A stretch of DNA of 64,000 bases, taken from assembly GCF_900114245.1 (NCBI RefSeq), contig NZ_FOSK01000009.1, positions 124,001-188,000 of the forward strand, given 5' to 3'. Made by a program: the position numbers and the translations under genes. The first letter of the stretch is position 1; each line of letters begins with the position of its first letter. Positions 1 to 64,000 of this stretch are shown piece after piece. The stretch comes from Pseudovibrio ascidiaceicola. GTDB taxonomy: Bacteria; Pseudomonadota; Alphaproteobacteria; Rhizobiales; Stappiaceae. Below the pieces are notes generated by a model. It made no database searches. It saw only the letters and a list, made by a program, of their open reading frames with translations, and was not told where the DNA came from.

Positions 1-438
1 CATAGTCTGCACATTCCCGAAGTAGAGTGTGCCGTCAGGCCTTACAAAGAACAGGCCTGGTTCAGCAAAGAGACCTGGTTCTTCGATACCGATAGACGTT
101 TTTCCGCGACCTGCTGAAATGAACAGACCCCATTCACGTGCTTTTGTCAGAGTAACGCCATAACCAACGCGCAGTTTGTCTGCTTTAATCGCATTGGAAA
201 ATGTCTGGGCGCGGTCCTCTGTATCGGTTGAGAGGGCGATGGTTTTTACGCCACGTTCCTCAAACTCTGGTGTGAGGCGTTCCAGTTCTTTCAGGTAGGT
301 CGCACAAATAGGACAGTGCAAGCCACGGTAAAAAACGACCAGAGTGGCAAAGTCAGAAGTGTCGGTTGAAAGATCGAATGTACCACCACCAACGAGGTTC
401 GCAGATAAGCTTGGGACTGGCTTGCGAGGGATAAGCAT
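1..438 (-). CDS. Peroxiredoxin-like (AhpC/TSA family) protein, partial
   Basis: The gene runs off the left edge, so only the N-terminal 146 residues are visible. The protein has a thioredoxin fold of the AhpC/TSA peroxiredoxin-like type: an early hydrophobic strand is followed by FYRGLHCPICATYL, which contains a Cys-x-x-Cys pair where the peroxidatic cysteine sits. It is expected to be a cytoplasmic thiol peroxidase or redox protein that reduces peroxides with thiol donors. The start ATG at 438 has a strong AGGAG site 8 bases upstream. An AraC-type regulator is divergently transcribed 147 bp away and may control it. The exact peroxidase subclass cannot be set without the C-terminus. Confidence 0.85.
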   Translation of the reverse strand, partial: MLIPRKPVPSLSANLVGGGTFDLSTDTSDFATLVVFYRGLHCPICATYLKELERLTPEFEERGVKTIALSTDTEDRAQTFSNAIKADKLRVGYGVTLTKAREWGLFISAGRGKTSIGIEEPGLFAEPGLFFVRPDGTLYFGNVQTM

Positions 439-585
439 TTTTATTCTCCTGAGCTAAATTTTCTTTTTGTAGCTTTGCTCAATTCGGTTTTTTGAAAGGG
501 CAATTAGCAGTGGTCGATTTGTACCTAATATGTTATTGAACGTTTAATTGCTTTTTGTTCGAAATAACTGACTGAGAGTTCGGAT
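439..585. promoter_or_regulatory. Divergent intergenic region, peroxiredoxin-like / AraC regulator
   Basis: This 147-bp AT-rich gap must hold both divergent promoters. The ribosome-binding site of the leftward gene is visible at its left end. I could not pick out a convincing operator repeat. Confidence 0.4.
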
Positions 586-1398
586 ATGGCCACTGAGCTA
601 GCTGAGGTGAAACCGAGAGAACTGCGATACGATCGCCTTTCTTCGCTTATTGAACGCTTTAAGGTGGAGGCTCATATTCTTAAAAACACTGAGGATGAAG
701 TGCTTCAGGGCAACTTTTTTATTCTTCGGTGTATGCAAGGTTTCCGGAAACTTGTGTTTCTTCCTGCTAGCCCTAACAACCCCACTGAAGTTAAGCGTAT
801 CTGCGAGGATACTGTTGTTCTTGCCGGTGCTCGGGTTGAGTTCGGCGGGCCGGGGTCTCAGCTAAGCACTGCTCTGCCGGACTATGTGGAGATCTATCTC
901 AAGGATGCGCCTGAGCTGGAAAGCCTTGCTGCATTGGTGGTGGAAGAAGTGCTTTCGCCGCGGTGCGGAAGTGCTGCCGTGATCAATCGGCTGTGTGAAG
1001 TGGTGGTGATCCGGCTTTTGCGTCATGCTGTGCGGTCTGGTGTTGCTTGCAGTGGTTTGATTGCGGGGTTAGCTCATCCCAATCTGGCGCAAGCGCTTGT
1101 TGCCATTCATGAAGACCCTTCCAAGCAGTGGCGTCTGGAAAGTCTTGCTGAGGTTGCTGGCATGTCGCGCACACAGTTTGCTGTGCACTTCAAGGAGATC
1201 ATGGGTGAGACGCCGGGGTCGTATTTGAGTAACTGGCGACTGGCATTAGCTAAGTTGGATCTGGAAGCTGGGCGCCCTTTGAAAAGTGTTGCTGCGCGGG
1301 TTGGATTTGCCTCACCGACGGCGTTGTCGCGAGCCTATCAACGGCGCTACAATGAGCTTCCTCGCAATGTTGCATTGAAAACAGTTGTGGCTGCTTAG
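586..1398 (+). CDS. AraC family transcriptional regulator (cupin + HTH)
   Basis: This 270-residue protein has an N-terminal cupin-like sensor region (about 15-130, AraC_binding/Cupin_6 type). A C-terminal AraC DNA-binding domain of two helix-turn-helix units lies at about 165-265, recognisable from WRLESLAEVAGMSRTQFAVH and SVAARVGFASPTALSRAY. Relatives regulate nearby redox or transport genes in response to small molecules. It is divergent from a peroxiredoxin-like gene and followed by a chromate transporter on the same strand about 90 bp away, so either may be a target. The ligand is unknown. Confidence 0.88.
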   Translation: MATELAEVKPRELRYDRLSSLIERFKVEAHILKNTEDEVLQGNFFILRCMQGFRKLVFLPASPNNPTEVKRICEDTVVLAGARVEFGGPGSQLSTALPDYVEIYLKDAPELESLAALVVEEVLSPRCGSAAVINRLCEVVVIRLLRHAVRSGVACSGLIAGLAHPNLAQALVAIHEDPSKQWRLESLAEVAGMSRTQFAVHFKEIMGETPGSYLSNWRLALAKLDLEAGRPLKSVAARVGFASPTALSRAYQRRYNELPRNVALKTVVAA

Positions 1399-1487
1399 TG
1401 CAGATGCACTCTGCGTGTTTGTCCTAATGTCACATCTCTGCTTTATATGCTGCTCCGCTTTCTTTTGAGAATACGATTGAGCTGTCC

Positions 1488-2714
1488 ATGAGTTTTACAG
1501 AACGTCCAACTAATCTGACGGAAGAACCTGCCAAAGGTCATGCATCGGAAGTCTTTTTTACCTTCCTCAAGCTGGGCTTAACCTCATTTGGTGGGCCGAT
1601 TGCTCATCTGGGTTATTTTCGTGAAGAGATCGTAAAGCGCAGGAAATGGCTTTCTGAAGAAGCCTATGGTGATCTGGTTGCTTTGTGTCAGTTCTTACCG
1701 GGGCCGGCAAGCAGTCAGGTTGGGTTTGGACTTGGACTTATGCGGGCCGGACCTCTGGGCGCGTTGGCTGCTTTCTTCGCTTTTACGGCTCCTTCAGCCT
1801 TGCTGCTCTTTGGATTCGCCTATTGGGCAAGTGCTTTTGAAGGGCCTGTCGGCATGGGGCTGATCCATGGCCTCAAACTGGTGGCAGTTGCCGTTGTTGC
1901 TCAGGCTGTCTGGGGGATGGCACGCAATTTTTGTGCGGATCAACTCAGAGCCGGACTGGCTGTTCTGGCCGTGGTTCTTGTTGTTGCCTTTGGTGGTGCC
2001 GGCGGGCAGATCGCGGCGATTGTGGCTGGTGGTCTGGGAGGCTTCTTGTTTTGTCGCTCAGAACCCAAAGCCGAAGTGCATGAGGTTCTTTTTGCCCCAA
2101 GGCGGCGGATTGGATTGTTTTCAGTAATCCTGTTTGCAGGCTTGCTGTTTGGCCTACCTGTTTTAAGTGACATTATTGTTAATCCGCTGTTGGGCGTATT
2201 CGCCAGCTTCTACCATTCCGGTTCGCTCGTGTTTGGCGGAGGACATGTGGTTTTGCCGCTGTTGGAAGCTGAGGTTGTTGGCAAAGGTTTGGTGAGCGAG
2301 AGTTCCTTCCTTGTAGGGTATGGCGCCACGCAGGCTGTGCCGGGGCCTTTGTTTACATTTGCCGGGTATCTGGGCGCTGAAATGCAGACTGGTTACGCAG
2401 CGTGGATTGGGGCGAGCATCGCCTTGCTAGGTATCTTCCTGCCAGGCGCGTTGCTTCTGATTGCTGGTCTGCCTTACTGGGCGGTGCTGCGTCAGACGCC
2501 ATCTGCGCGTGGTATTATGGCTGGTGCGAATGCGGCTGTGGTTGGTGTTCTCGGCGCGGCTTTATATGCGCCTGTCTGGACCAGCGCGATCCTTGAAGCG
2601 AAAGATTTCGCAGCTGCGCTTTGTGGGTTTGTTCTGCTGGTTTCCTTCAAGTCGCCGCCATGGGTGGTTGTGGTGCTGCTCGGCCTGACCGGGATCGGCT
2701 TTGCTCTCATTTAA
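1488..2714 (+). CDS. chrA: Chromate transporter, long-chain CHR family
   Basis: This is an inner-membrane protein of 408 residues, the usual length of two-domain ChrA, which exports chromate from the cytoplasm. Both homologous CHR halves are present: the first carries FLKLGLTSFGGPIAHLGYF and CQFLPGPASSQ, the second GSLVFGGGHVVLPLLEAEVV and GATQAVPGPLFTFAGYLG. These GGP/GGGH and PGP motifs mark the family. There are about ten hydrophobic segments. It sits downstream of the AraC regulator and converges on purQ, with a bidirectional terminator between. No chrB-type regulator is visible nearby. Confidence 0.95.
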   Translation: MSFTERPTNLTEEPAKGHASEVFFTFLKLGLTSFGGPIAHLGYFREEIVKRRKWLSEEAYGDLVALCQFLPGPASSQVGFGLGLMRAGPLGALAAFFAFTAPSALLLFGFAYWASAFEGPVGMGLIHGLKLVAVAVVAQAVWGMARNFCADQLRAGLAVLAVVLVVAFGGAGGQIAAIVAGGLGGFLFCRSEPKAEVHEVLFAPRRRIGLFSVILFAGLLFGLPVLSDIIVNPLLGVFASFYHSGSLVFGGGHVVLPLLEAEVVGKGLVSESSFLVGYGATQAVPGPLFTFAGYLGAEMQTGYAAWIGASIALLGIFLPGALLLIAGLPYWAVLRQTPSARGIMAGANAAVVGVLGAALYAPVWTSAILEAKDFAAALCGFVLLVSFKSPPWVVVVLLGLTGIGFALI

Positions 2715-2730
2715 GACCTTCAGACAATAA

Positions 2731-2761
2731 AAAACCCGGAGTGCTGCGCATCCCGGGTTTT
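2731..2761. terminator. Bidirectional intrinsic terminator, chrA/purQ
   Basis: A perfect 9-bp stem (AAAACCCGG at 2731-2739 with CCGGGTTTT at 2753-2761) has A and T tracts on its flanks, so it can end both convergent genes. Confidence 0.85.
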
Positions 2762-2782
2762 AGAACTTGTTGTCTTTGCTGA

Positions 2783-3454
2783 TTAAGCAGCGAGGCTTTG
2801 CATCACGCTTTCAAACAAAGCACGGCCTTCGAGACCGCCATGAAGATCTTCGATGAGATTTTCAGGGTGAGGCATCATGCCGAGAACGTTGCCTTTGGCA
2901 CTGGTGATGCCTGCAATGTCATTGAGAGAACCATTTGGGTTAGTCCCGTCAGCATAGCGGAATGCGACGCGGCTTTCGCCTTCGAGTTCTTTCAGGGTTT
3001 CTGCATCAGCAAAGTAGTTACCGTCATGGTGTGCCACCGGACAGCGCCAGACTTTGCCTTTTTCCATACGCGATGTGAAAGCGCTGTTGGTGCTGGTGGT
3101 TTCCAGCATAACTTCCTTACACACGAAATGGAGGGACGCATTGCGCATCAACGCACCTGGCAACAGACCTGCCTCAGTTAGCATCTGGAAACCGTTACAT
3201 ACGCCTAGAACGTGACGTCCCTGATCTGCTGCAGCTTTGAGAGCTGGCATGATGTGGGAGCGTGCTGCAATCGCACCTGAGCGAAGGTAATCGCCGTAGG
3301 AGAAGCCGCCTGGCAGAACGTAAAGGTCTGCGTCCGGCAACTCAGTTTCAGTATGCCATACCGTGGCAACAGGCTGGCCGGAGATTTGCTCCAGCGCTTT
3401 GATCATATCGCGATCCCGGTTGGAGCCGGGGAATAGGATCACTGCGGATTTCAT
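2783..3454 (-). CDS. purQ: Phosphoribosylformylglycinamidine synthase subunit PurQ
   Basis: PurQ is the glutaminase subunit of FGAM synthase, step four of purine synthesis; it supplies ammonia to PurL in a complex with PurS. The 223 residues form a class I glutamine amidotransferase domain. The oxyanion strand [16 protein letters not shown] and the nucleophile elbow GVCNGFQ (Cys near residue 86) are present, and the catalytic His/Glu lie in MMPHPEN. The start ATG has a GAGGAA site. It follows purS and a small membrane gene on the same strand. purL is not adjacent; purQ is the last gene of this unit. Confidence 0.97.
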
Positions 3455-3499
3455 GAATGTTTCCTCTTGGATGGAGGGCCGCTTGTCACAGACGAGACT

Positions 3500-3607
3500 T
3501 TACAGAAGTAAAAACACCGCAAGAACAGAGAGGGCAGCGGGCAAGCCAATAAAGATGATCGCTTTGATAATCATGAACCGGATAATCCGGCCTGTATCGT
3601 CTTGCAC
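3500..3607 (-). CDS. Small membrane protein between purS and purQ
   Basis: A 35-residue reading frame begins at a GTG (3607) preceded by GAGGG about 8 bases upstream, and ends 45 bp before purQ. It has a short polar head (QDDTGRIIRF) followed by one strongly hydrophobic segment (MIIKAIIFIGLPAALSVL...), a single-pass membrane protein. A small membrane protein annotated as associated with FGAM synthase is known at this position in Hyphomicrobiales, and this matches it in place, size and topology. Its function is not known; anchoring or regulating the PurLQS complex is inference. Confidence 0.72.
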   Translation of the reverse strand: MQDDTGRIIRFMIIKAIIFIGLPAALSVLAVFLLL

Positions 3608-3642
3608 GTTTATGCCCTCGCAGGTTCTGCTACCGGATTTCT

Positions 3643-3882
3643 TCAGAGAAGCTCGATCGAGTAATTTTCGATGACGGTGTTTGCCAGCAGTTGTTCGCAC
3701 ATGGCTTCAATGTCAGCTTTTGCCTGAGCATCGGTGCGATCTGCCAGTTCAAGGTCAAACACTTTGCCCTGGCGAATGCCTTCAACGCCTTCAAAACCAA
3801 GAGAACCAAGGGAGCCTTCGATTGCTTTGCCCTGGGGATCGAGAACACCGTTCTTAAGAGTGACGGTCACACGTGCCTTCAT
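3643..3882 (-). CDS. purS: Phosphoribosylformylglycinamidine synthase subunit PurS
   Basis: PurS is the small third subunit of the split FGAM synthase and bridges PurL and PurQ for ammonia channelling. The 79-residue protein shows the family pattern: N-terminal VTVTLKNGVLDPQGKAI, central GKVFDLEL, and C-terminal LLANTVIENYSIE. Length is typical. It begins a unit purS, small membrane protein, purQ on the minus strand and is separated from upstream purC by a 209-bp gap with a strong terminator, so it likely has its own promoter. Confidence 0.96.
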   Translation of the reverse strand: MKARVTVTLKNGVLDPQGKAIEGSLGSLGFEGVEGIRQGKVFDLELADRTDAQAKADIEAMCEQLLANTVIENYSIELL

Positions 3883-4050
3883 GGTTCTAACTGGTCCTTC
3901 CTTACCAAAATGAGAGATTCAAGCGGTTTGCATTGCGCCTGCCGCGAAAATCCGTTCTTTGCGCGCGTTCATAACGCGGGAATCTATGCTGGGGAAGTGA
4001 AAATGAGCGCAGGTAGTGAGATAGTTCAATACCCGTGCGGTAGGTTGCTT

Positions 4051-4085
4051 GCCCCAAAAATGCAAAACGGGCCGCAGGGCCCGTT
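4051..4085 (-). terminator. Intrinsic terminator of purC
   Basis: A perfect 8-bp stem AACGGGCC/GGCCCGTT (4066-4073 and 4078-4085) with a GCAG loop is followed, reading leftward, by a T-rich tract. It lies just beyond the purC stop codon. Confidence 0.85.
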
Positions 4086-4091
4086 CATTGA

Positions 4092-4856
4092 TTACTTGAC
4101 TAGCACTGGTCCAGAATGTCCCGGGCGGTCGTTGTCGATCAAGATACCAAGCCTGCGGGCTACTTCCTGATAGGCTTCAACCATGCCGCCCATGTTCTGG
4201 CGGAACCGGTCCTTATCCATCTTGTCGTTTGTGGAAGTGTCCCACAAGCGACAGCTGTCTGGAGAGATCTCGTCCGCAAGGACGATACGCATCATGTCGC
4301 CTTCGATCTGACGTCCAAGTTCGATCTTGAAGTCAACGAGGCGAATACCGACGCTCATGAACAGACCGGACAGGAAGTCGTTGATGCGAATGGCGAGTGC
4401 CATGATGTCATCAAGCTCCTGAGGAGCGGCCCAACCAAAAGCGGTGATGTGTTCTTCAGAAACCAGCGGATCTCCAAGTTCGTCGTTCTTGTAGTAGAAC
4501 TCGATAATGGAGCGTGGAAGCTGAGTACCTTCTTCCAATCCCAGGCGTTTGCACAGAGAACCTGCAGCAACGTTGCGGATAACGACCTCGATCGGGATGA
4601 TTTCCACCTGACGGATCAGCTGTTCGCGCATGTTCAACCGACGAATAAAATGGGTTGGAATGCCCATGTTATTCAGATTGTTGAAAATGTACTCAGAGAT
4701 CCGGTTGTTCAGGACACCCTTTCCATCAACGACTTCATGCTTTTCGTTGTTGAAGGCTGTAGCATCATCTTTGAAGTGCTGAATCAGCGTTCCCGGCTCA
4801 GGACCCTCATAGAGAATCTTGGCCTTGCCTTCGTAAATTCGCCGACGGCGGTTCAT
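4092..4856 (-). CDS. purC: Phosphoribosylaminoimidazole-succinocarboxamide synthase PurC
   Basis: PurC (SAICAR synthetase) joins aspartate to CAIR with ATP in purine synthesis. The 254-residue protein has the N-terminal YEGKAKILY motif, the DDATAFN segment, and the substrate-binding VDFKIELGR and [13 protein letters not shown] motifs. The ATG at 4856 gives the [10 protein letters not shown] start usual in alphaproteobacteria; a GTG two codons upstream is possible but less likely. It ends in its own terminator. The gene for the F1-ATPase zeta inhibitor is divergent, a pairing common in this class. Confidence 0.97.
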
Positions 4857-5212
4857 AGGCACTTACCATTGCGTTTGTAGAACAAGTCGTACGGGTGACG
4901 TTGAGGCTTAAACCACTTGCCTTGCAAAACATTCGAGCAAAAATGCTGCGAATGACCCTCCAGCACTGGTTTTCGCATCTTTCGTCATTGCGTAAATCGC
5001 GATCCCGCTATGCGGCGCGGAACTTAACCGACTTTTTGATAAAGCACAAATGGGTAATTTGAATGGCGTCAAAGCTCTCTGAAATGCTGCTGACTACAAC
5101 TAATGGCTTTTGACCTGCAAATAGAAGTTGCGTACAATGATTTACGTAAGTTATAGCGTGGCTTGTAAGAGGGGAGGGACCTTTTTACATTGTCTGAGCT
5201 AGGAGGGAATAG
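4857..5212. promoter_or_regulatory. Divergent intergenic region, purC / zeta-subunit gene
   Basis: This 356-bp gap separates two divergent genes and must hold both promoters. The only clear element is the ribosome-binding site AGGAGGG just before 5213. I see no riboswitch or gene in it. Confidence 0.4.
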
Positions 5213-5536
5213 ATGAGCACGTTTGACAAACGAGCTGATGCGTTTGAAGGCAGTTTCGCAATGGGTTCTGAGCTTGCTTTCAAGGCTACTGCACGGCGCG
5301 ATAAGCTGCTGGGCCAGTGGGCTGCTGAGAAGCTTGGTTTGGCCGGAGACATCGCAGAAGATTACGCCAACAAGATCGTCCAAACGGATCTTAAAGAACC
5401 GGGCGACGAAGACATTTTTGCTCGTATTTCCAAAGATTTTGCAGATGCAAGTGTTGAGCAGTCTGAACACCAGATTCGCCGCACTATGGAAGAGCTGATG
5501 GCTGTTGCGAAAAAGGAAGTTGCTGAGGAAGCGTAA
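5213..5536 (+). CDS. DUF1476 protein, F1-ATPase zeta-type inhibitor
   Basis: The 107-residue protein matches the DUF1476 family throughout. It has the N-terminal inhibitory stretch MSTFDKRADAFEGSFA, then the basic ATARRDKLLGQWAAEKLGL and the acidic helix DYANKIVQTDLKEPGDEDIF. Members in alphaproteobacteria, first shown in Paracoccus, are the zeta subunit that blocks ATP hydrolysis by the F1 motor. The ribosome-binding site AGGAGGG is excellent, consistent with good expression. It is monocistronic, divergent from purC and closed by an intrinsic terminator. Confidence 0.93.
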   Translation: MSTFDKRADAFEGSFAMGSELAFKATARRDKLLGQWAAEKLGLAGDIAEDYANKIVQTDLKEPGDEDIFARISKDFADASVEQSEHQIRRTMEELMAVAKKEVAEEA

Positions 5537-5586
5537 GCTGCACTCCTTAAGCAGGCTCACTAAGAGAGCCCTTAACTAGAGAATTT

Positions 5587-5626
5587 GCCGTCTTCCCTTG
5601 ATATTGTCAGGGAGACGGCTTTTTTG
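5587..5626 (+). terminator. Intrinsic terminator after DUF1476
   Basis: GCCGTCTTCCCT (5587-5598) pairs with AGGGAGACGGC (5609-5619) with one bulge and is followed by six T residues. Confidence 0.88.
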
Positions 5627-5702
5627 TTTGAATGATAATTGTGTTTTAGAGCTGGTGCTGCGTGGTTTGTTGGTGCCTGTGCTTAATCAGATGAGGCATT
5701 GG

Positions 5703-6470
5703 ATGACTGAGAATAAGTGTCTGGCGGGGAAATTGAGAGCAGGGCAAACCATTGTAAGTGCTTGGGCAAGCTTGCCTTCTCCAATTTTTTCTGATCTGTT
5801 TTTAAGAGGTGGCTACAAAGCAATCACGCTGGATTTGCAGCACGGTTTGCTGACCACAGCTGAAGCGCGTGATTCTATTAAAGAGATCATCAATGGTGGT
5901 GGGCATGCTGTTGCACGAATCTGTGTCGATGATTTCAAGAATGCCAGTTGGTTATTGGATGTGGGTGCAGAAGTGATTATCGCGCCGATGATCAACTCAG
6001 TGGCCGATGCAAAGAAACTGGTGGAATTTTGCAAATACCCGCCTTTGGGTGCGCGCAGCTATGGTGCTGTAGGGGCGACGATGGCAACCGGCGTTTCCAT
6101 GGATGATTATTTTGCTTCGGCTGATGAGAAGACGCTTGCCATTGCCATGATCGAGACACCTGAAGCCTATGACGCGCTTGAAGACATTCTTGCAGTTGAT
6201 GGCTTGGATGGCATTTTTGTTGGGCCTGCCGACCTATCATTGACCGTTTCTGGCGGGAAGCGCGTGGAACCTGTTTCTGATGCTTCTCTGGCAATGCAGA
6301 AAGATATTGCCGAGAAAACTCGTGCAGCTGGGAAGATTGCCGGGATCTATTGTGTTTCCAAAGGGCATCTTCAGCATTCAAAGGCGGCTGGTTATCAGTT
6401 TATGACCTTTGGGACGGATTCGACCTTGTTCATCAATGCGGCTGCAGAAGCTGCAAGTTCATTGGATTAA
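5703..6470 (+). CDS. HpcH/HpaI family aldolase
   Basis: The product is a class II, metal-dependent pyruvate aldolase of the HpcH/HpaI family, which cleaves or forms 2-keto-3-deoxy acids. In 255 residues I see the catalytic-base region LDLQHGLLT, a strand with APMINSVADA, the metal ligand in IAMIETPEA, and the metal/phosphate motif GPADLS. An upstream ATG at 5598 exists but lies inside the preceding terminator stem, so the ATG at 5703 is preferred; it restores the normal family length. The native substrate cannot be told from sequence. It is monocistronic and converges on rpe. Confidence 0.9.
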   Translation: MTENKCLAGKLRAGQTIVSAWASLPSPIFSDLFLRGGYKAITLDLQHGLLTTAEARDSIKEIINGGGHAVARICVDDFKNASWLLDVGAEVIIAPMINSVADAKKLVEFCKYPPLGARSYGAVGATMATGVSMDDYFASADEKTLAIAMIETPEAYDALEDILAVDGLDGIFVGPADLSLTVSGGKRVEPVSDASLAMQKDIAEKTRAAGKIAGIYCVSKGHLQHSKAAGYQFMTFGTDSTLFINAAAEAASSLD

Positions 6471-6488
6471 GAAGGTCACTATACCTAC

Positions 6489-6517
6489 AAAAAAGGCCGC
6501 CTCTGGGGCGGCCTTTT
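6489..6517. terminator. Bidirectional terminator, aldolase/rpe
   Basis: AAAAGGCCGCC and GGCGGCCTTTT form a perfect stem around a 5-base loop, with A and T runs outside. It serves both convergent genes. Confidence 0.88.
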
Positions 6518-6536
6518 GCATTTCTGGATCAAAAAA

Positions 6537-7205
6537 TCAGACCTGGGTAGCTGCGCGGATTGCTGCGATGTTTTCGCGATAGCTCTCCACAGTGCCGCCT
6601 TTGAAGACTGCGGAGCCTGCGACCAGTGTGTCAGCGCCAGCTTTGGTGACCAATGGAGCTGTTTCTGGGGTGATGCCACCATCGATCTGGATACGGATTG
6701 GGCGGTCGCCGATCATGCTCTTGATGCGCTCGACTTTCTCAATCTGAGAATGGATAAACTTCTGTCCGCCAAAGCCAGGGTTTACGGTCATGACGAGGAT
6801 TAAGTCAACGCTGTCCAGAACGTACTCAAGGCAGCTTTCGTGTGTACCTGGGTTTAGAGAAACGCCTGCTTTTTTGCCCAGGTTGCGGATCGCCTGCAAA
6901 GAGCGGTGCAGGTGGGTGGTGGCTTCGGCGTGAACTGTGATGTAGTCCGAGCCTGCTTTTGCAAAGGCTTCAAGGTACGGATCACATGGCTCAATCATAA
7001 GGTGAGCGTCGAAGACCTTATCGGTGTGAGGGCGGAGCTTTGCAATAACGTCCGGGCCAAAGGTGATGTTTGGAACGAAGTGGCCATCCATGACATCCAG
7101 ATGGATCCAGTCGGCTCCAGCTTCAACAACATCACGAACTTCTTGCCCCAGCTTAGAAAAGTCTGATGCGAGAACGGAAGGGGCGATAACGAGCGGCTGT
7201 GCCAT
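6537..7205 (-). CDS. rpe: Ribulose-phosphate 3-epimerase
   Basis: Rpe interconverts ribulose 5-phosphate and xylulose 5-phosphate in the pentose phosphate and Calvin pathways. The 222-residue TIM barrel carries the signatures [17 protein letters not shown] (metal ligand and catalytic Asp), [12 protein letters not shown], and [11 protein letters not shown]. The ATG at 7205 has an AGGAGA site nine bases upstream; the longer reading frame to 7232 lacks one. The BASS-type transporter lies 99 bp upstream on the same strand, but no functional tie is evident. Confidence 0.97.
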
Positions 7206-7304
7206 AGCAGGGATTCTCCTAGATGTGCCCAATTTGTTGTGCGGCTAACATGGACACACATGAGAAGCAAGTGGTGCGAACAGCGCAGCTTGCCCCCGTT
7301 ATGC

Positions 7305-8294
7305 CTAGGTTGTTGCCGTCTCTGCCTTACCAATGAGTATCGCAACGGGTTTAAGGATCCATGGAAGCAGATAAATCGGGAACTGAGCAAAGGCGAAGAA
7401 GAGCCAAGCCAATTCTGGAATTGTCCCCCCGAGTGCTGCAACCATTAAACCGAGATTACGGCTTCCGGTGCCATAAGCTGCGATGAATGCTGTTTGCCGT
7501 CCGGCTGGTGAGAAGATCAGGAAGGTTACAAGCAACTGCAGGGCGGCAATGGCAAAGACGCCGACAAACAGAGCAGCGGCTTTGAAAGGCGCAGTGAGTG
7601 CAAAGCCGGTGACACCATCCATCGCTGCAACCGCAAAAATAAAAAGAACGATGCAGTTTAGTCCGTTGATGTGATCTGTCGCCTCGGTGATCCGCTTGGC
7701 ACCAAGAAGATAATAGAGGAGACGCCCAAGCCCCGCAGAGCCGATCAGGAACATCGTCAGGTTGGTTGCTAGTGATAATGGGGAGACCTGAAGTGTATCC
7801 GGCAGCAATAGATACGCAAACAAAGCGGTGCTGAGTGGAGCGATGATCAGTGACAGGGTTGATATGGTGAGGGCAAGGGCTCCATTGAGGCCAAACATCC
7901 AGATAAAGATCGGCGTGGACATAACGGGTGGTGCTGCGGACACCATAAATAGCGCTGTGAGCACTCCAAGGTCGATCTGATCCAGTCCGATCATCAGACA
8001 GGTGAGTGTCGCCAACAGAGGAAGAATAAGCATTTGCCATAGCATTGCGGCAATTGCCGGAAGAGGGTGTGTGAGTTGTTGCGCGATAGCCGCGTTGTCT
8101 ACCCGAATAAAGCTCAGGGTTAGCAGAATAAAGATTGCGGGCGTCAGAAGGATACGCAGGGCTTCAGCAATTCCGGGCAGGAAAAGGCCAAGGAAGATAG
8201 AGATGGCGACTGCATTGGTGCCGTTTCGCCCCAGAAACCGCAGGAGTGAGTTGATCAGCTTGAGGCCGCTTATAACGAATGTGGGGGAAGGCAA
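7305..8294 (-). CDS. Bile acid:sodium symporter (BASS)-like membrane transporter
   Basis: A 329-residue integral membrane protein with about ten hydrophobic segments and little else. The pattern of paired repeats, with FMVSAAPPVMSTPIF in the first half and FIAAYGTGSRNLGLMVAAL in the second, resembles the crossover motifs of the BASS/ACR3/AEC fold of sodium-coupled organic anion carriers. Substrate is unknown. An Lrp-type regulator lies 130 bp upstream on the same strand. The family call rests on general fold features, not on a specific signature. Confidence 0.6.
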   Translation of the reverse strand: MPSPTFVISGLKLINSLLRFLGRNGTNAVAISIFLGLFLPGIAEALRILLTPAIFILLTLSFIRVDNAAIAQQLTHPLPAIAAMLWQMLILPLLATLTCLMIGLDQIDLGVLTALFMVSAAPPVMSTPIFIWMFGLNGALALTISTLSLIIAPLSTALFAYLLLPDTLQVSPLSLATNLTMFLIGSAGLGRLLYYLLGAKRITEATDHINGLNCIVLFIFAVAAMDGVTGFALTAPFKAAALFVGVFAIAALQLLVTFLIFSPAGRQTAFIAAYGTGSRNLGLMVAALGGTIPELAWLFFAFAQFPIYLLPWILKPVAILIGKAETATT

Positions 8295-8424
8295 TGTTTA
8301 GTCCACGCGAAAACTTAAGTGCAAGAGATCGCGCGACTAAACCATATCAGTCGAGTTTGAGCAAACATTTCGGAGTTTCGGCGACTGCGCGTAAACTAAC
8401 TCCGATTAGGTTGGACAAGAAACC

Positions 8425-8910
8425 TTAGCTGACAAACTCTTTAAGAGGTAACGCAACTGTTTCCTTAATTGTCGAAACTACAATGCGTGACTGAACATCT
8501 GAAACCAGAGCGTTGTCCAGAAGTTTCAAACGAAGGAAGTCGTCATAGGACTTTATATCTGTGGCGACCACTTTGATGAGATAGTCCACTGCGCCGGTGA
8601 TGCGTTCGCATGTAACAACTTCGGGCCATACCCCAATTAGCCTGTCGAATGTTTCCATGTTCTCGCGGCTGGGTACAGTGAGCTTAACAAAAGCATATGC
8701 AAGAAAGCCAAGACCGACTGCTTCGCGATCAACCAGCGCTGCCGTCTGCTTGATAACGCCAGTCTCTTTGAGTTTCTTAATTCGCCTCCAACAAGGAGTT
8801 TGGCTCATACCGGCTTCTTTGGCGATATCTGCGATGGATTGGGATGCATCTTTTTGCAGAATCCGCAGAACTCGGATGTCGGATGGGTCCAATAAGGAAT
8901 TTTCGCTCAT
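8425..8910 (-). CDS. Lrp/AsnC family transcriptional regulator
   Basis: The 161-residue protein has an N-terminal winged helix-turn-helix (about 5-60; LRILQKDASQSIADIAKEAG and SQTPCWRRIKKL) and a C-terminal RAM/AsnC ligand-binding domain (about 75-150; VTCERITGAVDYLIKVVA). Such regulators sense amino acids. The ATG at 8910 has an AAGAGGG site; the frame extends to 8991 without one. It is divergent from a large indolepyruvate ferredoxin oxidoreductase gene 155 bp away, the obvious candidate target, since that enzyme degrades aromatic amino acids. Confidence 0.93.
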   Translation of the reverse strand: MSENSLLDPSDIRVLRILQKDASQSIADIAKEAGMSQTPCWRRIKKLKETGVIKQTAALVDREAVGLGFLAYAFVKLTVPSRENMETFDRLIGVWPEVVTCERITGAVDYLIKVVATDIKSYDDFLRLKLLDNALVSDVQSRIVVSTIKETVALPLKEFVS

Positions 8911-9065
8911 GTGCCCTCTTAGGAATAATTTTTCGACTGAGTACGTATTTGTCGGTAGGATAGCACAGAAAGCACGCAAAAAAAGGATCACTATGGGCTA
9001 GGACGAAAGAATTGGTTTTGGCGGGGGGGACCGTCCACAGCCATGATGGGAGAGGAGCTCATTGA

Positions 9066-12000
9066 ATGAACGTAAGTGTGCCACCGATCAGCTTACATGA
9101 CAAATACACAGCTGAAACAGGCAATGTTTACCTAAATGGTATTCAGGCACTGGTACGACTGGCGTTGGATCGCGGTCGATTAGATCGTGCTAAGGGATTG
9201 AAAACAGGCGGTTTTATTTCAGGATACCGCGGTTCTCCAATTGCTGGTTACGACACGGAGCTTCAAAGATCACGTCAATATCTCGATCCGCTGGATATTC
9301 AGTTTCAACCGGGAGTGAATGAAGAACTGGGCGCCACAGCGGTGTGGGGATCTCAAAAAGTCAGGCAGCACGGCAAGGGTTCAGCCTTTGATGGCGTCTA
9401 CGGCATCTGGTACGGGAAGGCACCAGGTGTAGATAGAGCAGGTGATGTGCTGCATCAGGCAAGTGCTTCTGGAACCGACCCAAATGGCGGAGTTGTGGCA
9501 CTTGCGGGCGATGACCATCTGGCAAAATCTTCCATTTTGCCTGCTCAAAGCGAGTTTTTTTTCCAGCACGCAGAAATTCCGGTTCTCAATCCGGCTGACA
9601 TTCAAGAAGTTCTGGATTTTGGCTTACACGGGTTTGAGATGTCCCGTTACACCGGTCTGTGGAGTGCATTGATTTGCCTTGCAGATACGATGGACGCATC
9701 TGGTGTTGTTTCTGTTGATCCAAGGCGTATGGCATTCTCACGCCCTGCTGCGTTTGATCCTCGCAAGAATGCTGAGCTGAACCGAGTGCTGTTGCTTGGC
9801 AACAGGCTGGAGACAGAACGACTATTGCGTGACATCCGCATGCCTGCGGTTTTGGCGTATGCAAAGGCGAATCGTCTCGACCATGTTGCCTATGGTGCGC
9901 AGAAGCCGCGTATTGGCATGGTTGCAACGGGTAAAGCATTCCGTGATTTGTGTCAGGCGCTTCGCCTTATGGGAATTACAGATCAGCGGGCCAAAGAGAT
10001 CGGGCTGGCAGTTTATAAGGTTGGTATGCCTTATCCGCTGGAGCCAACAGCGTTCTCAAGTTTTGCGCGTGGCGTTGAAAAGATTTTGGTGGTGGAGCAC
10101 AAGCGTGCGTTTATCGAGCCACAAATCAAAGAGATTGCTTACAACTGGCCGAGTGACCAACAGCCGAAGATCCTTGGTAAGAAAGATGCACAAGGGGAGC
10201 CTTTGCTCTCGGATGTTTTGGAGCTATCCATTGATGAGATGATCCGCGTGATCATGAATTTCCTGCCTCAGGAATACGTCAATGACGAGATGCGTTCTGT
10301 TGCTGATTCCATGATGCGTCAGCAGATGTGGGCTCAGGGAAATGGCGAACTTGCAGCGCGTTCCCCTTACTTTTGCTCTGGTTGCCCTCACAACACATCG
10401 ACTGTGGTGCCAGAAGGGTCACGCTCGATGCCGGGTATCGGCTGTCATGCGATGACCGAGATTAATGGTCGGACCACTGATGGCCAGATTGCCATGGGCG
10501 GTGAAGGCTCTCTCTGGGTGGGACAAGCGAACTTTGCGCGTGATGAGCATGTGTTTGCCAACATGGGGGATGGAACTTATTTCCACTCCGGTATTTTGTC
10601 GATCCGTCAGGCCGTTGCTGCGCGTGTGCCAATCACCTTCAAGATCCTTTACAACGACGCTGTCGCGATGACGGGTGGTCAGGAGATCGATGGGTCTCTT
10701 ACCGTGCCGCAGCTTCTCAATCAGTTGCATGCTGAGGGAGTTGAGAAGGTTGTTCTGCTTAGCGAGAACCCAGAGGACTACTCTGGCCGTCAGGATCTTG
10801 CCGTTACCGAGCCTGTGCATCACCGTGATGATCTGATGAAGGTGCAGAACGAACTCAAAGAGTTCAAAGGTGTTTCTGCAATCGTGTTTGATCAGACCTG
10901 TGCTGCCGAGAAACGCCGCCGCCGGAAGAGAGGGTTGTACCCTGATCCGGATTTGCGTTTGTTCATCAATGACCGTGTCTGTGAAGGGTGTGGTGATTGT
11001 TCTGTGCAGTCCAACTGTCTTTCTGTTGAGCCAGTTGAGACGGTGTTTGGTGAAAAGCGCCGTATCAATCAGTCTTCCTGTAACAAGGACTTCTCTTGTG
11101 TAAAGGGGTTCTGCCCATCCTTTGTTTATGTGAAGGGTTCGAAGCTGCGTCAGGCAAAGCCTGCTGATTTCGCGCTTGATGAGTTTGTGAAGCAGCTGCC
11201 AGACGTTCAACTGCCATCACTGGAGAACACGCACAACCTGCTGGTCGCCGGTATCGGTGGTATGGGTGTTACGACCATTTCCGCGATTATCGCAATGGCG
11301 GCACATATTGACGGGATCAAAGCGTCTACGCTCGATATGACTGGTCTTGCTCAGAAGGGGGGACCTGTAACGTCCCATGTGCGCTTTGCTGCTGCGAGTG
11401 ACACAATTGAAGGGCCGCGTGTGCCGCCTGCACAGCTGGATGTGCTGATTGCAAGTGATATGCTGGTTGCAAGTAAGGCTGAGCAGCTTTCCCTTTATCA
11501 TAAGAGCAGGACGCATGGCTTTGTGAACACAAACGTCACGCCGACCTCTGAGTTTGTGATGAAGCAGCAGCTTTCCTTTGATGAGCATAAGATGAAGCGG
11601 ACGCTGGAGCAGGGGACGTTAGATCTGAGAGCGCATGATCTGGCAAACATTGCTGAGAAGCTGCTGGGTGATGCGATCTACACCAACATGATGCTCATCG
11701 GGTTGGCTTATCAGGCTGGTACTCTGCCAATCACAGCACAAGCTATTGAGAATGCAATCTCATTGAATGGTGCAGCTGTTGAGAAGAACATCAATGCCTT
11801 CCATGCAGGCCGTGTTCTTTACTCCAATACAGATGCTATTTTTGCAGCTCTTCCACGTCAGGAAGCTGTGAAGGTGATGTCATTGGATGAGAAGACTGCC
11901 TTCTTCGCGAAAGAGCTTACCGCTTACCAGAACAAAGCCTACGCCAATAAGTATCTCGACAAGATTTCTGAGATCAGAGCGCGGGATGAAGAGTTTGGTC

Positions 12001-12551
12001 CGGGCTCTCTTGAAGTGACGCATACTGCGGTTGAGATGCTTTACAAGGTGATGGCTTACAAAGACGAGTATGAAGTTGCACGTCTTTATAGTGAGCCAGA
12101 GTTCCGTAAGAATCTTGAAGCTCAGTTTGCGGATCCTGGTGAGTTGCAGTTGATGTTGGCTCCTCCGTTCCTGCCAGGTAAGCCAGACCCAAAGACTGGC
12201 CGACCTCAGAAACGGGCGTTTGGTCCTTGGATTTTCAAGGCATTCGAGATGCTTGTTTCCCTGCGAAGCCTTCGCGGTACTGCGCTTGATCCATTTGGGT
12301 ATGCGCGGGAGCGCAAAGACGAGCGAGCGTTGCTCAAGCAGTACCAGGAAGATCTCTTTTTGGTTGGTGGAAAACTTGGTACGGCCAATTACGGATTGTT
12401 ACGTGAGTTTCTCAATTTGCCCGATTCTATTCGGGGCTATGGTCCGATCAAGGACGAGAACCTGAAGCTTGCGCAACTCAGGCGCGAAGAGCTTCTTGGG
12501 AGACTTGAAGAAGACCCGACAACAGTCACCTTTAAAGAAGCAGCCGAATAA
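9066..12551 (+). CDS. Indolepyruvate ferredoxin oxidoreductase, fused alpha-beta type
   Basis: This 1161-residue single-chain enzyme oxidatively decarboxylates aryl-pyruvates from aromatic amino acids to acyl-CoA, passing electrons to ferredoxin. In order, an N-terminal pyruvate-binding domain starts with GFISGYRGSPIAGYD. A TPP-binding domain has CSGCPHNTS and the GDG motif at 501-503, followed by the ILYNDAVAMTGGQ arm. A cysteine-rich stretch (about 638-680; CEGCGDCSVQSNC and CVKGFC) looks like an iron-sulfur site. The C-terminal gamma-type domain begins near NLLVAGIGGMGVTT. The ribosome-binding site is GGAGAGGAG. It is divergent from an Lrp regulator, which probably controls it. Confidence 0.93.
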   Translation: MNVSVPPISLHDKYTAETGNVYLNGIQALVRLALDRGRLDRAKGLKTGGFISGYRGSPIAGYDTELQRSRQYLDPLDIQFQPGVNEELGATAVWGSQKVRQHGKGSAFDGVYGIWYGKAPGVDRAGDVLHQASASGTDPNGGVVALAGDDHLAKSSILPAQSEFFFQHAEIPVLNPADIQEVLDFGLHGFEMSRYTGLWSALICLADTMDASGVVSVDPRRMAFSRPAAFDPRKNAELNRVLLLGNRLETERLLRDIRMPAVLAYAKANRLDHVAYGAQKPRIGMVATGKAFRDLCQALRLMGITDQRAKEIGLAVYKVGMPYPLEPTAFSSFARGVEKILVVEHKRAFIEPQIKEIAYNWPSDQQPKILGKKDAQGEPLLSDVLELSIDEMIRVIMNFLPQEYVNDEMRSVADSMMRQQMWAQGNGELAARSPYFCSGCPHNTSTVVPEGSRSMPGIGCHAMTEINGRTTDGQIAMGGEGSLWVGQANFARDEHVFANMGDGTYFHSGILSIRQAVAARVPITFKILYNDAVAMTGGQEIDGSLTVPQLLNQLHAEGVEKVVLLSENPEDYSGRQDLAVTEPVHHRDDLMKVQNELKEFKGVSAIVFDQTCAAEKRRRRKRGLYPDPDLRLFINDRVCEGCGDCSVQSNCLSVEPVETVFGEKRRINQSSCNKDFSCVKGFCPSFVYVKGSKLRQAKPADFALDEFVKQLPDVQLPSLENTHNLLVAGIGGMGVTTISAIIAMAAHIDGIKASTLDMTGLAQKGGPVTSHVRFAAASDTIEGPRVPPAQLDVLIASDMLVASKAEQLSLYHKSRTHGFVNTNVTPTSEFVMKQQLSFDEHKMKRTLEQGTLDLRAHDLANIAEKLLGDAIYTNMMLIGLAYQAGTLPITAQAIENAISLNGAAVEKNINAFHAGRVLYSNTDAIFAALPRQEAVKVMSLDEKTAFFAKELTAYQNKAYANKYLDKISEIRARDEEFGPGSLEVTHTAVEMLYKVMAYKDEYEVARLYSEPEFRKNLEAQFADPGELQLMLAPPFLPGKPDPKTGRPQKRAFGPWIFKAFEMLVSLRSLRGTALDPFGYARERKDERALLKQYQEDLFLVGGKLGTANYGLLREFLNLPDSIRGYGPIKDENLKLAQLRREELLGRLEEDPTTVTFKEAAE

Positions 12552-12576
12552 CCTTCGTTATTGGCGGAAAACAAAC

Positions 12577-12612
12577 AATGCCGGCTCTGAAAAGGGTCGG
12601 CATTTTGTGTTT
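12577..12612 (+). terminator. Probable terminator after ferredoxin oxidoreductase
   Basis: AATGCCG (12577-12583) pairs with CGGCATT (12598-12604), followed by a short T-rich run. It is moderate in strength. Confidence 0.6.
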
Positions 12613-12690
12613 CAAGTCACAGTTACGTGAACTAATTCTTGATATGCGTTTTCCCACGGGCAGCTATCTCAATTTTCTCAAAATTCGAAC

Positions 12691-12719
12691 TTGTCTTTTT
12701 TTTGGTCTTCCTCTAAAAC
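12691..12719 (+). promoter_or_regulatory. Putative promoter of the TetR-RND operon
   Basis: TTGTCT (12691-12696) and TAAAAC (12714-12719) are separated by 17 bp and match sigma-70 consensus at four or more positions each. The operator-like repeats begin at the -10 element. Confidence 0.5.
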
Positions 12720-12774
12720 CGACCAGACGGTACAAAAACCGACTGGACGGTACAGAAACCGACCAGACGGTACA
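12717..12774 (+). repeat. Three 20-bp-spaced operator-like repeats
   Basis: The unit AACCGACCAGACGGTACA occurs at 12717-12734, 12737-12754 (with two changes in its centre) and 12757-12774. Start-to-start spacing is exactly 20 bp, close to two helical turns. Each copy is an imperfect palindrome with ACCG and CGGT arms, typical of a TetR-family operator. The array overlaps the putative -10 box and ends 29 bp before the TetR start codon, so autorepression of the whole efflux operon is likely. Confidence 0.8.
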
Positions 12775-12803
12775 GGCTCCGGTTAGAGGAGAGGGATACC
12801 AGC

Positions 12804-13373
12804 GTGGAAACAACAGCAGAACATATTCTAGATGCAGTCGAGCGTCTGGTTTGCATTGAAGGAACTCGTAAGCTGACCATTGATGCCGTGGCGGCTGAGG
12901 CCGGCATGTCCAAAGGCGGGGTGCTTTACAATTTCCGGAGCAAGCATGAGCTGTTGCTGGGTGTGATCCGCAGAGTTGTCTCTGAGGTTCGCGAACGGAC
13001 GTACACGCTGAGCGACAAGTTGACAGAGCAGGGAGTTGCCTGTCCCATTTTGCGGGCAAGCTTCCAGATCTACAAGGAATACAGAGAGAAAACCGCTCCG
13101 AAAGCCTTGTTTGCTCTTGCAGCTCAAGAGCCCGAGTTGGTTGCTGAATTTCAGGATATGAGTACTGAATTCGGACGCGCAATCAGTGGTGAGGTTAGTG
13201 ACCCGGTTATGGGCCACATGTGTTTGCTCATAATTGACGGACTTTATTATCGCCAGGCGCTGGGCATTGAACACTGTAGCACTGGTGAAATTGATGGACT
13301 TATTGATCGCGTGTTGGAAATCACCTCCCAGAATTACCGGTACGCCGAATTGAACGCTGAAGCTGGAAACTAA
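12804..13373 (+). CDS. TetR/AcrR family repressor
   Basis: The 189-residue protein has the TetR N-terminal helix-turn-helix (about 5-50; LTIDAVAAEAGMSKGGVLYNF followed by SKHELL) and an all-helical C-terminal ligand pocket. The start is a GTG at 12804 with a long GAGGAGAGGG site. It is the first gene of an operon with an RND adaptor (6 bp downstream) and permease, the classic layout of a drug-responsive repressor of its own efflux pump. The inducing compound is unknown. Confidence 0.93.
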   Translation: METTAEHILDAVERLVCIEGTRKLTIDAVAAEAGMSKGGVLYNFRSKHELLLGVIRRVVSEVRERTYTLSDKLTEQGVACPILRASFQIYKEYREKTAPKALFALAAQEPELVAEFQDMSTEFGRAISGEVSDPVMGHMCLLIIDGLYYRQALGIEHCSTGEIDGLIDRVLEITSQNYRYAELNAEAGN

Positions 13374-13379
13374 GGTAAA

Positions 13380-14471
13380 ATGCAGAAAATAAGCGGAAAA
13401 AGTAGAATAGGACGCCTAAGCGCTCCTGTTTTTGTTGGGGCACTTGCTCTGCTGCTTGCAAGTTGTCAGGAGCAGGAAGTTGTCGAAGCGCCAAAAACGG
13501 TTGCTCCTCGTCCTGCTCGTGTCATGGTCGTTTCTGAGATTGATGATCTCTTTACACGTAATTTCACGGGTCGTGTCGATGCGGTTCAGACCGTCGATCT
13601 GGCGTTTCGTGTGTCTGGTCAGCTTGTTGAACTGCCAATCATTGAAGGGCAGCGTATTGCAAAAGGCGATCTGATTGCTGCGCTTGACCCAACTGACTAC
13701 GAAAACACTGTTCGTGAAGCTCAGGTCAACTTTGAACAAAAGAAGAAAGACCTGAAGCGCTTTGAAACGCTGAAAGATAAGCAGGTTATCTCTGAAGGTC
13801 AGTACGATAATGCAAAGACTGCATTTGATCTTGCCGAAGTGACCCTTGATAAAGCCAAGCAGAACCTTGGTTATACAAAGATCGTTGCGCCTTACGATGC
13901 AATCGTGACCTCTCGTTCGCTTGATAATTATGCGATCATCAATGCTGGTACCAGCATTGCTCGTTTGCAGGATGTGAGTGAAGTTCGCATCGATATCAAC
14001 GTTCCTGAAACACTGTTTGCTCAGGCGACTGAATCCTCTGTTCTTAAAATGACTGCTGAGTTCCCGTCCCACCCGGGTAAGGTGTTCCCATTGGAATATC
14101 GTGAGCACAGCACGGAAGCAGATAAGGTTGCTCAGACTTATCGTGTGACTTTGGCTATGAACAATGATGATGGTTACAACATCATTCCAGGCATGACTGC
14201 GAGCGTAAAAGTTAAGCTCAACGGTCTTGATAAAGCTCAGAGCACCGCCTTCTTCGTACCGACATCTGCAGTTGGCTCTTCTCCTGACAAAAGCCCGTAT
14301 GTGTGGGTTGTTGATGAAAGCGAAAAGCGTGTTGGTCGTCGTAAAGTTCTGCTTGGAACTGTGCTTGGCAGCTTCATTCCAGTGCTTTCAGGCTTGAAAG
14401 ACGGCGAGATGATCGTGACGGCTGGTGTGAGCCATCTGAGCGAAAATCAGCTGATCGTGCCTAAGCTGTAA
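13380..14471 (+). CDS. RND efflux periplasmic adaptor (membrane fusion) lipoprotein
   Basis: The 363-residue adaptor links the inner-membrane pump to an outer-membrane channel. A signal peptide ends in the lipobox LLASC (Cys29), so it is probably a lipoprotein. A biotinyl-lipoyl-like half motif (VDLAFRVSGQLVELPIIEGQ), a helical hairpin (about 100-150; NFEQKKKDLKRFETLKD) and the returning half KIVAPYDAIVTSR follow, then beta-barrel and membrane-proximal domains. It lies between the TetR gene and the permease. No outer-membrane TolC-like gene is in the operon. Confidence 0.94.
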   Translation: MQKISGKSRIGRLSAPVFVGALALLLASCQEQEVVEAPKTVAPRPARVMVVSEIDDLFTRNFTGRVDAVQTVDLAFRVSGQLVELPIIEGQRIAKGDLIAALDPTDYENTVREAQVNFEQKKKDLKRFETLKDKQVISEGQYDNAKTAFDLAEVTLDKAKQNLGYTKIVAPYDAIVTSRSLDNYAIINAGTSIARLQDVSEVRIDINVPETLFAQATESSVLKMTAEFPSHPGKVFPLEYREHSTEADKVAQTYRVTLAMNNDDGYNIIPGMTASVKVKLNGLDKAQSTAFFVPTSAVGSSPDKSPYVWVVDESEKRVGRRKVLLGTVLGSFIPVLSGLKDGEMIVTAGVSHLSENQLIVPKL

Positions 14472-14495
14472 GAGTAGCGTCTAGGAGTTTTTGAT

Positions 14496-17400
14496 ATGGA
14501 TATTGCACGCTACTCGATCGAGAAGCCGGTCAATGTCTGGATGGTTGTTCTGATTGCTCTGCTTGGGGGCATTTGGGCTCTGGGCGGCATTGGACGACTG
14601 GAAGATCCGGCATTTACCATTAAAGAAGCGCAGGTGATCACCTCTTATCCAGGTGCGAGCGCTGCGGAAGTTGAGGAAGAAGTTACTGAACGGCTGGAAA
14701 GTGCCATTCAGCAGATGCCTCAGCTGAAAGAAGTTCGCAGTACCTCTGAACCGGGCCTCTCCCGTATTCAGGTGGAAATGAAAGACACCTATGACGGCAC
14801 TGAGTTGCCTCAGGTGTGGGATGAGCTGCGTCGTAAAGTAAACGATGAAGTGGCAGACCTGCCAAATGGTGTTCGCACTCCCGTTGTCTATGACAGCTTC
14901 GGTGATGTGTTCGGCATGTACTATGCTTTGACGGCTGATGGATACTCCAACCGGGATATTCGTAAGACTGTCAAAGAGCTGCGCCGTGAGCTGCTGACTG
15001 TCGATAACGTTGCTAAGGTTTCTATTCTCGGAGAGCCTGAGGACGAGATCATCATTGCGATGGATCAGGACCGGTTGGCACAGCTGGGAATTACCATTGC
15101 GGACGTACAGAATGTACTGAATGCGGAAAACGCTATTCAGGCGAACGGTACAACCGTTTCCGGTGATCTGCGCATTCGTATCTCTACAGTTTCTGCCTTT
15201 GACAGCTACCGTAGTATTCAGGATCTCGTGATCGGTAATCCGGGTTCCACTGCGATGGTTCGTTTGTCCGATGTGGCGACGCTTTCTGTACAAGAGCCTG
15301 AAAATCCGAAGGTTCTGGTCCGTCATAACGGCCAGCGTGCGGTTACTCTTGGTGTTGCTGCTGTTGAAGACACAAACGTTGTGGCCGTTGGACAAGACGT
15401 TGAAGCTCATCTGAACGACTTGCGCGCGAACCTGCCTGTTGGCATGGAAGTCATCCCTATCTACGAACAGCACAAAGTGGTTGATCAGGCCGTTGGTTCT
15501 TTTGTTTGGAACCTTGTGATGTCTGTGTCCATCGTGATTGTGGTGCTCGGCATCTTCATGGGCTGGCGTGCTGCTGTGGTGGTTGGCTCGGTTCTGTTGT
15601 TGACCGTTCTTTCTACAATCTTGCTGATGAAGCTGGGTGGTATTGAGCTAGAGCGTATTTCGCTTGGTGCGCTTGTTATCGCCATGGGTATGTTGGTGGA
15701 CAACGCGATTGTTGTTGCCGAAGGTATGATGATCAACATGCAACGCGGTATGCGGCCTATCAAAGCTGCGTCGACCGTTGTTGAGCAGACCAAATGGCCA
15801 CTTCTGGGTGCAACTGTTATCGGCATCATGGCGTTCTCAGGTATTGGTCTTTCCAGTGACAGTACTGGTGAGTTCATGTTCTCGCTGTTCGCTGTGGTTG
15901 GCATCTCCCTGCTGATGTCCTGGTTGTTTGCGATCCTCGTTACACCGTTGTTTGGTAAGTACTTCTTTAAGATGTCTGCTATCTCCGGTGATGAGCATGA
16001 TCCTTACCGCGGCTTCATGTACACCATGTTCCGCAAGATCCTGGTGCTGACGCTGAGGCTGCGCTGGGTGTCTCTGGCAGCTCTGATCGGTGTGACTGTG
16101 GTTTGCTTCTGGTCCTTCCAGTTTGTTGCAAACTCCTTCTTCCCGAACTCTTCAACTCCGCTGTTCTATGTGAACTACTGGTTGCCACATGGTACCGACA
16201 TTCATGCGACCGCGCGTGATATGGAGAAACTGGAAAACGAGATCCTGTCTTTGCCAGGTGTCGTTTCAACCAACTCCTTCATTGGTCAGGGTGCAACCCG
16301 CTTTATGCTGACTTACTCAGCTCAGGACGGTAGCTCCAACTATGGTCAGGTGATTGTCCGGACTGAGAACACTGATGTCATTAATGATCTCGCATTGAAG
16401 ATCCGTGCGTTTGGTGTTGCCGAGTTGCCTCAGGGACAGGTGTATACCGAGCGTCTGGTGTTCGGTCCTCCATCTGGTGCTGATGTTCAGGCTCGTATCA
16501 CTGGTCCAGACGCTGATGTTCTGCGTGCTATCTCAGAAGAGATGATCCAGATTTTCAAGGATCCTCAGTATCGCTTGAGTGATGTTCGTACCGATTGGCG
16601 TGAACGCGAGTTGGTGATGCATCCGAAGTTTGATGAGCAGCGGGCTCGTATTGCTGGCATCACGCGACAGGACCTTTCTACTGCGGTTCAGTTTACCTCT
16701 GATGGTATTCGTGCAGGCAGCTATCGTGATCTGGATGAAGATATTCCGATCATCGTGAAACGTCAGCGTGCTGAGGGTGAGACTGCATCCGAAGCCCTTA
16801 TAAACACACTGGTTTGGAGCTCTCAGCAGCGCAAGTATGTGCCGATTGATCAGGTAACTTCCGGTATCTCTACTGAAGCTGAAGATACTTTGATCCGTCG
16901 TCGGGATCGTGTGAAGACGTTGAGTGTGCTTGGGGCCAGTGCTCCGGATGAGTTGGCGTCGGTTGCTCATGCTCGAATTCGGGGTGCGATTGAGAGTGTT
17001 CCGCTTCCTGATGGGTATTCCATGGAGTGGGGTGGTGAGTACGAGAACTCTCAGGATGCGAATGCGTCGCTGGGTAGTAAGGTGCCTGTTACCTTCCTCG
17101 TGATGATTGTTATCTCCATCCTGTTGTTCTCTAAGGTGCGGGAACCACTCATCATCTGGCTGATCGTACCGATGTCTATCAACGGTGTTGTGATTGGTCT
17201 GCTTGGGACAGGTATGCCGCTCGACTTTATGGCAATCCTTGGTGTGTTGTCGCTGTCAGGTATGTTGATCAAGAATGCGATCGTGCTTCTGGAAGAGATC
17301 GACCTGCAGCTGGAGCATGGCGGAGACCGGTTTGATGCTGTTGTCAGCGCGAGTGTTTCTCGTCTGCGTCCGGTGTCTATGGCGGCGATCACAACGATCC

Positions 17401-17633
17401 TTGGTATGGCTCCGCTGATTGTTGATCCGATGTTCGCGAGTATGTCTGTGACCATTATGGGTGGTCTGACGTTTGCTACACTGCTGACATTGCTGGCTGT
17501 TCCGTTGCTGTTCATCATCTTCTACCGCATCCACCCAGGTGAGGGTGCTGGTAAAGGTAAGGCAAAGAAGTCTTTGAAAGAGCTGGAAGAAAAACCTTCC
17601 GTTGATCAGAAGGCTGAGCCGGAACCGGCATAA
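14496..17633 (+). CDS. RND efflux permease (TriC/HAE-1-like)
   Basis: This is a proton-driven inner-membrane efflux pump of 1045 residues with twelve membrane segments and two large periplasmic loops, the full RND length. The TM4 motif reads GMLVDNAIVVAEG (Asp402-Asn403), so only the first of the two adjacent aspartates of AcrB is kept. The TM10 lysine is present in GMLIKNAIVLLEE (Lys926). This VDN form is seen in some RND subfamilies such as TriC-like pumps. A good AGGAG site precedes the ATG. Substrates are unknown; the TetR-controlled operon suggests toxic-compound export. Confidence 0.94.
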   Translation: MDIARYSIEKPVNVWMVVLIALLGGIWALGGIGRLEDPAFTIKEAQVITSYPGASAAEVEEEVTERLESAIQQMPQLKEVRSTSEPGLSRIQVEMKDTYDGTELPQVWDELRRKVNDEVADLPNGVRTPVVYDSFGDVFGMYYALTADGYSNRDIRKTVKELRRELLTVDNVAKVSILGEPEDEIIIAMDQDRLAQLGITIADVQNVLNAENAIQANGTTVSGDLRIRISTVSAFDSYRSIQDLVIGNPGSTAMVRLSDVATLSVQEPENPKVLVRHNGQRAVTLGVAAVEDTNVVAVGQDVEAHLNDLRANLPVGMEVIPIYEQHKVVDQAVGSFVWNLVMSVSIVIVVLGIFMGWRAAVVVGSVLLLTVLSTILLMKLGGIELERISLGALVIAMGMLVDNAIVVAEGMMINMQRGMRPIKAASTVVEQTKWPLLGATVIGIMAFSGIGLSSDSTGEFMFSLFAVVGISLLMSWLFAILVTPLFGKYFFKMSAISGDEHDPYRGFMYTMFRKILVLTLRLRWVSLAALIGVTVVCFWSFQFVANSFFPNSSTPLFYVNYWLPHGTDIHATARDMEKLENEILSLPGVVSTNSFIGQGATRFMLTYSAQDGSSNYGQVIVRTENTDVINDLALKIRAFGVAELPQGQVYTERLVFGPPSGADVQARITGPDADVLRAISEEMIQIFKDPQYRLSDVRTDWRERELVMHPKFDEQRARIAGITRQDLSTAVQFTSDGIRAGSYRDLDEDIPIIVKRQRAEGETASEALINTLVWSSQQRKYVPIDQVTSGISTEAEDTLIRRRDRVKTLSVLGASAPDELASVAHARIRGAIESVPLPDGYSMEWGGEYENSQDANASLGSKVPVTFLVMIVISILLFSKVREPLIIWLIVPMSINGVVIGLLGTGMPLDFMAILGVLSLSGMLIKNAIVLLEEIDLQLEHGGDRFDAVVSASVSRLRPVSMAAITTILGMAPLIVDPMFASMSVTIMGGLTFATLLTLLAVPLLFIIFYRIHPGEGAGKGKAKKSLKELEEKPSVDQKAEPEPA

Positions 17634-17639
17634 GATAAA

Positions 17640-17671
17640 GGCCTTCCCGGTTACCTAAAACCGGGAAGGCC
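17640..17671. terminator. Strong hairpin after RND operon
   Basis: A perfect 13-bp stem (17640-17652 with 17659-17671) with a 6-base loop lies 7 bp after the stop codon. It lacks a long T tract, so it may stabilise the mRNA end as well as terminate. Confidence 0.7.
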
Positions 17672-17810
17672 CTCGAGATAAGCAAGGGGCGGCGTATATT
17701 TACCGCAACACTCCGTCCTTTGCTCCCCCGCGCCGTCTCTGCCCCCAACACCAGAGGCGGCGCATCCTTTTTTGCCTTCACGGCACTTCCCAAAACAGCC
17801 TAGCCAGACA

Positions 17811-17870
17811 CTTTGCGCGAATTTGCGTTGTTTTGCGCAATTTAGCGTTTTTGTGCGTTGGTTTGCGTTG
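17811..17870. repeat. Six degenerate 10-bp tandem repeats (TTTGCG core)
   Basis: Six consecutive decamers share the core TTTGCG or a one-base variant, with GCG starting at 17815, 17825, 17835, 17845, 17855 and 17865: exact 10-bp phasing. The rest of each unit is variable. The array lies in a 286-bp gap between the 3' ends of two convergent genes, so it is not coding and not at an obvious promoter. Confidence 0.85.
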
Positions 17871-17919
17871 CTATGTGGATCTTTACCTTAACGGAAATAG
17901 CGGAATACGGAATTCAAAT

Positions 17920-18942
17920 CTACCGTGATCCGTGTTGACACTTCCAAGTTGGTACTGTGTCATCCGGGTACTTTGAGGCTGAGTAGACGCCACGTGCGAT
18001 GGCACGGGAGACAGTTTGAGCTGCGTATGCGCCCAATTCCAACAGCTCGACCATCGGTTCCTGCATTTTTCGTTTGCCGGTAGAAATCACGAAGAGCAGA
18101 TCGCCGTCCATTGGTGTGTGTGCTGGCCAGAGGGCGCGGGCGTAGCCGTCGTGGGCGGCTGTGGCAATGCGTTTGGCTTCTGACTTGGTCAAGATCAGGT
18201 CAGTTGCGACAACACCGATGGTGGTGTTTGTGTTCGGGGATAAGTCGATTGTGCCGAGCGTGAACTTGGTTTGCACCGTGCGGTCCATGCCTGGCATTTC
18301 GGTTGGCCAGCCCAGTCCGCCAAATTCTTCGTGCTGTTCGCTTGGAGCTGCCCAGAAGTAGGGGGTGTCACCAATGGTGGTGCGGCCCAGTGCGTTGACG
18401 GCGATCAATGCGCCGACGGTGCCGCCGCGGGGGAGGGCGAGGGAGGCTGAGCCCAGTCCGCCTTTCAGATCAGCGGTGGTTGCTCCGAAGCCTGCGCCTG
18501 CGGTGCCGAGTTCGAATTCGTCGGCTGCATTGTCGACGGCCTCAATACCCATTTCGCGATAGATTGGATTTCTGCCCCACGATTTATCCCCTCCATTTAG
18601 AAGGTCGAATAGAATAGCTGTGGGGGTAATTGGAATGACAGCACTGCCAACACTGAAACCTTTGCCAAGCTCTGCCAGCCGAACCTGCGCACCGCTGCCT
18701 GCATCCAGGCCGAATGCAGAACCGCCTGACAAGACAAGCGCGTCAATGGCATTGACGGTTTGCTCCGGCTCCAGCAAGGCAACATCGCGTGTACCGGGAG
18801 CGCCGCCCATGATGGCGACTGAAGCGACGGCCTGCTCGTCGGGAATAAGAACGGTGACGCCTGACTTGGTCTTTTCGCAATGAGCATTGCCGACCTTCAA
18901 TCCCGGAACATCGGTGATCAGGTTGCGCGGTGTTGGGGACAT
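17920..18942 (-). CDS. P1 family peptidase (S58, DmpA/NylC-like)
   Basis: The 340-residue protein belongs to the Ntn-hydrolase-like family of DmpA aminopeptidases, beta-peptidyl aminopeptidases and nylon oligomer hydrolase NylC, which cleave themselves to expose a nucleophile. It has the N-terminal ITDVPGLKVGNAHCEKTKSG signature, the LSGGSAFGLDAGSG loop, and the autocleavage region NTNTTIGVVATD (about 237-248). There Asn239-Thr240 appears to take the nucleophile place. A Thr rather than Ser recalls NylC. It is preceded by a flavin reductase gene on the same strand. Substrate is unknown. Confidence 0.88.
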   Translation of the reverse strand: MSPTPRNLITDVPGLKVGNAHCEKTKSGVTVLIPDEQAVASVAIMGGAPGTRDVALLEPEQTVNAIDALVLSGGSAFGLDAGSGAQVRLAELGKGFSVGSAVIPITPTAILFDLLNGGDKSWGRNPIYREMGIEAVDNAADEFELGTAGAGFGATTADLKGGLGSASLALPRGGTVGALIAVNALGRTTIGDTPYFWAAPSEQHEEFGGLGWPTEMPGMDRTVQTKFTLGTIDLSPNTNTTIGVVATDLILTKSEAKRIATAAHDGYARALWPAHTPMDGDLLFVISTGKRKMQEPMVELLELGAYAAQTVSRAIARGVYSASKYPDDTVPTWKCQHGSR

Positions 18943-19030
18943 GGTGTTTCCCTAATTTATTATCAAAACGTACAGGAAGCGCCTTAGCGATGAAAAAATC
19001 GCAGGGACACTCTAACTAATTGTCTTTATG

Positions 19031-19076
19031 CATATCTTGGTTTGAAAATCTGTAGGCCCTTTCGGGCAAAGATATG
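19031..19076. other. Nested inverted repeat upstream of P1 peptidase gene
   Basis: CATATCTT (19031-19038) pairs with AAGATATG (19069-19076), enclosing a small GCCC-TTTC-GGGC hairpin. It lies between the flavin reductase stop and the peptidase start, both leftward. It could be a weak terminator or a regulator site; no T tract follows. Confidence 0.4.
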
Positions 19077-19132
19077 TCCGAGGTACCTGTTTTTAGTCGA
19101 ATCTATCCCGAAAACTGGAATAGGAAACACCC

Positions 19133-19657
19133 TTAGACTGAATGGTAATTTCGATCGAGGTAGATCAGAGCAGGTGCAAATTCACCCAGACGTGCAGCAA
19201 CCACTTCACCAAACAGAACCGAGTGTGTGCCGACTTCAGTTACTTCTTTGATATGGCAATCGAAACTGACGCGTGCACTTTCCAGAACAGGGCTTCCTGT
19301 TGCCAGAGTGCCCCAGCTTCCTTTTGCGAAGCGTTCTTCCATTGGCAGGTCGCCCTGACCAGCGAAGACGTTCGACAAGTCTGTATGGTCATGAATGAGT
19401 GTGTTGATACAGAAAACGCCGTTGTCTTTGACGATCTGGTTCACCTTTGCGCTGCGGTTGAGGCAGACAAGCAAGGTGGCTGGGTCGTCAGAGACGGAAC
19501 ACACAGATGAAACCGTTGCGCCAATGCGGCCTGCGGGGCCGGCACTGGCCAGCAAATGAACGGAAGCGCCTAAACGACTCATTGCCTCTCTAAATTCATG
19601 CGAGGCGAGACTTTTATTCGTATTTTCAGTTGGCGCCATGGTTAAAGCTGTCGTCAT
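19133..19657 (-). CDS. Flavin reductase family protein
   Basis: The 174-residue protein has the FMN-binding split-barrel of the HpaC/RutF flavin reductase family, which supplies reduced flavin to two-component monooxygenases. Motifs are FREAMSRLGASVHLLAS, GRIGATVSSVCSVSDDPATLLVCLN, and FCINTL. The chosen ATG at 19657 gives family length; the frame continues to a TTG at 19711 without a clear ribosome-binding site. No partner monooxygenase is adjacent; an FAD monooxygenase far away at 61-62 kb is of a different, single-component type. Confidence 0.88.
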   Translation of the reverse strand: MTTALTMAPTENTNKSLASHEFREAMSRLGASVHLLASAGPAGRIGATVSSVCSVSDDPATLLVCLNRSAKVNQIVKDNGVFCINTLIHDHTDLSNVFAGQGDLPMEERFAKGSWGTLATGSPVLESARVSFDCHIKEVTEVGTHSVLFGEVVAARLGEFAPALIYLDRNYHSV

Positions 19658-20297
19658 CCAGTTCGTTCCAAGATATTCCCACAGGTATGATCTGTGTTTC
19701 ACACTGTACAATATTCATTAGTACTTTTCAGTCGCCCAAAAACGACAGGTCTTTGAAATAGAGTAGTTATAGCCATTTGCTGAGAAAAGCTAGTTCTACT
19801 GCGAAAAACTGATTAATATACCAGAGGCTATATTCTATTTTCAGGTGCGCATTTTGCTGTTCCGGAATTTTCATTGAAAATTGAAGGCCCAACAAGGTCT
19901 TTACGTATAGGCAAATTGGAAATCTTCAAAAAATCCTGGGTACCATCTTGCAGTTTTTGTCTGGATATGGTCAGTATACATTAGCTGTGATATATTACAG
20001 AATAGGGAAGCGGCTTTCTACGGATGAGGAAAATTCACGTATGGGTTGTGGTGCTGTGATCTCAGAAGCTGCCCTAGTGGATTGTCGGGAGTAGGAATAA
20101 GTCCAGATTTTGGATTGTATGAAATAAAAATGCGCCTGACGCGTATAAAGAATAGGAAAATTCCAAAATACGGACTTATAAGTATGGGTAATATACTTAC
20201 AGGTCGGCTTACCATAAAATATTTGGGGTCTGAATTCGGAGGCATTCAGACTGGACAGCAACTAAAAGCTGATCTCATGCGGGGAACAAAATAAAAC
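19658..20297. other. 640-bp AT-rich gap before the liv operon
   Basis: This stretch separates the divergent flavin reductase and livH genes. It is clearly richer in A and T than its neighbours. It must contain the liv promoter. Short frames in it have no recognisable product or ribosome-binding site. I see no RNA gene or clear repeat. Confidence 0.5.
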
Positions 20298-21233
20298 ATG
20301 GATTACTTTCTCCAACAACTTATCAATGGTGTAACGCTTGGGTCCATTTATGGTCTCATCGCCATTGGCTATACAATGGTGTATGGCATTATCGGCATGA
20401 TTAACTTCGCCCATGGCGATATCTTCATGGTCGGATCTTTCGTTGCACTTATTCTAATTGTTGCACTTGGCATTACAGCCGCTACACCGGTGCTTCTTTT
20501 GATTTTGGCTCTGGCCCTCGTTCTTGTTGTGGCCATGGCTTTGACTGCTGTTTGGGGGTGGACAGTAGAGCGCATTGCTTATCGGCCTTTGCGCGGATCA
20601 TTCCGTCTTGCACCGCTGATTACTGCAATTGGTGCATCAATTGCTCTTCAGAACTTCGTGCAGGTTTCTCAAGGTGCCAAGAACAAGCCATTGCAACCTC
20701 TCTTCTCCGGCAGCTTTCAGCTGACTGATGGTGGTGCAGATGGTTCTGGCTTTATCGTAAACCTGTCTTACATCCAGATCCTGATTGTTGTGACGACAGT
20801 CATTTTGATGGGTGGCTTTACTTATCTCATCAACAACACCAATCTGGGCCGCTCTCAGCGTGCTTGTGAGCAGGACCGGAAGATGGCGTCCTTGCTGGGT
20901 GTGAATGTTGACCGCACAATCTCTCTTACCTTTGTGATGGGTGCGTCTCTGGCTTCAGTCGCGGGTCTTATGTTCCTGCTGTATTACGGTGTGGTAGATT
21001 TTTACATCGGCTTCCTGGCTGGTGTGAAGGCCTTTACCGCTGCGGTTCTGGGAGGAATCGGATCGCTGCCGGGTGCAATGCTGGGTGGATTGCTGATCGG
21101 GCTCATCGAGACGTTCTGGTCTGGCTACTTCTCCGTTGAATACAAAGATGTTGCCGCGTTTTCGATCCTGGCGATTGTTCTGATCTTTATGCCGGAAGGA
21201 CTTCTCGGCCAACCTGAGGTGGAGAAGGTCTGA
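20298..21233 (+). CDS. livH: Branched-chain amino acid ABC transporter permease LivH
   Basis: LivH is one of two inner-membrane permeases of the high-affinity leucine/isoleucine/valine importer. The 311-residue protein has the typical start LQQLINGVTLGSIYGLIAIGYTMVYGIIGMINFAHGD and about eight hydrophobic segments. The cytoplasmic coupling loop lies near CEQDRKMASLLGVNVD. The C-terminal VKAFTAAVLGGIGSLPGAMLGG motif is also present. A GGGGAAC site precedes the ATG. It overlaps livM by one base (TGATG), so translation is coupled. It opens the operon livHMGF-DUF6867. Confidence 0.96.
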   Translation: MDYFLQQLINGVTLGSIYGLIAIGYTMVYGIIGMINFAHGDIFMVGSFVALILIVALGITAATPVLLLILALALVLVVAMALTAVWGWTVERIAYRPLRGSFRLAPLITAIGASIALQNFVQVSQGAKNKPLQPLFSGSFQLTDGGADGSGFIVNLSYIQILIVVTTVILMGGFTYLINNTNLGRSQRACEQDRKMASLLGVNVDRTISLTFVMGASLASVAGLMFLLYYGVVDFYIGFLAGVKAFTAAVLGGIGSLPGAMLGGLLIGLIETFWSGYFSVEYKDVAAFSILAIVLIFMPEGLLGQPEVEKV

Positions 21234-22567
21234 TGCAAGCAAGACAAAAAGACAGCTTGCTTGTTGCAAGTGTAAAAGACAGTTTGGGTGCTGCGGTTAT
21301 TACGTTCGCCCTTGCCTGTGTCATGGTTGGTTTGCGCGTTGATGTGGCGTCTGGCCGTGGTGCGGAGCTGTTTCTGGAACATCGCTGGTTAGCGGTTGCA
21401 GTTGCAGTGCTCATTGTGTTCGCTGGCCGCCTCGCCATGAACATTTTCTTCTGGAAACGGGAAGACCCGCCATCTCTTAACCTCTCTGGCCTAATGCCAA
21501 AGGGCGGATTGGGAGCCAACTCCTCTAACATAATCAAATACGGCCTGCTCGGTTTGGCTGTTGTGCTTCCGTTTGTGCTGATGTTCTGGCTTGGTGCCCG
21601 TGGGTCCCGTCAATATATCGACCTTGCTATTCTGGTGCTGACCTACGTGATGTTGGGCTGGGGCCTGAACATTGTGGTTGGTCTGGCTGGATTGCTGGAT
21701 CTGGGCTATGTGGCGTTTTATGCGGTTGGAGCTTACTCCTATGCATTGCTCGCACATTACTTCGGTTTCTCCTTCTGGCTCTGCCTGCCGCTTGCCGGTA
21801 TTTTGGCCGCGTTCTGGGGTATCATTCTCGGTTTCCCGGTTCTGAGGCTTCGAGGAGATTATCTTGCCATTGTGACGCTTGCGTTTGGTGAGATTATTCG
21901 TGTTGTGCTGTTGAACTGGTATCAGTTTACAGGCGGACCTGACGGTCTTTCCGGCATTCCACGCCCAAGCTTCTTCGGGTTGGAATTCTCCCGTGGGGAA
22001 GGTGGTTTTGCCAGCTTCTTTGGGCTGGATTACAGCAGTATTCACCGCATCATCTTCCTGTATTACCTCATCTTCGCGATGGCATTGTTCACGAACTTTG
22101 TGACTATGCGCTTGCGCCGGATGCCGATTGGTCGTGCATGGGAAGCTTTGCGTGAAGACGAGATTGCCTGCCGGGCGCTGGGTATCAACACAACAAACAC
22201 CAAATTGACGGCCTTTGCTCTTGGTGCGATGTTCGCCGGCTTTGCAGGGTCCTTCTTTGCAACGCGTCAGGGCTTCATCTCTCCTGAGAGTTTCACCTTC
22301 CTTGAATCCGCGATCATTCTAGCGATTGTGGTTTTGGGTGGTCTTGGCTCGCAGATTGGTGTGGTGATTGCAGCGATTGTGATGATTGGTGGCTTTGAGT
22401 TCTTCCGTGAGTTTGAAGAGTACCGCATGCTGGTCTTCGGTATGATCATGGTGGTGATCATGGTTTGGAAACCGCGTGGATTGATCTCAAGCAGAACGCC
22501 AAGTGTGGCACTTTCCAAAAACGCTAAGGGCATCTCTGCTGATCTCGTTCAGGAGGGCCACGGATGA
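21233..22567 (+). CDS. livM: Branched-chain amino acid ABC transporter permease LivM
   Basis: The second permease of the Liv importer has 444 residues, longer than a minimal LivM because of an N-terminal region with extra hydrophobic segments (about 15-75), as in E. coli LivM. The core carries MLGWGLNIVVGLAGLLDLGYVAFYAVGAY, the coupling loop WEALREDEIACRALGINT and the terminal VVLGGLGSQIGVVIAA. It overlaps livH by one base and livG by four (ATGA), so the operon is translated as a coupled set. Confidence 0.95.
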   Translation: MQARQKDSLLVASVKDSLGAAVITFALACVMVGLRVDVASGRGAELFLEHRWLAVAVAVLIVFAGRLAMNIFFWKREDPPSLNLSGLMPKGGLGANSSNIIKYGLLGLAVVLPFVLMFWLGARGSRQYIDLAILVLTYVMLGWGLNIVVGLAGLLDLGYVAFYAVGAYSYALLAHYFGFSFWLCLPLAGILAAFWGIILGFPVLRLRGDYLAIVTLAFGEIIRVVLLNWYQFTGGPDGLSGIPRPSFFGLEFSRGEGGFASFFGLDYSSIHRIIFLYYLIFAMALFTNFVTMRLRRMPIGRAWEALREDEIACRALGINTTNTKLTAFALGAMFAGFAGSFFATRQGFISPESFTFLESAIILAIVVLGGLGSQIGVVIAAIVMIGGFEFFREFEEYRMLVFGMIMVVIMVWKPRGLISSRTPSVALSKNAKGISADLVQEGHG

Positions 22568-23412
22568 GCACCTGGGACAACAACCCTGTTCTGAAGGTTG
22601 AGCACCTGACCATGCGCTTCGGCGGATTGACGGCGATCAACGACCTGAGCTTCAACATTGGGCGTGGTGACATTACTGCGCTGATCGGGCCGAACGGTGC
22701 GGGTAAAACCACAGTGTTTAACTGCATCACCGGTTTTTATAAGCCGACTGAAGGCCGTCTTGTCATGAACCGTTCCAATGGTGAAAAGCACCTTTTGGAG
22801 CGGATGGCAGACTTCAAGATTACGGCGGACGCGAAAGTTGCCCGCACGTTCCAGAACATCCGTCTGTTTGGCGGTATGACCATTCTGGAAAACCTGATGG
22901 TGGCACAGCACAACCCGCTGATGGTTGCTTCCAACTGGACCGTTGGTGGTCTGCTGGGGCTGGGTGGTTACAAAAAGTCCAATGTGGATGCGATTGAAAC
23001 CGCCAAGTACTGGCTGGAGCGCATTGATCTGATTGATCGTGCGGATGCGCCTGCGGCTGACCTTTCTTACGGCGATCAGCGCCGTTTGGAAATTGCCCGT
23101 GCCATGTGTACCGGACCTGAACTTCTTTGTCTGGACGAACCAGCTGCTGGTTTGAACCCGAAGGAAAGTCTGGAGCTGAACAATCTGCTTCAATACATCC
23201 GCAAAGAGCATGACACCTCGGTTGTTCTGATCGAGCACGACATGTCTGTTGTTATGGAAATCTCTGACCACGTTGTGGTGCTGGATTACGGCGTGAAGAT
23301 TTCTGATGGCACTCCTGAGTTCGTCAAGAACGATCCGCATGTGATCGCGGCTTACCTGGGTGTTGAGGATGATGAAGTAGATCAGGTTGAAGAGGAGGTG
23401 GGCATAGTATGA
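22564..23412 (+). CDS. livG: Branched-chain amino acid ABC transporter ATPase LivG
   Basis: LivG is one of two ATPases that drive the Liv importer. In 282 residues I see the Walker A GPNGAGKTT (about 42-50), the Q-loop ARTFQNIRLFGGMTILENL, the signature LSYGDQRRLEIARAM and Walker B LLCLDEPAAGLNP. The C-terminal EHDMSVVMEISDHVVVLDYG is typical. Compared with short family members there is an insert after Walker A (about 68-90). The stop overlaps the livF start by four bases. Confidence 0.96.
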   Translation: MSTWDNNPVLKVEHLTMRFGGLTAINDLSFNIGRGDITALIGPNGAGKTTVFNCITGFYKPTEGRLVMNRSNGEKHLLERMADFKITADAKVARTFQNIRLFGGMTILENLMVAQHNPLMVASNWTVGGLLGLGGYKKSNVDAIETAKYWLERIDLIDRADAPAADLSYGDQRRLEIARAMCTGPELLCLDEPAAGLNPKESLELNNLLQYIRKEHDTSVVLIEHDMSVVMEISDHVVVLDYGVKISDGTPEFVKNDPHVIAAYLGVEDDEVDQVEEEVGIV

Positions 23413-24140
23413 GCGCTCAACAACCACTCCTGAGCATTCGCGGCGTTCAAACCTTCTACGGTAAGATTCAGGCACTGCATGGTGTTGATCTTGATGTGTA
23501 TGAAGGTGAGATCGTGACGTTGATCGGAGCGAACGGTGCGGGGAAATCGACCCTGATGATGACCGTTTGCGGTACGCCGCAGGCTCGTAACGGGTCTGTG
23601 ACGTATTGCGGTGAGGATATCACCTACAAGCCGACCTATGAGATTATGCGAACCGGTATCGCTCAGTCACCAGAAGGTCGTCGTATCTTCCCACGCATGA
23701 CGGTTTTAGAGAACCTGATGATGGGCGGTATGGTTGCCGGTAATGAGCACTTTGAGGAAGACCTGCGCCGTGCGTTTGAGCTGTTTCCGCGTTTGAAAGA
23801 ACGTCAGCAGCAGCGCGGTGGGACGTTGTCGGGTGGTGAGCAGCAGATGCTCGCGATTGCCCGTGCCTTGATGAGCCGTCCGCGTCTTTTGTTGCTGGAT
23901 GAACCGTCTCTGGGTCTGGCTCCGATTATCGTGGCGCAGATTTTTGATGCGATCCGTGAACTGAACCGGACCGATGGTCTGACCGTGTTCCTTGTTGAGC
24001 AGAATGCGTATCACGCGTTGAAGCTGGCTCACCGGGGCTACGTGATGGTCAACGGTACAATCACCATGACCGGCACTGGTAAGGAGCTTTTGTCTCGTGA
24101 AGAGGTGAAGGCAGCTTATCTTGAAGGCGGCGCGCACTAA
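23409..24140 (+). CDS. livF: Branched-chain amino acid ABC transporter ATPase LivF
   Basis: LivF is the partner ATPase of LivG. The 243-residue protein contains Walker A GANGAGKST, the Q-loop SPEGRRIFPRMTVLENLMMG, signature LSGGEQQMLAIARALMSRP and Walker B LLLLDEPSLGLAP, followed by the H-loop FLVEQN. Length and motif spacing are normal. It is translationally coupled to livG through an ATGA overlap and followed 12 bp later by a small membrane protein gene. Confidence 0.96.
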   Translation: MSAQQPLLSIRGVQTFYGKIQALHGVDLDVYEGEIVTLIGANGAGKSTLMMTVCGTPQARNGSVTYCGEDITYKPTYEIMRTGIAQSPEGRRIFPRMTVLENLMMGGMVAGNEHFEEDLRRAFELFPRLKERQQQRGGTLSGGEQQMLAIARALMSRPRLLLLDEPSLGLAPIIVAQIFDAIRELNRTDGLTVFLVEQNAYHALKLAHRGYVMVNGTITMTGTGKELLSREEVKAAYLEGGAH

Positions 24141-24152
24141 GGAGGCGAAGAG

Positions 24153-24512
24153 ATGGGTATTCTTTATGGCAGCTCGATGCCTGCCTTTATTATGCTGGTT
24201 GTTGTGCTGGGCGGCTTGGCTGCTGCTGCAACGGGGCGCTCTATTGCGACCACGTGGCGGCCTTTGCCGATCCTGTTCTGGTTCATCTTCCTGTTGTCTT
24301 TGGCCATGCGGTTTCTGTCGTTTGCGCTGTTTGAAGAGCCTCTGCTTTCCATTCAGTACTGGCTGGTGGACTACGCTATCCTCCTCGGCATTGCGCTGGC
24401 GAGTTATCGTATGACGCGCACCACCCAGATGGTGACACAGTATAGCTGGCTTTACGACAAAACAGGCCCGTTTGGCTGGAAGCTGAAACCTGGTCAGCAA
24501 GATAATTACTAA
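24153..24512 (+). CDS. DUF6867 small membrane protein in liv operon
   Basis: The 119-residue protein has three hydrophobic segments (about 9-29, 38-60 and 68-86). A conserved-looking C-terminal tail contains YRMTRTTQMVTQYSWLYDK. It matches the DUF6867 family as found at the end of liv operons in alphaproteobacteria. An AAGGAGG site overlaps the region just after livF, so it is surely co-transcribed. The role is unknown; an accessory or regulatory subunit of the importer is inference from position alone. Confidence 0.75.
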   Translation: MGILYGSSMPAFIMLVVVLGGLAAAATGRSIATTWRPLPILFWFIFLLSLAMRFLSFALFEEPLLSIQYWLVDYAILLGIALASYRMTRTTQMVTQYSWLYDKTGPFGWKLKPGQQDNY

Positions 24513-24624
24513 TTCGCAAAATTACTTAGATAATTGTTGCGCATTCGGTCAGTTCTGGGTCACACTGGTGACTGGCTAGGCATCCAGATGATGAGTACGG
24601 AGAGGTCTCATTGTCGGAAGCATT

Positions 24625-24649
24625 GAGCAGGCGAGGGGTTTGCCTGCTC
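24625..24649 (+). promoter_or_regulatory. Leader hairpin upstream of the Liv binding-protein gene
   Basis: A perfect 8-bp stem GAGCAGGC/GCCTGCTC with a 9-base loop lies 69 bp before the binding-protein start. No T tract follows. It could stabilise the transcript of an abundantly made binding protein or mark processing between it and livHMGF. Confidence 0.45.
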
Positions 24650-24717
24650 TGGTGGGAGATAGTGATGTTTCCCGCTCAATTTTAATTGAGAAATGCACCT
24701 GACTCGGGGAGTTTTTT

Positions 24718-25818
24718 ATGAAAAAGTATCTTTTGGCAAGCGTTGCCGGTGTTGCTGCTATGGCAATGTCTGGCGCGGCTATGGCTGAAATCGTTATTGC
24801 TACTGCAGGCCCAATGACTGGCCAGTACGCATCGTTTGGTGCGCAGATGAAAGCTGGTGCTGAACAGGCTGTTGCTGACATCAACGCTGCTGGCGGTGTG
24901 AACGGCGAGATGCTTGTTTTGGAAGTTGGCGATGATGCATGTGACCCTAAGCAGGCTGTTGCTGTTGCTAACCAGATGGTTGGTAAGAACGTAGCCTTCA
25001 TGGCTGGTCACTTCTGCTCCGGTTCTTCCATCCCAGCTTCTCAGGTTTATGCTGAAGAGGGTATCATCCAGATCACTCCAGCATCCACCAACCCGAAGTA
25101 CACTGACGAGCGTCCAGGACCTGGTACGTACCGCGTGTGTGGTCGTGATGACCAGCAGGGTAAAGTTGCCGGCACAACGCTTGCGACTGAGTTTGGCGGC
25201 AAGAACATTGCTGTGATCCACGACAAGACCGCTTACGGCAAAGGTCTTGCTGATGCGACTAAGGCTGTGATGAACGCTGCTGGCAAGCAGGAAGCTCTTT
25301 ATGAGGCTTACACCGCTGGTGAAAAAGATTACACCGCGCTGGTTTCCAAGCTGAAGTCAGAAAAAGTCGACGTTCTTTACGTTGGTGGTTACCACACTGA
25401 AGCTGGTCTGATGAAGCGTCAGATGGTTGATCAGGGCATGGACACCATTCTGGTTTCCGGTGATGCTCTTGTGACTGATGAGTACTGGTCCATCACTGGT
25501 CCTGCTGGTGCTGGCACTTTGATGACCTTCCCACCGGATCCACGTAACAACGCTGAAGCTGCTGCTGTTGTGGCTGCTCTTGAAGCTGCTGGCAAAACCA
25601 CTGAAGGTTACGCTCTTTACACCTATGCTGCGATCCAGACATGGGCGAAAGCTGCGGCTGAAGCTGGTTCTACCGACTACGATGCAGTTGTAGAGAAGCT
25701 GAATGCTGGCAAGTTCGACACCGTTCTTGGTGAGCTGTCCTTCAACGAGAAGGGCGATGTGTCTCTGCCAGGTTACGTTTGGTACGAGTGGAAAGACGGT
25801 TCCTACGGTTACCGCTAA
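24718..25818 (+). CDS. Branched-chain amino acid ABC transporter substrate-binding protein
   Basis: This periplasmic receptor (LivJ/LivK type, type I solute-binding fold) feeds leucine-like amino acids to LivHMGF. The 366-residue precursor has a signal peptide ending AMA (cleavage after about residue 23). The mature start EIVIATAGPMTGQYASFG and the GDDACDPKQAV...HFCSGSS segment, with a likely disulfide pair, are typical. A strong GGGGAG site precedes the ATG. It lies 205 bp after the DUF6867 gene and ends in its own terminator, so it may be made separately and in excess. Confidence 0.95.
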   Translation: MKKYLLASVAGVAAMAMSGAAMAEIVIATAGPMTGQYASFGAQMKAGAEQAVADINAAGGVNGEMLVLEVGDDACDPKQAVAVANQMVGKNVAFMAGHFCSGSSIPASQVYAEEGIIQITPASTNPKYTDERPGPGTYRVCGRDDQQGKVAGTTLATEFGGKNIAVIHDKTAYGKGLADATKAVMNAAGKQEALYEAYTAGEKDYTALVSKLKSEKVDVLYVGGYHTEAGLMKRQMVDQGMDTILVSGDALVTDEYWSITGPAGAGTLMTFPPDPRNNAEAAAVVAALEAAGKTTEGYALYTYAAIQTWAKAAAEAGSTDYDAVVEKLNAGKFDTVLGELSFNEKGDVSLPGYVWYEWKDGSYGYR

Positions 25819-25850
25819 GATTTAAAGCCTGAGTTCATTCAGGTTTTGTG

Positions 25851-25886
25851 AGGGTTCCGGGGCGATGCTCCGGGACCCTTTTTTGT
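25851..25886 (+). terminator. Intrinsic terminator after substrate-binding protein
   Basis: AGGGTTCCGG (25851-25860) pairs with CCGGGACCCT (25870-25879) with one G-T pair and is followed by six T residues. Confidence 0.9.
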
Positions 25887-26013
25887 TGGAGTTTAGGGAG
25901 GTTGGAAGAGCCCTATTAAGGTTGAATACGCTCCATTATCAAAATACCGTTTTGGCTACGTCGGGCTTAAGGTTCCGCGGGTACACTGACGTCTTCTTTA
26001 TTGAAGGTGCCCA

Positions 26014-26499
26014 ATGATCATTCGATATTTGGTGTTGATTGCATTTCTTTGTTCTTCCGGCGCTGCTGTTGCGCAGGGGCCTAACACGCCGCGACCTGAA
26101 GAAATCAAGGCGTTTCATGAGTGCCTGCGAAAAGGGGGGCTTGTGTTCAACGACAGAGTTCAGTGCATTGGAAAGGTCTTTGAAACTTGCGCCATGAAGT
26201 TGCAGGACCAGACCAGCATGGGTATGCGAGAATGCTATTCGCGGGAAACTGCCCTTTGGGAAAAGATGATTTTGAACTCTGAGAAGGAGTTGAGGCGGAA
26301 TGAGAATAAGCCGACCAAGACCATGCTTTCTGAAGCAGCCCGGAACTGGAAGGCCTTTCGCAACAACACCTGCAATATTCCGTATGCCATGAACCCTAAG
26401 GGAACGCTTGCTCCCGTTCTGGGTATGGAATGCTTCAACCGGATAACGGCGCTTTGGGCGCTGCAGCTTTCTGAATTTGCGACACCATTAGGGAACTAG
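26014..26499 (+). CDS. LprI/DUF1311 family exported protein, possible lysozyme inhibitor
   Basis: The 161-residue precursor has a signal peptide ending AVA before Gln21. The mature part has paired cysteines and the DUF1311-like core GMRECYSRETALWEKMLN-like segment (here around 75-90) followed by ARNWKAFRNNTCNIPY and a C-terminal CFNRITALWALQL. The family includes LprI of Mycobacterium, which inhibits lysozyme, and E. coli YmgD-like periplasmic proteins. It is the first of four exported proteins in a row; the next begins 6 bp downstream. Function as an inhibitor here is by family only. Confidence 0.72.
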   Translation: MIIRYLVLIAFLCSSGAAVAQGPNTPRPEEIKAFHECLRKGGLVFNDRVQCIGKVFETCAMKLQDQTSMGMRECYSRETALWEKMILNSEKELRRNENKPTKTMLSEAARNWKAFRNNTCNIPYAMNPKGTLAPVLGMECFNRITALWALQLSEFATPLGN

Positions 26500-26505
26500 G
26501 ACCAT

Positions 26506-27060
26506 ATGAGATTATGGGTATGTGTGATTGTCTTTTCAGTTTTTGGGGTTGGCTCCGTAGAGGCGGCTCAACAGGTTGATCTGCCGCTTTGCAAGGCAGG
26601 GGATGGCAAAACGCCTGTTCCACGTTGGGAGGTGACTGCGATGCCTGTTGATGTGCCAACAGGCGAGGAAGCGAGGCCGTTTGCTTACACCGTTACTGCT
26701 CCGCCGCCTGCCTATCATGGTCTGATGGGACATCTCAGAGTGAAGCTGGGCAATCTGGATGAACAGTATTGTTCAGCTTTGCGTGAAGAGCTTACCCAGA
26801 TCAAGAACAGTACCGGTCAGCCTACACCACTGGTTATTGAATGGTTGGTTGATGACAATGGCCCGCAGGATGATGTGCGCTCCCTGGATTTTTATGAGCT
26901 GCCTGAGTTTGTGGAGGATGGCTGCTGGCTGGATGGTGTCTACCAATTTGTTGCACTTGGTCATTCAGGTGTAGAAGCCGACCAGTACATGCTGAATCTG
27001 GTCCCTCTTGAGGCAATCCAGAAATCCGGTTCCTTTTGTCGTCCTGTCCAAGAAGGGTAA
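26506..27060 (+). CDS. Exported hypothetical protein
   Basis: I do not recognise this 184-residue protein. It has an N-terminal signal peptide (cleavage likely after VEAA, about residue 21), then a soluble domain with four or more cysteines (positions about 29, 89, 139 and 179) that could form disulfides in the periplasm. It starts 6 bp after the LprI-like gene and is surely co-transcribed with it. The following gap of 267 bp separates it from two AprI/Inh-like lipoproteins. Its place suggests an envelope-protective role, but this is inference. Confidence 0.75.
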   Translation: MRLWVCVIVFSVFGVGSVEAAQQVDLPLCKAGDGKTPVPRWEVTAMPVDVPTGEEARPFAYTVTAPPPAYHGLMGHLRVKLGNLDEQYCSALREELTQIKNSTGQPTPLVIEWLVDDNGPQDDVRSLDFYELPEFVEDGCWLDGVYQFVALGHSGVEADQYMLNLVPLEAIQKSGSFCRPVQEG

Positions 27061-27327
27061 TCCCGCGTTTGCAGTATAGTGGCTCGTTCTAATTGTAATT
27101 ATCTGAAATGCATTATGTATTCATAGTGTTGTCTGCTGTGATGCGTATGAGGAACTCACTTTAATAGTGAATACTTCAGAGTTTACCCTGTTCAAATCAC
27201 CCTCGGATTTACTAGGTTAATTTATCAATTTAATTCAATTTTTCTATAATAGGAAAATTGGCGGAACAGGTGCAGGCAGCAGGTGTGGGGCGTTTGAGTG
27301 CTTGTCTGTGCATGATCAGGGGTATTC

Positions 27328-27771
27328 ATGCAGTTCAAAACCTTCATCATTTCAATAGGTTTTGCAGTAGCTGGCTGCGTGCCGACTTATGTGGGCGACC
27401 CTGCTGATCTGGTTGAGCCGGCGGTTAAAAAATCTAATGCAAACCTGGCTGTTGCGAGCACTCAGAAGACAGCTGAAAAACTGGCAGCTATTGCGGCGCT
27501 TGCGGGCAAATGGTCTGTCATACGCGGTGAGGGGCAAACACCGTGCGCACTGCAGCTGAAGACAGCCCAGTTTGGTGGAAATTATGCAGCAAGTTCCGTG
27601 TGTTCTGGTGAGCCAAATGTATGGTCGTGGAATATGGAGCAAGATGCTCTGCTTCTGTTTGATCACAAAAGTAAAGTGATTGCGTCTTTTCATGAAAGCG
27701 AAGGTGGCAATTGGCGTGAAGCGCGAGAAGGTGGGGACCCTGCGCTTGGTCTTGTTCGTTTGGGAGACTGA
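27328..27771 (+). CDS. AprI/Inh-like lipoprotein 1
   Basis: The 147-residue precursor has a lipoprotein signal ending FAVAGC (Cys17). The C-terminal 90 residues look like the AprI/Inh beta-barrel that inhibits serralysin-type metalloproteases: LAGKWSVIRGEGQTPCALQL, then a second cysteine in AASSVC, a tryptophan-rich strand and ALLLFDHKSKVIASF. In the family the two cysteines form a disulfide. It is followed 50 bp later by a second protein with the same domain. The family call is from motif pattern and needs a profile search. Confidence 0.7.
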   Translation: MQFKTFIISIGFAVAGCVPTYVGDPADLVEPAVKKSNANLAVASTQKTAEKLAAIAALAGKWSVIRGEGQTPCALQLKTAQFGGNYAASSVCSGEPNVWSWNMEQDALLLFDHKSKVIASFHESEGGNWREAREGGDPALGLVRLGD

Positions 27772-27821
27772 CAAGACAGCAGAACACGGAGAGGTTGGAC
27801 GTATTCTTTGGGGGGAATGAA

Positions 27822-28427
27822 ATGAAGAGGTTTGTTGTTATCGCAAGTTTGCTGGCGCTTGCTGGCTGTCAAAGTGCTGGAGGAGGTGCTGAACCTTACA
27901 GCGTGCCTATGCCTGCTGCGCAACCGCCCGCCACTGCTGCCTCCAACCAGAGTGTTGTTGTGCAGGATCAGACTTCGCAGAGCAAAACCTACAGCAAGGC
28001 AGATGGTACTGTTGTTCCAAAGACAACAAGCAGCTCAGCTCAGGCAACGGTTGATCCGGGTACTGCGACTGCCTTTTTGGCTGGTGTGGCTGCGGCAGCA
28101 GCTCTTGGCAGACAAGAGGAACGCAGTTCAAAGCCGGTTGTGCAGGTGAAGGACATGGTTGGCGGCTGGACTGTTTATCTCAACTCTGATGAGCGCGTCT
28201 GTGAGCTGACACTCAGCACAGAACCAAAGGATGATGGGTACTCTGCCAGTTTCAATCACTGCATGGATGGGGATCTGTTCTTTGTCTCTAACTGGCGCAT
28301 GAAAGGGCAAGAGCTCGTTTTGTTTGACAACTTCTCCCGCGCCAAAGGCAGCATGCGCATGACGGAGTGGAACCGCTGGGAAGGCCAACTGGCAAGCAAC
28401 AGCAAACCAATCACTATTGCTCGGTAG
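27822..28427 (+). CDS. AprI/Inh-like lipoprotein 2
   Basis: The 201-residue precursor has a lipobox LALAGC (Cys16) and a GGGGGG-rich ribosome-binding site that fixes the ATG at 27822 rather than the upstream in-frame ATG at 27795. A long low-complexity linker rich in Ser, Thr, Ala and Gln (about 20-105) spans to a C-terminal AprI/Inh-like domain. That domain has MVGGWTVYLNSDERVCELTL, a second cysteine in FNHC and LVLFDNFSRAKGSM. It looks like a paralogue of the gene just upstream with an added tether, suiting an outer-membrane-anchored inhibitor. Confidence 0.7.
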   Translation: MKRFVVIASLLALAGCQSAGGGAEPYSVPMPAAQPPATAASNQSVVVQDQTSQSKTYSKADGTVVPKTTSSSAQATVDPGTATAFLAGVAAAAALGRQEERSSKPVVQVKDMVGGWTVYLNSDERVCELTLSTEPKDDGYSASFNHCMDGDLFFVSNWRMKGQELVLFDNFSRAKGSMRMTEWNRWEGQLASNSKPITIAR

Positions 28428-28497
28428 ATGACCGAGGTGTAGTCCGGCACGGCGCTTTTGAAAACTGCGGAAAGTGCTGACAGTGGCGCTTACTTTT

Positions 28498-29133
28498 CTA
28501 CCAAGATCCCTGAGCCCCGCTATTCGCGAGTGTTAGCTTTGTAACTTGTCCTCTGCTGTCTTGCATTTTAAATGTAGGAGATTGCTTGGAGCGGTGGCTT
28601 CCATACCAAGTAGTTGCTATTTCTAAGAGGTCTCTATTCATCTGTTTGCCAAGAAAATCATCGAGTAATTTGTCGGTGAGGTCGCTATCTGGATAAAAGC
28701 GAAAATCGCCAGCACTAGTGAGGGAGTCGAGGCTAGGTGCTTCTTCGTTTAGGCTACGCTGCATCATCTTGCGTGGGAGTGTATCTGAGTTAAACTTGTC
28801 AGCGAAAGATTCGCGGTAGATTGGGGCTGTAAAATCAATGATATGGGTTTCTGTTTGAAGCCACACATGAAATGCGTCCAGTCCTGATATCAACTGATCG
28901 TTTTCAAATTTGCCAAAACACGCAACCTTATTAGAATCCTCAAGACATACGGTAAATGCTCCAGCGACAACTCGAGTGCTGATTTTGTATTTCTGGTTTA
29001 AAATGAAGCCGCCGAAAGCAGCAAAGAAGAGGCAAGCTTTATCTGGGCGAGCATTAGGAACCCCCATGAGTACGCCATGAGCAACATTATGTATGCGGTT
29101 ATATTCGCTAAGGGGTAAAATAAATTTTCTCAT
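28498..29133 (-). CDS. DUF2026-like protein
   Basis: The 211-residue protein begins LPLSEYNRIHNVAHGVLMG and continues with ACLFFAAFGGFILNQKYK and VVAGAFTVCLED, a pattern I associate with the DUF2026 family. Function is unknown. His and Cys residues in these stretches, and the later FHVWLQTETHIIDFTAPIY, resemble a cysteine-peptidase or transglutaminase-like arrangement (Cys, His, Asp). That reading is speculation. A good AAGGAG site precedes the ATG. The gene looks more AT-rich than its neighbours and stands alone on its strand, which may mean transfer. Confidence 0.6.
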   Translation of the reverse strand: MRKFILPLSEYNRIHNVAHGVLMGVPNARPDKACLFFAAFGGFILNQKYKISTRVVAGAFTVCLEDSNKVACFGKFENDQLISGLDAFHVWLQTETHIIDFTAPIYRESFADKFNSDTLPRKMMQRSLNEEAPSLDSLTSAGDFRFYPDSDLTDKLLDDFLGKQMNRDLLEIATTWYGSHRSKQSPTFKMQDSRGQVTKLTLANSGAQGSW

Positions 29134-29218
29134 AGTAACTCCTTAATTCGCAGGTCAAAGTAGGCAACTCAGAGTTAGATTGGGAACTATTATTTGAGAG
29201 ATCCGGATGAGCGATCGA

Positions 29219-29548
29219 TCAGACCTGTTTGTCCATGATTTCGGCTGGAAGGTGGGCCATCCATTTGCGGCGGATTGCTTTTTCCAGATCGAGATCATTG
29301 CGGTCCGCATAAAGCAGAAGGTGGGCCAGTAGGTCTGCGGCTTCGTCTTCCTTTTGCATATGCAACTCTTTTGGAGTGGCTGATCCAGAGCGCCCGCGAC
29401 GGGTGGCCTTCATATGAGCTGCGGTCAGCTCTCCGAGCTCTTCCTGAAGTTTCGCAAGATACCAGATCTCATCTCGGTTGATGTTGAACCGCTTGGCGTA
29501 GATTGCTGATACTGTTTTTACAATGTGCAGAAGTACTTTGAATGTCAT
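29219..29548 (-). CDS. MazG-like nucleotide pyrophosphohydrolase
   Basis: The roughly 109-residue protein looks like an all-alpha NTP pyrophosphatase of the MazG superfamily. It has the metal-binding pattern KLQEELGELTAAHMK (ExxE) followed by EDEAADLLAHLLLYADR (ExxxD), with a helix of basic residues between. Such enzymes hydrolyse non-canonical or excess NTPs. The start is uncertain: ATG at 29548 fits relatives, a GTG at 29587 is also in frame, and neither has a strong ribosome-binding site. It lies downstream of the VWA gene. Confidence 0.75.
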   Translation of the reverse strand: MTFKVLLHIVKTVSAIYAKRFNINRDEIWYLAKLQEELGELTAAHMKATRRGRSGSATPKELHMQKEDEAADLLAHLLLYADRNDLDLEKAIRRKWMAHLPAEIMDKQV

Positions 29549-29620
29549 CGGATCTGACAGAAAGGTTGGGCTTTCTGCGGTTCTCACGCAGGCGAGCCGA
29601 AGGTTTGAGCAGGATGTGTG

Positions 29621-30862
29621 CTAGAGGAATCTCTGCGTCGCATCATATGTACTATTTATGCGCTTGTCATTCAGCGCCAGACAAAGATCTTTGACCGCAT
29701 CCAATGAATGGATTGCCCGAAACTCATCGGTATGCGGCAGTATTGCTTGAATTCCGCGGGCTTTGGCCTCGAACTTGTCGTAGCGCAGCAGCGGATTGAG
29801 CCAGATTAGTCTTCTGCAAGACCTGTGGAGACGGTCCATTTCCAGGGACAGTTCGTCGTAGGCTTCCCGTTCCAGCCCATCCGTTATGAGCAGAACCACA
29901 GGGCCGCCGTGGCAGACGCGTCTGAGCCAGGTGCGGTTGAAGGCTTGGAGTGAGCTGGCGATGCGTGTGCCGCCGGACCAGTCTTCAACCTCATCTGTAC
30001 AGGCCGCGAGGGCTTCGTCCGGGTCCTTCATGCGCAGGGCACGGGTGATGTTGGTTAGCCGTGTGCCAAACAGGAAGGTATGGGTTTTGCGCTTTTCTGA
30101 CAGAGCATGCAGGAAGTGCAGCATGATGCGTGAATATTGGCTCATGCTACCCGAGATATCGCAGAGGGCAACCACGGGGGGATGAACCTGAGCAGGCGCT
30201 TTGTGCTTGAGATCGATGATGGAACCGCCTGCCTTCAGTGTGGCGCGCATGGTTCTTCTGGCATCAACCTGTTTGCCCAGAGTGTGTGAATGGACAGGTT
30301 TGAAGCGACGGGAACGAACCTGATCTGCAGGCATGGTGAGATGGGTGAGAGATCTGCGGGCTTCGGCAATCTCCTCGGTGGTCATCTGTGCGAAGTCCTT
30401 CTTTTGCAGGACTTCTTTTTCCGAGACGGTGAAGCGGGCGTCTACCTCTACCAGTGGTTTGGTTTCTTTGGCCTCGCGCTGCTTGTTGGCCTCAAAGGCA
30501 TTGGCGACACGGGATTGAGCGGCGCGTGGCTTTTCTGGTTCGCGTTGTCCTGCCGGGGCAACGGGAGACAGCAGTGCCAGCATCTTTTCAACGAGGCCTT
30601 TGCTTTGCCAGTAAAGGCGGAAGGCTTCGTCGAAGACGGGTTGCTGGTCGCGTTTATGGACGAAGACGGAATGCAGGGTCCAGTAGAGGTCCTGCTTGTT
30701 CTCAATACCGTTGATGGTGACCGCGCTCACTGCATCCACCACAGAAGACGGGCCCGCAGGCAAGCCCGCTTTGCGCAGGGTTCTGGCAAAGTGGACGATG
30801 TTTTCCGTGATGCGCCCATGCGGTGGGCGCGGAGATGGTGCGGGGGCGAGGGTATCCTGCAT
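29621..30862 (-). CDS. CoxE-like VWA domain protein
   Basis: The 413-residue protein has a von Willebrand factor A domain in its C-terminal half with a MIDAS metal site DISGS (235-239) and later ITDGLERE. The N-terminal half is helical and charged, as in CoxE of the carbon monoxide dehydrogenase cluster. It starts 9 bp after a MoxR-type ATPase. MoxR-VWA pairs act as chaperone-like machines that mature or insert metal cofactors into partner enzymes. No CO dehydrogenase gene is nearby, so the client is unknown. Confidence 0.88.
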   Translation of the reverse strand: MQDTLAPAPSPRPPHGRITENIVHFARTLRKAGLPAGPSSVVDAVSAVTINGIENKQDLYWTLHSVFVHKRDQQPVFDEAFRLYWQSKGLVEKMLALLSPVAPAGQREPEKPRAAQSRVANAFEANKQREAKETKPLVEVDARFTVSEKEVLQKKDFAQMTTEEIAEARRSLTHLTMPADQVRSRRFKPVHSHTLGKQVDARRTMRATLKAGGSIIDLKHKAPAQVHPPVVALCDISGSMSQYSRIMLHFLHALSEKRKTHTFLFGTRLTNITRALRMKDPDEALAACTDEVEDWSGGTRIASSLQAFNRTWLRRVCHGGPVVLLITDGLEREAYDELSLEMDRLHRSCRRLIWLNPLLRYDKFEAKARGIQAILPHTDEFRAIHSLDAVKDLCLALNDKRINSTYDATQRFL

Positions 30863-30871
30863 CAGGTAGGG

Positions 30872-31831
30872 CTATGCTGTTGGGGCAGGCATGCTGCCAG
30901 CGATGGTGGCCTGTGAGTTGGCTTCCATGCGGATCTCGTCAAGGATCGCACGGGTTCTGGAGCCTTTGATGCGGTCGATGTCTTCCTGATACTTGAGCAG
31001 GACACCGAGTGTGTCGGACACCATTTCCGGATCGAGCGCGACTTCTTGCAGCTCTGTGAGGGCGGTTGCCCAATCCAGAGTTTCAGCGACACCCGGTTTT
31101 TTGAAGAGGGCGTCATCCTCACGCAGCTTTTGCACGAAGGCGACGACCTGCCCGGAAAGGGTTGCTGCGGCTGTTGGCAGTTTGGTCTGCACGATTTGCA
31201 GTTCGCGCTCTGCTGTCGGGTAGTCCACCCAATGATAGAGGCAGCGGCGTTTCAGGGCATCATGGATTTCGCGGGTGCGGTTGGTGGTGATGATGGTGAT
31301 CGGCGGTTCCTCGGACTTGATGGTGCCGAGTTCCGGGATGGTCACCTGACTGTCTGCTAGCACCTCCAGCAGGAAAGCCTCGAAGGCTTCATCGGTGCGG
31401 TCCAGTTCGTCGATCAGGAAGATCGGCGCGCCAAGCTCAGTGGTTTCCAATGCCTGAAGCACCGGGCGCTTGATCAGGAAACGGGGGCTGTAGAGCGCGG
31501 TGTTGAGGTTCTCACGGTTTACGCTGCCGGATGCTTCAGCCATGCGGATTTCGACCATCTGAGCGGCATAGTTCCACTCGTAAACGGCGGAGGAGACATC
31601 CAGCCCTTCATAACATTGCAAGCGGACCAGTGGACGGTTCAGTGTCGCTGAGAGGACTTTGGCGATCTCGGTTTTGCCGACGCCTGCCTCACCTTCGAGG
31701 AAGAGGGGGCGCCTCATGCGCAGGGACAGGTGCAATACGGTTGCGAGTGCGCGATCTGCCAGATACCCGCCAGAACCTAAGAGCGTGAGGGTTTCTTCAA
31801 TGGAGTTTGGTAGATCAACCTTGCTGCTCAT
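30872..31831 (-). CDS. MoxR family AAA+ ATPase
   Basis: The 319-residue ATPase has Walker A GEAGVGKT (47-54), Walker B IFLIDELDR (about 130-138), sensor-1 ITTNRTREIHDALKRRCLYHW and a C-terminal lid domain. The ATG at 31831 is preferred because a purine-rich GGGAGCGGA site precedes it; the frame extends upstream to 31888. It forms an operon with the CoxE-like VWA gene 9 bp downstream. It resembles CoxD of carboxydotrophs, but that cluster is absent, so it should be read as a general MoxR chaperone. Confidence 0.92.
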   Translation of the reverse strand: MSSKVDLPNSIEETLTLLGSGGYLADRALATVLHLSLRMRRPLFLEGEAGVGKTEIAKVLSATLNRPLVRLQCYEGLDVSSAVYEWNYAAQMVEIRMAEASGSVNRENLNTALYSPRFLIKRPVLQALETTELGAPIFLIDELDRTDEAFEAFLLEVLADSQVTIPELGTIKSEEPPITIITTNRTREIHDALKRRCLYHWVDYPTAERELQIVQTKLPTAAATLSGQVVAFVQKLREDDALFKKPGVAETLDWATALTELQEVALDPEMVSDTLGVLLKYQEDIDRIKGSRTRAILDEIRMEANSQATIAGSMPAPTA

Positions 31832-31946
31832 AAATAGTCCGCTCCCGCCCTGTTGTCTGCTGCGCTTTGATTTGCGCCTTGCGATCATAATAGGGAGAAA
31901 AACGTATATTGAAAGCGGATTGTTATCGGCAGGTTAGCTGTGTCGC

Positions 31947-32750
31947 TCAACGGTTTGTGAGGCCAAGGCCCATGCCATCGCGCATGACGGTTGTGGCCTG
32001 CTGGGTGAAGGTGCCGCCTGCTTCTTCGTGCAGGGTGAAGCCTGGCAGAATCTGGAGCGGGGCTTTGCTGGCTGCTACTGCACGAACAATGATGCGGGTG
32101 GCTGGTGCGTCGGCTGTTGGGCGGATCGGGATGATGTCAATGGCACCGAAGCGGCGTTGCATTGGGTCGAGGAGGTCTTGCAGGCCATCTGCTCTAAAGA
32201 TGATGGAGAGCGTTCCGCCGTCCTTAAGCAGATCTTTCGCAGTTTTGATCCAAGGCTCTATGCCGCGCTCATCCAGCGCGTGCGCTGGGGCGCGGTCTGA
32301 TTTTGGCGTGACGCGAAAGCGGGTGCTGTCGTAGTAGGGCGGGTTCATGATCACATGATCTGCGATGGATGATCCTAAACCGCTTTGGTGACGGATGCTG
32401 CCCTTTGCGGTGAGGTTGGCTTCCAGAATGGAAACTCGCTCTGCAAAACCTGCGTTTTCCGGCAGGGACAGGCCTTTGCGGGCCAGTGCTGCGGTGACAG
32501 GGTCAACCTCCACGCCGACGGCCTTGATATTTGGCAGGCGATGAGCCGCGCAAAAAGCTGCGGTGCCGACGCCAGTGCCCAGATCGTAAAGTGTGCCAGT
32601 TGTGGTTTGTGGCAGGGACGCTGCCAGATAAACAGCATCCAGTCCGGCTCTGTGGCGGCCTTTTGCTGGTTGTTCAACCATGACTTTACCGCCGAGGAAC
32701 TTGTCCTTGGTGGTTTGTTGCTGAGATTGAGGTGTTTCAGGGTTGGTCAT
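31947..32750 (-). CDS. TrmN6-like N6-adenine methyltransferase
   Basis: The 267-residue protein is a class I SAM-dependent methyltransferase. It has the SAM site LYDLGTGVGTAAFCAA (about 54-69), the acidic strand end GVEVD, and the adenine-N6 catalytic motif NPPY (136-139). The family resembles E. coli YfiC/TrmN6, which methylates A37 of tRNA1(Val). The N-terminal KVMVEQPAKGRHRAGLDAVYLAA fits the same family. A DUF2007 gene lies upstream on the same strand, and a polyprenyl synthase gene is divergent beyond it. Confidence 0.85.
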   Translation of the reverse strand: MTNPETPQSQQQTTKDKFLGGKVMVEQPAKGRHRAGLDAVYLAASLPQTTTGTLYDLGTGVGTAAFCAAHRLPNIKAVGVEVDPVTAALARKGLSLPENAGFAERVSILEANLTAKGSIRHQSGLGSSIADHVIMNPPYYDSTRFRVTPKSDRAPAHALDERGIEPWIKTAKDLLKDGGTLSIIFRADGLQDLLDPMQRRFGAIDIIPIRPTADAPATRIIVRAVAASKAPLQILPGFTLHEEAGGTFTQQATTVMRDGMGLGLTNR

Positions 32751-32840
32751 GGCGGTGCCGGATCACATAAGTCGCAATAACGCACTGATACAGGCTGCCG
32801 GTTTTCATGCAATCCCTATTGTTTATCTAAAGAGAAGTTT

Positions 32841-33065
32841 TCACGCGTCTTTTAGGTAGTGCTCTAATCCAGCATCGCGCATAAGTTGACAGGCTTCATC
32901 CAGCCGATCTGCTTCCACCATGATCCGGCGCGGTAGAAAACCAAGTGAGCCATCCAGTATGCTCATGTTGGTATCGGCGACGAAGTAGATGATCTCAGCG
33001 CCTCCCAGCAGTGCTTCAAGATGCGAGATGAGGACGGGATCTGTTGTTCTGATGAGTTCTTCCAC
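32841..33065 (-). CDS. DUF2007 family small protein
   Basis: The 74-residue protein matches the DUF2007 fold: ELIRTTDPVLISHLEALLGGAEI then PRRIMVEADRLDEACQLM. Members are proposed signal-transducing proteins, but no function is proven. The start is a GTG with an AGAGGAC site. It sits between the methyltransferase and the divergent polyprenyl diphosphate synthase, an arrangement repeated in other alphaproteobacteria as I recall. Confidence 0.82.
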   Translation of the reverse strand: MEELIRTTDPVLISHLEALLGGAEIIYFVADTNMSILDGSLGFLPRRIMVEADRLDEACQLMRDAGLEHYLKDA

Positions 33066-33260
33066 GATGATGTCCTCTTGAAGAGTGTTGCCTATTTTGC
33101 CAGAAAGTATGCAGGTTAGGGTTGGTATTGTGAAAAAAACTAATTGTGATTGGTAAATTATCCCTTCGACACTACTTTATTGGCAGCAAATTCTTACTAA
33201 AGCTTGCCCGAGACTATCTACCAACCTATTGTCCCGTTGGAATCAAAATAGAGGTATCCC

Positions 33261-34274
33261 GTGGGCGTTGTTGGTCTTCAATCTCAGACAGCCAAACCAG
33301 CTGGAATTCAGGGGCTCGTAGAGCTCGTTTCAGGTGACATGGAGAAGGTGAACGAGCTGATCCTCTCCAAAGCCGGTTCTAATGTTGAGCTGATCCCGGA
33401 AATCGCGCGCCATCTGATTGACTCAGGTGGGAAGCGTTTGCGCCCGATGTTGACACTGGCGTTTGCGCAGATGTTTGAATATGAGGGCGACGGTCATGTC
33501 ATCCTCGCAGCATCTGTTGAATTTATGCACACCGCAACTTTGCTGCATGATGATGTGGTTGATGAAAGCGATATGCGCCGCGGTAAGCTGGCTGCTCGCA
33601 AGTTGTGGGGCAACCAGGCCAGTGTACTGGTGGGTGACTATCTGCTTGGTCAGGCCTTCAAGATGATGGTTGATGTGCACTCTCTGGAAGCGCTGCGCAT
33701 TCTTTCTGAAGCCTCCGCGATTATTGCAGAGGGTGAAGTGCTTCAGCTGGGTGCTGCACAGGATACCACCACGACCTATGAAATGTACCTGCGGGTGATT
33801 GAGGCGAAGACTGCTGCGCTGTTTGCTGCTGCTTGTGAGGTTAGCCCGGAGATTGCTGATAAGGGTGAAGAGATCCGCGCTGCTGCACGCAAATTCGGTC
33901 TTGAGCTTGGTTACGCCTTCCAGCTGGTTGATGATGCGCTGGATTATGGGGGTGCAACTGTTGACCTTGGTAAGGATGTTGGTGACGACTTCCACGAGGG
34001 TAAGATCACCTTGCCAGTCATCTACGCTATGGAGCGTGGTAGCGATGAGGACAAAGCCTTCTGGAAACGTTGTCTGGAAGATGGAGACATCAAAGACGGC
34101 GATCTGGACCATGCGATCAAACTGCTGAACGACACCGGCGCTTTGGCAGACACTGTACAGCGCGCGCGTGACTATGGAGCATCTGCAATCGATGCTCTGT
34201 CCAGCCTGCCAGACGGCCCTGCCAAGCAGGCGCTGAAAGAAGCAGTGGACTTCTGTATTGCTCGTGTGAGTTAA
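33261..34274 (+). CDS. Long-chain polyprenyl diphosphate synthase
   Basis: This enzyme makes the octaprenyl or decaprenyl diphosphate side chain of ubiquinone by adding isopentenyl units. The 337-residue protein has both aspartate-rich motifs, DDVVD (97-101) and DDALD (224-228), with GGKRLRPML before the first and the HTATLLHDD entry. The residues before the first motif (EFMH) leave room for a long product. The start is a GTG with AGAGG upstream; an internal ATG at 33339 would cut the N-terminus. Alphaproteobacteria usually make Q10, so decaprenyl is likely. Confidence 0.92.
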   Translation: MGVVGLQSQTAKPAGIQGLVELVSGDMEKVNELILSKAGSNVELIPEIARHLIDSGGKRLRPMLTLAFAQMFEYEGDGHVILAASVEFMHTATLLHDDVVDESDMRRGKLAARKLWGNQASVLVGDYLLGQAFKMMVDVHSLEALRILSEASAIIAEGEVLQLGAAQDTTTTYEMYLRVIEAKTAALFAAACEVSPEIADKGEEIRAAARKFGLELGYAFQLVDDALDYGGATVDLGKDVGDDFHEGKITLPVIYAMERGSDEDKAFWKRCLEDGDIKDGDLDHAIKLLNDTGALADTVQRARDYGASAIDALSSLPDGPAKQALKEAVDFCIARVS

Positions 34275-34300
34275 TCAGAGAGCAGTTCGAAGAAATTGAA

Positions 34301-34335
34301 AAGCGCCGCGGCAGAAATGCCCGGCGCTTTTTTGT
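34301..34335 (+). terminator. Intrinsic terminator after polyprenyl synthase
   Basis: AAGCGCCG (34301-34308) pairs with CGGCGCTT (34322-34329), followed by a T run. Confidence 0.85.
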
Positions 34336-34488
34336 TGGCGGTACTGGGAATGAGAATTGCTTATCAAGGGTACATGATAGCAGGTGTTGAAGATGACACT
34401 TGAGCAAAAAACCAAACTAAATAGTAGTTCGCACTGCTGCCCGTTTTGAAATAAAGATGCAGCAGTGCATTGAAAAAACTATTTTAAA

Positions 34489-34809
34489 TCAAGCTTTTTG
34501 CAGCTTGTAGTCGTAATAGTCTCGGTAGTTCTTGTTGTACTCTTCTTGCTCAATTGGCATATCAAGTGATGCACGCAATCTGTTCGCGATATGTTGTCTG
34601 GACCATGTAATGGCAGCGAGCCCGGAATCTTTTTCTGCTTCCAGTTCTGATATGACCTGAAGGACTTTGGTGCTTAGGTCCTCACCGTTTTCGCTCGCGC
34701 TCCAGGCATTGCTCGCAACGACAGATGCTCCTGTTGCTACAGCCATTGTGGAACCGCGCGTTAACAGCGTACGCCGATTGATATGCGTATCTTTACCTTT
34801 GAAATCCAT
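34489..34809 (-). CDS. Small exported protein with Tat-like signal
   Basis: The 106-residue protein starts with a twin-arginine-like leader: INRRTLLTRGSTMAVATGASVVASNAWSA has RR, a hydrophobic core and an Ala-x-Ala-type end near residue 38. The mature part is a short charged helical domain (QVISELEAEKDSGL) ending in YNKNYRDYYDYKLQ. I do not recognise the mature domain. Small Tat proteins of this shape can be subunits that escort a redox enzyme. It follows katA on the same strand after a hairpin. An AAGGGAAA site precedes the ATG. Confidence 0.65.
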   Translation of the reverse strand: MDFKGKDTHINRRTLLTRGSTMAVATGASVVASNAWSASENGEDLSTKVLQVISELEAEKDSGLAAITWSRQHIANRLRASLDMPIEQEEYNKNYRDYYDYKLQKA

Positions 34810-34844
34810 TTAATTTTTCCCTTAGAATGTACTTCGGCAATTAA

Positions 34845-34894
34845 AGATCAGGGGCTTTTTGATGGGGTCTCGGCTTTGGTCGAGCCCCTGATCT
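34845..34894 (-). terminator. Long inverted repeat after katA
   Basis: AGATCAGGGGCT (34845-34856) pairs perfectly with AGCCCCTGATCT (34883-34894) across a 26-base loop. Reading leftward a short TTTAATT follows. It may end katA or partly insulate the small Tat-type gene downstream. Confidence 0.65.
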
Positions 34895-34911
34895 GTGGCT
34901 TTCAATGTAGT

Positions 34912-36372
34912 TTAGATATCTTTTACATCTGCGATGTTGATGTTGAGCGCAGCTGCGACACCTGTGCCGTAAGCAGGGTCCGCGCGGTAACAGTTGCGGA
35001 CATGACGGTGTTGGATTTCAATACGTGCAGGGCTAAGCGAGCGGGCTGTGTTTGCAAACAGAGCTTCTTTCTGTTCTGCATTCATTGAGCGGAAAAGAGC
35101 ACCGGGCTGAGAATAATAATCTTCATCCACTCGGTGATCCCAATGGCCTGCAGCACCCTCCAGGGAAAGCGGTGGCTCGGAGAAATCTGGCTGTTCTTGC
35201 CATTCCCCAAACATGTTTGGTTCATATCCAATACGCGAACCATTGTTGCCATCAACCCGCATGGCTCCGTCGCGATGATAGGAATGGAATGGGCAGCGCG
35301 GTGCATTAACTGGGATTTGCGAGTGGTTAACTCCAAGACGATACCGGGCAGCATCGCCGTAAGAGAACAGGCGACCTTGAAGCATTTTGTCAGGAGAAAA
35401 ACTGATGCCAGGCACAATTGTTGAAGGCGCAAATGAAGCCTGTTCAACCTCAGCGTAGTAGTTCTCTGGATTTTTGTTGAGTTCAAGCTCGCCAACTTCG
35501 ATCAACGGATAATCTGACTTGGGCCATACCTTTGTTAGATCAAACGGGTTGATGTGATAATTCCCGGCCTCTTTTTCTGGCATAATCTGGACCGAAAGTT
35601 TCCATTTTGGGAAATCGCCATTTTCGATGCTGTCATAAAGATCACGCTGGTGACTTTCACGATCATGCGCGACGATTTGAGCGGCCTCTTCATCCGTCAG
35701 GTTTTTGATACCTTGTTGGGTTTCAAAGTGGAATTTTACCCAATAACGTTCGTTGTCTGCGTTGATGAAACTATAGGTGTGGCTGCCAAAACCATGCATA
35801 TGGCGATAAGTCGCCGGAATGCCCCGGTCTGACATAACGATCGTGACCTGATGTAATGCTTCAGGCAGGTTTGTCCAGAAATCCCAGTTGTTATCAGCGC
35901 TACGCATATTTGTGCGCGGATCACGTTTTACTGCGTGGTTCAGATCTGGAAATTTGAGCGGATCGCGGAGAAAGAAGACTGGCGTATTATTGCCTACCAG
36001 ATCCCAATTGCCTTCTTCAGTATAGAACTTCATGGCGAAACCGCGAATATCACGTTCTGCGTCAGCTGCGCCGCGCTCACCAGCCACGGTCGAGAACCGC
36101 ATGAACAAGTCGGACTTCTTGCCAACTTCAGAGAATATCTTAGCGCGAGTGAACTTGGTGATGTCGTTGGTTGTTGTGAAAGTTCCATAAGCTCCTGACC
36201 CTTTGGCATGCATTCTGCGCTCAGGGATAACCTCACGATCAAAGTGAGCCATTTTTTCTAGGAACCATACATCCTGCAGCAGAGCTGGACCGCGAGGCCC
36301 GGCGGTTTGAACGTTCTGGTTGTCAGGAACTGGAGAACCAAAGGCAGTGGTCAACTTAGGCGTATTAGTCAT
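34912..36372 (-). CDS. katA: Monofunctional heme catalase, small-subunit type
   Basis: The 486-residue catalase destroys hydrogen peroxide. The catalytic His55 is in [16 protein letters not shown] and the distal Asn in the [12 protein letters not shown] region. The heme-ligand tyrosine is in the C-terminal [14 protein letters not shown]. Length is that of clade 3 small-subunit catalases, which often bind NADPH. No OxyR gene is directly adjacent, though a LysR regulator is 13 kb away. The upstream 400-bp gap should hold its promoter. Confidence 0.95.
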
Positions 36373-36771
36373 ATTCTCTCCGCATTTTATTATGCCTGAA
36401 GGATGATTTCAGAGTGGAGAAAATCAAAATCAAATAAACTTATTGAGTCATAACTAGTCTTGATGATGCCACCTTAACGAGTGGAAAAGGTAGGGCAGGC
36501 CAAGGTTTTGCCCGCTGGAAACTAACCGGTATTGTAGTGGGTACCTGAGGACAACTGCGGATTGCAGGTAAACCCGTTGGCAAACCAGATCATAGGCGAA
36601 CTGTGTTTAGCTCACGAATGATCGAGTGAATCAGTGATGGGAAAGGTGAGGTTGGTTTGGAGGCAAAGATGGGGAGATGTGTCGCCATCATGAAACTACT
36701 TGGCTGAAGGAATGGGCTACCGCTCCCAAGAAGGCATTTATGGAAGTGGCCTGTCTGCACATAAGCTGGAT
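36373..36771. other. 399-bp gap between katA and ispE
   Basis: Both neighbours are leftward, so this holds the katA promoter and the 3' end of ispE. I see no gene, RNA or strong hairpin. Confidence 0.5.
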
Positions 36772-37656
36772 TTAAATCCGTGCTGCTCTGATCCACCAGT
36801 TTTCTCGTGCCTCTTGCAAGTGGGAGGCTATGGCTTGGGCGGCTTGCAGGGTTTCAACGAGGGCGAAGCAGGTGGCGCCGGAGCCGGACATGCGGGCGAG
36901 GAGAGTTTCTGGCTGGGAGGCCAGAAGGTCCAACACCTCTGAGATTTCTGAAGCCTGAGAGATGGCAGGTTTTTGCAGGTCGTTGCGGCAAGTTTTAAGC
37001 CAGTTGGCCAATGCCTTCATGCTTTCGAACTGTGCTGGCATTTCTGGCAGCGGGGCATTGTCCTTCTTCTCCAGAGCGTGGAAAATGGTTGGAGTGGAGA
37101 CCTCGATCAGTGGGTTCACCAGCACTATGGCGCCCGATGGGAAGCCAGAGAGTGGCTCGATGATTTCGCCAATGCCGCGGATGCGTGCTGGTTTTTCTTC
37201 CAGGCACATAGGCACGTCAGCACCAAGGCTCAGGGACAGTTTGGAGAAGTCGGCAGGAGATGGGGATGCGTCCCAGATCTTTGCAAGCGCCCGAAGCGTG
37301 GCAGCTGCATCTGCGGAGCCGCCGCCAATGCCTGCCGCGACGGGCAAAGACTTATCTAGCTCAATCTGTGCACCTGATGCGGATGGAACGTGTTCTGCCA
37401 GCATCTGCGCGGCTTTGATAACCAGATTGTCAGCAGGCTCGCCCTGTAATTTTGCTGCGAATTCACCAGTGATCTGGAGTGAAAGGTGAGGGGCTGGCTC
37501 AACCGAGATCTGGTCGCCGACTTCCGGGAACACCACAAGACTGTCGAGCATGTGGTAGCCGTCTTCTCGCTGGCCAGTGATGTGGAGCGCAAGGTTCACC
37601 TTGGCACGGGCTAATTCCTCAACCCGTGCTGCCTTTGTATCTTCCAAAGTCATCAT
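36772..37656 (-). CDS. ispE: 4-diphosphocytidyl-2-C-methyl-D-erythritol kinase
   Basis: IspE phosphorylates CDP-methylerythritol in the MEP isoprenoid pathway. The 294-residue GHMP kinase has the N-terminal AKVNLALHITGQREDGYH, the ATP loop PVAAGIGGGSADA (105-117) and the C-terminal LARMSGSGATCFAL. Two ATG codons open the frame; either may start. It lies 19 bp after the TPR protein gene on the same strand and is likely co-transcribed. Its product feeds the polyprenyl synthase encoded at 33-34 kb. Confidence 0.95.
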   Translation of the reverse strand: MMTLEDTKAARVEELARAKVNLALHITGQREDGYHMLDSLVVFPEVGDQISVEPAPHLSLQITGEFAAKLQGEPADNLVIKAAQMLAEHVPSASGAQIELDKSLPVAAGIGGGSADAAATLRALAKIWDASPSPADFSKLSLSLGADVPMCLEEKPARIRGIGEIIEPLSGFPSGAIVLVNPLIEVSTPTIFHALEKKDNAPLPEMPAQFESMKALANWLKTCRNDLQKPAISQASEISEVLDLLASQPETLLARMSGSGATCFALVETLQAAQAIASHLQEARENWWIRAARI

Positions 37657-37675
37657 ACTATGATCGTGTTATGAA

Positions 37676-39496
37676 CTACTTGTTGTCAGTGGAGCTCGCC
37701 AGACCAACCGGAACAGCCTCGTCCATGCCGTTTTCAATTTTGTCGAGAATGCGCTTCAGATCTTCTGGCTCTGGCTCAAGGTCGCGGGCATGGTTCCACT
37801 TGAACCGTGCTTCCAGTTTGCGGCCAACTTGCCAGTATGCATCGCCCAGATGATCGTTAATGATTGGGTCATGTGGACGCAGAGCGACGGCTCGTTCCAG
37901 CTTTTCGGCAGCTTCCTCATAACGGCCAAGACGATAGTAAACCCAGCCGAGACTGTCGACGATGTACCCATCGGTTGGACGCAGGCGAACAGCGCGTTCA
38001 ATCATCTTTTGGGCTTCATCTAGCTTCAGACCACGATCCACCAAGGAGTATCCGAGGTAGTTGAGGATCATCGGCTGTTCAGGCTTGAGGGTCAAAGCTT
38101 CACGGAAATCTTTTTCAGCTGCGTCCCACTTGTCCTGACGCTCGCGGGTGATGCCGCGGAAATACAGGATCGTCCAGTGGTTTGCCTGAATTTCGCTGAG
38201 GGTATCCAAGCCCTGATTGTAAGAGGTTTCAGCCTCTTCAAACAGGGAATGACCGCGCAACACGTTACCCAAAGACGTAATGGCTTCCAGATCGCTTGGG
38301 TCTGCTTTCACCAGCTTTTCCAGATGTGCGCGGGCTTCTTCCAGATTGTCCAGAATGTTGTAATGGAGCGCGATCTGGATTTCAGCTTCGCGTTTCATTG
38401 GAGATCCGTCAGATACCGCTGACAGATATTCAATGGCGCGTTCATTGTCGCCAAGCTGCTCAAACAAAGAAGCCAGACCAATCAGGGCTGAATCGTTCTT
38501 CGGATTGAGGTAGGTGGCGAGCTGCAAGTAATTTGCGGAGAGCTCTTCGCCTTCTTTGCTGACAGCTATGCCAAGACCGTGCAAGGCTTCTGCCAGACCT
38601 TCGGCTGGTGTCTTGGCGACAGATTCAATAACCTCACCGCTCTCAATCTTATCTCTCAAAGTGACGAGGAGCGGGTGTTCTGGAATGAGTTGCTCATATT
38701 CGGCAACGATATCCAGCGCTTCCTGTTGTCTGCCGGAGGCTGCGAGCATGCGGGTGTAGGAAATGGCATTACGCAGAGCGCCGCGGTCAATCTCGTAGGC
38801 TGCCTTGTAAAATTCTGCTGCCTGATGGGGATTGTTGTTGTACTCGGCGAGTAGCCCTGCGTTGAAGTTGATGAAGAGGTCAAACCACTTGGCACCTGTG
38901 GTGCTTGTCAGATCTGCGATGGCTTCATCTGTTTTGCCCTGACCTGCTTTGACCCAGGCTGAAACAAGAGCGAAGCTCAGGCGGGACAGCGGATTTACAT
39001 TTTGTGTGACAGCGTCTGGCAGTTCGGTGGTGAAGTCACCTTCGTGGATGCGCTGCGCGGCAACGGCCAGCTGCGCAAGGAAGTGCTCACTGTCTTCTTC
39101 CAGAATGCGATTTGCCAGAGGGAGCGCTTTTTCAACATTGCCATTTGCCAGAGATGTGACAAATGCGCGGTCGAGAATGTAAAAATTAGCCGGATCACCT
39201 TGCAGAGCTGAGGTGAAATAGTTGGACGCGGCGGCCAGATCCTGAGCGAGAAGGGCGCTTCTGCCTGACAGGTAACTTCCTGACAAGGAGCTTGCAGCCG
39301 GTAGGGACTGGGAGCTTGCCTTGGCGTTTTGAGCCGGGACAAATGGCGAGCCCAACAAAACAAACGCCAGCGCAGAGGCCATTAAGGCCTTTTTTGAGAA
39401 TCTGTTTTTATTAACAGAATGATAGGTCATACGGCCATTGTTCTGAGCAGAAGCGGAATTGGAGCGGAACAGCGCAAAATAGCTTGTCAGGGTCAT
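37676..39496 (-). CDS. Exported tetratricopeptide repeat protein
   Basis: The 606-residue protein has an N-terminal basic stretch with a hydrophobic segment (about 37-60) that looks like a signal peptide ending near AKASS, then tetratricopeptide repeats across the rest. Clear repeat units are seen at about 430-570, for example YFRGITRERQDKWDAAEKDF and YRLGRYEEAAEKLERAV. TPR arrays bind partner proteins, here probably in the periplasm. It lies directly upstream of ispE and shares its strand, a pairing seen in related genomes. The start may be the later Met23. Confidence 0.88.
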   Translation of the reverse strand: MTLTSYFALFRSNSASAQNNGRMTYHSVNKNRFSKKALMASALAFVLLGSPFVPAQNAKASSQSLPAASSLSGSYLSGRSALLAQDLAAASNYFTSALQGDPANFYILDRAFVTSLANGNVEKALPLANRILEEDSEHFLAQLAVAAQRIHEGDFTTELPDAVTQNVNPLSRLSFALVSAWVKAGQGKTDEAIADLTSTTGAKWFDLFINFNAGLLAEYNNNPHQAAEFYKAAYEIDRGALRNAISYTRMLAASGRQQEALDIVAEYEQLIPEHPLLVTLRDKIESGEVIESVAKTPAEGLAEALHGLGIAVSKEGEELSANYLQLATYLNPKNDSALIGLASLFEQLGDNERAIEYLSAVSDGSPMKREAEIQIALHYNILDNLEEARAHLEKLVKADPSDLEAITSLGNVLRGHSLFEEAETSYNQGLDTLSEIQANHWTILYFRGITRERQDKWDAAEKDFREALTLKPEQPMILNYLGYSLVDRGLKLDEAQKMIERAVRLRPTDGYIVDSLGWVYYRLGRYEEAAEKLERAVALRPHDPIINDHLGDAYWQVGRKLEARFKWNHARDLEPEPEDLKRILDKIENGMDEAVPVGLASSTDNK

Positions 39497-39822
39497 ATAT
39501 GTCTCTCATTGAGAGCCGATTGCGACTCAATATTACATCAATCTGTTAGTAGCGAAGAATGGCGTTTTTATAGCAGCCGGATACCTCACCGCATGTTGTT
39601 AAGTGTATCCGAACATTCTTTCAATTGAACCTACATTTTTTCAAGTATCTGCGGATAAGTAAGTATATTGATATTTCTCAAGAATTCAGAAGTATTTACG
39701 CAATAACACTAAGGTCGAGGTCTGAGTCTCTTGCTATAATGACCCTGTTCATTGCAGATAGTGGGCAGTGGTGCAATTCCAAGTGAGATTGGTTGTCGTC
39801 TCACTCAATAAAGGGGGGTGTT
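39497..39822. promoter_or_regulatory. Divergent intergenic region, TPR gene / ppdK
   Basis: This 326-bp AT-rich gap holds the divergent promoters. The GGGGGG ribosome-binding site of ppdK is at its right end. No gene or repeat is evident. Confidence 0.4.
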
Positions 39823-42495
39823 ATGACCAAGTGGGTCTACATCTTTGGAGAAAACAAAACCGAGGGCGATGCTTCTATGAAGGAGCTGCTGGGCGGCAAG
39901 GGTGCAAACCTTGCCGAAATGAGCAGACTAGGATTGCCTGTCCCTCCCGGATTTACCATTACAACGCAAGTTTGCACGCACTATTATGATGAAGGTCAGC
40001 AGTATCCTTCCGAGCTAAAAGAGCAGGTTCATGCTGCGATTGCGGCTGTTGAAGAGCTGACAGAACGTGAGTTTAACAGCACGACCAAACCGTTGCTGTT
40101 GTCTGTGCGTTCCGGCGCCCGTGTTTCTATGCCGGGTATGATGGATACGGTTTTGAACCTTGGGCTCAACGACCGGACTGTTGAAGCGCTGGCTAAAGAT
40201 GCGAGTGATGACCGGTTTGCTTATGATAGCTATCGTCGTTTTATCCAGATGTACTCTGATGTGGTGCTGGACGTAGACCATGATCACTTCGAAGAAATTC
40301 TCGAAGATTTCAAGGACGAGCATGACTACTCCCTTGATACTGACCTGACCGGCGACGACTGGAAACAGATCGTCGCGGCTTATAAGGACAAGGTTGAAGA
40401 AGAGCTTGGTCGTCCTTTCCCTGACGATCCTGAGGAGCAGCTCTGGGGTGCCGTTGGTGCCGTGTTCAAGAGCTGGATGATCCCACGGGCCAAGACCTAC
40501 CGTGCTTTGCATGAGATCCCAGAGGATTGGGGCACTGCAGTGAACGTGCAGGCGATGGTGTTTGGTAACACAGGCGAGAATTCTGCGACCGGTGTGGCCT
40601 TTACCCGTAACCCGTCCACTGGTGAAAACGCGCTTTATGGCGAGTTCCTCATCAACGCGCAGGGTGAAGATGTTGTTGCGGGTATTCGTACGCCGCAGGA
40701 CATCACCGAGAAAGCCCGTGTTGAGGCGCATTCTGAAAAGCCATCTCTTGAAGCAACCATGCCTGAGGTGTTTGCGGAGTTCCAAGCTGTCTGTGACAGG
40801 TTGGAGACCCATTACCGCGATATGCAGGATCTGGAGTTTACCGTTGAGCACGGCAAGCTCTGGATACTTCAGACCCGTAATGGTAAGCGGACGCTGAAAG
40901 CTGCGCTGAAGATTGCGGTTGATATGGCCGAGAGCGGTCTGATCACTAAAGAAGAAGCCGTCGCGAGCATTGCGCCGTCTTCTCTGGACCAGTTGCTGCA
41001 TCCAACCATTGATCCTGCCAGTGAACGAGATGAGCTGACTGTTGGTTTGCCAGCTTCTCCGGGTGCTGCTTGCGGTGCGATCGTGTTCAACTCTGACGAT
41101 GCTGAAACAGAAAAGGCCAATGGCCGCCCTGTTATTCTGGTTCGTACAGAGACCAGCCCTGAAGACATTCACGGCATGCATGCCGCGGAAGGCATTTTGA
41201 CAACACGTGGCGGTATGACCAGTCACGCTGCTGTTGTTGCGCGCGGTATGGGTAAACCTTGTGTCGCTGGCGCTGGAACTATTCGTGTTGATGCCCGTAA
41301 TGAGATCATGACGGTTGACGGTCGCAGCTTTGGCAAGGGTGATACAATCACCATTGATGGCGGCAATGGTCAGGTGCTTGCTGGCAAAGTTCAGATGCAG
41401 GAGCCCGAGCTTTCTGGTGACTTCAAAAAGCTGATGGAATGGGCTGATAATATTCGCCGCATGAACATTCGCACCAATGCAGAAACGCCTGCTGATGTGA
41501 AGGTGGCGCTTTCTTTTGGTGCTGAAGGCATTGGTCTGTGCCGTACCGAGCATATGTTCTTTGAAGGTGAGCGTATTCTTGCAGTGCGTGAGATGATCTT
41601 GTCTGACACGGTGAAGGAACGTAAAGCTGCGCTTGCGAAGTTGCTTCCGATCCAGCGTCAGGACTTCATCGATATCTTTGAGCTGATGGTTGATCGCCCG
41701 GTCACCATTCGTTTGCTTGATCCGCCATTGCATGAGTTCCTTCCGAAAACGGAAGAGGACATTGCTGAAGTCGCCAAGCAGATGGACATTGATCCGGAAG
41801 AACTGCGTGAGCGCGCAGAAGAGCTGGAAGAGTTCAATCCGATGCTTGGCAATCGCGGCTGCCGCTTGCTGATTTCCTATCCGGAAATTGCAGAGATGCA
41901 GGCGCGAGCTATCTTTGAAGCTGCTCTTGACGTTTCCAAGCGCCATGGTCGCAAGGTGACACCTGAGATTATGGTGCCGCTGGTTGGCTTGAAGAGCGAG
42001 CTGGATATTGTTCGCGAAAGCATTGATGGTACAGCTGAGATCGTGGCCAAGGAACTGGGTGAAAAGCCTGCGTATTCTGTTGGCACCATGATTGAGCTGC
42101 CACGTGCTGCACTGCTTTCTGAAGAGATTGCGGCGTCTGCCGAGTTCTTCTCTTTCGGCACCAACGATCTGACACAAACCACCTTTGGTATCTCTCGCGA
42201 TGATGCTGCGTCCTTCCTGGGCAAGTATCAGGATCGCAAGGTGATGGAGAAAGATCCGTTCGTCTCATTGGATATAGATGGTGTTGGCCAGCTGGTGAAG
42301 CTTGCTGCCACGAATGGCCGTAAGACGAAAGCTGATATCAAACTTGGTATTTGCGGGGAACATGGTGGTGATCCAGCCTCCATCGCCTTCTGCGAAACTG
42401 TTGGTTTGAACTACGTGTCCTGTTCTCCGTTCCGTGTTCCTGTTGCACGTCTTGCTGCTGCTCAGGCAGTGCTGGCTCAACGGAACAAAGGGTGA
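39823..42495 (+). CDS. ppdK: Pyruvate, phosphate dikinase
   Basis: PPDK interconverts pyruvate, ATP and phosphate with PEP, AMP and pyrophosphate. The 890-residue protein has the N-terminal nucleotide-grasp domain (GGKGANLAEM and NVQAMVFGNTGENSATGVAF). The central swivelling domain carries the catalytic histidine in GGMTSHAAVVARGMGKPCV, and the C-terminal PEP barrel has GAEGIGLCRTEHMFF, FSFGTNDLTQTTFG and GICGEHGGDP. The ATG at 39823 is fixed by a GGGGGG site. The stop codon overlaps the meaB start (GTGA), so the two are translationally coupled. Confidence 0.97.
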   Translation: MTKWVYIFGENKTEGDASMKELLGGKGANLAEMSRLGLPVPPGFTITTQVCTHYYDEGQQYPSELKEQVHAAIAAVEELTEREFNSTTKPLLLSVRSGARVSMPGMMDTVLNLGLNDRTVEALAKDASDDRFAYDSYRRFIQMYSDVVLDVDHDHFEEILEDFKDEHDYSLDTDLTGDDWKQIVAAYKDKVEEELGRPFPDDPEEQLWGAVGAVFKSWMIPRAKTYRALHEIPEDWGTAVNVQAMVFGNTGENSATGVAFTRNPSTGENALYGEFLINAQGEDVVAGIRTPQDITEKARVEAHSEKPSLEATMPEVFAEFQAVCDRLETHYRDMQDLEFTVEHGKLWILQTRNGKRTLKAALKIAVDMAESGLITKEEAVASIAPSSLDQLLHPTIDPASERDELTVGLPASPGAACGAIVFNSDDAETEKANGRPVILVRTETSPEDIHGMHAAEGILTTRGGMTSHAAVVARGMGKPCVAGAGTIRVDARNEIMTVDGRSFGKGDTITIDGGNGQVLAGKVQMQEPELSGDFKKLMEWADNIRRMNIRTNAETPADVKVALSFGAEGIGLCRTEHMFFEGERILAVREMILSDTVKERKAALAKLLPIQRQDFIDIFELMVDRPVTIRLLDPPLHEFLPKTEEDIAEVAKQMDIDPEELRERAEELEEFNPMLGNRGCRLLISYPEIAEMQARAIFEAALDVSKRHGRKVTPEIMVPLVGLKSELDIVRESIDGTAEIVAKELGEKPAYSVGTMIELPRAALLSEEIAASAEFFSFGTNDLTQTTFGISRDDAASFLGKYQDRKVMEKDPFVSLDIDGVGQLVKLAATNGRKTKADIKLGICGEHGGDPASIAFCETVGLNYVSCSPFRVPVARLAAAQAVLAQRNKG

Positions 42496-43484
42496 GTGGC
42501 TTTGTAAAAAAGGGGAGGAGCTGGCCTAAGTCGGCTCCTGCCAATCTGGAAGACCTGAGAGCTGGCGGTAAGCCAGCTCTTGCACGTTTGCTCAGCGCTA
42601 TTGAGAGCTATGAGGGGCATCCTCAGTTGATCTCTTTATTGGATGAGGCGTTGCAAAACCCAATCGCGCATGTGATCGCGCTAACCGGACCTCCCGGTGT
42701 TGGGAAATCCACCCTGACAAATGCAATGATTTCGGACTATCGCCGCGCAGACAAAAGCGTTGGGGTGATTGCGGTTGACCCATCGTCTCAGGTGACAGGT
42801 GGCTCGCTGCTGGGCGACCGGACGCGTTTGTCTACTGATCCAGAAGACCAGAAGATCTTTGTGCGCTCCATGGCGGCGCGTGACCGGCTTGGCGGGCTCT
42901 CTGAGCATGCTATCGCGGCGGTGATCCTGATGCGGGCTGTGATGGACAGGGTGATTGTAGAGAGTGTTGGCATCGGGCAATCTGAGGCAGATGTGGCTCT
43001 TGTGGCTGATACCTGCGTACTTTGCATTCAACCGGGATCTGGCGACAGCCTTCAGTTCATGAAGGCGGGCATCATGGAACTGCCGGATATTATCTGCGTA
43101 ACCAAGGCGGATATGGGTGACGTTGCCAGCCGTGCCCGTGCGGATGTGGAAGGTGCCATGAGCTTGAGTGCGAAGCGAGGGGACTGGAAGGTGCCTGTGC
43201 TGATGCTGAGTGCAATGGACAACAGAGGTCTTAGTGAGCTTATTGATGCCTGCGACAGGCATCACTCCATGTTGCACGAGAGTGGTGGTCTTGCGGTTCA
43301 GCGCTGTGATCAGGTGAAGGCCTGGCTCGTGGATCAGCTTAAGATGCAGTTTGGGCAACAGGGCGTTGCGGTGTTGAAAAATTCCGGTGTGCGCTGGGAG
43401 GAAGCGGCCAAGCGACCATTTGCTTTCAAGCACGAAACCAGCGAGACATTTGCAGCGTTCTGGAAGAGTTTTTCTGAAAACTAA
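42492..43484 (+). CDS. meaB: MeaB-type G3E GTPase (methylmalonyl-CoA mutase chaperone)
   Basis: MeaB guards and loads adenosylcobalamin-dependent methylmalonyl-CoA mutase using GTP. The 330-residue protein has Walker A GPPGVGKST (66-74), the switch region VDPSSQVTGGSLLGDRTRL, the ESVGIGQSE motif and the base-specificity CVTKADMGD. The C-terminal dimerisation tail is present. It starts at a GTG that overlaps the ppdK stop by four bases. No mutase gene is in the window. Coupling to ppdK places PEP metabolism and propionate carbon flow in one transcript. Confidence 0.93.
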   Translation: MSGFVKKGRSWPKSAPANLEDLRAGGKPALARLLSAIESYEGHPQLISLLDEALQNPIAHVIALTGPPGVGKSTLTNAMISDYRRADKSVGVIAVDPSSQVTGGSLLGDRTRLSTDPEDQKIFVRSMAARDRLGGLSEHAIAAVILMRAVMDRVIVESVGIGQSEADVALVADTCVLCIQPGSGDSLQFMKAGIMELPDIICVTKADMGDVASRARADVEGAMSLSAKRGDWKVPVLMLSAMDNRGLSELIDACDRHHSMLHESGGLAVQRCDQVKAWLVDQLKMQFGQQGVAVLKNSGVRWEEAAKRPFAFKHETSETFAAFWKSFSEN

Positions 43485-43517
43485 GTCGAGATGACAACCG
43501 GTTGGGAAGGGCGCAGA

Positions 43518-45851
43518 TTACTCTGCTGCACCCACTCTGATTTTGCGTGGTTTCTGTTCCACGTCTTCGTCCATGTCATCACGCCACAGACGGAACTTGC
43601 CAAGCGGGATTGGGCGGGAGAACAGATAGCCTTGCATCATTGGGCAATCCATAGTGAGCAGAAGCTCTTTCTGTTCTTCCTCTTCCACGCCTTCAACACA
43701 CACCTCCATGCCGAGACGAAGCCCCAGAGTGATTGAGCTTGCCAGAATTTCTCTGGCTTTGGCATCCGTCACTGCGCCATTGATGAAGGAACGATCGATC
43801 TTGATTTTGTCGAACAGATCGCGGCGCAGATAGCTGAGAGATGAGAAGCCGGTTCCGAAATCATCCAGCGCAATTTTTACGCCGAGATTACGAAGGCGTT
43901 CGATGACTTCAACCACAGTCTCTGAGTAGTTGATGAGAACGTCTTCGGTGACTTCCAGCTCCAGACGGTTAGGCTCCAGCTGGTACTTTTCAAGCAGGGT
44001 GTTGACCAGCTCTGGGAATTCCGGATGACGTAACTGAGTTGGAGAGACGTTCACGCACATGGTGACGTCATTAAGAGTTGAGCCATCCTTGATCGCGTTC
44101 TCCAGAACCCATTCACCAATGCGATTGATGAGCATGGATTCCTCAGCAACTGGCAAAAACGCTGCTGGTGGCAAAAGGCCCTTTTTTGGATGGTTCCAGC
44201 GAATGAGAGCCTCGGCTGCCAGAATGTTCTTGCCAGTGTTGTCCATGATCGGCTGGTAGTAGTTCTGGAATTCGTTGGCATTGAGCGCGCGTTTGATGTC
44301 CTCTTCGATTTCGCGGGAGATCTGAAGGGTGTCCTCCATCTCCTTTTCAAAGAGCACATAACGGCCACGGCCAAGTTTCTTCGCCTGATAGAGCGCAATG
44401 TCTGCTCTGCGCAAAAGTTCAGTCAGGTCATGACCATGCGCCGGGGAGAGTGAAACGCCCATGCTGGCTGTGGTCAGGATTTTGTGTTTCTCCACCTTGA
44501 ATGCATCTGAGAGCATCTTCTCGATGTACATGCAGGTTTCGATTATCTCATCCATGCTGGTGCGGTGCGCCAGTACGATGAGGAACTCATCCCCACTGAC
44601 GCGCGCGACCCGGTCTTCCATGTTGATCGACACTTTCAGGCGCTCGGCGACGAGTTTGATGACTTCATCGCCGATGGAATGGCCCAGGCTGTCATTGATC
44701 TGTTTGAAGTGGTCCAGATCCAGAAACACGATGCCGGTAATGCGTTGCTTTTGCCGGTCGCGCCGCAGCACGTCAGCTGCAAAAATCTCAAACCATGTCC
44801 TGTTGGGCAGGCCGCACAAGGCGTCATGGAGTGCTGCATGGGTTGCATCTGCCTCGTTTTGCAAGATGCGGTCTGTCATCTTGATGTAGCGGAGCAGAAT
44901 GAGAATCGTCATCAGCAAGATTGCGATGATGGTTCCCAGAAAATAAGGTGATGAGGTGGTGTAGATCGCGCCAGAGGCTGCGGTGGTTTTCCAGCTCAGG
45001 TTAGCGATGATCTCGCCATTGCGACGGAGCAAAGGCAGGGATACACGCTGGAAGTCGGCTTTTGGTTTGTTCGTGGTGATGAACATCTCCGATAAGCCCG
45101 TTGATTCCTCAAAGGATCTGATGGACCGGATGTCCAGTGACCGTACCCAAAGCAGATAACCGGCAACTGTTGGCATACCTTTTGGCGGTGCTGTTGACGG
45201 AGTAATTGCTGCAACTGTGGCAAGGCCGATCGCGCCATCAACCAGAACAACATCGCGCAAACTCAATGCCAGAGGGGCATGGCTGCGCAGTGGTTCAGGT
45301 ACACGGAACTGCGTTTGCTTGGTGTTGGCACGGGTTTCCAGCTCAGACAGTGTGGCATCCAGCTGACCGCGAAGCTGGTCTTCAAAGACCTCGCTGTGCC
45401 ACGGCAGATCACGGCGGTAGGTGTAGAGCGGCTTCATATCCTTGTTGAGGATGACGAAGATATCCCGATCACCGCGGGTGCTTGGGGTCGGTGTCAGATC
45501 CTCATCCAGCAGGATGTTGGTTTCTTCTGACAGGACCGAAGCATATGCCTTGTTAGAGATGGCGATGCGCTCTGCTTCATTTGCGAGCCCATTGCGGAAA
45601 ACTTTGAGGTTGCTCTGTACGAGGCGAACTTCTTTATCGACCTCGAAATCGAGCGCACGCTGGGTTGACCAGTAGAACGCCAGATACCCAACAGCCAAAG
45701 CTGCAGCCACAACACACAGGATCAACAGAGCCATCATGCGGGCTCCGATTTTTTTTCCTCGTGTAATCGTATTGCCGAAAGTACTGCCCAAGACTGCTGA
45801 AGTCATGGGAGTTTTCGAACTCGGTTGTCCCGCCATCGGCAATTTACTCAT
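43518..45851 (-). CDS. Membrane GGDEF/EAL protein with CHASE4-like sensor
   Basis: The 777-residue protein controls cyclic di-GMP. In order there is a membrane segment (about 38-60), a periplasmic CHASE4-like sensor (about 65-295), a second membrane segment (about 303-321), a GGDEF domain (335-500) and an EAL domain (515-765). The GGDEF signature reads SGDEF (419-423), which can be active or degenerate. The EAL domain keeps EALIRW (547-552), the DDFGTGFSSL loop and KIDRSFI, so phosphodiesterase activity is likely. It converges with meaB and is monocistronic. Confidence 0.94.
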   Translation of the reverse strand: MSKLPMAGQPSSKTPMTSAVLGSTFGNTITRGKKIGARMMALLILCVVAAALAVGYLAFYWSTQRALDFEVDKEVRLVQSNLKVFRNGLANEAERIAISNKAYASVLSEETNILLDEDLTPTPSTRGDRDIFVILNKDMKPLYTYRRDLPWHSEVFEDQLRGQLDATLSELETRANTKQTQFRVPEPLRSHAPLALSLRDVVLVDGAIGLATVAAITPSTAPPKGMPTVAGYLLWVRSLDIRSIRSFEESTGLSEMFITTNKPKADFQRVSLPLLRRNGEIIANLSWKTTAASGAIYTTSSPYFLGTIIAILLMTILILLRYIKMTDRILQNEADATHAALHDALCGLPNRTWFEIFAADVLRRDRQKQRITGIVFLDLDHFKQINDSLGHSIGDEVIKLVAERLKVSINMEDRVARVSGDEFLIVLAHRTSMDEIIETCMYIEKMLSDAFKVEKHKILTTASMGVSLSPAHGHDLTELLRRADIALYQAKKLGRGRYVLFEKEMEDTLQISREIEEDIKRALNANEFQNYYQPIMDNTGKNILAAEALIRWNHPKKGLLPPAAFLPVAEESMLINRIGEWVLENAIKDGSTLNDVTMCVNVSPTQLRHPEFPELVNTLLEKYQLEPNRLELEVTEDVLINYSETVVEVIERLRNLGVKIALDDFGTGFSSLSYLRRDLFDKIKIDRSFINGAVTDAKAREILASSITLGLRLGMEVCVEGVEEEEQKELLLTMDCPMMQGYLFSRPIPLGKFRLWRDDMDEDVEQKPRKIRVGAAE

Positions 45852-45999
45852 GCTGCCTTTAAAACTCTTGATTGTATGCGAAAACGCACTTGCCCATGCT
45901 TATGTTCTGAGATTTTGCTTGAGTGAGCCTGTACAACCGACGCGTTTTATCGATCACTTGGGAAATTTATGTGAATGGAGTTCTGCTGCTGGGGATAGC

Positions 46000-46827
46000 T
46001 TAGATGAGTTGAAGGCCTCTGAAACTGACGTGACCTGAGCCGGCTATGATGATGTGATCGTGCAGAACTATGCCTAAAGGCTCTAATGTGTTTGAAATTT
46101 TCGTCGTCATTTCAATGTCTTGACGGGATGGTGTTGGGTCGCCTGATGGGTGGTTGTGGACCAGAATGATCGCGCAGGCTGACAATTCCAATGCCCGTTT
46201 AGTAACTTCGCGCGGATAAACGGGCGTGTGGTCAACTGTTCCGGTCTGCTGGACTTCATCTGCGATGAGGCGGTTCTTTTTGTCCAGAAACAGGATGCGG
46301 AATTCTTCTTTGTCGTTGTGCGCCATAGCTGCGCGAACGTATTCCAGCACTTTGCTCCAGGAGGAGAGGGGATCGCGCTCTACAACCTGTGCTTTAGCGT
46401 AGAGAATAGATGCGGCCTGCATTTCTTTGAGGAAGCTTGCTGTGCGTGGTCCGCAGCCGGGTACTTCTTCCAGCCGTTGTTTTGGAGCGGCCAGAACTTG
46501 TGCGAAGGAGCCAAACTGGGCCAGCAGTGCTTTTGCCAGCGGTTTGGTGTCACCTTGTTTGATAGATGAGAAGAGGAGCATCTCCAGCAACTCATAGGAC
46601 TGGAGGCCATCCAAGCCTGTTTCCTCAAACCGTTCGCGCAAGCGTGCACGATGACCGTGGTAGTGTTTCGCCGCTGGTTTGGGGGATTTACTTTGCTTGG
46701 CAGGTGGCGGAACCGGGAGTGTTTCCGGTTCGCCCAGAGGGACATGGCTCTGGAGCGCAGGCACGGCGGGTGCCTGCTCCTGAGGAGAGGGAGTTACCTC
46801 ATGAAACCCGAAACTGGTTTGTTTCAT
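46000..46827 (-). CDS. radC: RadC family JAB-domain protein
   Basis: The 275-residue protein has an N-terminal proline-rich tail (about 10-50), a helix-hairpin-helix region with [15 protein letters not shown], and a C-terminal JAB/MPN metalloprotease-like domain. The metal motif is [15 protein letters not shown], with an upstream Glu. RadC was named for a DNA repair mutant, but its biochemical role remains unproven. It lies 22 bp after map on the same strand, and this order is common in alphaproteobacteria. Confidence 0.94.
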
Positions 46828-46849
46828 TCCCCCTCCTTACTTGGTGCGG

Positions 46850-47713
46850 TTAGGCAGCGGCTCCGGCTTCCGGTTCCATTGGATTGAACAGGCCTGCTGG
46901 TGATTTTGTGAAGATATCGCAGCCTGTTGAGGTGATGCCGATGGAATGTTCAAACTGAGCAGACAGTGTTTTGTCTTTGGTTTCAGCCGTCCAGCCGTCT
47001 TTCAGCACTTTCACATCTGGTCGTCCCAGATTTACCATTGGTTCAATTGTGAAAATCATGCCTGGTTTCAACACTGTGTATGTGCGTTCTTTCTTAGGAT
47101 TATGTTCCTCACCGTAATGCAAAATATTTGGCGTGTCATGGAAAAGCTTGCCAACGCCATGACCGCAGAAATCACGGACCACAGAGCAACGCTCTGATTC
47201 TACATAAGATTGAATTGCATACCCAATATCGTTGGTCGTATTGCCCGGTTTGGCAGCTTCCAGAGCACGCATCAGAGATTCGTGAGTGACTTCTATGAGG
47301 CGCTTGGCTGCAGGCTTGAGTTTGCCAACGGGATACATGCGGGAACTGTCGCCGTGCCAGCCATCAACGATGTAGGTGACGTCGATGTTGACGATGTCAC
47401 CTTCTTTCAGCTTCTTCTTTGAATCAGGGATACCGTGACAGATGACGCGGTTGATAGAGGTACAACAGGACTTGCTGAAGCCACGATAGTTCAGTGTTGC
47501 CGGAACGCCGCCGCGCTCTTTACCAAAGTTGAAAACGAAGTCGTCAATTTCCTGCGTTGTGACGCCCGGTTGCACCAGTGGCACAAGTGCGTCAAGGCAC
47601 TGCGCAGTCATCTGGCTTGCTTTGCGCATACCTTCAAAATCTTCCAGACTGTAGATCTTGATCTGGCCGGTATTTTTCAGGGGCGCGTTGGCAGCGTCTA
47701 CGTAGTCGATCAT
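46850..47713 (-). CDS. map: Type I methionine aminopeptidase
   Basis: Map removes the initiator methionine from new proteins. The 287-residue pita-bread enzyme has the metal ligands in GDIVNIDVTYIVDGWHGD, the histidines in DFCGHGVGKLFHDTP and the glutamates in FTIEPMVN and SAQFEHSI. The N-terminal extension before the catalytic domain is normal in this class. A GGGAAA purine stretch precedes the ATG. It is the first gene of a map-radC unit. Confidence 0.97.
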   Translation of the reverse strand: MIDYVDAANAPLKNTGQIKIYSLEDFEGMRKASQMTAQCLDALVPLVQPGVTTQEIDDFVFNFGKERGGVPATLNYRGFSKSCCTSINRVICHGIPDSKKKLKEGDIVNIDVTYIVDGWHGDSSRMYPVGKLKPAAKRLIEVTHESLMRALEAAKPGNTTNDIGYAIQSYVESERCSVVRDFCGHGVGKLFHDTPNILHYGEEHNPKKERTYTVLKPGMIFTIEPMVNLGRPDVKVLKDGWTAETKDKTLSAQFEHSIGITSTGCDIFTKSPAGLFNPMEPEAGAAA

Positions 47714-48091
47714 TTTCCCGTTTTTTCCTTGTTCCGTTTCGCGCAGGGACGAACGCAGATTACATCATGAGGAACTGTAAAATGTCGTTATGCTTGCTCG
47801 CAAGCCCTGCTTCTCCGTAGAAGCTTCTCCTATTTTTTTAGGGGCATTCTAGGGAGTAATCTGGTGTTTCCCCACTTATATCGGGTATTTTTGAAAGGTG
47901 TAGAGAAAAAAGGAGGTCAGATCCTTAACTGCGCACGCATTTTGTGAAGCCCGTTGCTTTTCGTGGTTCCTGTAGGGATTCTATCGATTTTTTCAGGCGC
48001 TTAATCCGGGATAAGCCATAGGAACTTCTTGGATAACGGAAAAGAGGCACTTGCACGAAAGTGGTTTGCTCGTGTACTCAGGTGCCTGCAA
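47714..48091. promoter_or_regulatory. Gap holding map and tRNA-Leu promoters
   Basis: This 378-bp gap separates leftward map from the rightward tRNA. TTGCAC (48051-48056) and TACTCA (48075-48080), 18 bp apart, are a possible tRNA promoter. No other gene is visible. Confidence 0.4.
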
Positions 48092-48176
48092 GCGGTCGTG
48101 GTGGAATTGGTATACACAGCAGACTTAAAATCTGCCGCCCTTGGGCTTGCGGGTTCGAGTCCCGCCGTCCGCACCA
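48092..48176 (+). tRNA. tRNA-Leu (anticodon TAA)
   Basis: The 85-base sequence folds as a class II tRNA with a long variable arm. The D arm is GTGGAATTGG, the anticodon stem-loop is GCAGACTTAAAATCTGC with TAA at its centre, and the T arm is GCGGGTTCGAGTCCCGC. The discriminator is A, as for leucine, and CCA is encoded. The acceptor stem GCGGTCG/CGTCCGC has one T-T mismatch at pair 5-68. Confidence 0.95.
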
Positions 48177-48195
48177 AATTACTTTCCCAAAAAAC

Positions 48196-48939
48196 TTAGA
48201 TAGTAAACTGGTATTCGCCTTCTTGAGCGGAGACTGCTGGTGGTATGCGGTTTTCTTCGAAGAGGTCGTAACCCCGTTTGAGGTTGCGCCAGAAGTTCAG
48301 CCAGTTTGAGTTGGTGTGCTTGCTGAGGTTTTCCTCTGTCATCTCAAAGGGAAATATGTGGACTGGGACAGTTCCTTGCCCGTTCTGAAGGGCAGCTTCC
48401 ACAAGCAGGTAAATTTCCTCGATATGTTGATTGGTCATGGCATAGCAGCCGATGGAGAGGCAGTTGCCGTGGACCATCAGGTAGGAGCCGGTGCGGTCCA
48501 GTGACTGATCAAAAGCATTGGGGAAACCGAGGTTGAAGGAGAGGTGATATCTGCTGTTTGGGTTCAGTTGTCTAGCTGACACATTGTAAAAGCCCTCAGG
48601 AGACTGACCGTCGCCTTCTTTCAGCTTTGGCCCCAGATCACCAGAGTATCTGCAAATCTCCCATGACTTGTAAGGCTGATAGGTTTTGCCAGACCGGATC
48701 CACGCTTCCAACCGGCTTTCTTCTTTGAAGACACGTAGGAAAACAGGGTTTCCCAAGGACATTCCTTTGAAAGTCAGATCTGCGCGCAGGGCTGGCAAGC
48801 GCTCATCTTTAACTTTTGTGAGATTTGCGGAACCGGGTAGATCATAGGGCAAGAGTAAGTACGTGGCGAAGACTGCCAGCATTACGAAAAAGGCCGTGCC
48901 GACTGCCCAAAGGAGCGGACGAGAAATGATTTTTGCCAT
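48196..48939 (-). CDS. Membrane-anchored L,D-transpeptidase family protein (YafK-like)
   Basis: The 247-residue protein has an N-terminal membrane anchor (about 8-30) and a periplasmic YkuD/YafK-type domain. The catalytic motif is MVHGNCLSIGCYAMT, with His157 and Cys165. Relatives form or cleave 3-3 peptidoglycan cross-links or release bound Braun lipoprotein. Its Cys and His are intact, so activity is likely. It converges on the tRNA-Leu gene. Confidence 0.9.
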   Translation of the reverse strand: MAKIISRPLLWAVGTAFFVMLAVFATYLLLPYDLPGSANLTKVKDERLPALRADLTFKGMSLGNPVFLRVFKEESRLEAWIRSGKTYQPYKSWEICRYSGDLGPKLKEGDGQSPEGFYNVSARQLNPNSRYHLSFNLGFPNAFDQSLDRTGSYLMVHGNCLSIGCYAMTNQHIEEIYLLVEAALQNGQGTVPVHIFPFEMTEENLSKHTNSNWLNFWRNLKRGYDLFEENRIPPAVSAQEGEYQFTI

Positions 48940-49134
48940 GGAAGGTCCGATTGCAAATCACTGAAAACTGAGAGTGGCAGATAAGAGAGGCAATGTGGCC
49001 AAGTCATGGTTCGCACTGGAAACTCTGTGAAAAGGTCACTCTGATATTCCTGTGGCGTAAGAACGCAGCGTATTTGTTTTGCTTTTCTTTGATAAAACAG
49101 ATGCTAGTGTCCGGGCCCATTCTGATCTGATTGC

Positions 49135-49160
49135 TCTATTGTGCTATAGAGCGTTTCTAT
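49135..49160 (+). promoter_or_regulatory. Composite LysR-type site, copy A (lysR)
   Basis: The pattern TCTAT-N6-ATAGA-N5-TCTAT occupies 49135-49139, 49146-49150 and 49156-49160, ending 27 bp before the lysR start codon. The first two elements form a 16-bp palindrome; the third repeats the first. This suits a LysR-type regulator site and autoregulation. Confidence 0.75.
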
Positions 49161-49187
49161 CAAGCGTTGTGTGAAGGGTGATCTTCC

Positions 49188-50090
49188 TTGGATATTCGGC
49201 AGTTACAATACCTCGTTACTCTGGCTCAAGAGCGGCATTTTACGCGTGCCGCTGCGGCTTGTAATGTGACGCAGCCAACGTTGTCGGGCCGAATTCGTCA
49301 GTTGGAGATTGAGCTGGGCGTTCCCATTATTGAGCGCGGCAAGAAGTTTCATGGACTGACGGCGGAAGGTGAGCGCATTCTCGTTTGGGCGAAGAAGGTG
49401 CTTGCGGACTGCAACAGTTTGCGAAACGAGGTTGCGGGTAAAAGTGCTGAGGTGTTTGGCAAAGTCAATATCGGCGTTATTCCGTCTGCGGATGTTGCGA
49501 CAGCCTCCCTTATTCTGGATTTGAAGAAGAGCCACCCGCATGCACATGCGACGATCCAATTGATGAGCCATGATGAAATCCATAAGGCTCTTGAGGATTA
49601 TCAGATCGATGCGGGCATCACGTACACTCAATTCAGCGATGCAAAGAAACACAGCAGTTTCACGCTGTATGAGGAAGACTATCGTCTATTCATGCCAGCA
49701 GGGCATCGCCTGCAAGGGGTCGACGCAGTGGAATGGGAGACGGCTGTGAATGCCGGGGCGATGGTGGCGCTTTCGCCGAACCTGCAAAATCGGTTGATGG
49801 TAGACAGCACGCTACGGTTTTTAGGTGTTGAGTTGGATCCTGAGATTGAGGCTGAAACGATCCCATCGCTTGGCGGGTTTATCCGTGCGGGGTACTGCGC
49901 GATCTTGCCGGAGTTTTCTGCCTTGTCGCTTGGGGCAGGGATTGTTTCCGTACCGCTGATCAAACCAGTTGTTTCGCACAGCATTGGTATGGTGATGACA
50001 AAGCGTGAGCTGGAGCCTGCGATTATCACATCCCTGGCTGATTGCGCCGCACAGTATAAGAAGCCGCTGATACCAGAGCAGGCTGATTAG
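49188..50090 (+). CDS. LysR family transcriptional regulator
   Basis: The 300-residue regulator has an N-terminal winged helix (MDIRQLQYLVTLAQERHF, then AAACNVTQPTLSGRIRQLE) and a C-terminal periplasmic-binding-like sensor domain (about 90-295). The N-terminus resembles the LysR proteins found beside formate dehydrogenase clusters as I recall them; those are related to OxyR. The start is a TTG with an AAGGGTG site; it gives the conserved family N-terminus. A composite operator lies just upstream and is repeated before two transporter genes downstream. The inducer is unknown, perhaps an organic acid. Confidence 0.93.
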   Translation: MDIRQLQYLVTLAQERHFTRAAAACNVTQPTLSGRIRQLEIELGVPIIERGKKFHGLTAEGERILVWAKKVLADCNSLRNEVAGKSAEVFGKVNIGVIPSADVATASLILDLKKSHPHAHATIQLMSHDEIHKALEDYQIDAGITYTQFSDAKKHSSFTLYEEDYRLFMPAGHRLQGVDAVEWETAVNAGAMVALSPNLQNRLMVDSTLRFLGVELDPEIEAETIPSLGGFIRAGYCAILPEFSALSLGAGIVSVPLIKPVVSHSIGMVMTKRELEPAIITSLADCAAQYKKPLIPEQAD

Positions 50091-50142
50091 CAAAGTAGCA
50101 TTGCTTTAGAGCCCGTTGTGTTCATTTACATTCACACCTCAT

Positions 50143-50212
50143 GCTCTAACTCCTTTATTCTGCGCGAGTTCTTGTCGTTTGATTGGATACAATCAAACGG
50201 AACGCGCTCTAG
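50143..50212. repeat. 70-bp REP-like palindromic element, copy 1
   Basis: The element runs from GCTCTAAC (50143) to GCTCTAG (50212) and contains a perfect 10-bp hairpin, CGTTTGATTG/CAATCAAACG (50176-50185 and 50190-50199). Its left half resembles the widespread rhizobial repeat opening. It lies between the convergent lysR and OFA genes. Confidence 0.6.
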
Positions 50213-50227
50213 AGCTGCTCATAAAAA

Positions 50228-50250
50228 AAGCCCGCGATCATCGCGGGCTT
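50228..50250 (-). terminator. Intrinsic terminator of OFA transporter gene
   Basis: AAGCCCGCGA (50228-50237) pairs with TCGCGGGCTT (50241-50250) with a 3-base loop. Reading leftward seven T residues follow. Confidence 0.9.
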
Positions 50251-50269
50251 AGTTGTTTGGGTTTGCTTT

Positions 50270-52048
50270 TTATTCAGCAGGCATTGGTGCAGATGTTTGT
50301 TTGCCAGATGCTGCCGGTTTTGTTGTTTTAGCTTCTCCTTCGCCCAGTGCGTCCTCAGCCATATGATACTTCGGATGGACTGGCTTCATGAGAAGGTTGG
50401 AAACGAGTGCCGCGACGAGCAAACCAGCCATCACATACATTGTGGTGTTGTAGAGGCTCGGAGTTGGATCAACTGTGCCTTCCGGAGCTACTTCCATCAG
50501 TCTTGAGACAGAGATGGATTTTGCTGCGATGAGCTCAGCCAGTTTCTCTTTGCCTTCGCCGAAGGTCTGGAGGAATACGGCTGGATCAACCTTTTCTGCA
50601 AGCTCATGGATTTTGGTGTTTACAGACCGTTCGCGCAGGAATGTGATGAGGAACGGACCAGCTACACCTGCTGCAGACCATGCGGTGAGCAGGCGACCAT
50701 GGATACCGCCGACGAATTTGGTGCCGAAGATATCTGCCAGATAGGCGGGGATTGTAGCGAAGCCACCGCCATACATGGTGAAGATGGTCATGGTGGCTGC
50801 GTAGAACATCACCAGCCACATCACGGATGGGCTTGCGCCTGCTTCAGCTGCGATGAGCGGAATGGAGAGGTATAGGAAAGAGCCCAGCACGAAGAAGACG
50901 GTGTAGGTGTTTTTGCGGCCAATATAGTCAGAAAGGGTTGACCAACCAAGGCGGCCCATGGCGTTGAAGACAGAGATCATCAAGACGTAGGTTGCGGTGA
51001 AGGCTCCATCCACGATGGTTGGCATGCCGTTGCCGAAGATCTCGTAGATCATGGTTTTGGAAACGGAGATCACACCGATCCCAGCTGTCACGTTGAAGCA
51101 AAGCACGATCCAGAGCTGGTAAAACTGTGGAGTCCGCAGAGCTGTATCGATGTGCACATGATTGCGAGTGATTAGACCCTGTTTGGCTGGATCTTCTTGT
51201 GGCGGTTCCCAACCTTCTGGTCTCCAGCCCGGTGCAGGAATGCGGTAGGCGAAAGATGCCAGGATCATCACGAAGAAGTAGACGATACCCAGTGTGAGGA
51301 AGGTTGATGCTGCGCCAGTGTTACCTGTGCCTGCAAGGTATACGCCTGCTTGGGCACCGTCAAAGGCTGCTTCTGCTTGAGATGCGCTTACGACGATGGC
51401 TTCCAGCTTTTGGCCTGCGACCTGCACGTAGCGGACACCGTTTTCTACGGTTGTTTGCACGTCAGCGAGTGGACCGAGATAATCAGGTGCTTTGGCGTAA
51501 AGGTTCAGAAGCCAGCTTTTCAGCGGAACTGCGATGATTGCGCCGCCGCCAAAACCCATAATGGCCATACCGGTTGCCAGACCTCGGCGGTCAGGATACC
51601 AGCGGATCAGGGTGGAGACAGGTGAAACATATCCAAGGCCGAGGCCACAACCACCAATGACACCGTACCCCAGATACAGTAGCCAGAGCTGGTGGGTCAT
51701 GATGCCAATTGAGCCGATGATGTAACCACCACCCCAGCAGAAGGCAGCTGTTGTGCCAACGCAGCGTGGGCCGACTTTTTCAAGCCACTTGCCTGCGACT
51801 GCGGCAGATAAGCCAAGAAACAGAATTGCTACAGAGAAGATCCATACCACGGAGCTGAGAGACCAGTCTTCAGCTGCGGGTGCTATGCCTCCAATTTCTC
51901 TGACAAGTGCTGGATTGTAGATACTCCATGCATAGGCAGAGCCGATGCATAGGTGAATTGCAATGGAAGCCGGTGGAACGAGCCAACGATTGAAGCCCGG
52001 CTTGGCTACGATCGCGTCTTTCAGCATAAAACTTGGTATTTTAAACAT
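50270..52048 (-). CDS. OFA family MFS transporter (oxalate/formate antiporter-like)
   Basis: The 592-residue membrane protein is a twelve-segment major facilitator of the OFA family. It has the N-terminal HLCIGSAYAWSIYNPALV, the motif-A-like WYPDRRGLATGMAIMGFGGG, and the second-half GRLGWSTLSDYIGRKNT. A long non-membrane insert lies between about 190 and 255, and a charged tail follows the last segment. OFA members exchange oxalate, formate or other carboxylates. The ATG at 52048 has a GGGG site. A copy of the LysR-type site is about 200 bp upstream, so it is a likely target of the adjacent regulator. Confidence 0.88.
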   Translation of the reverse strand: MFKIPSFMLKDAIVAKPGFNRWLVPPASIAIHLCIGSAYAWSIYNPALVREIGGIAPAAEDWSLSSVVWIFSVAILFLGLSAAVAGKWLEKVGPRCVGTTAAFCWGGGYIIGSIGIMTHQLWLLYLGYGVIGGCGLGLGYVSPVSTLIRWYPDRRGLATGMAIMGFGGGAIIAVPLKSWLLNLYAKAPDYLGPLADVQTTVENGVRYVQVAGQKLEAIVVSASQAEAAFDGAQAGVYLAGTGNTGAASTFLTLGIVYFFVMILASFAYRIPAPGWRPEGWEPPQEDPAKQGLITRNHVHIDTALRTPQFYQLWIVLCFNVTAGIGVISVSKTMIYEIFGNGMPTIVDGAFTATYVLMISVFNAMGRLGWSTLSDYIGRKNTYTVFFVLGSFLYLSIPLIAAEAGASPSVMWLVMFYAATMTIFTMYGGGFATIPAYLADIFGTKFVGGIHGRLLTAWSAAGVAGPFLITFLRERSVNTKIHELAEKVDPAVFLQTFGEGKEKLAELIAAKSISVSRLMEVAPEGTVDPTPSLYNTTMYVMAGLLVAALVSNLLMKPVHPKYHMAEDALGEGEAKTTKPAASGKQTSAPMPAE

Positions 52049-52130
52049 CAGCAAACCCCTAGAGCAATCAAAGCAGGTTGCATTGCCTCGCCCGGCAAAC
52101 TGCCTTGACCTTGTGTTGCGACTACATTCT

Positions 52131-52170
52131 TTTTCCGAAAACCGAGCCCCATTCCGGGAATGCGCCTAGG
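52131..52170. repeat. Partial REP-like element
   Basis: TTTTCCGAAAACCGAGCCCC and the following stretch to GCGCCTAGG match the right half of the rhizobial-type repeat at 60974-61043. The left half is missing or decayed. Confidence 0.5.
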
Positions 52171-52247
52171 AGGCAGGCGAGAGGGAGGAAGCCTGCATCC
52201 ATACGTTGAGTCTGCATCTAACACATGGTGAGTTGAAATCGCCAGCG

Positions 52248-52273
52248 TCTATCGCGTTATAGATGTAATCTAT
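52248..52273 (+). promoter_or_regulatory. Composite LysR-type site, copy B (OFA gene)
   Basis: TCTAT-CGCGTT-ATAGA-TGTAA-TCTAT at 52248-52273, about 200 bp upstream of the OFA transporter start. It matches copy C at 24 of 26 positions and has the same element spacing as copy A. It also holds a perfect ATAGAT-N3-ATCTAT inverted repeat. Confidence 0.75.
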
Positions 52274-52488
52274 TACAGCGTGGGTTTGTGGAGGGAAGAG
52301 AAAGGCCGAAAGCAGAGGCTAGTGCGGTGAAAAATTTGCACGCTTTGATTTATTTTGAAATATCAGATGAGTAGCGCTGCTTGGTGCTTACGAATATGCC
52401 AGATGGGTGTGAGTTTGTCATCCGTACTGTGTGTTACTGACGTCAGGTTTTACTCAGGTGCGTATTGTCGCAGTGCTTGCGGAAACGA

Positions 52489-52519
52489 AAAAAGCGCACC
52501 GCTGGGCGATGCGCTTTTT
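52489..52519. terminator. Intrinsic terminator of DUF3360 gene
   Basis: AAAAAGCGCA (52489-52498) pairs with TGCGCTTTTT (52510-52519), flanked by A and T runs. Reading leftward it follows the DUF3360 stop. Confidence 0.85.
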
Positions 52520-52539
52520 GGAATTTGGTGCGGTTCAGC

Positions 52540-54057
52540 TTACAGGAGAGCTGGAATACCTGGAAGCATGCCTACTGCTGCCATTGCCAGAGTACAGATG
52601 ATTACTGCACCTGCTGGAATGATGATGCGGTCTGCAAAGCTCAGGCGTTCTGCACGTTCCTTGTCACCAATGAGACCATTGTTGTCGAGGAACATGGTGA
52701 TTGCCCATGCCAGAACTGGGTTGGTTACGATTGCTGCGAAGATGCAGATACCAGCGGAGTTGGTGTCGTTGCTGGACTTCACCATCTGCAGGCCAGCTTC
52801 CAGAAGTGGAAGGAACACGCCAACCAGCAGAGCACAGGACATCACTGGCTGCCATACTGCTACGTCCATTGGGTAGCCGATGGTTGCGATGACGATGCAA
52901 AGTGCGCCAAGCAGGATTGCGCCAGCAGGGATTGGACGCTTCGCGATCGCAGCTGGGATCATGTAGGTGCCCCAGGAAGAAGTGATGTTACCACCGCCGA
53001 AGAATGTGCCGGTGAACTGACGCAGCGAGCAGCAGGTCATGGTGTCATCAACGTCCATCAGAACTTTATCGGTGTTCTTAGGGTAGTTGAGTTCCTGGAA
53101 GATACGGTGACCAAGGAAGTCCGGAGACCACATTGCGACTGCCAGAATTGCCCAAGGCAAAGATGCAACGAAGTGGTTGAAGCTAGGAATGCCGAGCTGC
53201 CAACCGGTCTCAGTAGATCCCCACCAGTACCATGGGTTCATGTTTGGTAGGCCAGGAGCTGTGGTGAACTGAAGGTCAACACCAGCGCCGAGTGCGAGAG
53301 CCAGAACTACCGCGATGACGGAGCAAGCTGGAATTGCGAGCCAGCGCTTACCGATCTTTGCGAGGAAGGCATAGAGCACGATGTTGACTGCAAAGATTGC
53401 CAGAGCGACGTAAGAGAGGCTGTAAGCAAGGTCATGCTTCGCCTGTAGGCCGCCAGCCCAGCTAAAGAGGGATGTGATTTGCCCCTTTGCCCCCATGAAG
53501 CCGAGGAACACGAGCAAGCCGCCTGCAACGCCCTGACTGGTCAGGTTTACCAGACGAGAGCCGCCTTTGAAGTAACTGAGAAGCAAGCCGAAGGCACAGA
53601 CGAGAGCTGCCAGCGCCAGAGGATGCGCGCCTGCGAGAGCGATAGAGCCAATGAGTGGGATCATTGGACCGTGGTTGCCCGCAAGGTTTGCGCGTGGGTT
53701 GAGGAAGCCTGAACCGATGATGCAGAAGAGCAGGGCCGGAATGAGCATCTCAACGCGGACCACTTCAATGATCCATTCAGCGCCAAGATTGACGTGCGGC
53801 CATTTTGCTGTGAGGCCGGTAGCCCATGCTGTCATAACCGCAGAGTACATCACGGAGATGCCGATTGTTCCTGCAATTGCCGGAACAAAATCTTCCATTT
53901 CAAAACGGAAGTCGCGGCCCGGCAGGTTGAGACCCCAACGGCGTGGTTTCATAATCTGGAGTTCGTGGTCTAGGTAATCAGACCGTTGTTCGAACTCACT
54001 CGCAGGCTTGTGTGCCTCGCTATAGGATTCTTCGTGCTTGTCTGTCTGCTGAAGCAT
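52540..54057 (-). CDS. DUF3360 family membrane transporter
   Basis: The 505-residue protein has about twelve hydrophobic segments and matches DUF3360, a family without proven substrate. Signatures are the N-terminal cytoplasmic HKPASEFEQRSDYLDHELQI and MKPRRWGLNLPGRDFRFEMED, then NPRANLAGNHGPMIPLI. The later FFGGGNITSSWGTYM recalls the substrate loop of nucleobase/sulfate-type carriers, to which it may be distantly related. The ATG at 54057 has GGAGA nine bases upstream; longer frames do not. A LysR-type composite site lies about 390 bp upstream, shared with the OFA gene and lysR. Confidence 0.8.
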   Translation of the reverse strand: MLQQTDKHEESYSEAHKPASEFEQRSDYLDHELQIMKPRRWGLNLPGRDFRFEMEDFVPAIAGTIGISVMYSAVMTAWATGLTAKWPHVNLGAEWIIEVVRVEMLIPALLFCIIGSGFLNPRANLAGNHGPMIPLIGSIALAGAHPLALAALVCAFGLLLSYFKGGSRLVNLTSQGVAGGLLVFLGFMGAKGQITSLFSWAGGLQAKHDLAYSLSYVALAIFAVNIVLYAFLAKIGKRWLAIPACSVIAVVLALALGAGVDLQFTTAPGLPNMNPWYWWGSTETGWQLGIPSFNHFVASLPWAILAVAMWSPDFLGHRIFQELNYPKNTDKVLMDVDDTMTCCSLRQFTGTFFGGGNITSSWGTYMIPAAIAKRPIPAGAILLGALCIVIATIGYPMDVAVWQPVMSCALLVGVFLPLLEAGLQMVKSSNDTNSAGICIFAAIVTNPVLAWAITMFLDNNGLIGDKERAERLSFADRIIIPAGAVIICTLAMAAVGMLPGIPALL

Positions 54058-55056
54058 AACAGCCATTCTCCATAAAACTGACGGGAGAAAGGAGAGTGTG
54101 GCTTCACGGTGCTTGCTTTGTGAGCGAAGCAGATGAAGGCATCTCACCTCATGGCCTTGATTTCTGGTTTGCTGGGAGGAGTTGGAACCGTCAGGATTTT
54201 TGGGTTTTGAGTTGCAGCTTAATGGGAGGTGTTAAAGTGCAACTGCGTCAGCGGCTTCAAACTCGCTGTAACTTTCCTTCCGGGTTCCTGGGTCTTTTCA
54301 AGAGACCTTGCAAACCACAAATTCAGACCATGAATACCCTTCCCCTGTTCTTCAGTTCCGAAAGGCCCCTACCTGAAATGACGTAGGGAAGCTTACGGTG
54401 TTCAGCGAGAACTTGCAGAAGGATGCAGCTTAAATAAAATCGTATGAGTCTATCGCGTTATTGATGAAATCTATAAGGCGAAAAACTGCGACAATATGAG
54501 CTATCTAATTGATTTTGTTGAATTGCCCCGGTTTTGAGTTCAGTGAAATTTCAGTCTGCAATATCTCATTTAAAACAATAGTATAATGAAATTAATTCAG
54601 TTGGAGCGTGTGTTAAGGCTGATGAAAAACGTGATCTGAGAGTCACATCCTGTCGCGGTAGAATGACTTATAGGTAGTATTGTCGCAGCGTTGTGGGAAT
54701 GTGCGATACAAGTGTTTTTCCGAGTTTAAATGATGCGTCACAGATACCAAGTTGGCGCCATGCAAGGCTAAATTGCAGTTCTACTATGGTGCACTTCCAT
54801 GCTCCGAGGATATCTTGATAAGAAAAAACTTGGCTGCCCTCTACTTTTGGCGTAGATAGGCGATCCATCCTGCCGGACTTTTCTGCGGGCTCGTCACGGG
54901 CCTTCAAATTTTCACTTCCCAGTAACCTCAAAAATCATCGGACCGATTTGTTACGTCTGTTTGCTGAGAAGTTTAACCGAGTTTCTGTAGGATTTGAGAT
55001 TAAAGCGTGTTGGTGCACTCGCCAGAGGCGAAGCCCATCTGAAAATGAGAGATATT
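54058..55056. other. 1-kb divergent gap between DUF3360 and trkH genes
   Basis: The left part would be a long leader of the DUF3360 gene and includes a small GGTCT/AGACC hairpin near 54291-54307. The middle holds composite site copy C. The stretch around 54500-54650 is AT-rich. A leftward frame at 54668-54931 has no recognisable product. No RNA gene is evident. Confidence 0.5.
54449..54474 (+). promoter_or_regulatory. Composite LysR-type site, copy C (DUF3360 gene)
   Basis: TCTAT-CGCGTT-ATTGA-TGAAA-TCTAT at 54449-54474. It differs from copy B at two of 26 positions. It lies about 390 bp before the DUF3360 start and about 580 bp before trkH on the other side, so the DUF3360 gene is the nearer and likelier target. 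Confidence 0.72.
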
Positions 55057-56499
55057 ATGGCACTGGTGGGTCCCGTATTACGGGTGCTTGGATACTTTCT
55101 GGTTGGGCTGGCCATTTTGATGCTGGCACCTGCATTGCTGGATATTTACTTCAGCAACCCGGACTGGATTGCGTTTGCGCTCTCCTCGCTCTTTGTTGGT
55201 CTGCTTGGTCTATTGCTTGCTGTTTCTACGGCCAATTACAAACTTGAACATCTCACCATTCGTCAGGCGTTTTTGCTGACTACAGCATCCTGGATTGTCA
55301 TGCCTGTCTGTGGCGCTCTGCCCTTTCTCAGCCTCGGGATCGGCTTTGAGAACGCGTTTTTTGAAAGTGTTTCAGGATTTACGACCACAGGTTCTACGGT
55401 TCTGATTGGTTTGGATGGTATGCCTCCGGGACTGTTGTTCTGGCGTTCCCTGACCCAGTGGATCGGCGGTGTTGGCATTATCGTTATGGCGATCTTGCTC
55501 ATGCCTTTGTTGCGTATTGGCGGTATGCAGCTGTTTCGGACAGAAAGTTCTGACCGTGGTGAGAAGATTGTTGCTCGTGCGACGGATCTGACGCGCCTTA
55601 TAGGTGGCGTCTACATCATGCTGACGCTGACCTGTGCGATTCTTTATGTGTTCTCCGGCATGTCGTTGTTTGATGCAGTGAACCATGCCATGACGACGCT
55701 GTCTTCCGGTGGTTTCTCGACACATGATGCTTCGTTTGCTTACTTTGAGAGTACGGCGGCTGAGTGGGTGGCAGTTGTCTTCATGCTTGCTTCCGGCCTT
55801 CCGTTCGTTGTGCTGATCAAATCCCTGACCAAGAACCCGAAAGCGCTCTTGCAAGATCCGCAGGCGAGGGCGTTTATCTTTGTCATCATCATCCTTTCCA
55901 GCATGACGGCGCTGTATCTCGGTATTGAGAACAAGTTCACGTTTGGTCGAGCAGTGGTGGAGGCGTTGTTTGTGGTGATCTCAATCATTACCACGACGGG
56001 CTACGGTCTTGGCGATTACACAGCGTGGGGCCCACCGATGATGGGTTTCTTCCTGATGCTGACGTTTATTGGCGGCTGTACGGGCTCGACCAGTGGTGGC
56101 ATCAAGATTTTCCGCTTCATCGTGTTCTTTGGTACTGTTCGTGCGTACATGAATAAGATGATCCGGCCTGATCAGGTGGTTCCTGTCCGGTATGGCGATA
56201 CAAAGATCACGCCTGAACTGGCTTTCTCGGTTCTTGCGTTTTTGGTAGTCTATATGGCCACTGTGGGACTGATTACTGTCATTCTTGGTGGACTTGGTTT
56301 GGATCTGGTGACTGCTATGAGCGCAGCGACGACTGCGGTTTCTAATGTAGGCCCAGGACTTGGCGATGTTGTTGGCCCTATCGGAAACTTTGCCGACATC
56401 CCCAATAGTGCGAAGATTGTGCTTTCTGCGGCAATGTTGCTGGGGAGATTGGAACTTTTTACGGTGCTGGTGTTGTTTAACCCTCAATTCTGGCGTTGA
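55057..56499 (+). CDS. trkH: TrkH family potassium uptake protein, copy 1
   Basis: TrkH is the membrane pore of the Trk potassium importer, gated by cytoplasmic TrkA. The 480-residue protein has four pore loops with filter glycines: SGFTTTGSTVL, TLSSGGFSTHD, ITTTGYGLGDY and SNVGPGLGDV. The ATG at 55057 has GAGAG six bases upstream; an ATG at 55045 is also possible. A paralogue follows on the same strand after 237 bp. No trkA gene is in the window. Confidence 0.93.
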   Translation: MALVGPVLRVLGYFLVGLAILMLAPALLDIYFSNPDWIAFALSSLFVGLLGLLLAVSTANYKLEHLTIRQAFLLTTASWIVMPVCGALPFLSLGIGFENAFFESVSGFTTTGSTVLIGLDGMPPGLLFWRSLTQWIGGVGIIVMAILLMPLLRIGGMQLFRTESSDRGEKIVARATDLTRLIGGVYIMLTLTCAILYVFSGMSLFDAVNHAMTTLSSGGFSTHDASFAYFESTAAEWVAVVFMLASGLPFVVLIKSLTKNPKALLQDPQARAFIFVIIILSSMTALYLGIENKFTFGRAVVEALFVVISIITTTGYGLGDYTAWGPPMMGFFLMLTFIGGCTGSTSGGIKIFRFIVFFGTVRAYMNKMIRPDQVVPVRYGDTKITPELAFSVLAFLVVYMATVGLITVILGGLGLDLVTAMSAATTAVSNVGPGLGDVVGPIGNFADIPNSAKIVLSAAMLLGRLELFTVLVLFNPQFWR

Positions 56500-56736
56500 C
56501 GCTACGTCCCTGAAAGACTAGGGATTTCGTGCATTGAGCATGTTTGGGCTGTTCGGCTTCATTCTTGTTGTGTGAATAGGTAGTTGCCCGATTAATTCAA
56601 TTGCCAGATATCACTAAGTGGCCTAAAACCAATGCTTCATAAATGTTTGAGAGCATACCGTTCCAATCTCGTCCGTTAAGGGACAATATGTGACTAGCGG
56701 GCGGGTTAAATTGGATTTTATATCGGCGGATTGATT

Positions 56737-58185
56737 TTGGTTTCCATACGACCGGTTTTAAGTGTGCTTGGGTACCTTTATGTTGGCCTCGCTGCTGCCA
56801 TGCTTGTCCCTGCATTTGTGGATGTTGTGTCGCGTAATGCTGACTGGCAAGCCTTTATTATTTCATCGTTAATTACCGGTCTGGTTGGCATGTTGCTCAT
56901 CGTGGCCATGGGTGGTGCGCTGCGTGACGGGCTAGACACACGCCAGACCTTTATCCTGACAACTTTATGCTGGGTCTCATTGCCTGCGTTTGGGGCTCTG
57001 CCGTTTTTGTGGCTGGGTATTGCGTATGTTGATGCTGCGTTTGAGGCAGTGTCGGGATTCACCACCACAGGCTCTACAGTTCTGACAGGTCTTGATTCAC
57101 TTCCACCGGGGCTGCTTGTGTGGCGTTCGCTGATGCAGTGGATGGGCGGGGTTGGTATTGTCGTTATGGCGATCGTGCTTTTACCGTTTCTACGCATTGG
57201 TGGGATGCAGCTGTTTCAGACAGAAAGCTCCGACCAGAGTGAGAAGATTGTTAGCCGTTCCATTGAGTTGATCCGCCTGATCAGTTTGACGTACCTGTTT
57301 CTGACCAGTCTTTGCATCGTGCTTTACTGGTTCTCTGGCATGACGATGTTTGATGCGTTCAACCATGGTCTCACGACAATTGCGACAGGTGGTTATTCCA
57401 CGCATGATAACTCCTTCGGGTATTTTACCAATCCAGTGACTGGTTGGATTGCGGTTGTCTTCATGATTGTGGGCGCGCTGCCATTCGTGCTTATCATTCA
57501 GGCGCTGCGCGGGCAGCCGTTGTTGCTGTGGCGTGATCCTCAGGTGCGGGCGTTTCTGTGGCTGGTGGGTCTGATCTCTCTTGCTCTGACGATTTATCTC
57601 GGTACTTCTGGCAATGCTGACAGTTTTGGCAGTGCCATCCTGCAGTCTGCGTTTAACGTGATTTCTGTGGTGACGGGCACTGGCTACGCCATGGGGGATT
57701 ACACCTCCTGGGGTGCTCCGGTGATCGGTCTTGCATTCCTGCTCAAGTTTGTTGGTGGCTGTACGGGCTCGACAACGGGCGGTATCAAGGTCTTCCGGTT
57801 TCTTGTATTCTTCGGAACGGTGATCGCGCATATGCGGCGGATGGTGCGGCCAAACCGCGTGATCTCTGTGAGCTATGGTAACACGCACCTGACACCAGAA
57901 CTGACGTTCTCTGTTCTTGCGTTCCTCGTGGTTTACATCGGCACCGTTGGTATCCTGACGCTGATCCTTTCTCTGTTCCATCTGGATCTGGTGACTGCTG
58001 TGTCTGCCGCTGCGACATCCGTTGGTAACGTTGGCCCGGGCCTTGGCACCATGATCGGGCCATCTGGCAACTTTGCTGCGCTGCCTGATCCAGTGAAATG
58101 GATCTTATGCTCTGCGATGTTGCTGGGGCGTCTGGAACTGTTTACGGTTCTCATTCTTCTGGATCCTGATTTCTGGTCCAAATAA
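56737..58185 (+). CDS. trkH: TrkH family potassium uptake protein, copy 2
   Basis: This 482-residue paralogue of the preceding gene keeps all four pore glycines: SGFTTTGSTVL, TIATGGYSTHD, VTGTGYAMGDY and GNVGPGLGTM. The second and third filters differ (ATGGY for SSGGF, GTGYA for TTGYG), which may change affinity or gating. The start is likely the TTG at 56737 with GGCGGA six bases upstream; another TTG lies two codons before. sfsA follows 23 bp later and may be co-transcribed. Confidence 0.92.
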   Translation: MVSIRPVLSVLGYLYVGLAAAMLVPAFVDVVSRNADWQAFIISSLITGLVGMLLIVAMGGALRDGLDTRQTFILTTLCWVSLPAFGALPFLWLGIAYVDAAFEAVSGFTTTGSTVLTGLDSLPPGLLVWRSLMQWMGGVGIVVMAIVLLPFLRIGGMQLFQTESSDQSEKIVSRSIELIRLISLTYLFLTSLCIVLYWFSGMTMFDAFNHGLTTIATGGYSTHDNSFGYFTNPVTGWIAVVFMIVGALPFVLIIQALRGQPLLLWRDPQVRAFLWLVGLISLALTIYLGTSGNADSFGSAILQSAFNVISVVTGTGYAMGDYTSWGAPVIGLAFLLKFVGGCTGSTTGGIKVFRFLVFFGTVIAHMRRMVRPNRVISVSYGNTHLTPELTFSVLAFLVVYIGTVGILTLILSLFHLDLVTAVSAAATSVGNVGPGLGTMIGPSGNFAALPDPVKWILCSAMLLGRLELFTVLILLDPDFWSK

Positions 58186-58208
58186 TCTGAATAATTTGGA
58201 AGGTCGCT

Positions 58209-58913
58209 ATGCGATTTGATGTACCGCTGGTCACTGGCCGGCTGATTAAGCGTTACAAACGGTTTCTGGCGGATGTGACCCTCGATGATGGCGGTGCTGA
58301 AATCACAGCTCACTGTGCCAACTCGGGCTCCATGATGGGTTTGAAAGATCCGGGCATTAAGGTCTGGCTGACGCCCAATGATGATCCGAAGCGCAAGTTG
58401 AAATACTCTTGGGAAATGCTCGAGATTGACGGTGCGATGGTGGGCATCAATACCAGCCGTCCAAATGGGCTGGTCGAAGAAGCGATTGAAGCTGGGCGTA
58501 TTCCTGAGCTTGTCGGTTATGAAAAACTGCGCCGCGAAGTGAAGTACGGCAAGAATTCTCGTATCGATATTCTGCTGGAAAGTGAGGGCGACAAGCGCAC
58601 CTATGTTGAGGTGAAGAACGTCACTCTGGCCCGCGAAAATGGAATTGCCGAGTTCCCGGATGCTGTGACCGCACGTGGTGCGAAGCATCTGGATGAACTG
58701 GCAGATATGGTCCGGGAAGGCCATCGCTCAGCGATGGTGTTTTTGATCCAGCGCGATGATTGCGATGCGCTCGTTCTGGCCCGTGATATTGACCCGAAAT
58801 ACGGAGAGGCTTTTGATGCGGCTGTGAAAGCCGGCGTTGAAGTCTATGCGATTGGGTGCCGCTTGGATGCTAACGAGATCATCGCAGACCGGGCTATTGA
58901 GGTGCGGTGCTGA
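58209..58913 (+). CDS. sfsA: DNA/RNA nuclease SfsA
   Basis: SfsA was found as a sugar fermentation stimulator and is a nucleic-acid-binding nuclease. The 234-residue protein has an N-terminal OB-like part with RYKRFLADVTLDDG and AHCANSGSMMGL. A PD-(D/E)xK nuclease core follows, with SRIDILL and YVEVKNVTLA, and the family motif FPDAVTARGAKHLDEL. All catalytic acids and the lysine are present. A GGAAGG site precedes the ATG. Confidence 0.94.
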   Translation: MRFDVPLVTGRLIKRYKRFLADVTLDDGGAEITAHCANSGSMMGLKDPGIKVWLTPNDDPKRKLKYSWEMLEIDGAMVGINTSRPNGLVEEAIEAGRIPELVGYEKLRREVKYGKNSRIDILLESEGDKRTYVEVKNVTLARENGIAEFPDAVTARGAKHLDELADMVREGHRSAMVFLIQRDDCDALVLARDIDPKYGEAFDAAVKAGVEVYAIGCRLDANEIIADRAIEVRC

Positions 58914-59594
58914 GGCGGAAGAGCTTAAGAAGAGCAGCGTATCAAATGACTGTGGCTTGGCTAAAAGTACGTTTTCTGATGACAAGTCTGCCCCTGCACG
59001 ATAAGCACCACATGGCACCCCATGCAGCGTTGAACTGAAGTTCCCGAAGGTCGGGATGAGCAAGGCGGCAGGCAATACCTGCGCTACTTGTTAGATATGA
59101 GTCTTTGGCATTGGCTACGCGCCTTGCCCGGGCATTTTGATATGGACAACATCGCCTCTTATCCTGAAAGACACGATAGCCGGTTTCCCGGAAGGATAGC
59201 GGCTTTGCTCAGATAAGTTTCCGTATCCGAACAGGTCTTCTACCCCTGACATTTGCCGCTCTGACCAGAAAATGTCACTGCGTGATGCCCTTCAGACTTG
59301 GGTCCTTCCTCTCAGACCATGCAGTCACGCCTGAAAATCGGTTCCACCGGACCTTTGAAAGATGCGTTACTTCTCCCAAAAGCCCCACCCAGCCCACGAC
59401 ATGCTGACGGACGGTCCGCCAGCAGCCCGTCACGTGGGCATAGGATTAGTATGTGCACATAACCGAACGAGGGGGATAAGTTTGTCAAAGATAGTTGCCA
59501 GCCCGATGTTATTCATCGTTTTGTATCGCCTCGTCCAAAATGCGTTTGTGAAGGCTGGGTCGTTACCAGCTCATTTCAGTCGATTGAACTAAAA
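58914..59594. other. 680-bp gene-free stretch with a large hairpin
   Basis: No convincing protein is encoded on either strand. The stretch contains a long imperfect hairpin at 59393-59438 and several short inverted repeats. It lacks the hallmark sequences I know for RNase P RNA, tmRNA, 6S RNA or SRP RNA. It could be a decayed gene, a structured RNA or repeat remnants. Confidence 0.5.
59393..59438. other. Long imperfect hairpin in gene-free stretch
   Basis: Outer arms CCCACG (59393) and CGTGGG (59433) enclose TGCTG-A-CGGAC (59402-59412) pairing with GTCCG-C-CAGCA (59414-59424). The inner stem has a single A-C mismatch and a 1-base centre. No T tract follows on either side, so it is not a plain terminator. 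Confidence 0.7.
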
Positions 59595-59620
59595 AAGCCC
59601 CGGCGGTGAGGCCGAGGCTT
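59595..59620 (-). terminator. Intrinsic terminator after gpt
   Basis: AAGCCCCGGC (59595-59604) pairs with GCCGAGGCTT (59611-59620) with one mismatch. Reading leftward six T residues follow. Confidence 0.85.
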
Positions 59621-59653
59621 TGGAAACTCTTATGCAGAATTCCGGCGGGCTGG

Positions 59654-60157
59654 TTAGCCTGCGGTATCTTTAGAGATTGGTGGCTGGAACTGCATGCCAA
59701 GATCCCATGGGAAATACACCCAGGTGTCCTGAGAAACCTCAGTCACAATGGTATCAGCCAGATCGCGGCCCATTGGCTTGGCGTAGACGGTTGCAAAGTG
59801 TGCTTTTGGCAGCATTTCGCGAACAACTTTCGCAGTCTTACCGGTGTCGACCAGATCGTCGATAATGAGAATGCCTTCGCCACCTTCAGAGCCGACTACT
59901 TTGGGGTCGATTGGCTTGATGACCCTCAACTCACCCTGATCGTCGTAATCATGGTAGGATGCAATGCAAACTGTTTCGATGGTGCGAACACCCAATTCGC
60001 GCGCAATAATGCCAGCTGGAACAAGGCCACCACGTGTGATGGCTACAATCGCTGTAAATTCGCCTTTGTCGGCGAGGCGCCAAGAGAGGGCACGGCAATC
60101 GCGGTGGAATTGGTCCCAAGAGACCGGGAATGCTTTGGATTGCTGCTGATTATCCAT
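59654..60157 (-). CDS. gpt: Xanthine phosphoribosyltransferase
   Basis: Gpt salvages xanthine and guanine to their nucleotides with PRPP. The 167-residue protein has the PRPP-binding motif [15 protein letters not shown], the flexible-loop region before it, and the base-binding end [15 protein letters not shown] that marks the Gpt subgroup. [17 protein letters not shown] is the first phosphate loop. It lies 10 bp after a CinA-like gene on the same strand and ends in a strong terminator. Confidence 0.95.
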
Positions 60158-60167
60158 GTGTCTTCTT

Positions 60168-60908
60168 TCAAAGAAATTTTGTCTTTGCAGCTTCTACGGC
60201 TGCTCGGACGGCTTCACTGGCCTGTTCCAGTACATCATTTGACCTAGATCGCACAACAACCTGTGTGGAAAATACTCCATCTTTTGACTGCGGATAGGAG
60301 CCAATTGAGGTTTCGGGGAAGTTTTTCTGTATTTCCCCTAGGTCTGTAGCAATGCGACTCTCAGGAAGAGCGGCCTCAATAGTCACTGACAGCATCTTTT
60401 GACTGGTTTCAAGCGTTGGTGCAATGGCATCGACCATGGATTGCATGATGGCTGGTACGCCTGCCATCACGTGCACGTTCTCCATTCTGAAACCGGGTGC
60501 GATGGACACCTTGTTTTCAATCAGGTCGGCTCCATCAGGAAGGCGGGCCATGCGCTTGCGGGCAGGGGTAAAGTTCTCTGCGCCGTAGTGATCTTCCAGA
60601 AGCTTGTAAGCGCGTGGGTCCAGATCAATCGAAACGCCGAAGGCCTTTGCTACGGCATCTGCTGTGATGTCATCATGCGTTGGGCCAATCCCGCCGGATG
60701 TGAACACGTAGGTGTATTCTGCGCGAAGAGCGTTGACGGCTTCGACGATCTTTTCTTCTACATCAGGAACGACGCGGACTTCAGACAGATCGATGCCGAT
60801 ATCTGTGAGGTAGGATGCCAGAAAGCCGATGTTTTTGTCTTTGGTCCGACCAGACAGGATTTCATCGCCAATAACGACATATCCCGCTGTGATGATCTTA
60901 TTGGTCAT
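60168..60908 (-). CDS. CinA-like molybdopterin-binding domain protein
   Basis: The 246-residue protein has the MoaB/Mog-type fold that opens CinA proteins: [19 protein letters not shown], then [20 protein letters not shown]. Full CinA proteins add a C-terminal NMN amidase or deamidase domain, which is missing here, so this is the stand-alone form. Related enzymes act as ADP-ribose or COG1058-type pyrophosphatases, so molybdopterin work is not assured. It is the first gene of a pair with gpt. Confidence 0.88.
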
Positions 60909-60973
60909 GGCTTTCTGTATTCCTGAACTATGGGTGGCTTTGACAGCTAGAAGGCGTTGTATTCATACACCAA

Positions 60974-61043
60974 GCTCTAGCTCTTCATTTTTATGCGTAT
61001 GCTTATCCGAAAACCGGAGCCACCTTGGGGGAGTAGGCTCTAG
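60974..61043. repeat. 70-bp REP-like element, copy 2
   Basis: The element runs from GCTCTAG (60974) to GGCTCTAG (ending 61043) and contains TTATCCGAAAACCGG (61004 onward), a sequence typical of rhizobial REP families. It has the same length and termini as copy 1 at 50143-50212 but a different centre. It abuts the stop codon of the FAD monooxygenase gene. Confidence 0.65.
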
Positions 61044-61045
61044 TT

Positions 61046-62245
61046 TCAATCGTTATGATCTTCTGGCGACCACTCATAGATCCAGTTCAACCGGTCAAGA
61101 AGCTGACTTGGTGTGTTGGACCGCATGACAAGGTCTCGTGCAATGCGAAGAGGGAAGCCCATATGGTAGACCCAATCATTCCATTTAACGAGCTTGCTCA
61201 TCTTTTCAATACGTGGACGGCGGGCAGTCTCGTAGGCTTGCAAGGCTTGCGGTGTCGCACCATGTTTGTCGACCATCTTGGACAGGACTGCAGCATCTTC
61301 GATTGCCATTGCCGCGCCTTGCGCTGAGAATGGCAGGATCGCATGAGCAGCATCGCCGATAAGTGTTACAGGCCCTTGCGTCCACGCAGGGCGAGTGTCG
61401 ACCTCGCACAATGACCAACGGGTCCACGTTTCCGGCAGGTAGACCAGGCGCAACGCTTCTGGCGCCCAATTGCGGAAGTGTTTACGGACGTGATCACTGC
61501 CAACCGGATGGGACCAGGTGTCCTCTTTCCAGTCTTCCTTCGTGATGGCGACAATGTTGAGCAGCTTGCCATTCTTTACTGGGTATTGAACCAGATGGGC
61601 ATCGCGAGCGAGCCATAGGCCTGAGGTGCTCAGCAGAGGTTCCAGATTGAAAGGCGGCTCTGCTGTTGCTCTGTACGCTACAAACCCGGTGTGTTTGGCC
61701 GGTGCGCCACCCAATGTGTTCTGACGGATGCTTGAGCGGACACCGTCAGCCCCGATGAGCAGATCAAACTGATCCGGCACGCCAGCAAGAGCTTCTGCGA
61801 ATGCCGCTCCCTGAAGCTTAACGGTATCACCCTTGATTTCGGCGGTCTCTACCTTGGTATCCAGCCGCAGAGTGACTTCCGGTGTGTTCTGGACAGCTTC
61901 CAATAACAACTGTTGCAGATCTGCCCGGTGGATCACGTAGTATGGCGCGCCATAGCGGTCTTCAGCAATGCGGCCAAGTGGAACAGTTGCAAGTTGAGAC
62001 CCATCTTGGCCGGAGCGTATATTGACGCTGGCTGGAGAGACGGCTCTGGACATGAGCGCAGGGCCTAAGCCAAGAGCCTGCATACATCTCATTGCATTGG
62101 GAGATAGCTGAATTCCCGCGCCGACTTCGGAAAGCTCTGGGGCAGCGTCAAACAGGAAAACACTGTGGCCCTTACGGGCAAGGTATAACGCAGCTGTAAG
62201 TCCGGCGATCCCGGCTCCTGCGATAGCAATATTTTTTGGTATCAT
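61046..62245 (-). CDS. FAD-dependent aromatic monooxygenase (salicylate hydroxylase-like)
   Basis: This is a class A flavoprotein monooxygenase of 399 residues. It has the FAD dinucleotide motif IAGAGIAGLTAALYLA, the LIGADGVRSSIR (DG) motif and the second FAD motif TLIGDAAHAILPFSAQGAA. Such enzymes hydroxylate aromatic acids with NAD(P)H and oxygen; substrate is not evident. The ATG at 62245 restores the family start MIPKNIAIAGAG, though its ribosome-binding site is weak. A CHCC zinc-finger gene lies 98 bp upstream on the same strand. Confidence 0.9.
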   Translation of the reverse strand: MIPKNIAIAGAGIAGLTAALYLARKGHSVFLFDAAPELSEVGAGIQLSPNAMRCMQALGLGPALMSRAVSPASVNIRSGQDGSQLATVPLGRIAEDRYGAPYYVIHRADLQQLLLEAVQNTPEVTLRLDTKVETAEIKGDTVKLQGAAFAEALAGVPDQFDLLIGADGVRSSIRQNTLGGAPAKHTGFVAYRATAEPPFNLEPLLSTSGLWLARDAHLVQYPVKNGKLLNIVAITKEDWKEDTWSHPVGSDHVRKHFRNWAPEALRLVYLPETWTRWSLCEVDTRPAWTQGPVTLIGDAAHAILPFSAQGAAMAIEDAAVLSKMVDKHGATPQALQAYETARRPRIEKMSKLVKWNDWVYHMGFPLRIARDLVMRSNTPSQLLDRLNWIYEWSPEDHND

Positions 62246-62343
62246 TACGCAGCTTGCTTGCCGTGCTTTGCCTGAGGTTATCGGGATCAGGCAAAGCAAT
62301 GTGATTACTGTTTATTCGTTTTATCGGTCAGATGACGCGGTTG

Positions 62344-62589
62344 TTAAGCCGCATCAGGTACCCAAGCGCAGTCGGCTGGATTAGATTCTGCGGAACCGAG
62401 CTCAGCATCGTAATGGTAAAGCGTTGAGCAGTATGGGCAGATTATGTTGTCATCAGCACCCATGTCGAGGAATACGTGTGGGTGATCCTGTGGGGGGCGT
62501 GCGCCAATGCACATAAATTCTTTAGCGCCGATTTTAATGGCGTCAACGCCATTGGTGTTGTGAAAGTGGGGTACGACTTTACCGGCCAT
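62344..62589 (-). CDS. CHCC zinc-finger domain protein
   Basis: The 81-residue protein carries the zinc-binding pattern of the CHCC family: a cysteine in FMCIGARPPQDHPHVFLDMG with its histidines, then IICPYCSTLYHY. The family is related to the mitochondrial complex I subunit NDUFS6/NUMM. In alphaproteobacteria it is a small conserved protein that may be a complex I accessory factor. The ATG at 62589 fits relatives starting MAGKVVPHFHN; upstream Met codons lack that match. Confidence 0.88.
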   Translation of the reverse strand: MAGKVVPHFHNTNGVDAIKIGAKEFMCIGARPPQDHPHVFLDMGADDNIICPYCSTLYHYDAELGSAESNPADCAWVPDAA

Positions 62590-62879
62590 TTTTTCGCCAA
62601 GCTCCATGGAACAAAAATTTGCCGCCGACATTAAATTGGTTCGGGTGAAAAAGACAGGTTTTCTAGTTGATTGATTGCTTTGGGGCCTACGCGGTCCACA
62701 ACTGTACTGCGTTTTTTCACCTAGCGTTGAGGTTTTTCGGCGGAACTGGTGTTGTCTCAGCCTCTGTGAATAGTTGAGGGACTAGTCCAAATTGATAGTT
62801 CTTTGGCCTTTTCTTTCTCCACCCTTACATTTACCCTCCCATGATCCCGTAGTTTTCCTTTACGTAAACGTTAGGTAAT

Positions 62880-63632
62880 ATGCCAATATTCAATAATAAT
62901 GATCACCCTATCGCTTATCTTGATGAAGGAGAGGGCGATCCGATCCTGCTGATCCACGGATTCGCATCCAACAAGTTCGTCAACTGGGTGTATCCTGGTT
63001 GGGTTGATTTGCTGGTGAAGGATGGGCGTCGTGTGATTGCGATTGATAATCGTGGTCATGGCGAAAGCTACAAGTACTACAATGCAGAGGATTATGGCGC
63101 TCCGGTTATGGCCGAAGATGCGCTGAAACTGCTGGACCATCTTTACATCGATCAAGCAGATCTGCTTGGCTATTCCATGGGAACCCGTATTTCTGCGTTT
63201 TGTGCGCTTCAAGCGCCGGACCGGGTACGCTCGCTGACCCTTGGCGGGATGGGATATGGTTTGATTTCTGGCGTAGGTAATCCAGAGCCGATCATTGAAG
63301 GTCTGCTGGCGGATAAAATCTCCGATGTGAAAGACCGGACGGGCCGTTCCTTCAGGGCCTTTGCAGAGCAGACTAAGTCTGATCGACGGGCGCTTGCTGC
63401 TTGTATGCAGTCAGCTCGCAAGCCAATTTCCGAGGACATGGTATCTAAGATTACGGCGCCGACACTTGTTGCCGTTGGTACAAACGATGACGTGGCGGGT
63501 GATCCTAAGGCGCTTGCTGATCTTATGCCGAATGCGAGTTATCTGGAGATTACCAACCGGGATCATATGACCGCTGTTGGTGACAAGATTTTCAAAAAAG
63601 GCACATTAGAGTTTTTGGAGCAGTTTTCATGA
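62880..63632 (+). CDS. Alpha/beta hydrolase
   Basis: The 250-residue protein is a soluble alpha/beta hydrolase. It has the oxyanion LLIHGF, the DNRGHGES strand, the nucleophile elbow GYSMG (Ser near 102), an acidic residue in VGTNDDVAGD and the catalytic His in NRDHMTAV. Substrate is unknown; esterase, lactonase and C-C hydrolase activities all occur in the group. Its stop overlaps the next gene by four bases (ATGA), so the two are coupled. Confidence 0.9.
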   Translation: MPIFNNNDHPIAYLDEGEGDPILLIHGFASNKFVNWVYPGWVDLLVKDGRRVIAIDNRGHGESYKYYNAEDYGAPVMAEDALKLLDHLYIDQADLLGYSMGTRISAFCALQAPDRVRSLTLGGMGYGLISGVGNPEPIIEGLLADKISDVKDRTGRSFRAFAEQTKSDRRALAACMQSARKPISEDMVSKITAPTLVAVGTNDDVAGDPKALADLMPNASYLEITNRDHMTAVGDKIFKKGTLEFLEQFS

Positions 63633-64000
63633 ATAGAAGCACCCACGAATTTATCGGAGCCGATGGCAATTGCATCGTTGCAGACCGGTTTGGCTCAAAA
63701 GGCCAGCCGGTGATGATGATGCATGGTGGCGGGCAGACGAGACATTCGTGGGGCAAGACTGCTGAGATGATCGCCAATGCAGGGATGCAGGCGTTTTGTC
63801 TTGATATGCGTGGGCATGGTGACAGTGCATGGGTTGATGGAGAGAAGTACTTCTTTTCTGACTTTGGTGCCGATGTTGCCGCTGCTGCCTCTCAGATCCA
63901 TGAGGAAACCGGTCTCAAACCAATTGCGATCGGTGCGTCCTTGGGTGGGCTTGCATCTATTCTGGCGGAAGGGGCGTTGCGTCCTGGTGTTCTTGCTGGT
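63629..64000 (+). CDS. Alpha/beta hydrolase, partial
   Basis: The gene begins at an ATG overlapping the preceding stop and runs off the right edge after 124 codons. The visible part has the oxyanion MMHGGGQTRHSW, the DMRGHGDSAW strand and the nucleophile elbow GASLGG. It is a second alpha/beta hydrolase, clearly different from the first, and its coupling suggests a shared pathway. Confidence 0.88.
   Translation, partial: MNRSTHEFIGADGNCIVADRFGSKGQPVMMMHGGGQTRHSWGKTAEMIANAGMQAFCLDMRGHGDSAWVDGEKYFFSDFGADVAAAASQIHEETGLKPIAIGASLGGLASILAEGALRPGVLAG

Follow-up and report, generated by a model that had tools for sequence, protein, structure and literature searches.

A putative LysR operator shared by a lysR gene and two transporter genes of Pseudovibrio, with a possible link to formate

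Three neighbouring genes of the marine bacterium Pseudovibrio ascidiaceicola, which encode a LysR-type regulator, an OFA-type transporter, and a membrane protein of the DUF3360 family, are each preceded by one copy of a 36-bp putative LysR operator (sites A, B, and C). The sites, their conservation, their co-distribution with lysR, the kin of the regulator, and the gene contexts can be read from the sequence. From these we infer that the regulator binds the sites, what it senses, whether it activates or represses, and what the transporters carry: it is moderately probable that a formate-responsive LysR controls its own gene, the OFA transporter gene, and the gene of the DUF3360 protein, perhaps a formate transporter, through sites A, B, and C. 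The window, that is, the whole analysed stretch of 64,000 nucleotides, contains the following features:

49125–49160, plus strand: site A, putative 36-bp LysR operator before lysR
49188–50090, plus strand: lysR, LysR-type regulator of 300 aa with a TTG start (PF00126 and PF03466)
50270–52054, minus strand: OFA-type MFS transporter gene, 594 aa from a TTG start, with an ATG 6 bases further in (PF07690)
52238–52273, minus strand: site B, putative 36-bp operator before the OFA gene
52540–54057, minus strand: DUF3360 membrane protein gene, from the ATG at 54057, with the reading frame open up to 54147 (PF11840)
54439–54474, minus strand: site C, putative 36-bp operator before the DUF3360 gene

The gene calls of the original prediction (lysR, MFS, and DUF3360) hold by these profile matches; the OFA label applies only in a broad sense.

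Organization of the operator sites

The shared element was originally described as a 26-bp sequence, TCTAT-N6-ATAGA-N5-TCTAT, present in three copies. It is exact in sites A (49135–49160) and B (52248–52273); by contrast, the copy in site C (54449–54474) has one mismatch, ATTGA in place of ATAGA, which the wording of that description concealed. The reported identity of B and C at 24 of 26 bases is reproduced on recounting, and in the same alignment site A shares 18 bases with B and 17 with C. To the left of every site, at a distance of 10 bp, there is an additional fourth half-site that had been overlooked; it is weaker and in the window reads ATCG or ATCT. At up to two mismatches, the window contains a single extra match, on the minus strand at 52238–52263, which is site B shifted by one half-site; a shuffled window has on average 0.01 matches at this threshold.

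Operators of LysR-type regulators contain T-N11-A inside an imperfect dyad near the promoters of their target genes, according to an excerpt of PMC8407307. The corresponding motif is ATAG-N7-CTAT in sites A and B and ATTG-N7-CTAT in site C. From the initial reading as a LysR-type site, a site common to lysR and the two transporter genes and kept before their orthologues stands, whereas the 16-bp palindrome with a third half-site as a unit probably does not. Decayed and distant copies retain ATAG-N7-CTAT (before the OFA gene and focA of Pseudovibrio G001, in site A of G007, in Aureimonas, and in Azospirillum); therefore, the palindrome TCTAT-N6-ATAGA has been rejected as the recognition unit. 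The anchor of the site is probably ATAG-N7-CTAT, a T-N11-A LysR box, with a weaker box 6 bp away.

Sites A, B, and C are probably the operators of the LysR encoded alongside them, and a tetramer of the protein would grip the strong box and the adjacent weaker one. The strong box of site A, ATAGAGCGTTTCTAT, at 49146–49160, is located 27 bp 5′ of the lysR start codon, which would suit self-repression; the weak box, ATCTGATTGCTCTAT, occupies 49125–49139. In site B, the strong box (52259–52273) is distal to the OFA gene and the weak box (52238–52252) is on the gene side. The same holds for site C, with the strong box ATTG-N7-CTAT at 54460–54474 and the weak box at 54439–54453 on the side of the DUF3360 gene. 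An arrangement of this kind, with the weak box nearer the gene than the strong one, is usual for inducer-dependent activation. A search of the region for consensus sigma-70 promoters returned five matches, with 4.2 expected, none of which fits the layout, and an Rfam search of the DUF3360 leader found no known RNA element at E up to 5.

Rarity and conservation of the sites

A scan of the whole genome of 5,845,495 bases, which had been suggested together with the original prediction, finds only sites A, B, and C at up to one mismatch. The raw count does not exceed that of a reversed-pattern control, with 3 against 2 + 1 at up to one mismatch and 8 against 9 at up to two. The three sites fall inside a stretch of 5.3 kb, and each precedes one of three adjacent genes, an arrangement with a probability of about 2.5e-6 by a simple estimate. 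What exceeds chance in the sequence is the clustering before three neighbouring genes together with the conservation before orthologues, not the raw count. In a scan with a 36-bp matrix, a model trained on the scored sites A, B, and C themselves, these have E values of 3.5e-7 to 2.5e-6. The next match in the genome has 0.6, and no further site indicating a wider regulon was found below this value among the 150 of 962 first-look candidates that were scored.

Perfect copies of the 16-bp palindrome occur four times in the genome. Two are in sites A and B, and the others are on contigs C29 and C34. The palindrome on C29 has on one side a TRAP dctQ-like gene, identified by eye and without an NCBIfam match, and on the other side a different lysR-type gene; it may be the own site of that adjoining regulator.

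Orthologues of lysR with at least 85% identity are present in nine other Pseudovibrio genomes; the identity is 49% in G001 and 42% in G014. Conservation upstream of orthologues had been set as a check. Ten genomes hold the lysR orthologue; at up to two mismatches, site A is present in eight of them, site B in nine, and site C in all ten. Both outcomes named beforehand as refuting the original prediction, a motif frequent in the genome without a link to these genes and a lack of conservation before the orthologues, were looked for and not observed. Site C has at most one mismatch at all ten loci. The outliers are site A in G015 (four mismatches) and G007 (five, degenerate), and site B in G003 (three). 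Outside the ten genomes, the site before the OFA gene persists in G014 (one mismatch) and G001 (three, with the strong box intact); upstream of lysR in these two genomes no site was found (best match six mismatches), and these regions were excluded from the matrix. The DUF3360 gene has no upstream site in any of the three genomes without a lysR orthologue (G008, G011, and G012).

In a ranking of local conservation that covered seven of the ten genomes, site B is 5th of 450 windows, site A 25th of 225, and site C 115th of 811. Site C ranks low because its region is conserved as a whole. That A and C are not at the top, together with the close identity of B and C and a raw genome count equal to that of the control, would be expected if B and C were recent copies of one stretch and A a coincidence. 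It is, however, most improbable that chance and duplication account for the sites: B stands out from its flanks, A and B are still present before orthologues whose proteins are 85% identical, G001 and G014 retain the OFA site, and similar boxes are found in other orders.

A regulator related to those of formate dehydrogenase clusters

By sequence, the LysR is kin of the formate dehydrogenase (FDH)-linked, FdsR-type formate regulators. In a tree of 28 rows, five of them outgroup rows and with no other named LysR families, it is placed inside a 23-row branch (support 100/99; next fork 85/93) that holds all 13 FDH-labelled LysRs, separate from a focA-linked type. The FDH-labelled rows were chosen from matches to this LysR, and one of them, G054, adjoins NuoE/NuoF-like genes not confirmed as FDH. 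Of 12 annotated plasmid regions that surround LysR homologues, 10 include an FDH gene; three unannotated regions (L228, L280, and L291) are outside this count. Genes for lysR, OFA, and fds are clustered in Aureimonas and Ponticoccus, and OFA is found with fds in Palleronia. Among 16 genomes, FDH-alpha is above the cut-off in exactly the ten with the lysR orthologue of at least 85% identity.

The box itself extends to some of these clusters. Among 23 intergenic regions from FDH clusters, three contain a perfect ATAG-N7-CTAT, with 0.024 expected: between lysR and OFA in Aureimonas, between lysR and fdsG in Azospirillum ramasamyi, and before lysR in Novosphingobium. A further perfect box precedes fdsG by 90–120 bp in G053. 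The best box has at least two mismatches in 18 of the 23 regions, including those between lysR and fds of Paracoccus, Ruegeria, Haematobacter, Rhizobium, Novosphingobium, and Ponticoccus. In Pseudovibrio, a box is located before fdsG in nine of the ten genomes examined, as ATAG-N7-CAAT in eight and perfect in G005; the count omits G003, in which the fdsG start was not found. The fds boxes have different LysR genes as their neighbours and may be sites of these regulators.

FdsR of Cupriavidus necator is a regulator of the LysR type. The resemblance to it is through homologues of the present regulator, which lie next to fds genes, in some cases together with an OFA gene, and in some clusters with ATAG-N7-CTAT boxes. 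Unlike FdsR, the regulator described here stands with two transporter genes, and the fds operon of the genome, on another contig, has its own LysR, which is 31% identical to this one. Because the gene is not beside fds genes, the protein is classified as a relative of FdsR-type regulators and not as FdsR. According to an extract of PMC7057948, FdsR is formate-inducible, 4.5-fold, and one construct series in the same extract had no significant induction by formate. The LysR and the OFA transporter have relatives in formate dehydrogenase clusters; therefore, a formate theme can be proposed, in which the LysR would most likely sense formate. A literature search, with most subscription papers outside it, found no paper combining LysR with an OFA family MFS, none joining oxalate formate antiporter, formate dehydrogenase, LysR, and regulon, and none on DUF3360.

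The middle spacing of OxyR operators is N7, whereas that of the sites described here is N6; one outer element of the sites is also weak, and their targets are transporter genes. Both have four ATAG-like elements at steps of about 10 bp, which in OxyR operators are read by a LysR tetramer (part of PMC3953959). This resemblance, including the shared ATAG-N7-CTAT spacing, and the many LysR paralogues in the genome (36 matches) could mean that another regulator of the LysR type, such as OxyR, acts through the sites and that the adjoining lysR is just one of its targets. This is very unlikely, since the sites track the adjoining lysR, being present in the ten genomes with it and absent before DUF3360 in all three without it. 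The matrix scan yields no further site below E 0.6 among the 150 of 962 candidates scored, perfect boxes occur beside some relatives of this LysR, and the protein itself is not OxyR by the equivalog model, with 104.2 bits against a cut-off of 329.

Two transporters and their possible substrates

The highest-scoring model for the OFA protein is that of the L-lactate transporter SfMCT (NF049980), which it narrowly misses with 312.5 bits against a cut-off of 320. It fails the oxalate/formate models by a wide margin (TIGR00890, 168 of 374.85 bits; TIGR04259, 115.5 of 335 bits). By these scores, the protein is OFA only in the broad sense in which its homologues in fds clusters are annotated as OFA family. 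In the proposed scheme, it would move formate or a related monocarboxylate.

The DUF3360 protein matches PF11840 at 935.9 bits and no other family at E up to 0.001; it is not an FNT channel, with no match to PF01226 in the same profile search. Its fold is predicted, with moderate confidence, to be UraA/NAT/SLC26/SLC4-like. Among the best 50 of 565 Foldseek matches, the model also returned AdiC, from outside the UraA/SLC26 group, at rank 23 with a TM of 0.23; a sequence search against solved structures gave no match at E up to 10. In two Pseudovibrio genomes, G001 and G014, a FocA equivalog occupies the slot of DUF3360. A perfect box precedes focA by 122 bp in G001, and no box was found before focA in G014. 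DUF3360 and an FNT protein are both present in G008, G011, and G012, and six of the ten genomes with the lysR orthologue have no FNT match.

Formate channels are linked to pflBA in the enterobacterial focA-pflB arrangement (excerpt of PMC5525234). Similarly, among the 80 of 198 DUF3360 relatives listed, pflB is found close to the gene in 64 of the 72 gammaproteobacterial loci and immediately follows it in 55. The difference is that DUF3360 matches PF11840 alone and that its predicted model resembles UraA/SLC26 rather than an FNT channel. FocA adjoins DUF3360 in 5 of the 72 loci and is above the cut-off in 47 of the 48 genomes searched, which represent 48 of these loci. Genome-wide exclusion between DUF3360 and FocA in gammaproteobacteria has therefore been rejected, and DUF3360 is no simple substitute for FocA there; its cargo may be a different compound connected with the cleavage of pyruvate.

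The operator and regulon could be real and the signal and cargo another monocarboxylate, either lactate or pyruvate. OFA would then act as a lactate permease, and the fermentation acid exported by DUF3360 would not be formate. The near miss to the lactate model, the presence of FocA alongside DUF3360 in gammaproteobacteria, and a pflB context that suits any acid of pyruvate metabolism agree with this. Fermentation by Pseudovibrio strains yields lactate and acetate in addition to formate, according to part of PMC3806328. We nevertheless consider another acid rather unlikely, given the formate dehydrogenase genes around the LysR homologues, the two genomes in which focA takes the position of DUF3360, and the similar box before fdsG.

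With formate as the signal, uptake or export would be induced by it, and DUF3360 would take the part played by FocA in related species. More tentatively, and with somewhat less than even confidence, the DUF3360 proteins may be formate transporters of a new family, which would have a fold like that of UraA/SLC26 and be analogous but non-homologous to FocA. In Pseudovibrio it would hold the place of focA at the LysR-OFA locus under a formate-sensing operator, and in Vibrio and relatives it would be the transporter of the pfl operon.

The shared operator, the focA slot, and the pflB neighbourhood tie an orphan membrane protein family to formate in three ways, and this would be the first predicted job for the DUF3360 family. 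It also suggests a testable explanation for the absence of FNT from some Pseudovibrio genomes in a genus with formate-excreting strains. If true, direct tests would become possible for formate export in fermenters without FocA and for the function of DUF3360 in many gammaproteobacteria of marine origin.

Three sites before lysR and two transporter genes

The pattern TCTAT-N6-ATAGA-N5-TCTAT precedes three neighboring genes of Pseudovibrio ascidiaceicola.

49135–49160: site A, before lysR
49188–50090, + strand: lysR
50270–52054, − strand: OFA-type MFS gene
52248–52273: site B, before the OFA gene
52540–54057, − strand: DUF3360 gene
54058–54440, − strand: DUF3360 leader
54449–54474: site C, before the DUF3360 gene

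The original prediction of three 26-bp copies was correct in its coordinates and in the sequences of A and B, which are exact; however, C has one mismatch, in the middle half-site. Sites B and C are identical at 24 of 26 bases, as had been claimed, and the whole genome (5,845,495 bases) contains no further copy at ≤1 mismatch. The raw count of the pattern in the genome is not above that of a reversed control pattern, and the case for the sites therefore rests on their clustering, position, and conservation. A 36-bp matrix, built from 32 sites including A, B, and C themselves, scores these three at E 3.5e-7 to 2.5e-6 in this genome, with nothing else below E 0.6 among the 150 of 962 first-look candidates that were scored. 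A perfect TCTAT-N6-ATAGA palindrome on contig C29 (222298–222313; L006:1501-1526) lies between a different LysR gene and a gene that, judged by eye, we take to be TRAP dctQ-like.

Conservation and architecture of the putative operator

A search of 16 Pseudovibrio genomes found the pattern at ≤1 mismatch in 11, with 25 of the 27 places belonging to this locus. When the best 26-mer per site was scored in the ten genomes that hold a lysR orthologue at ≥85% identity, the expected conservation upstream of orthologues was borne out: ≤2 mismatches were found for A in eight, B in nine, and C in all ten. The exceptions are A in G015 (four mismatches) and G007 (five), and B in G003 (three). Over the local background, evaluated in seven of the ten genomes, B is prominent (5th of 450 windows), A less so (25th of 225), and C barely (115th of 811), because the whole DUF3360 leader is conserved. 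Pseudovibrio genomes share this leader (about 300–390 bases) in well-conserved form outside the operator as well, and no Rfam family matches it.

Each site is accompanied, 10 bp to its left, by a fourth half-site that reads ATCG or ATCT in the window; the full site B is ATCG-N7-CTAT, N6, ATAG-N7-CTAT. The strong box, ATAG-N7-CTAT, is a T-N11-A box, described as the usual LysR recognition unit (PMC8407307). It is the remnant in decayed sites (site A of G007, OFA site of G001) and stands alone before focA in G001. The four elements at about 10-bp steps resemble those described for OxyR operators (PMC3953959); however, the LysR protein is not OxyR according to the OxyR model. At the OFA and DUF3360 genes, the weak box is the one nearer to the gene and the strong box lies farther out; at lysR, it is the strong box that lies nearer, 27 bp from the start codon. 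This layout would fit activation of OFA and DUF3360 and self-repression of lysR.

The neighboring LysR as candidate regulator

The neighboring LysR is the best candidate regulator. The sites are present in the ten genomes with a lysR orthologue, and G008, G011, and G012, which retain DUF3360 and have no lysR orthologue, lack a box at ≤1 mismatch before DUF3360. The lysR orthologues of G001 and G014 have diverged (49% and 42%), with residues 25–40 of the DNA-binding domain unchanged; both genomes retain a site before OFA and have none before lysR. Seven sampled transporter-linked LysRs are joined in the tree with support of 100/100. A conserved three-gene LysR regulon, comprising a putative operator and regulator, is well supported by sequence.

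Possible links of LysR and OFA to formate

In a tree of 28 rows, five of them outgroup and none from other named LysR families, the LysR shares a branch with all 13 LysRs labeled as linked to formate dehydrogenase (FDH) and lies away from a focA-linked type. The FDH rows were chosen from matches to this same protein, and one of them, G054, adjoins genes that resemble NuoE/NuoF and lack confirmation as FDH. With 894.8 bits, the cluster of G053 exceeds the FDH-alpha cut-off. Twelve annotated plasmid regions with LysR homologues were picked from 30 listed matches among 2,749 records; 10 of them contain an FDH gene (NAD-dependent in Shinella), and those of Sphingobium and Pukyongiella have none. 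Aureimonas and Ponticoccus have LysR, OFA, and fds genes together in one cluster, and Palleronia has OFA with fds; OFA genes of Leisingera, Bradyrhizobium, and Caballeronia have no adjoining fds. Within Pseudovibrio, the genomes with FDH-alpha above the cut-off coincide exactly with the 10, out of 16, that hold the lysR orthologue at ≥85% identity; pyruvate formate-lyase is present in all 16.

Among 23 intergenic regions in LysR/OFA/fds clusters, the best box has one mismatch in two and more in 18; in three it is perfect (0.024 expected from base frequencies):

Aureimonas: lysR-OFA intergenic region
Azospirillum ramasamyi: lysR-fdsG intergenic region
Novosphingobium: before lysR

G053 has an additional perfect box 90–120 bp before fdsG. 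Nine of ten Pseudovibrio examined have a box before fdsG, ATAG-N7-CAAT in eight close relatives and perfect in G005; in the tenth, the fdsG start was not found. Boxes in fds clusters may serve the adjoining LysR gene. The FdsR of C. necator is reported to be formate-responsive (4.5-fold), and one construct series in the same source gave no significant induction by formate (PMC7057948). Formate is the likely signal of the predicted regulon.

DUF3360 and possible formate transport

The slot between trkH and OFA, which in the ten lysR genomes is occupied by DUF3360, holds a FocA equivalog in G001 and G014 (scores of 374.8 and 379.6 bits against a cut-off of 290.1). All 16 Pseudovibrio carry DUF3360 or an FNT gene, and no FNT match was obtained in six of the ten with the lysR orthologue. 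Pseudovibrio strains FO-BEG1 and JE062, which may or may not be among these genomes, are reported to excrete formate (PMC3806328). Outside the genus, DUF3360 was found in Vibrio, Aliivibrio, Shewanella, Ferrimonas, Psychromonas, Agarivorans, Motilimonas, and Thaumasiovibrio (among 80 of 198 relatives listed), with pflB at 64 of 72 loci; formate channels have been linked to pflBA (PMC5525234).

Table. Position of pflB at 72 DUF3360 loci outside Pseudovibrio
55 loci: downstream, same strand, 136–865 bp
4 loci (Psychromonas): at 1.2–2.0 kb
5 loci (Ferrimonas): 2.6–2.9 kb off, other side of DUF3360
4 loci (Motilimonas): no pflB nearby
4 loci: contig end within about 0.5 kb, no pflB seen

At the Psychromonas marina locus (L191), DUF3360 and pflB are separated by a same-strand focA, about 1.1–2.0 kb after DUF3360.

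A plain swap of DUF3360 and FocA is argued against by the co-presence of FocA in 47 of 48 gammaproteobacterial DUF3360 genomes searched, and of an FNT gene with DUF3360 in G008, G011, and G012. The predicted DUF3360 structure is of moderate quality (pLDDT 62.6, pTM 0.60), and its listed structural matches are, except for AdiC, nearly all of the UraA, NAT, SLC26, and SLC4 kind. This fold includes anion exchangers, and some SLC26 members exchange formate. Formate as the predicted cargo of DUF3360 is close to an even bet.

A real regulon with lactate or pyruvate instead of formate as signal and cargo gains a little weight from the narrow scope of the LysR tree and by focA alongside DUF3360 at five of the 72 loci. 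Taking these two points into account, we consider a formate-responsive LysR regulon, with OFA and DUF3360 as predicted formate-linked transporters, somewhat probable as a whole, and the lactate or pyruvate version unlikely.

In the P. exalbescens-type genomes G008 (L254:2780-5165) and G012 (L256:3008-5378), DUF3360 is near a yjjI-yjjW glycyl-radical enzyme/activase pair (models checked in L254), possibly another formate or radical-enzyme link. Long FocA-like proteins of about 490–520 residues are encoded at L131:5555-7126 and L257:8396-9859; in that of Shewanella, a CBS domain comes after the FNT domain. A second LysR type (MRYSLKQ...; L257:7239-8141, L258:8896-9822, L131:4575-5480, L128:6904-7917) adjoins focA in other Pseudovibrio and one Shewanella, and DUF3360 in one Motilimonas, which connects focA with DUF3360 once more.
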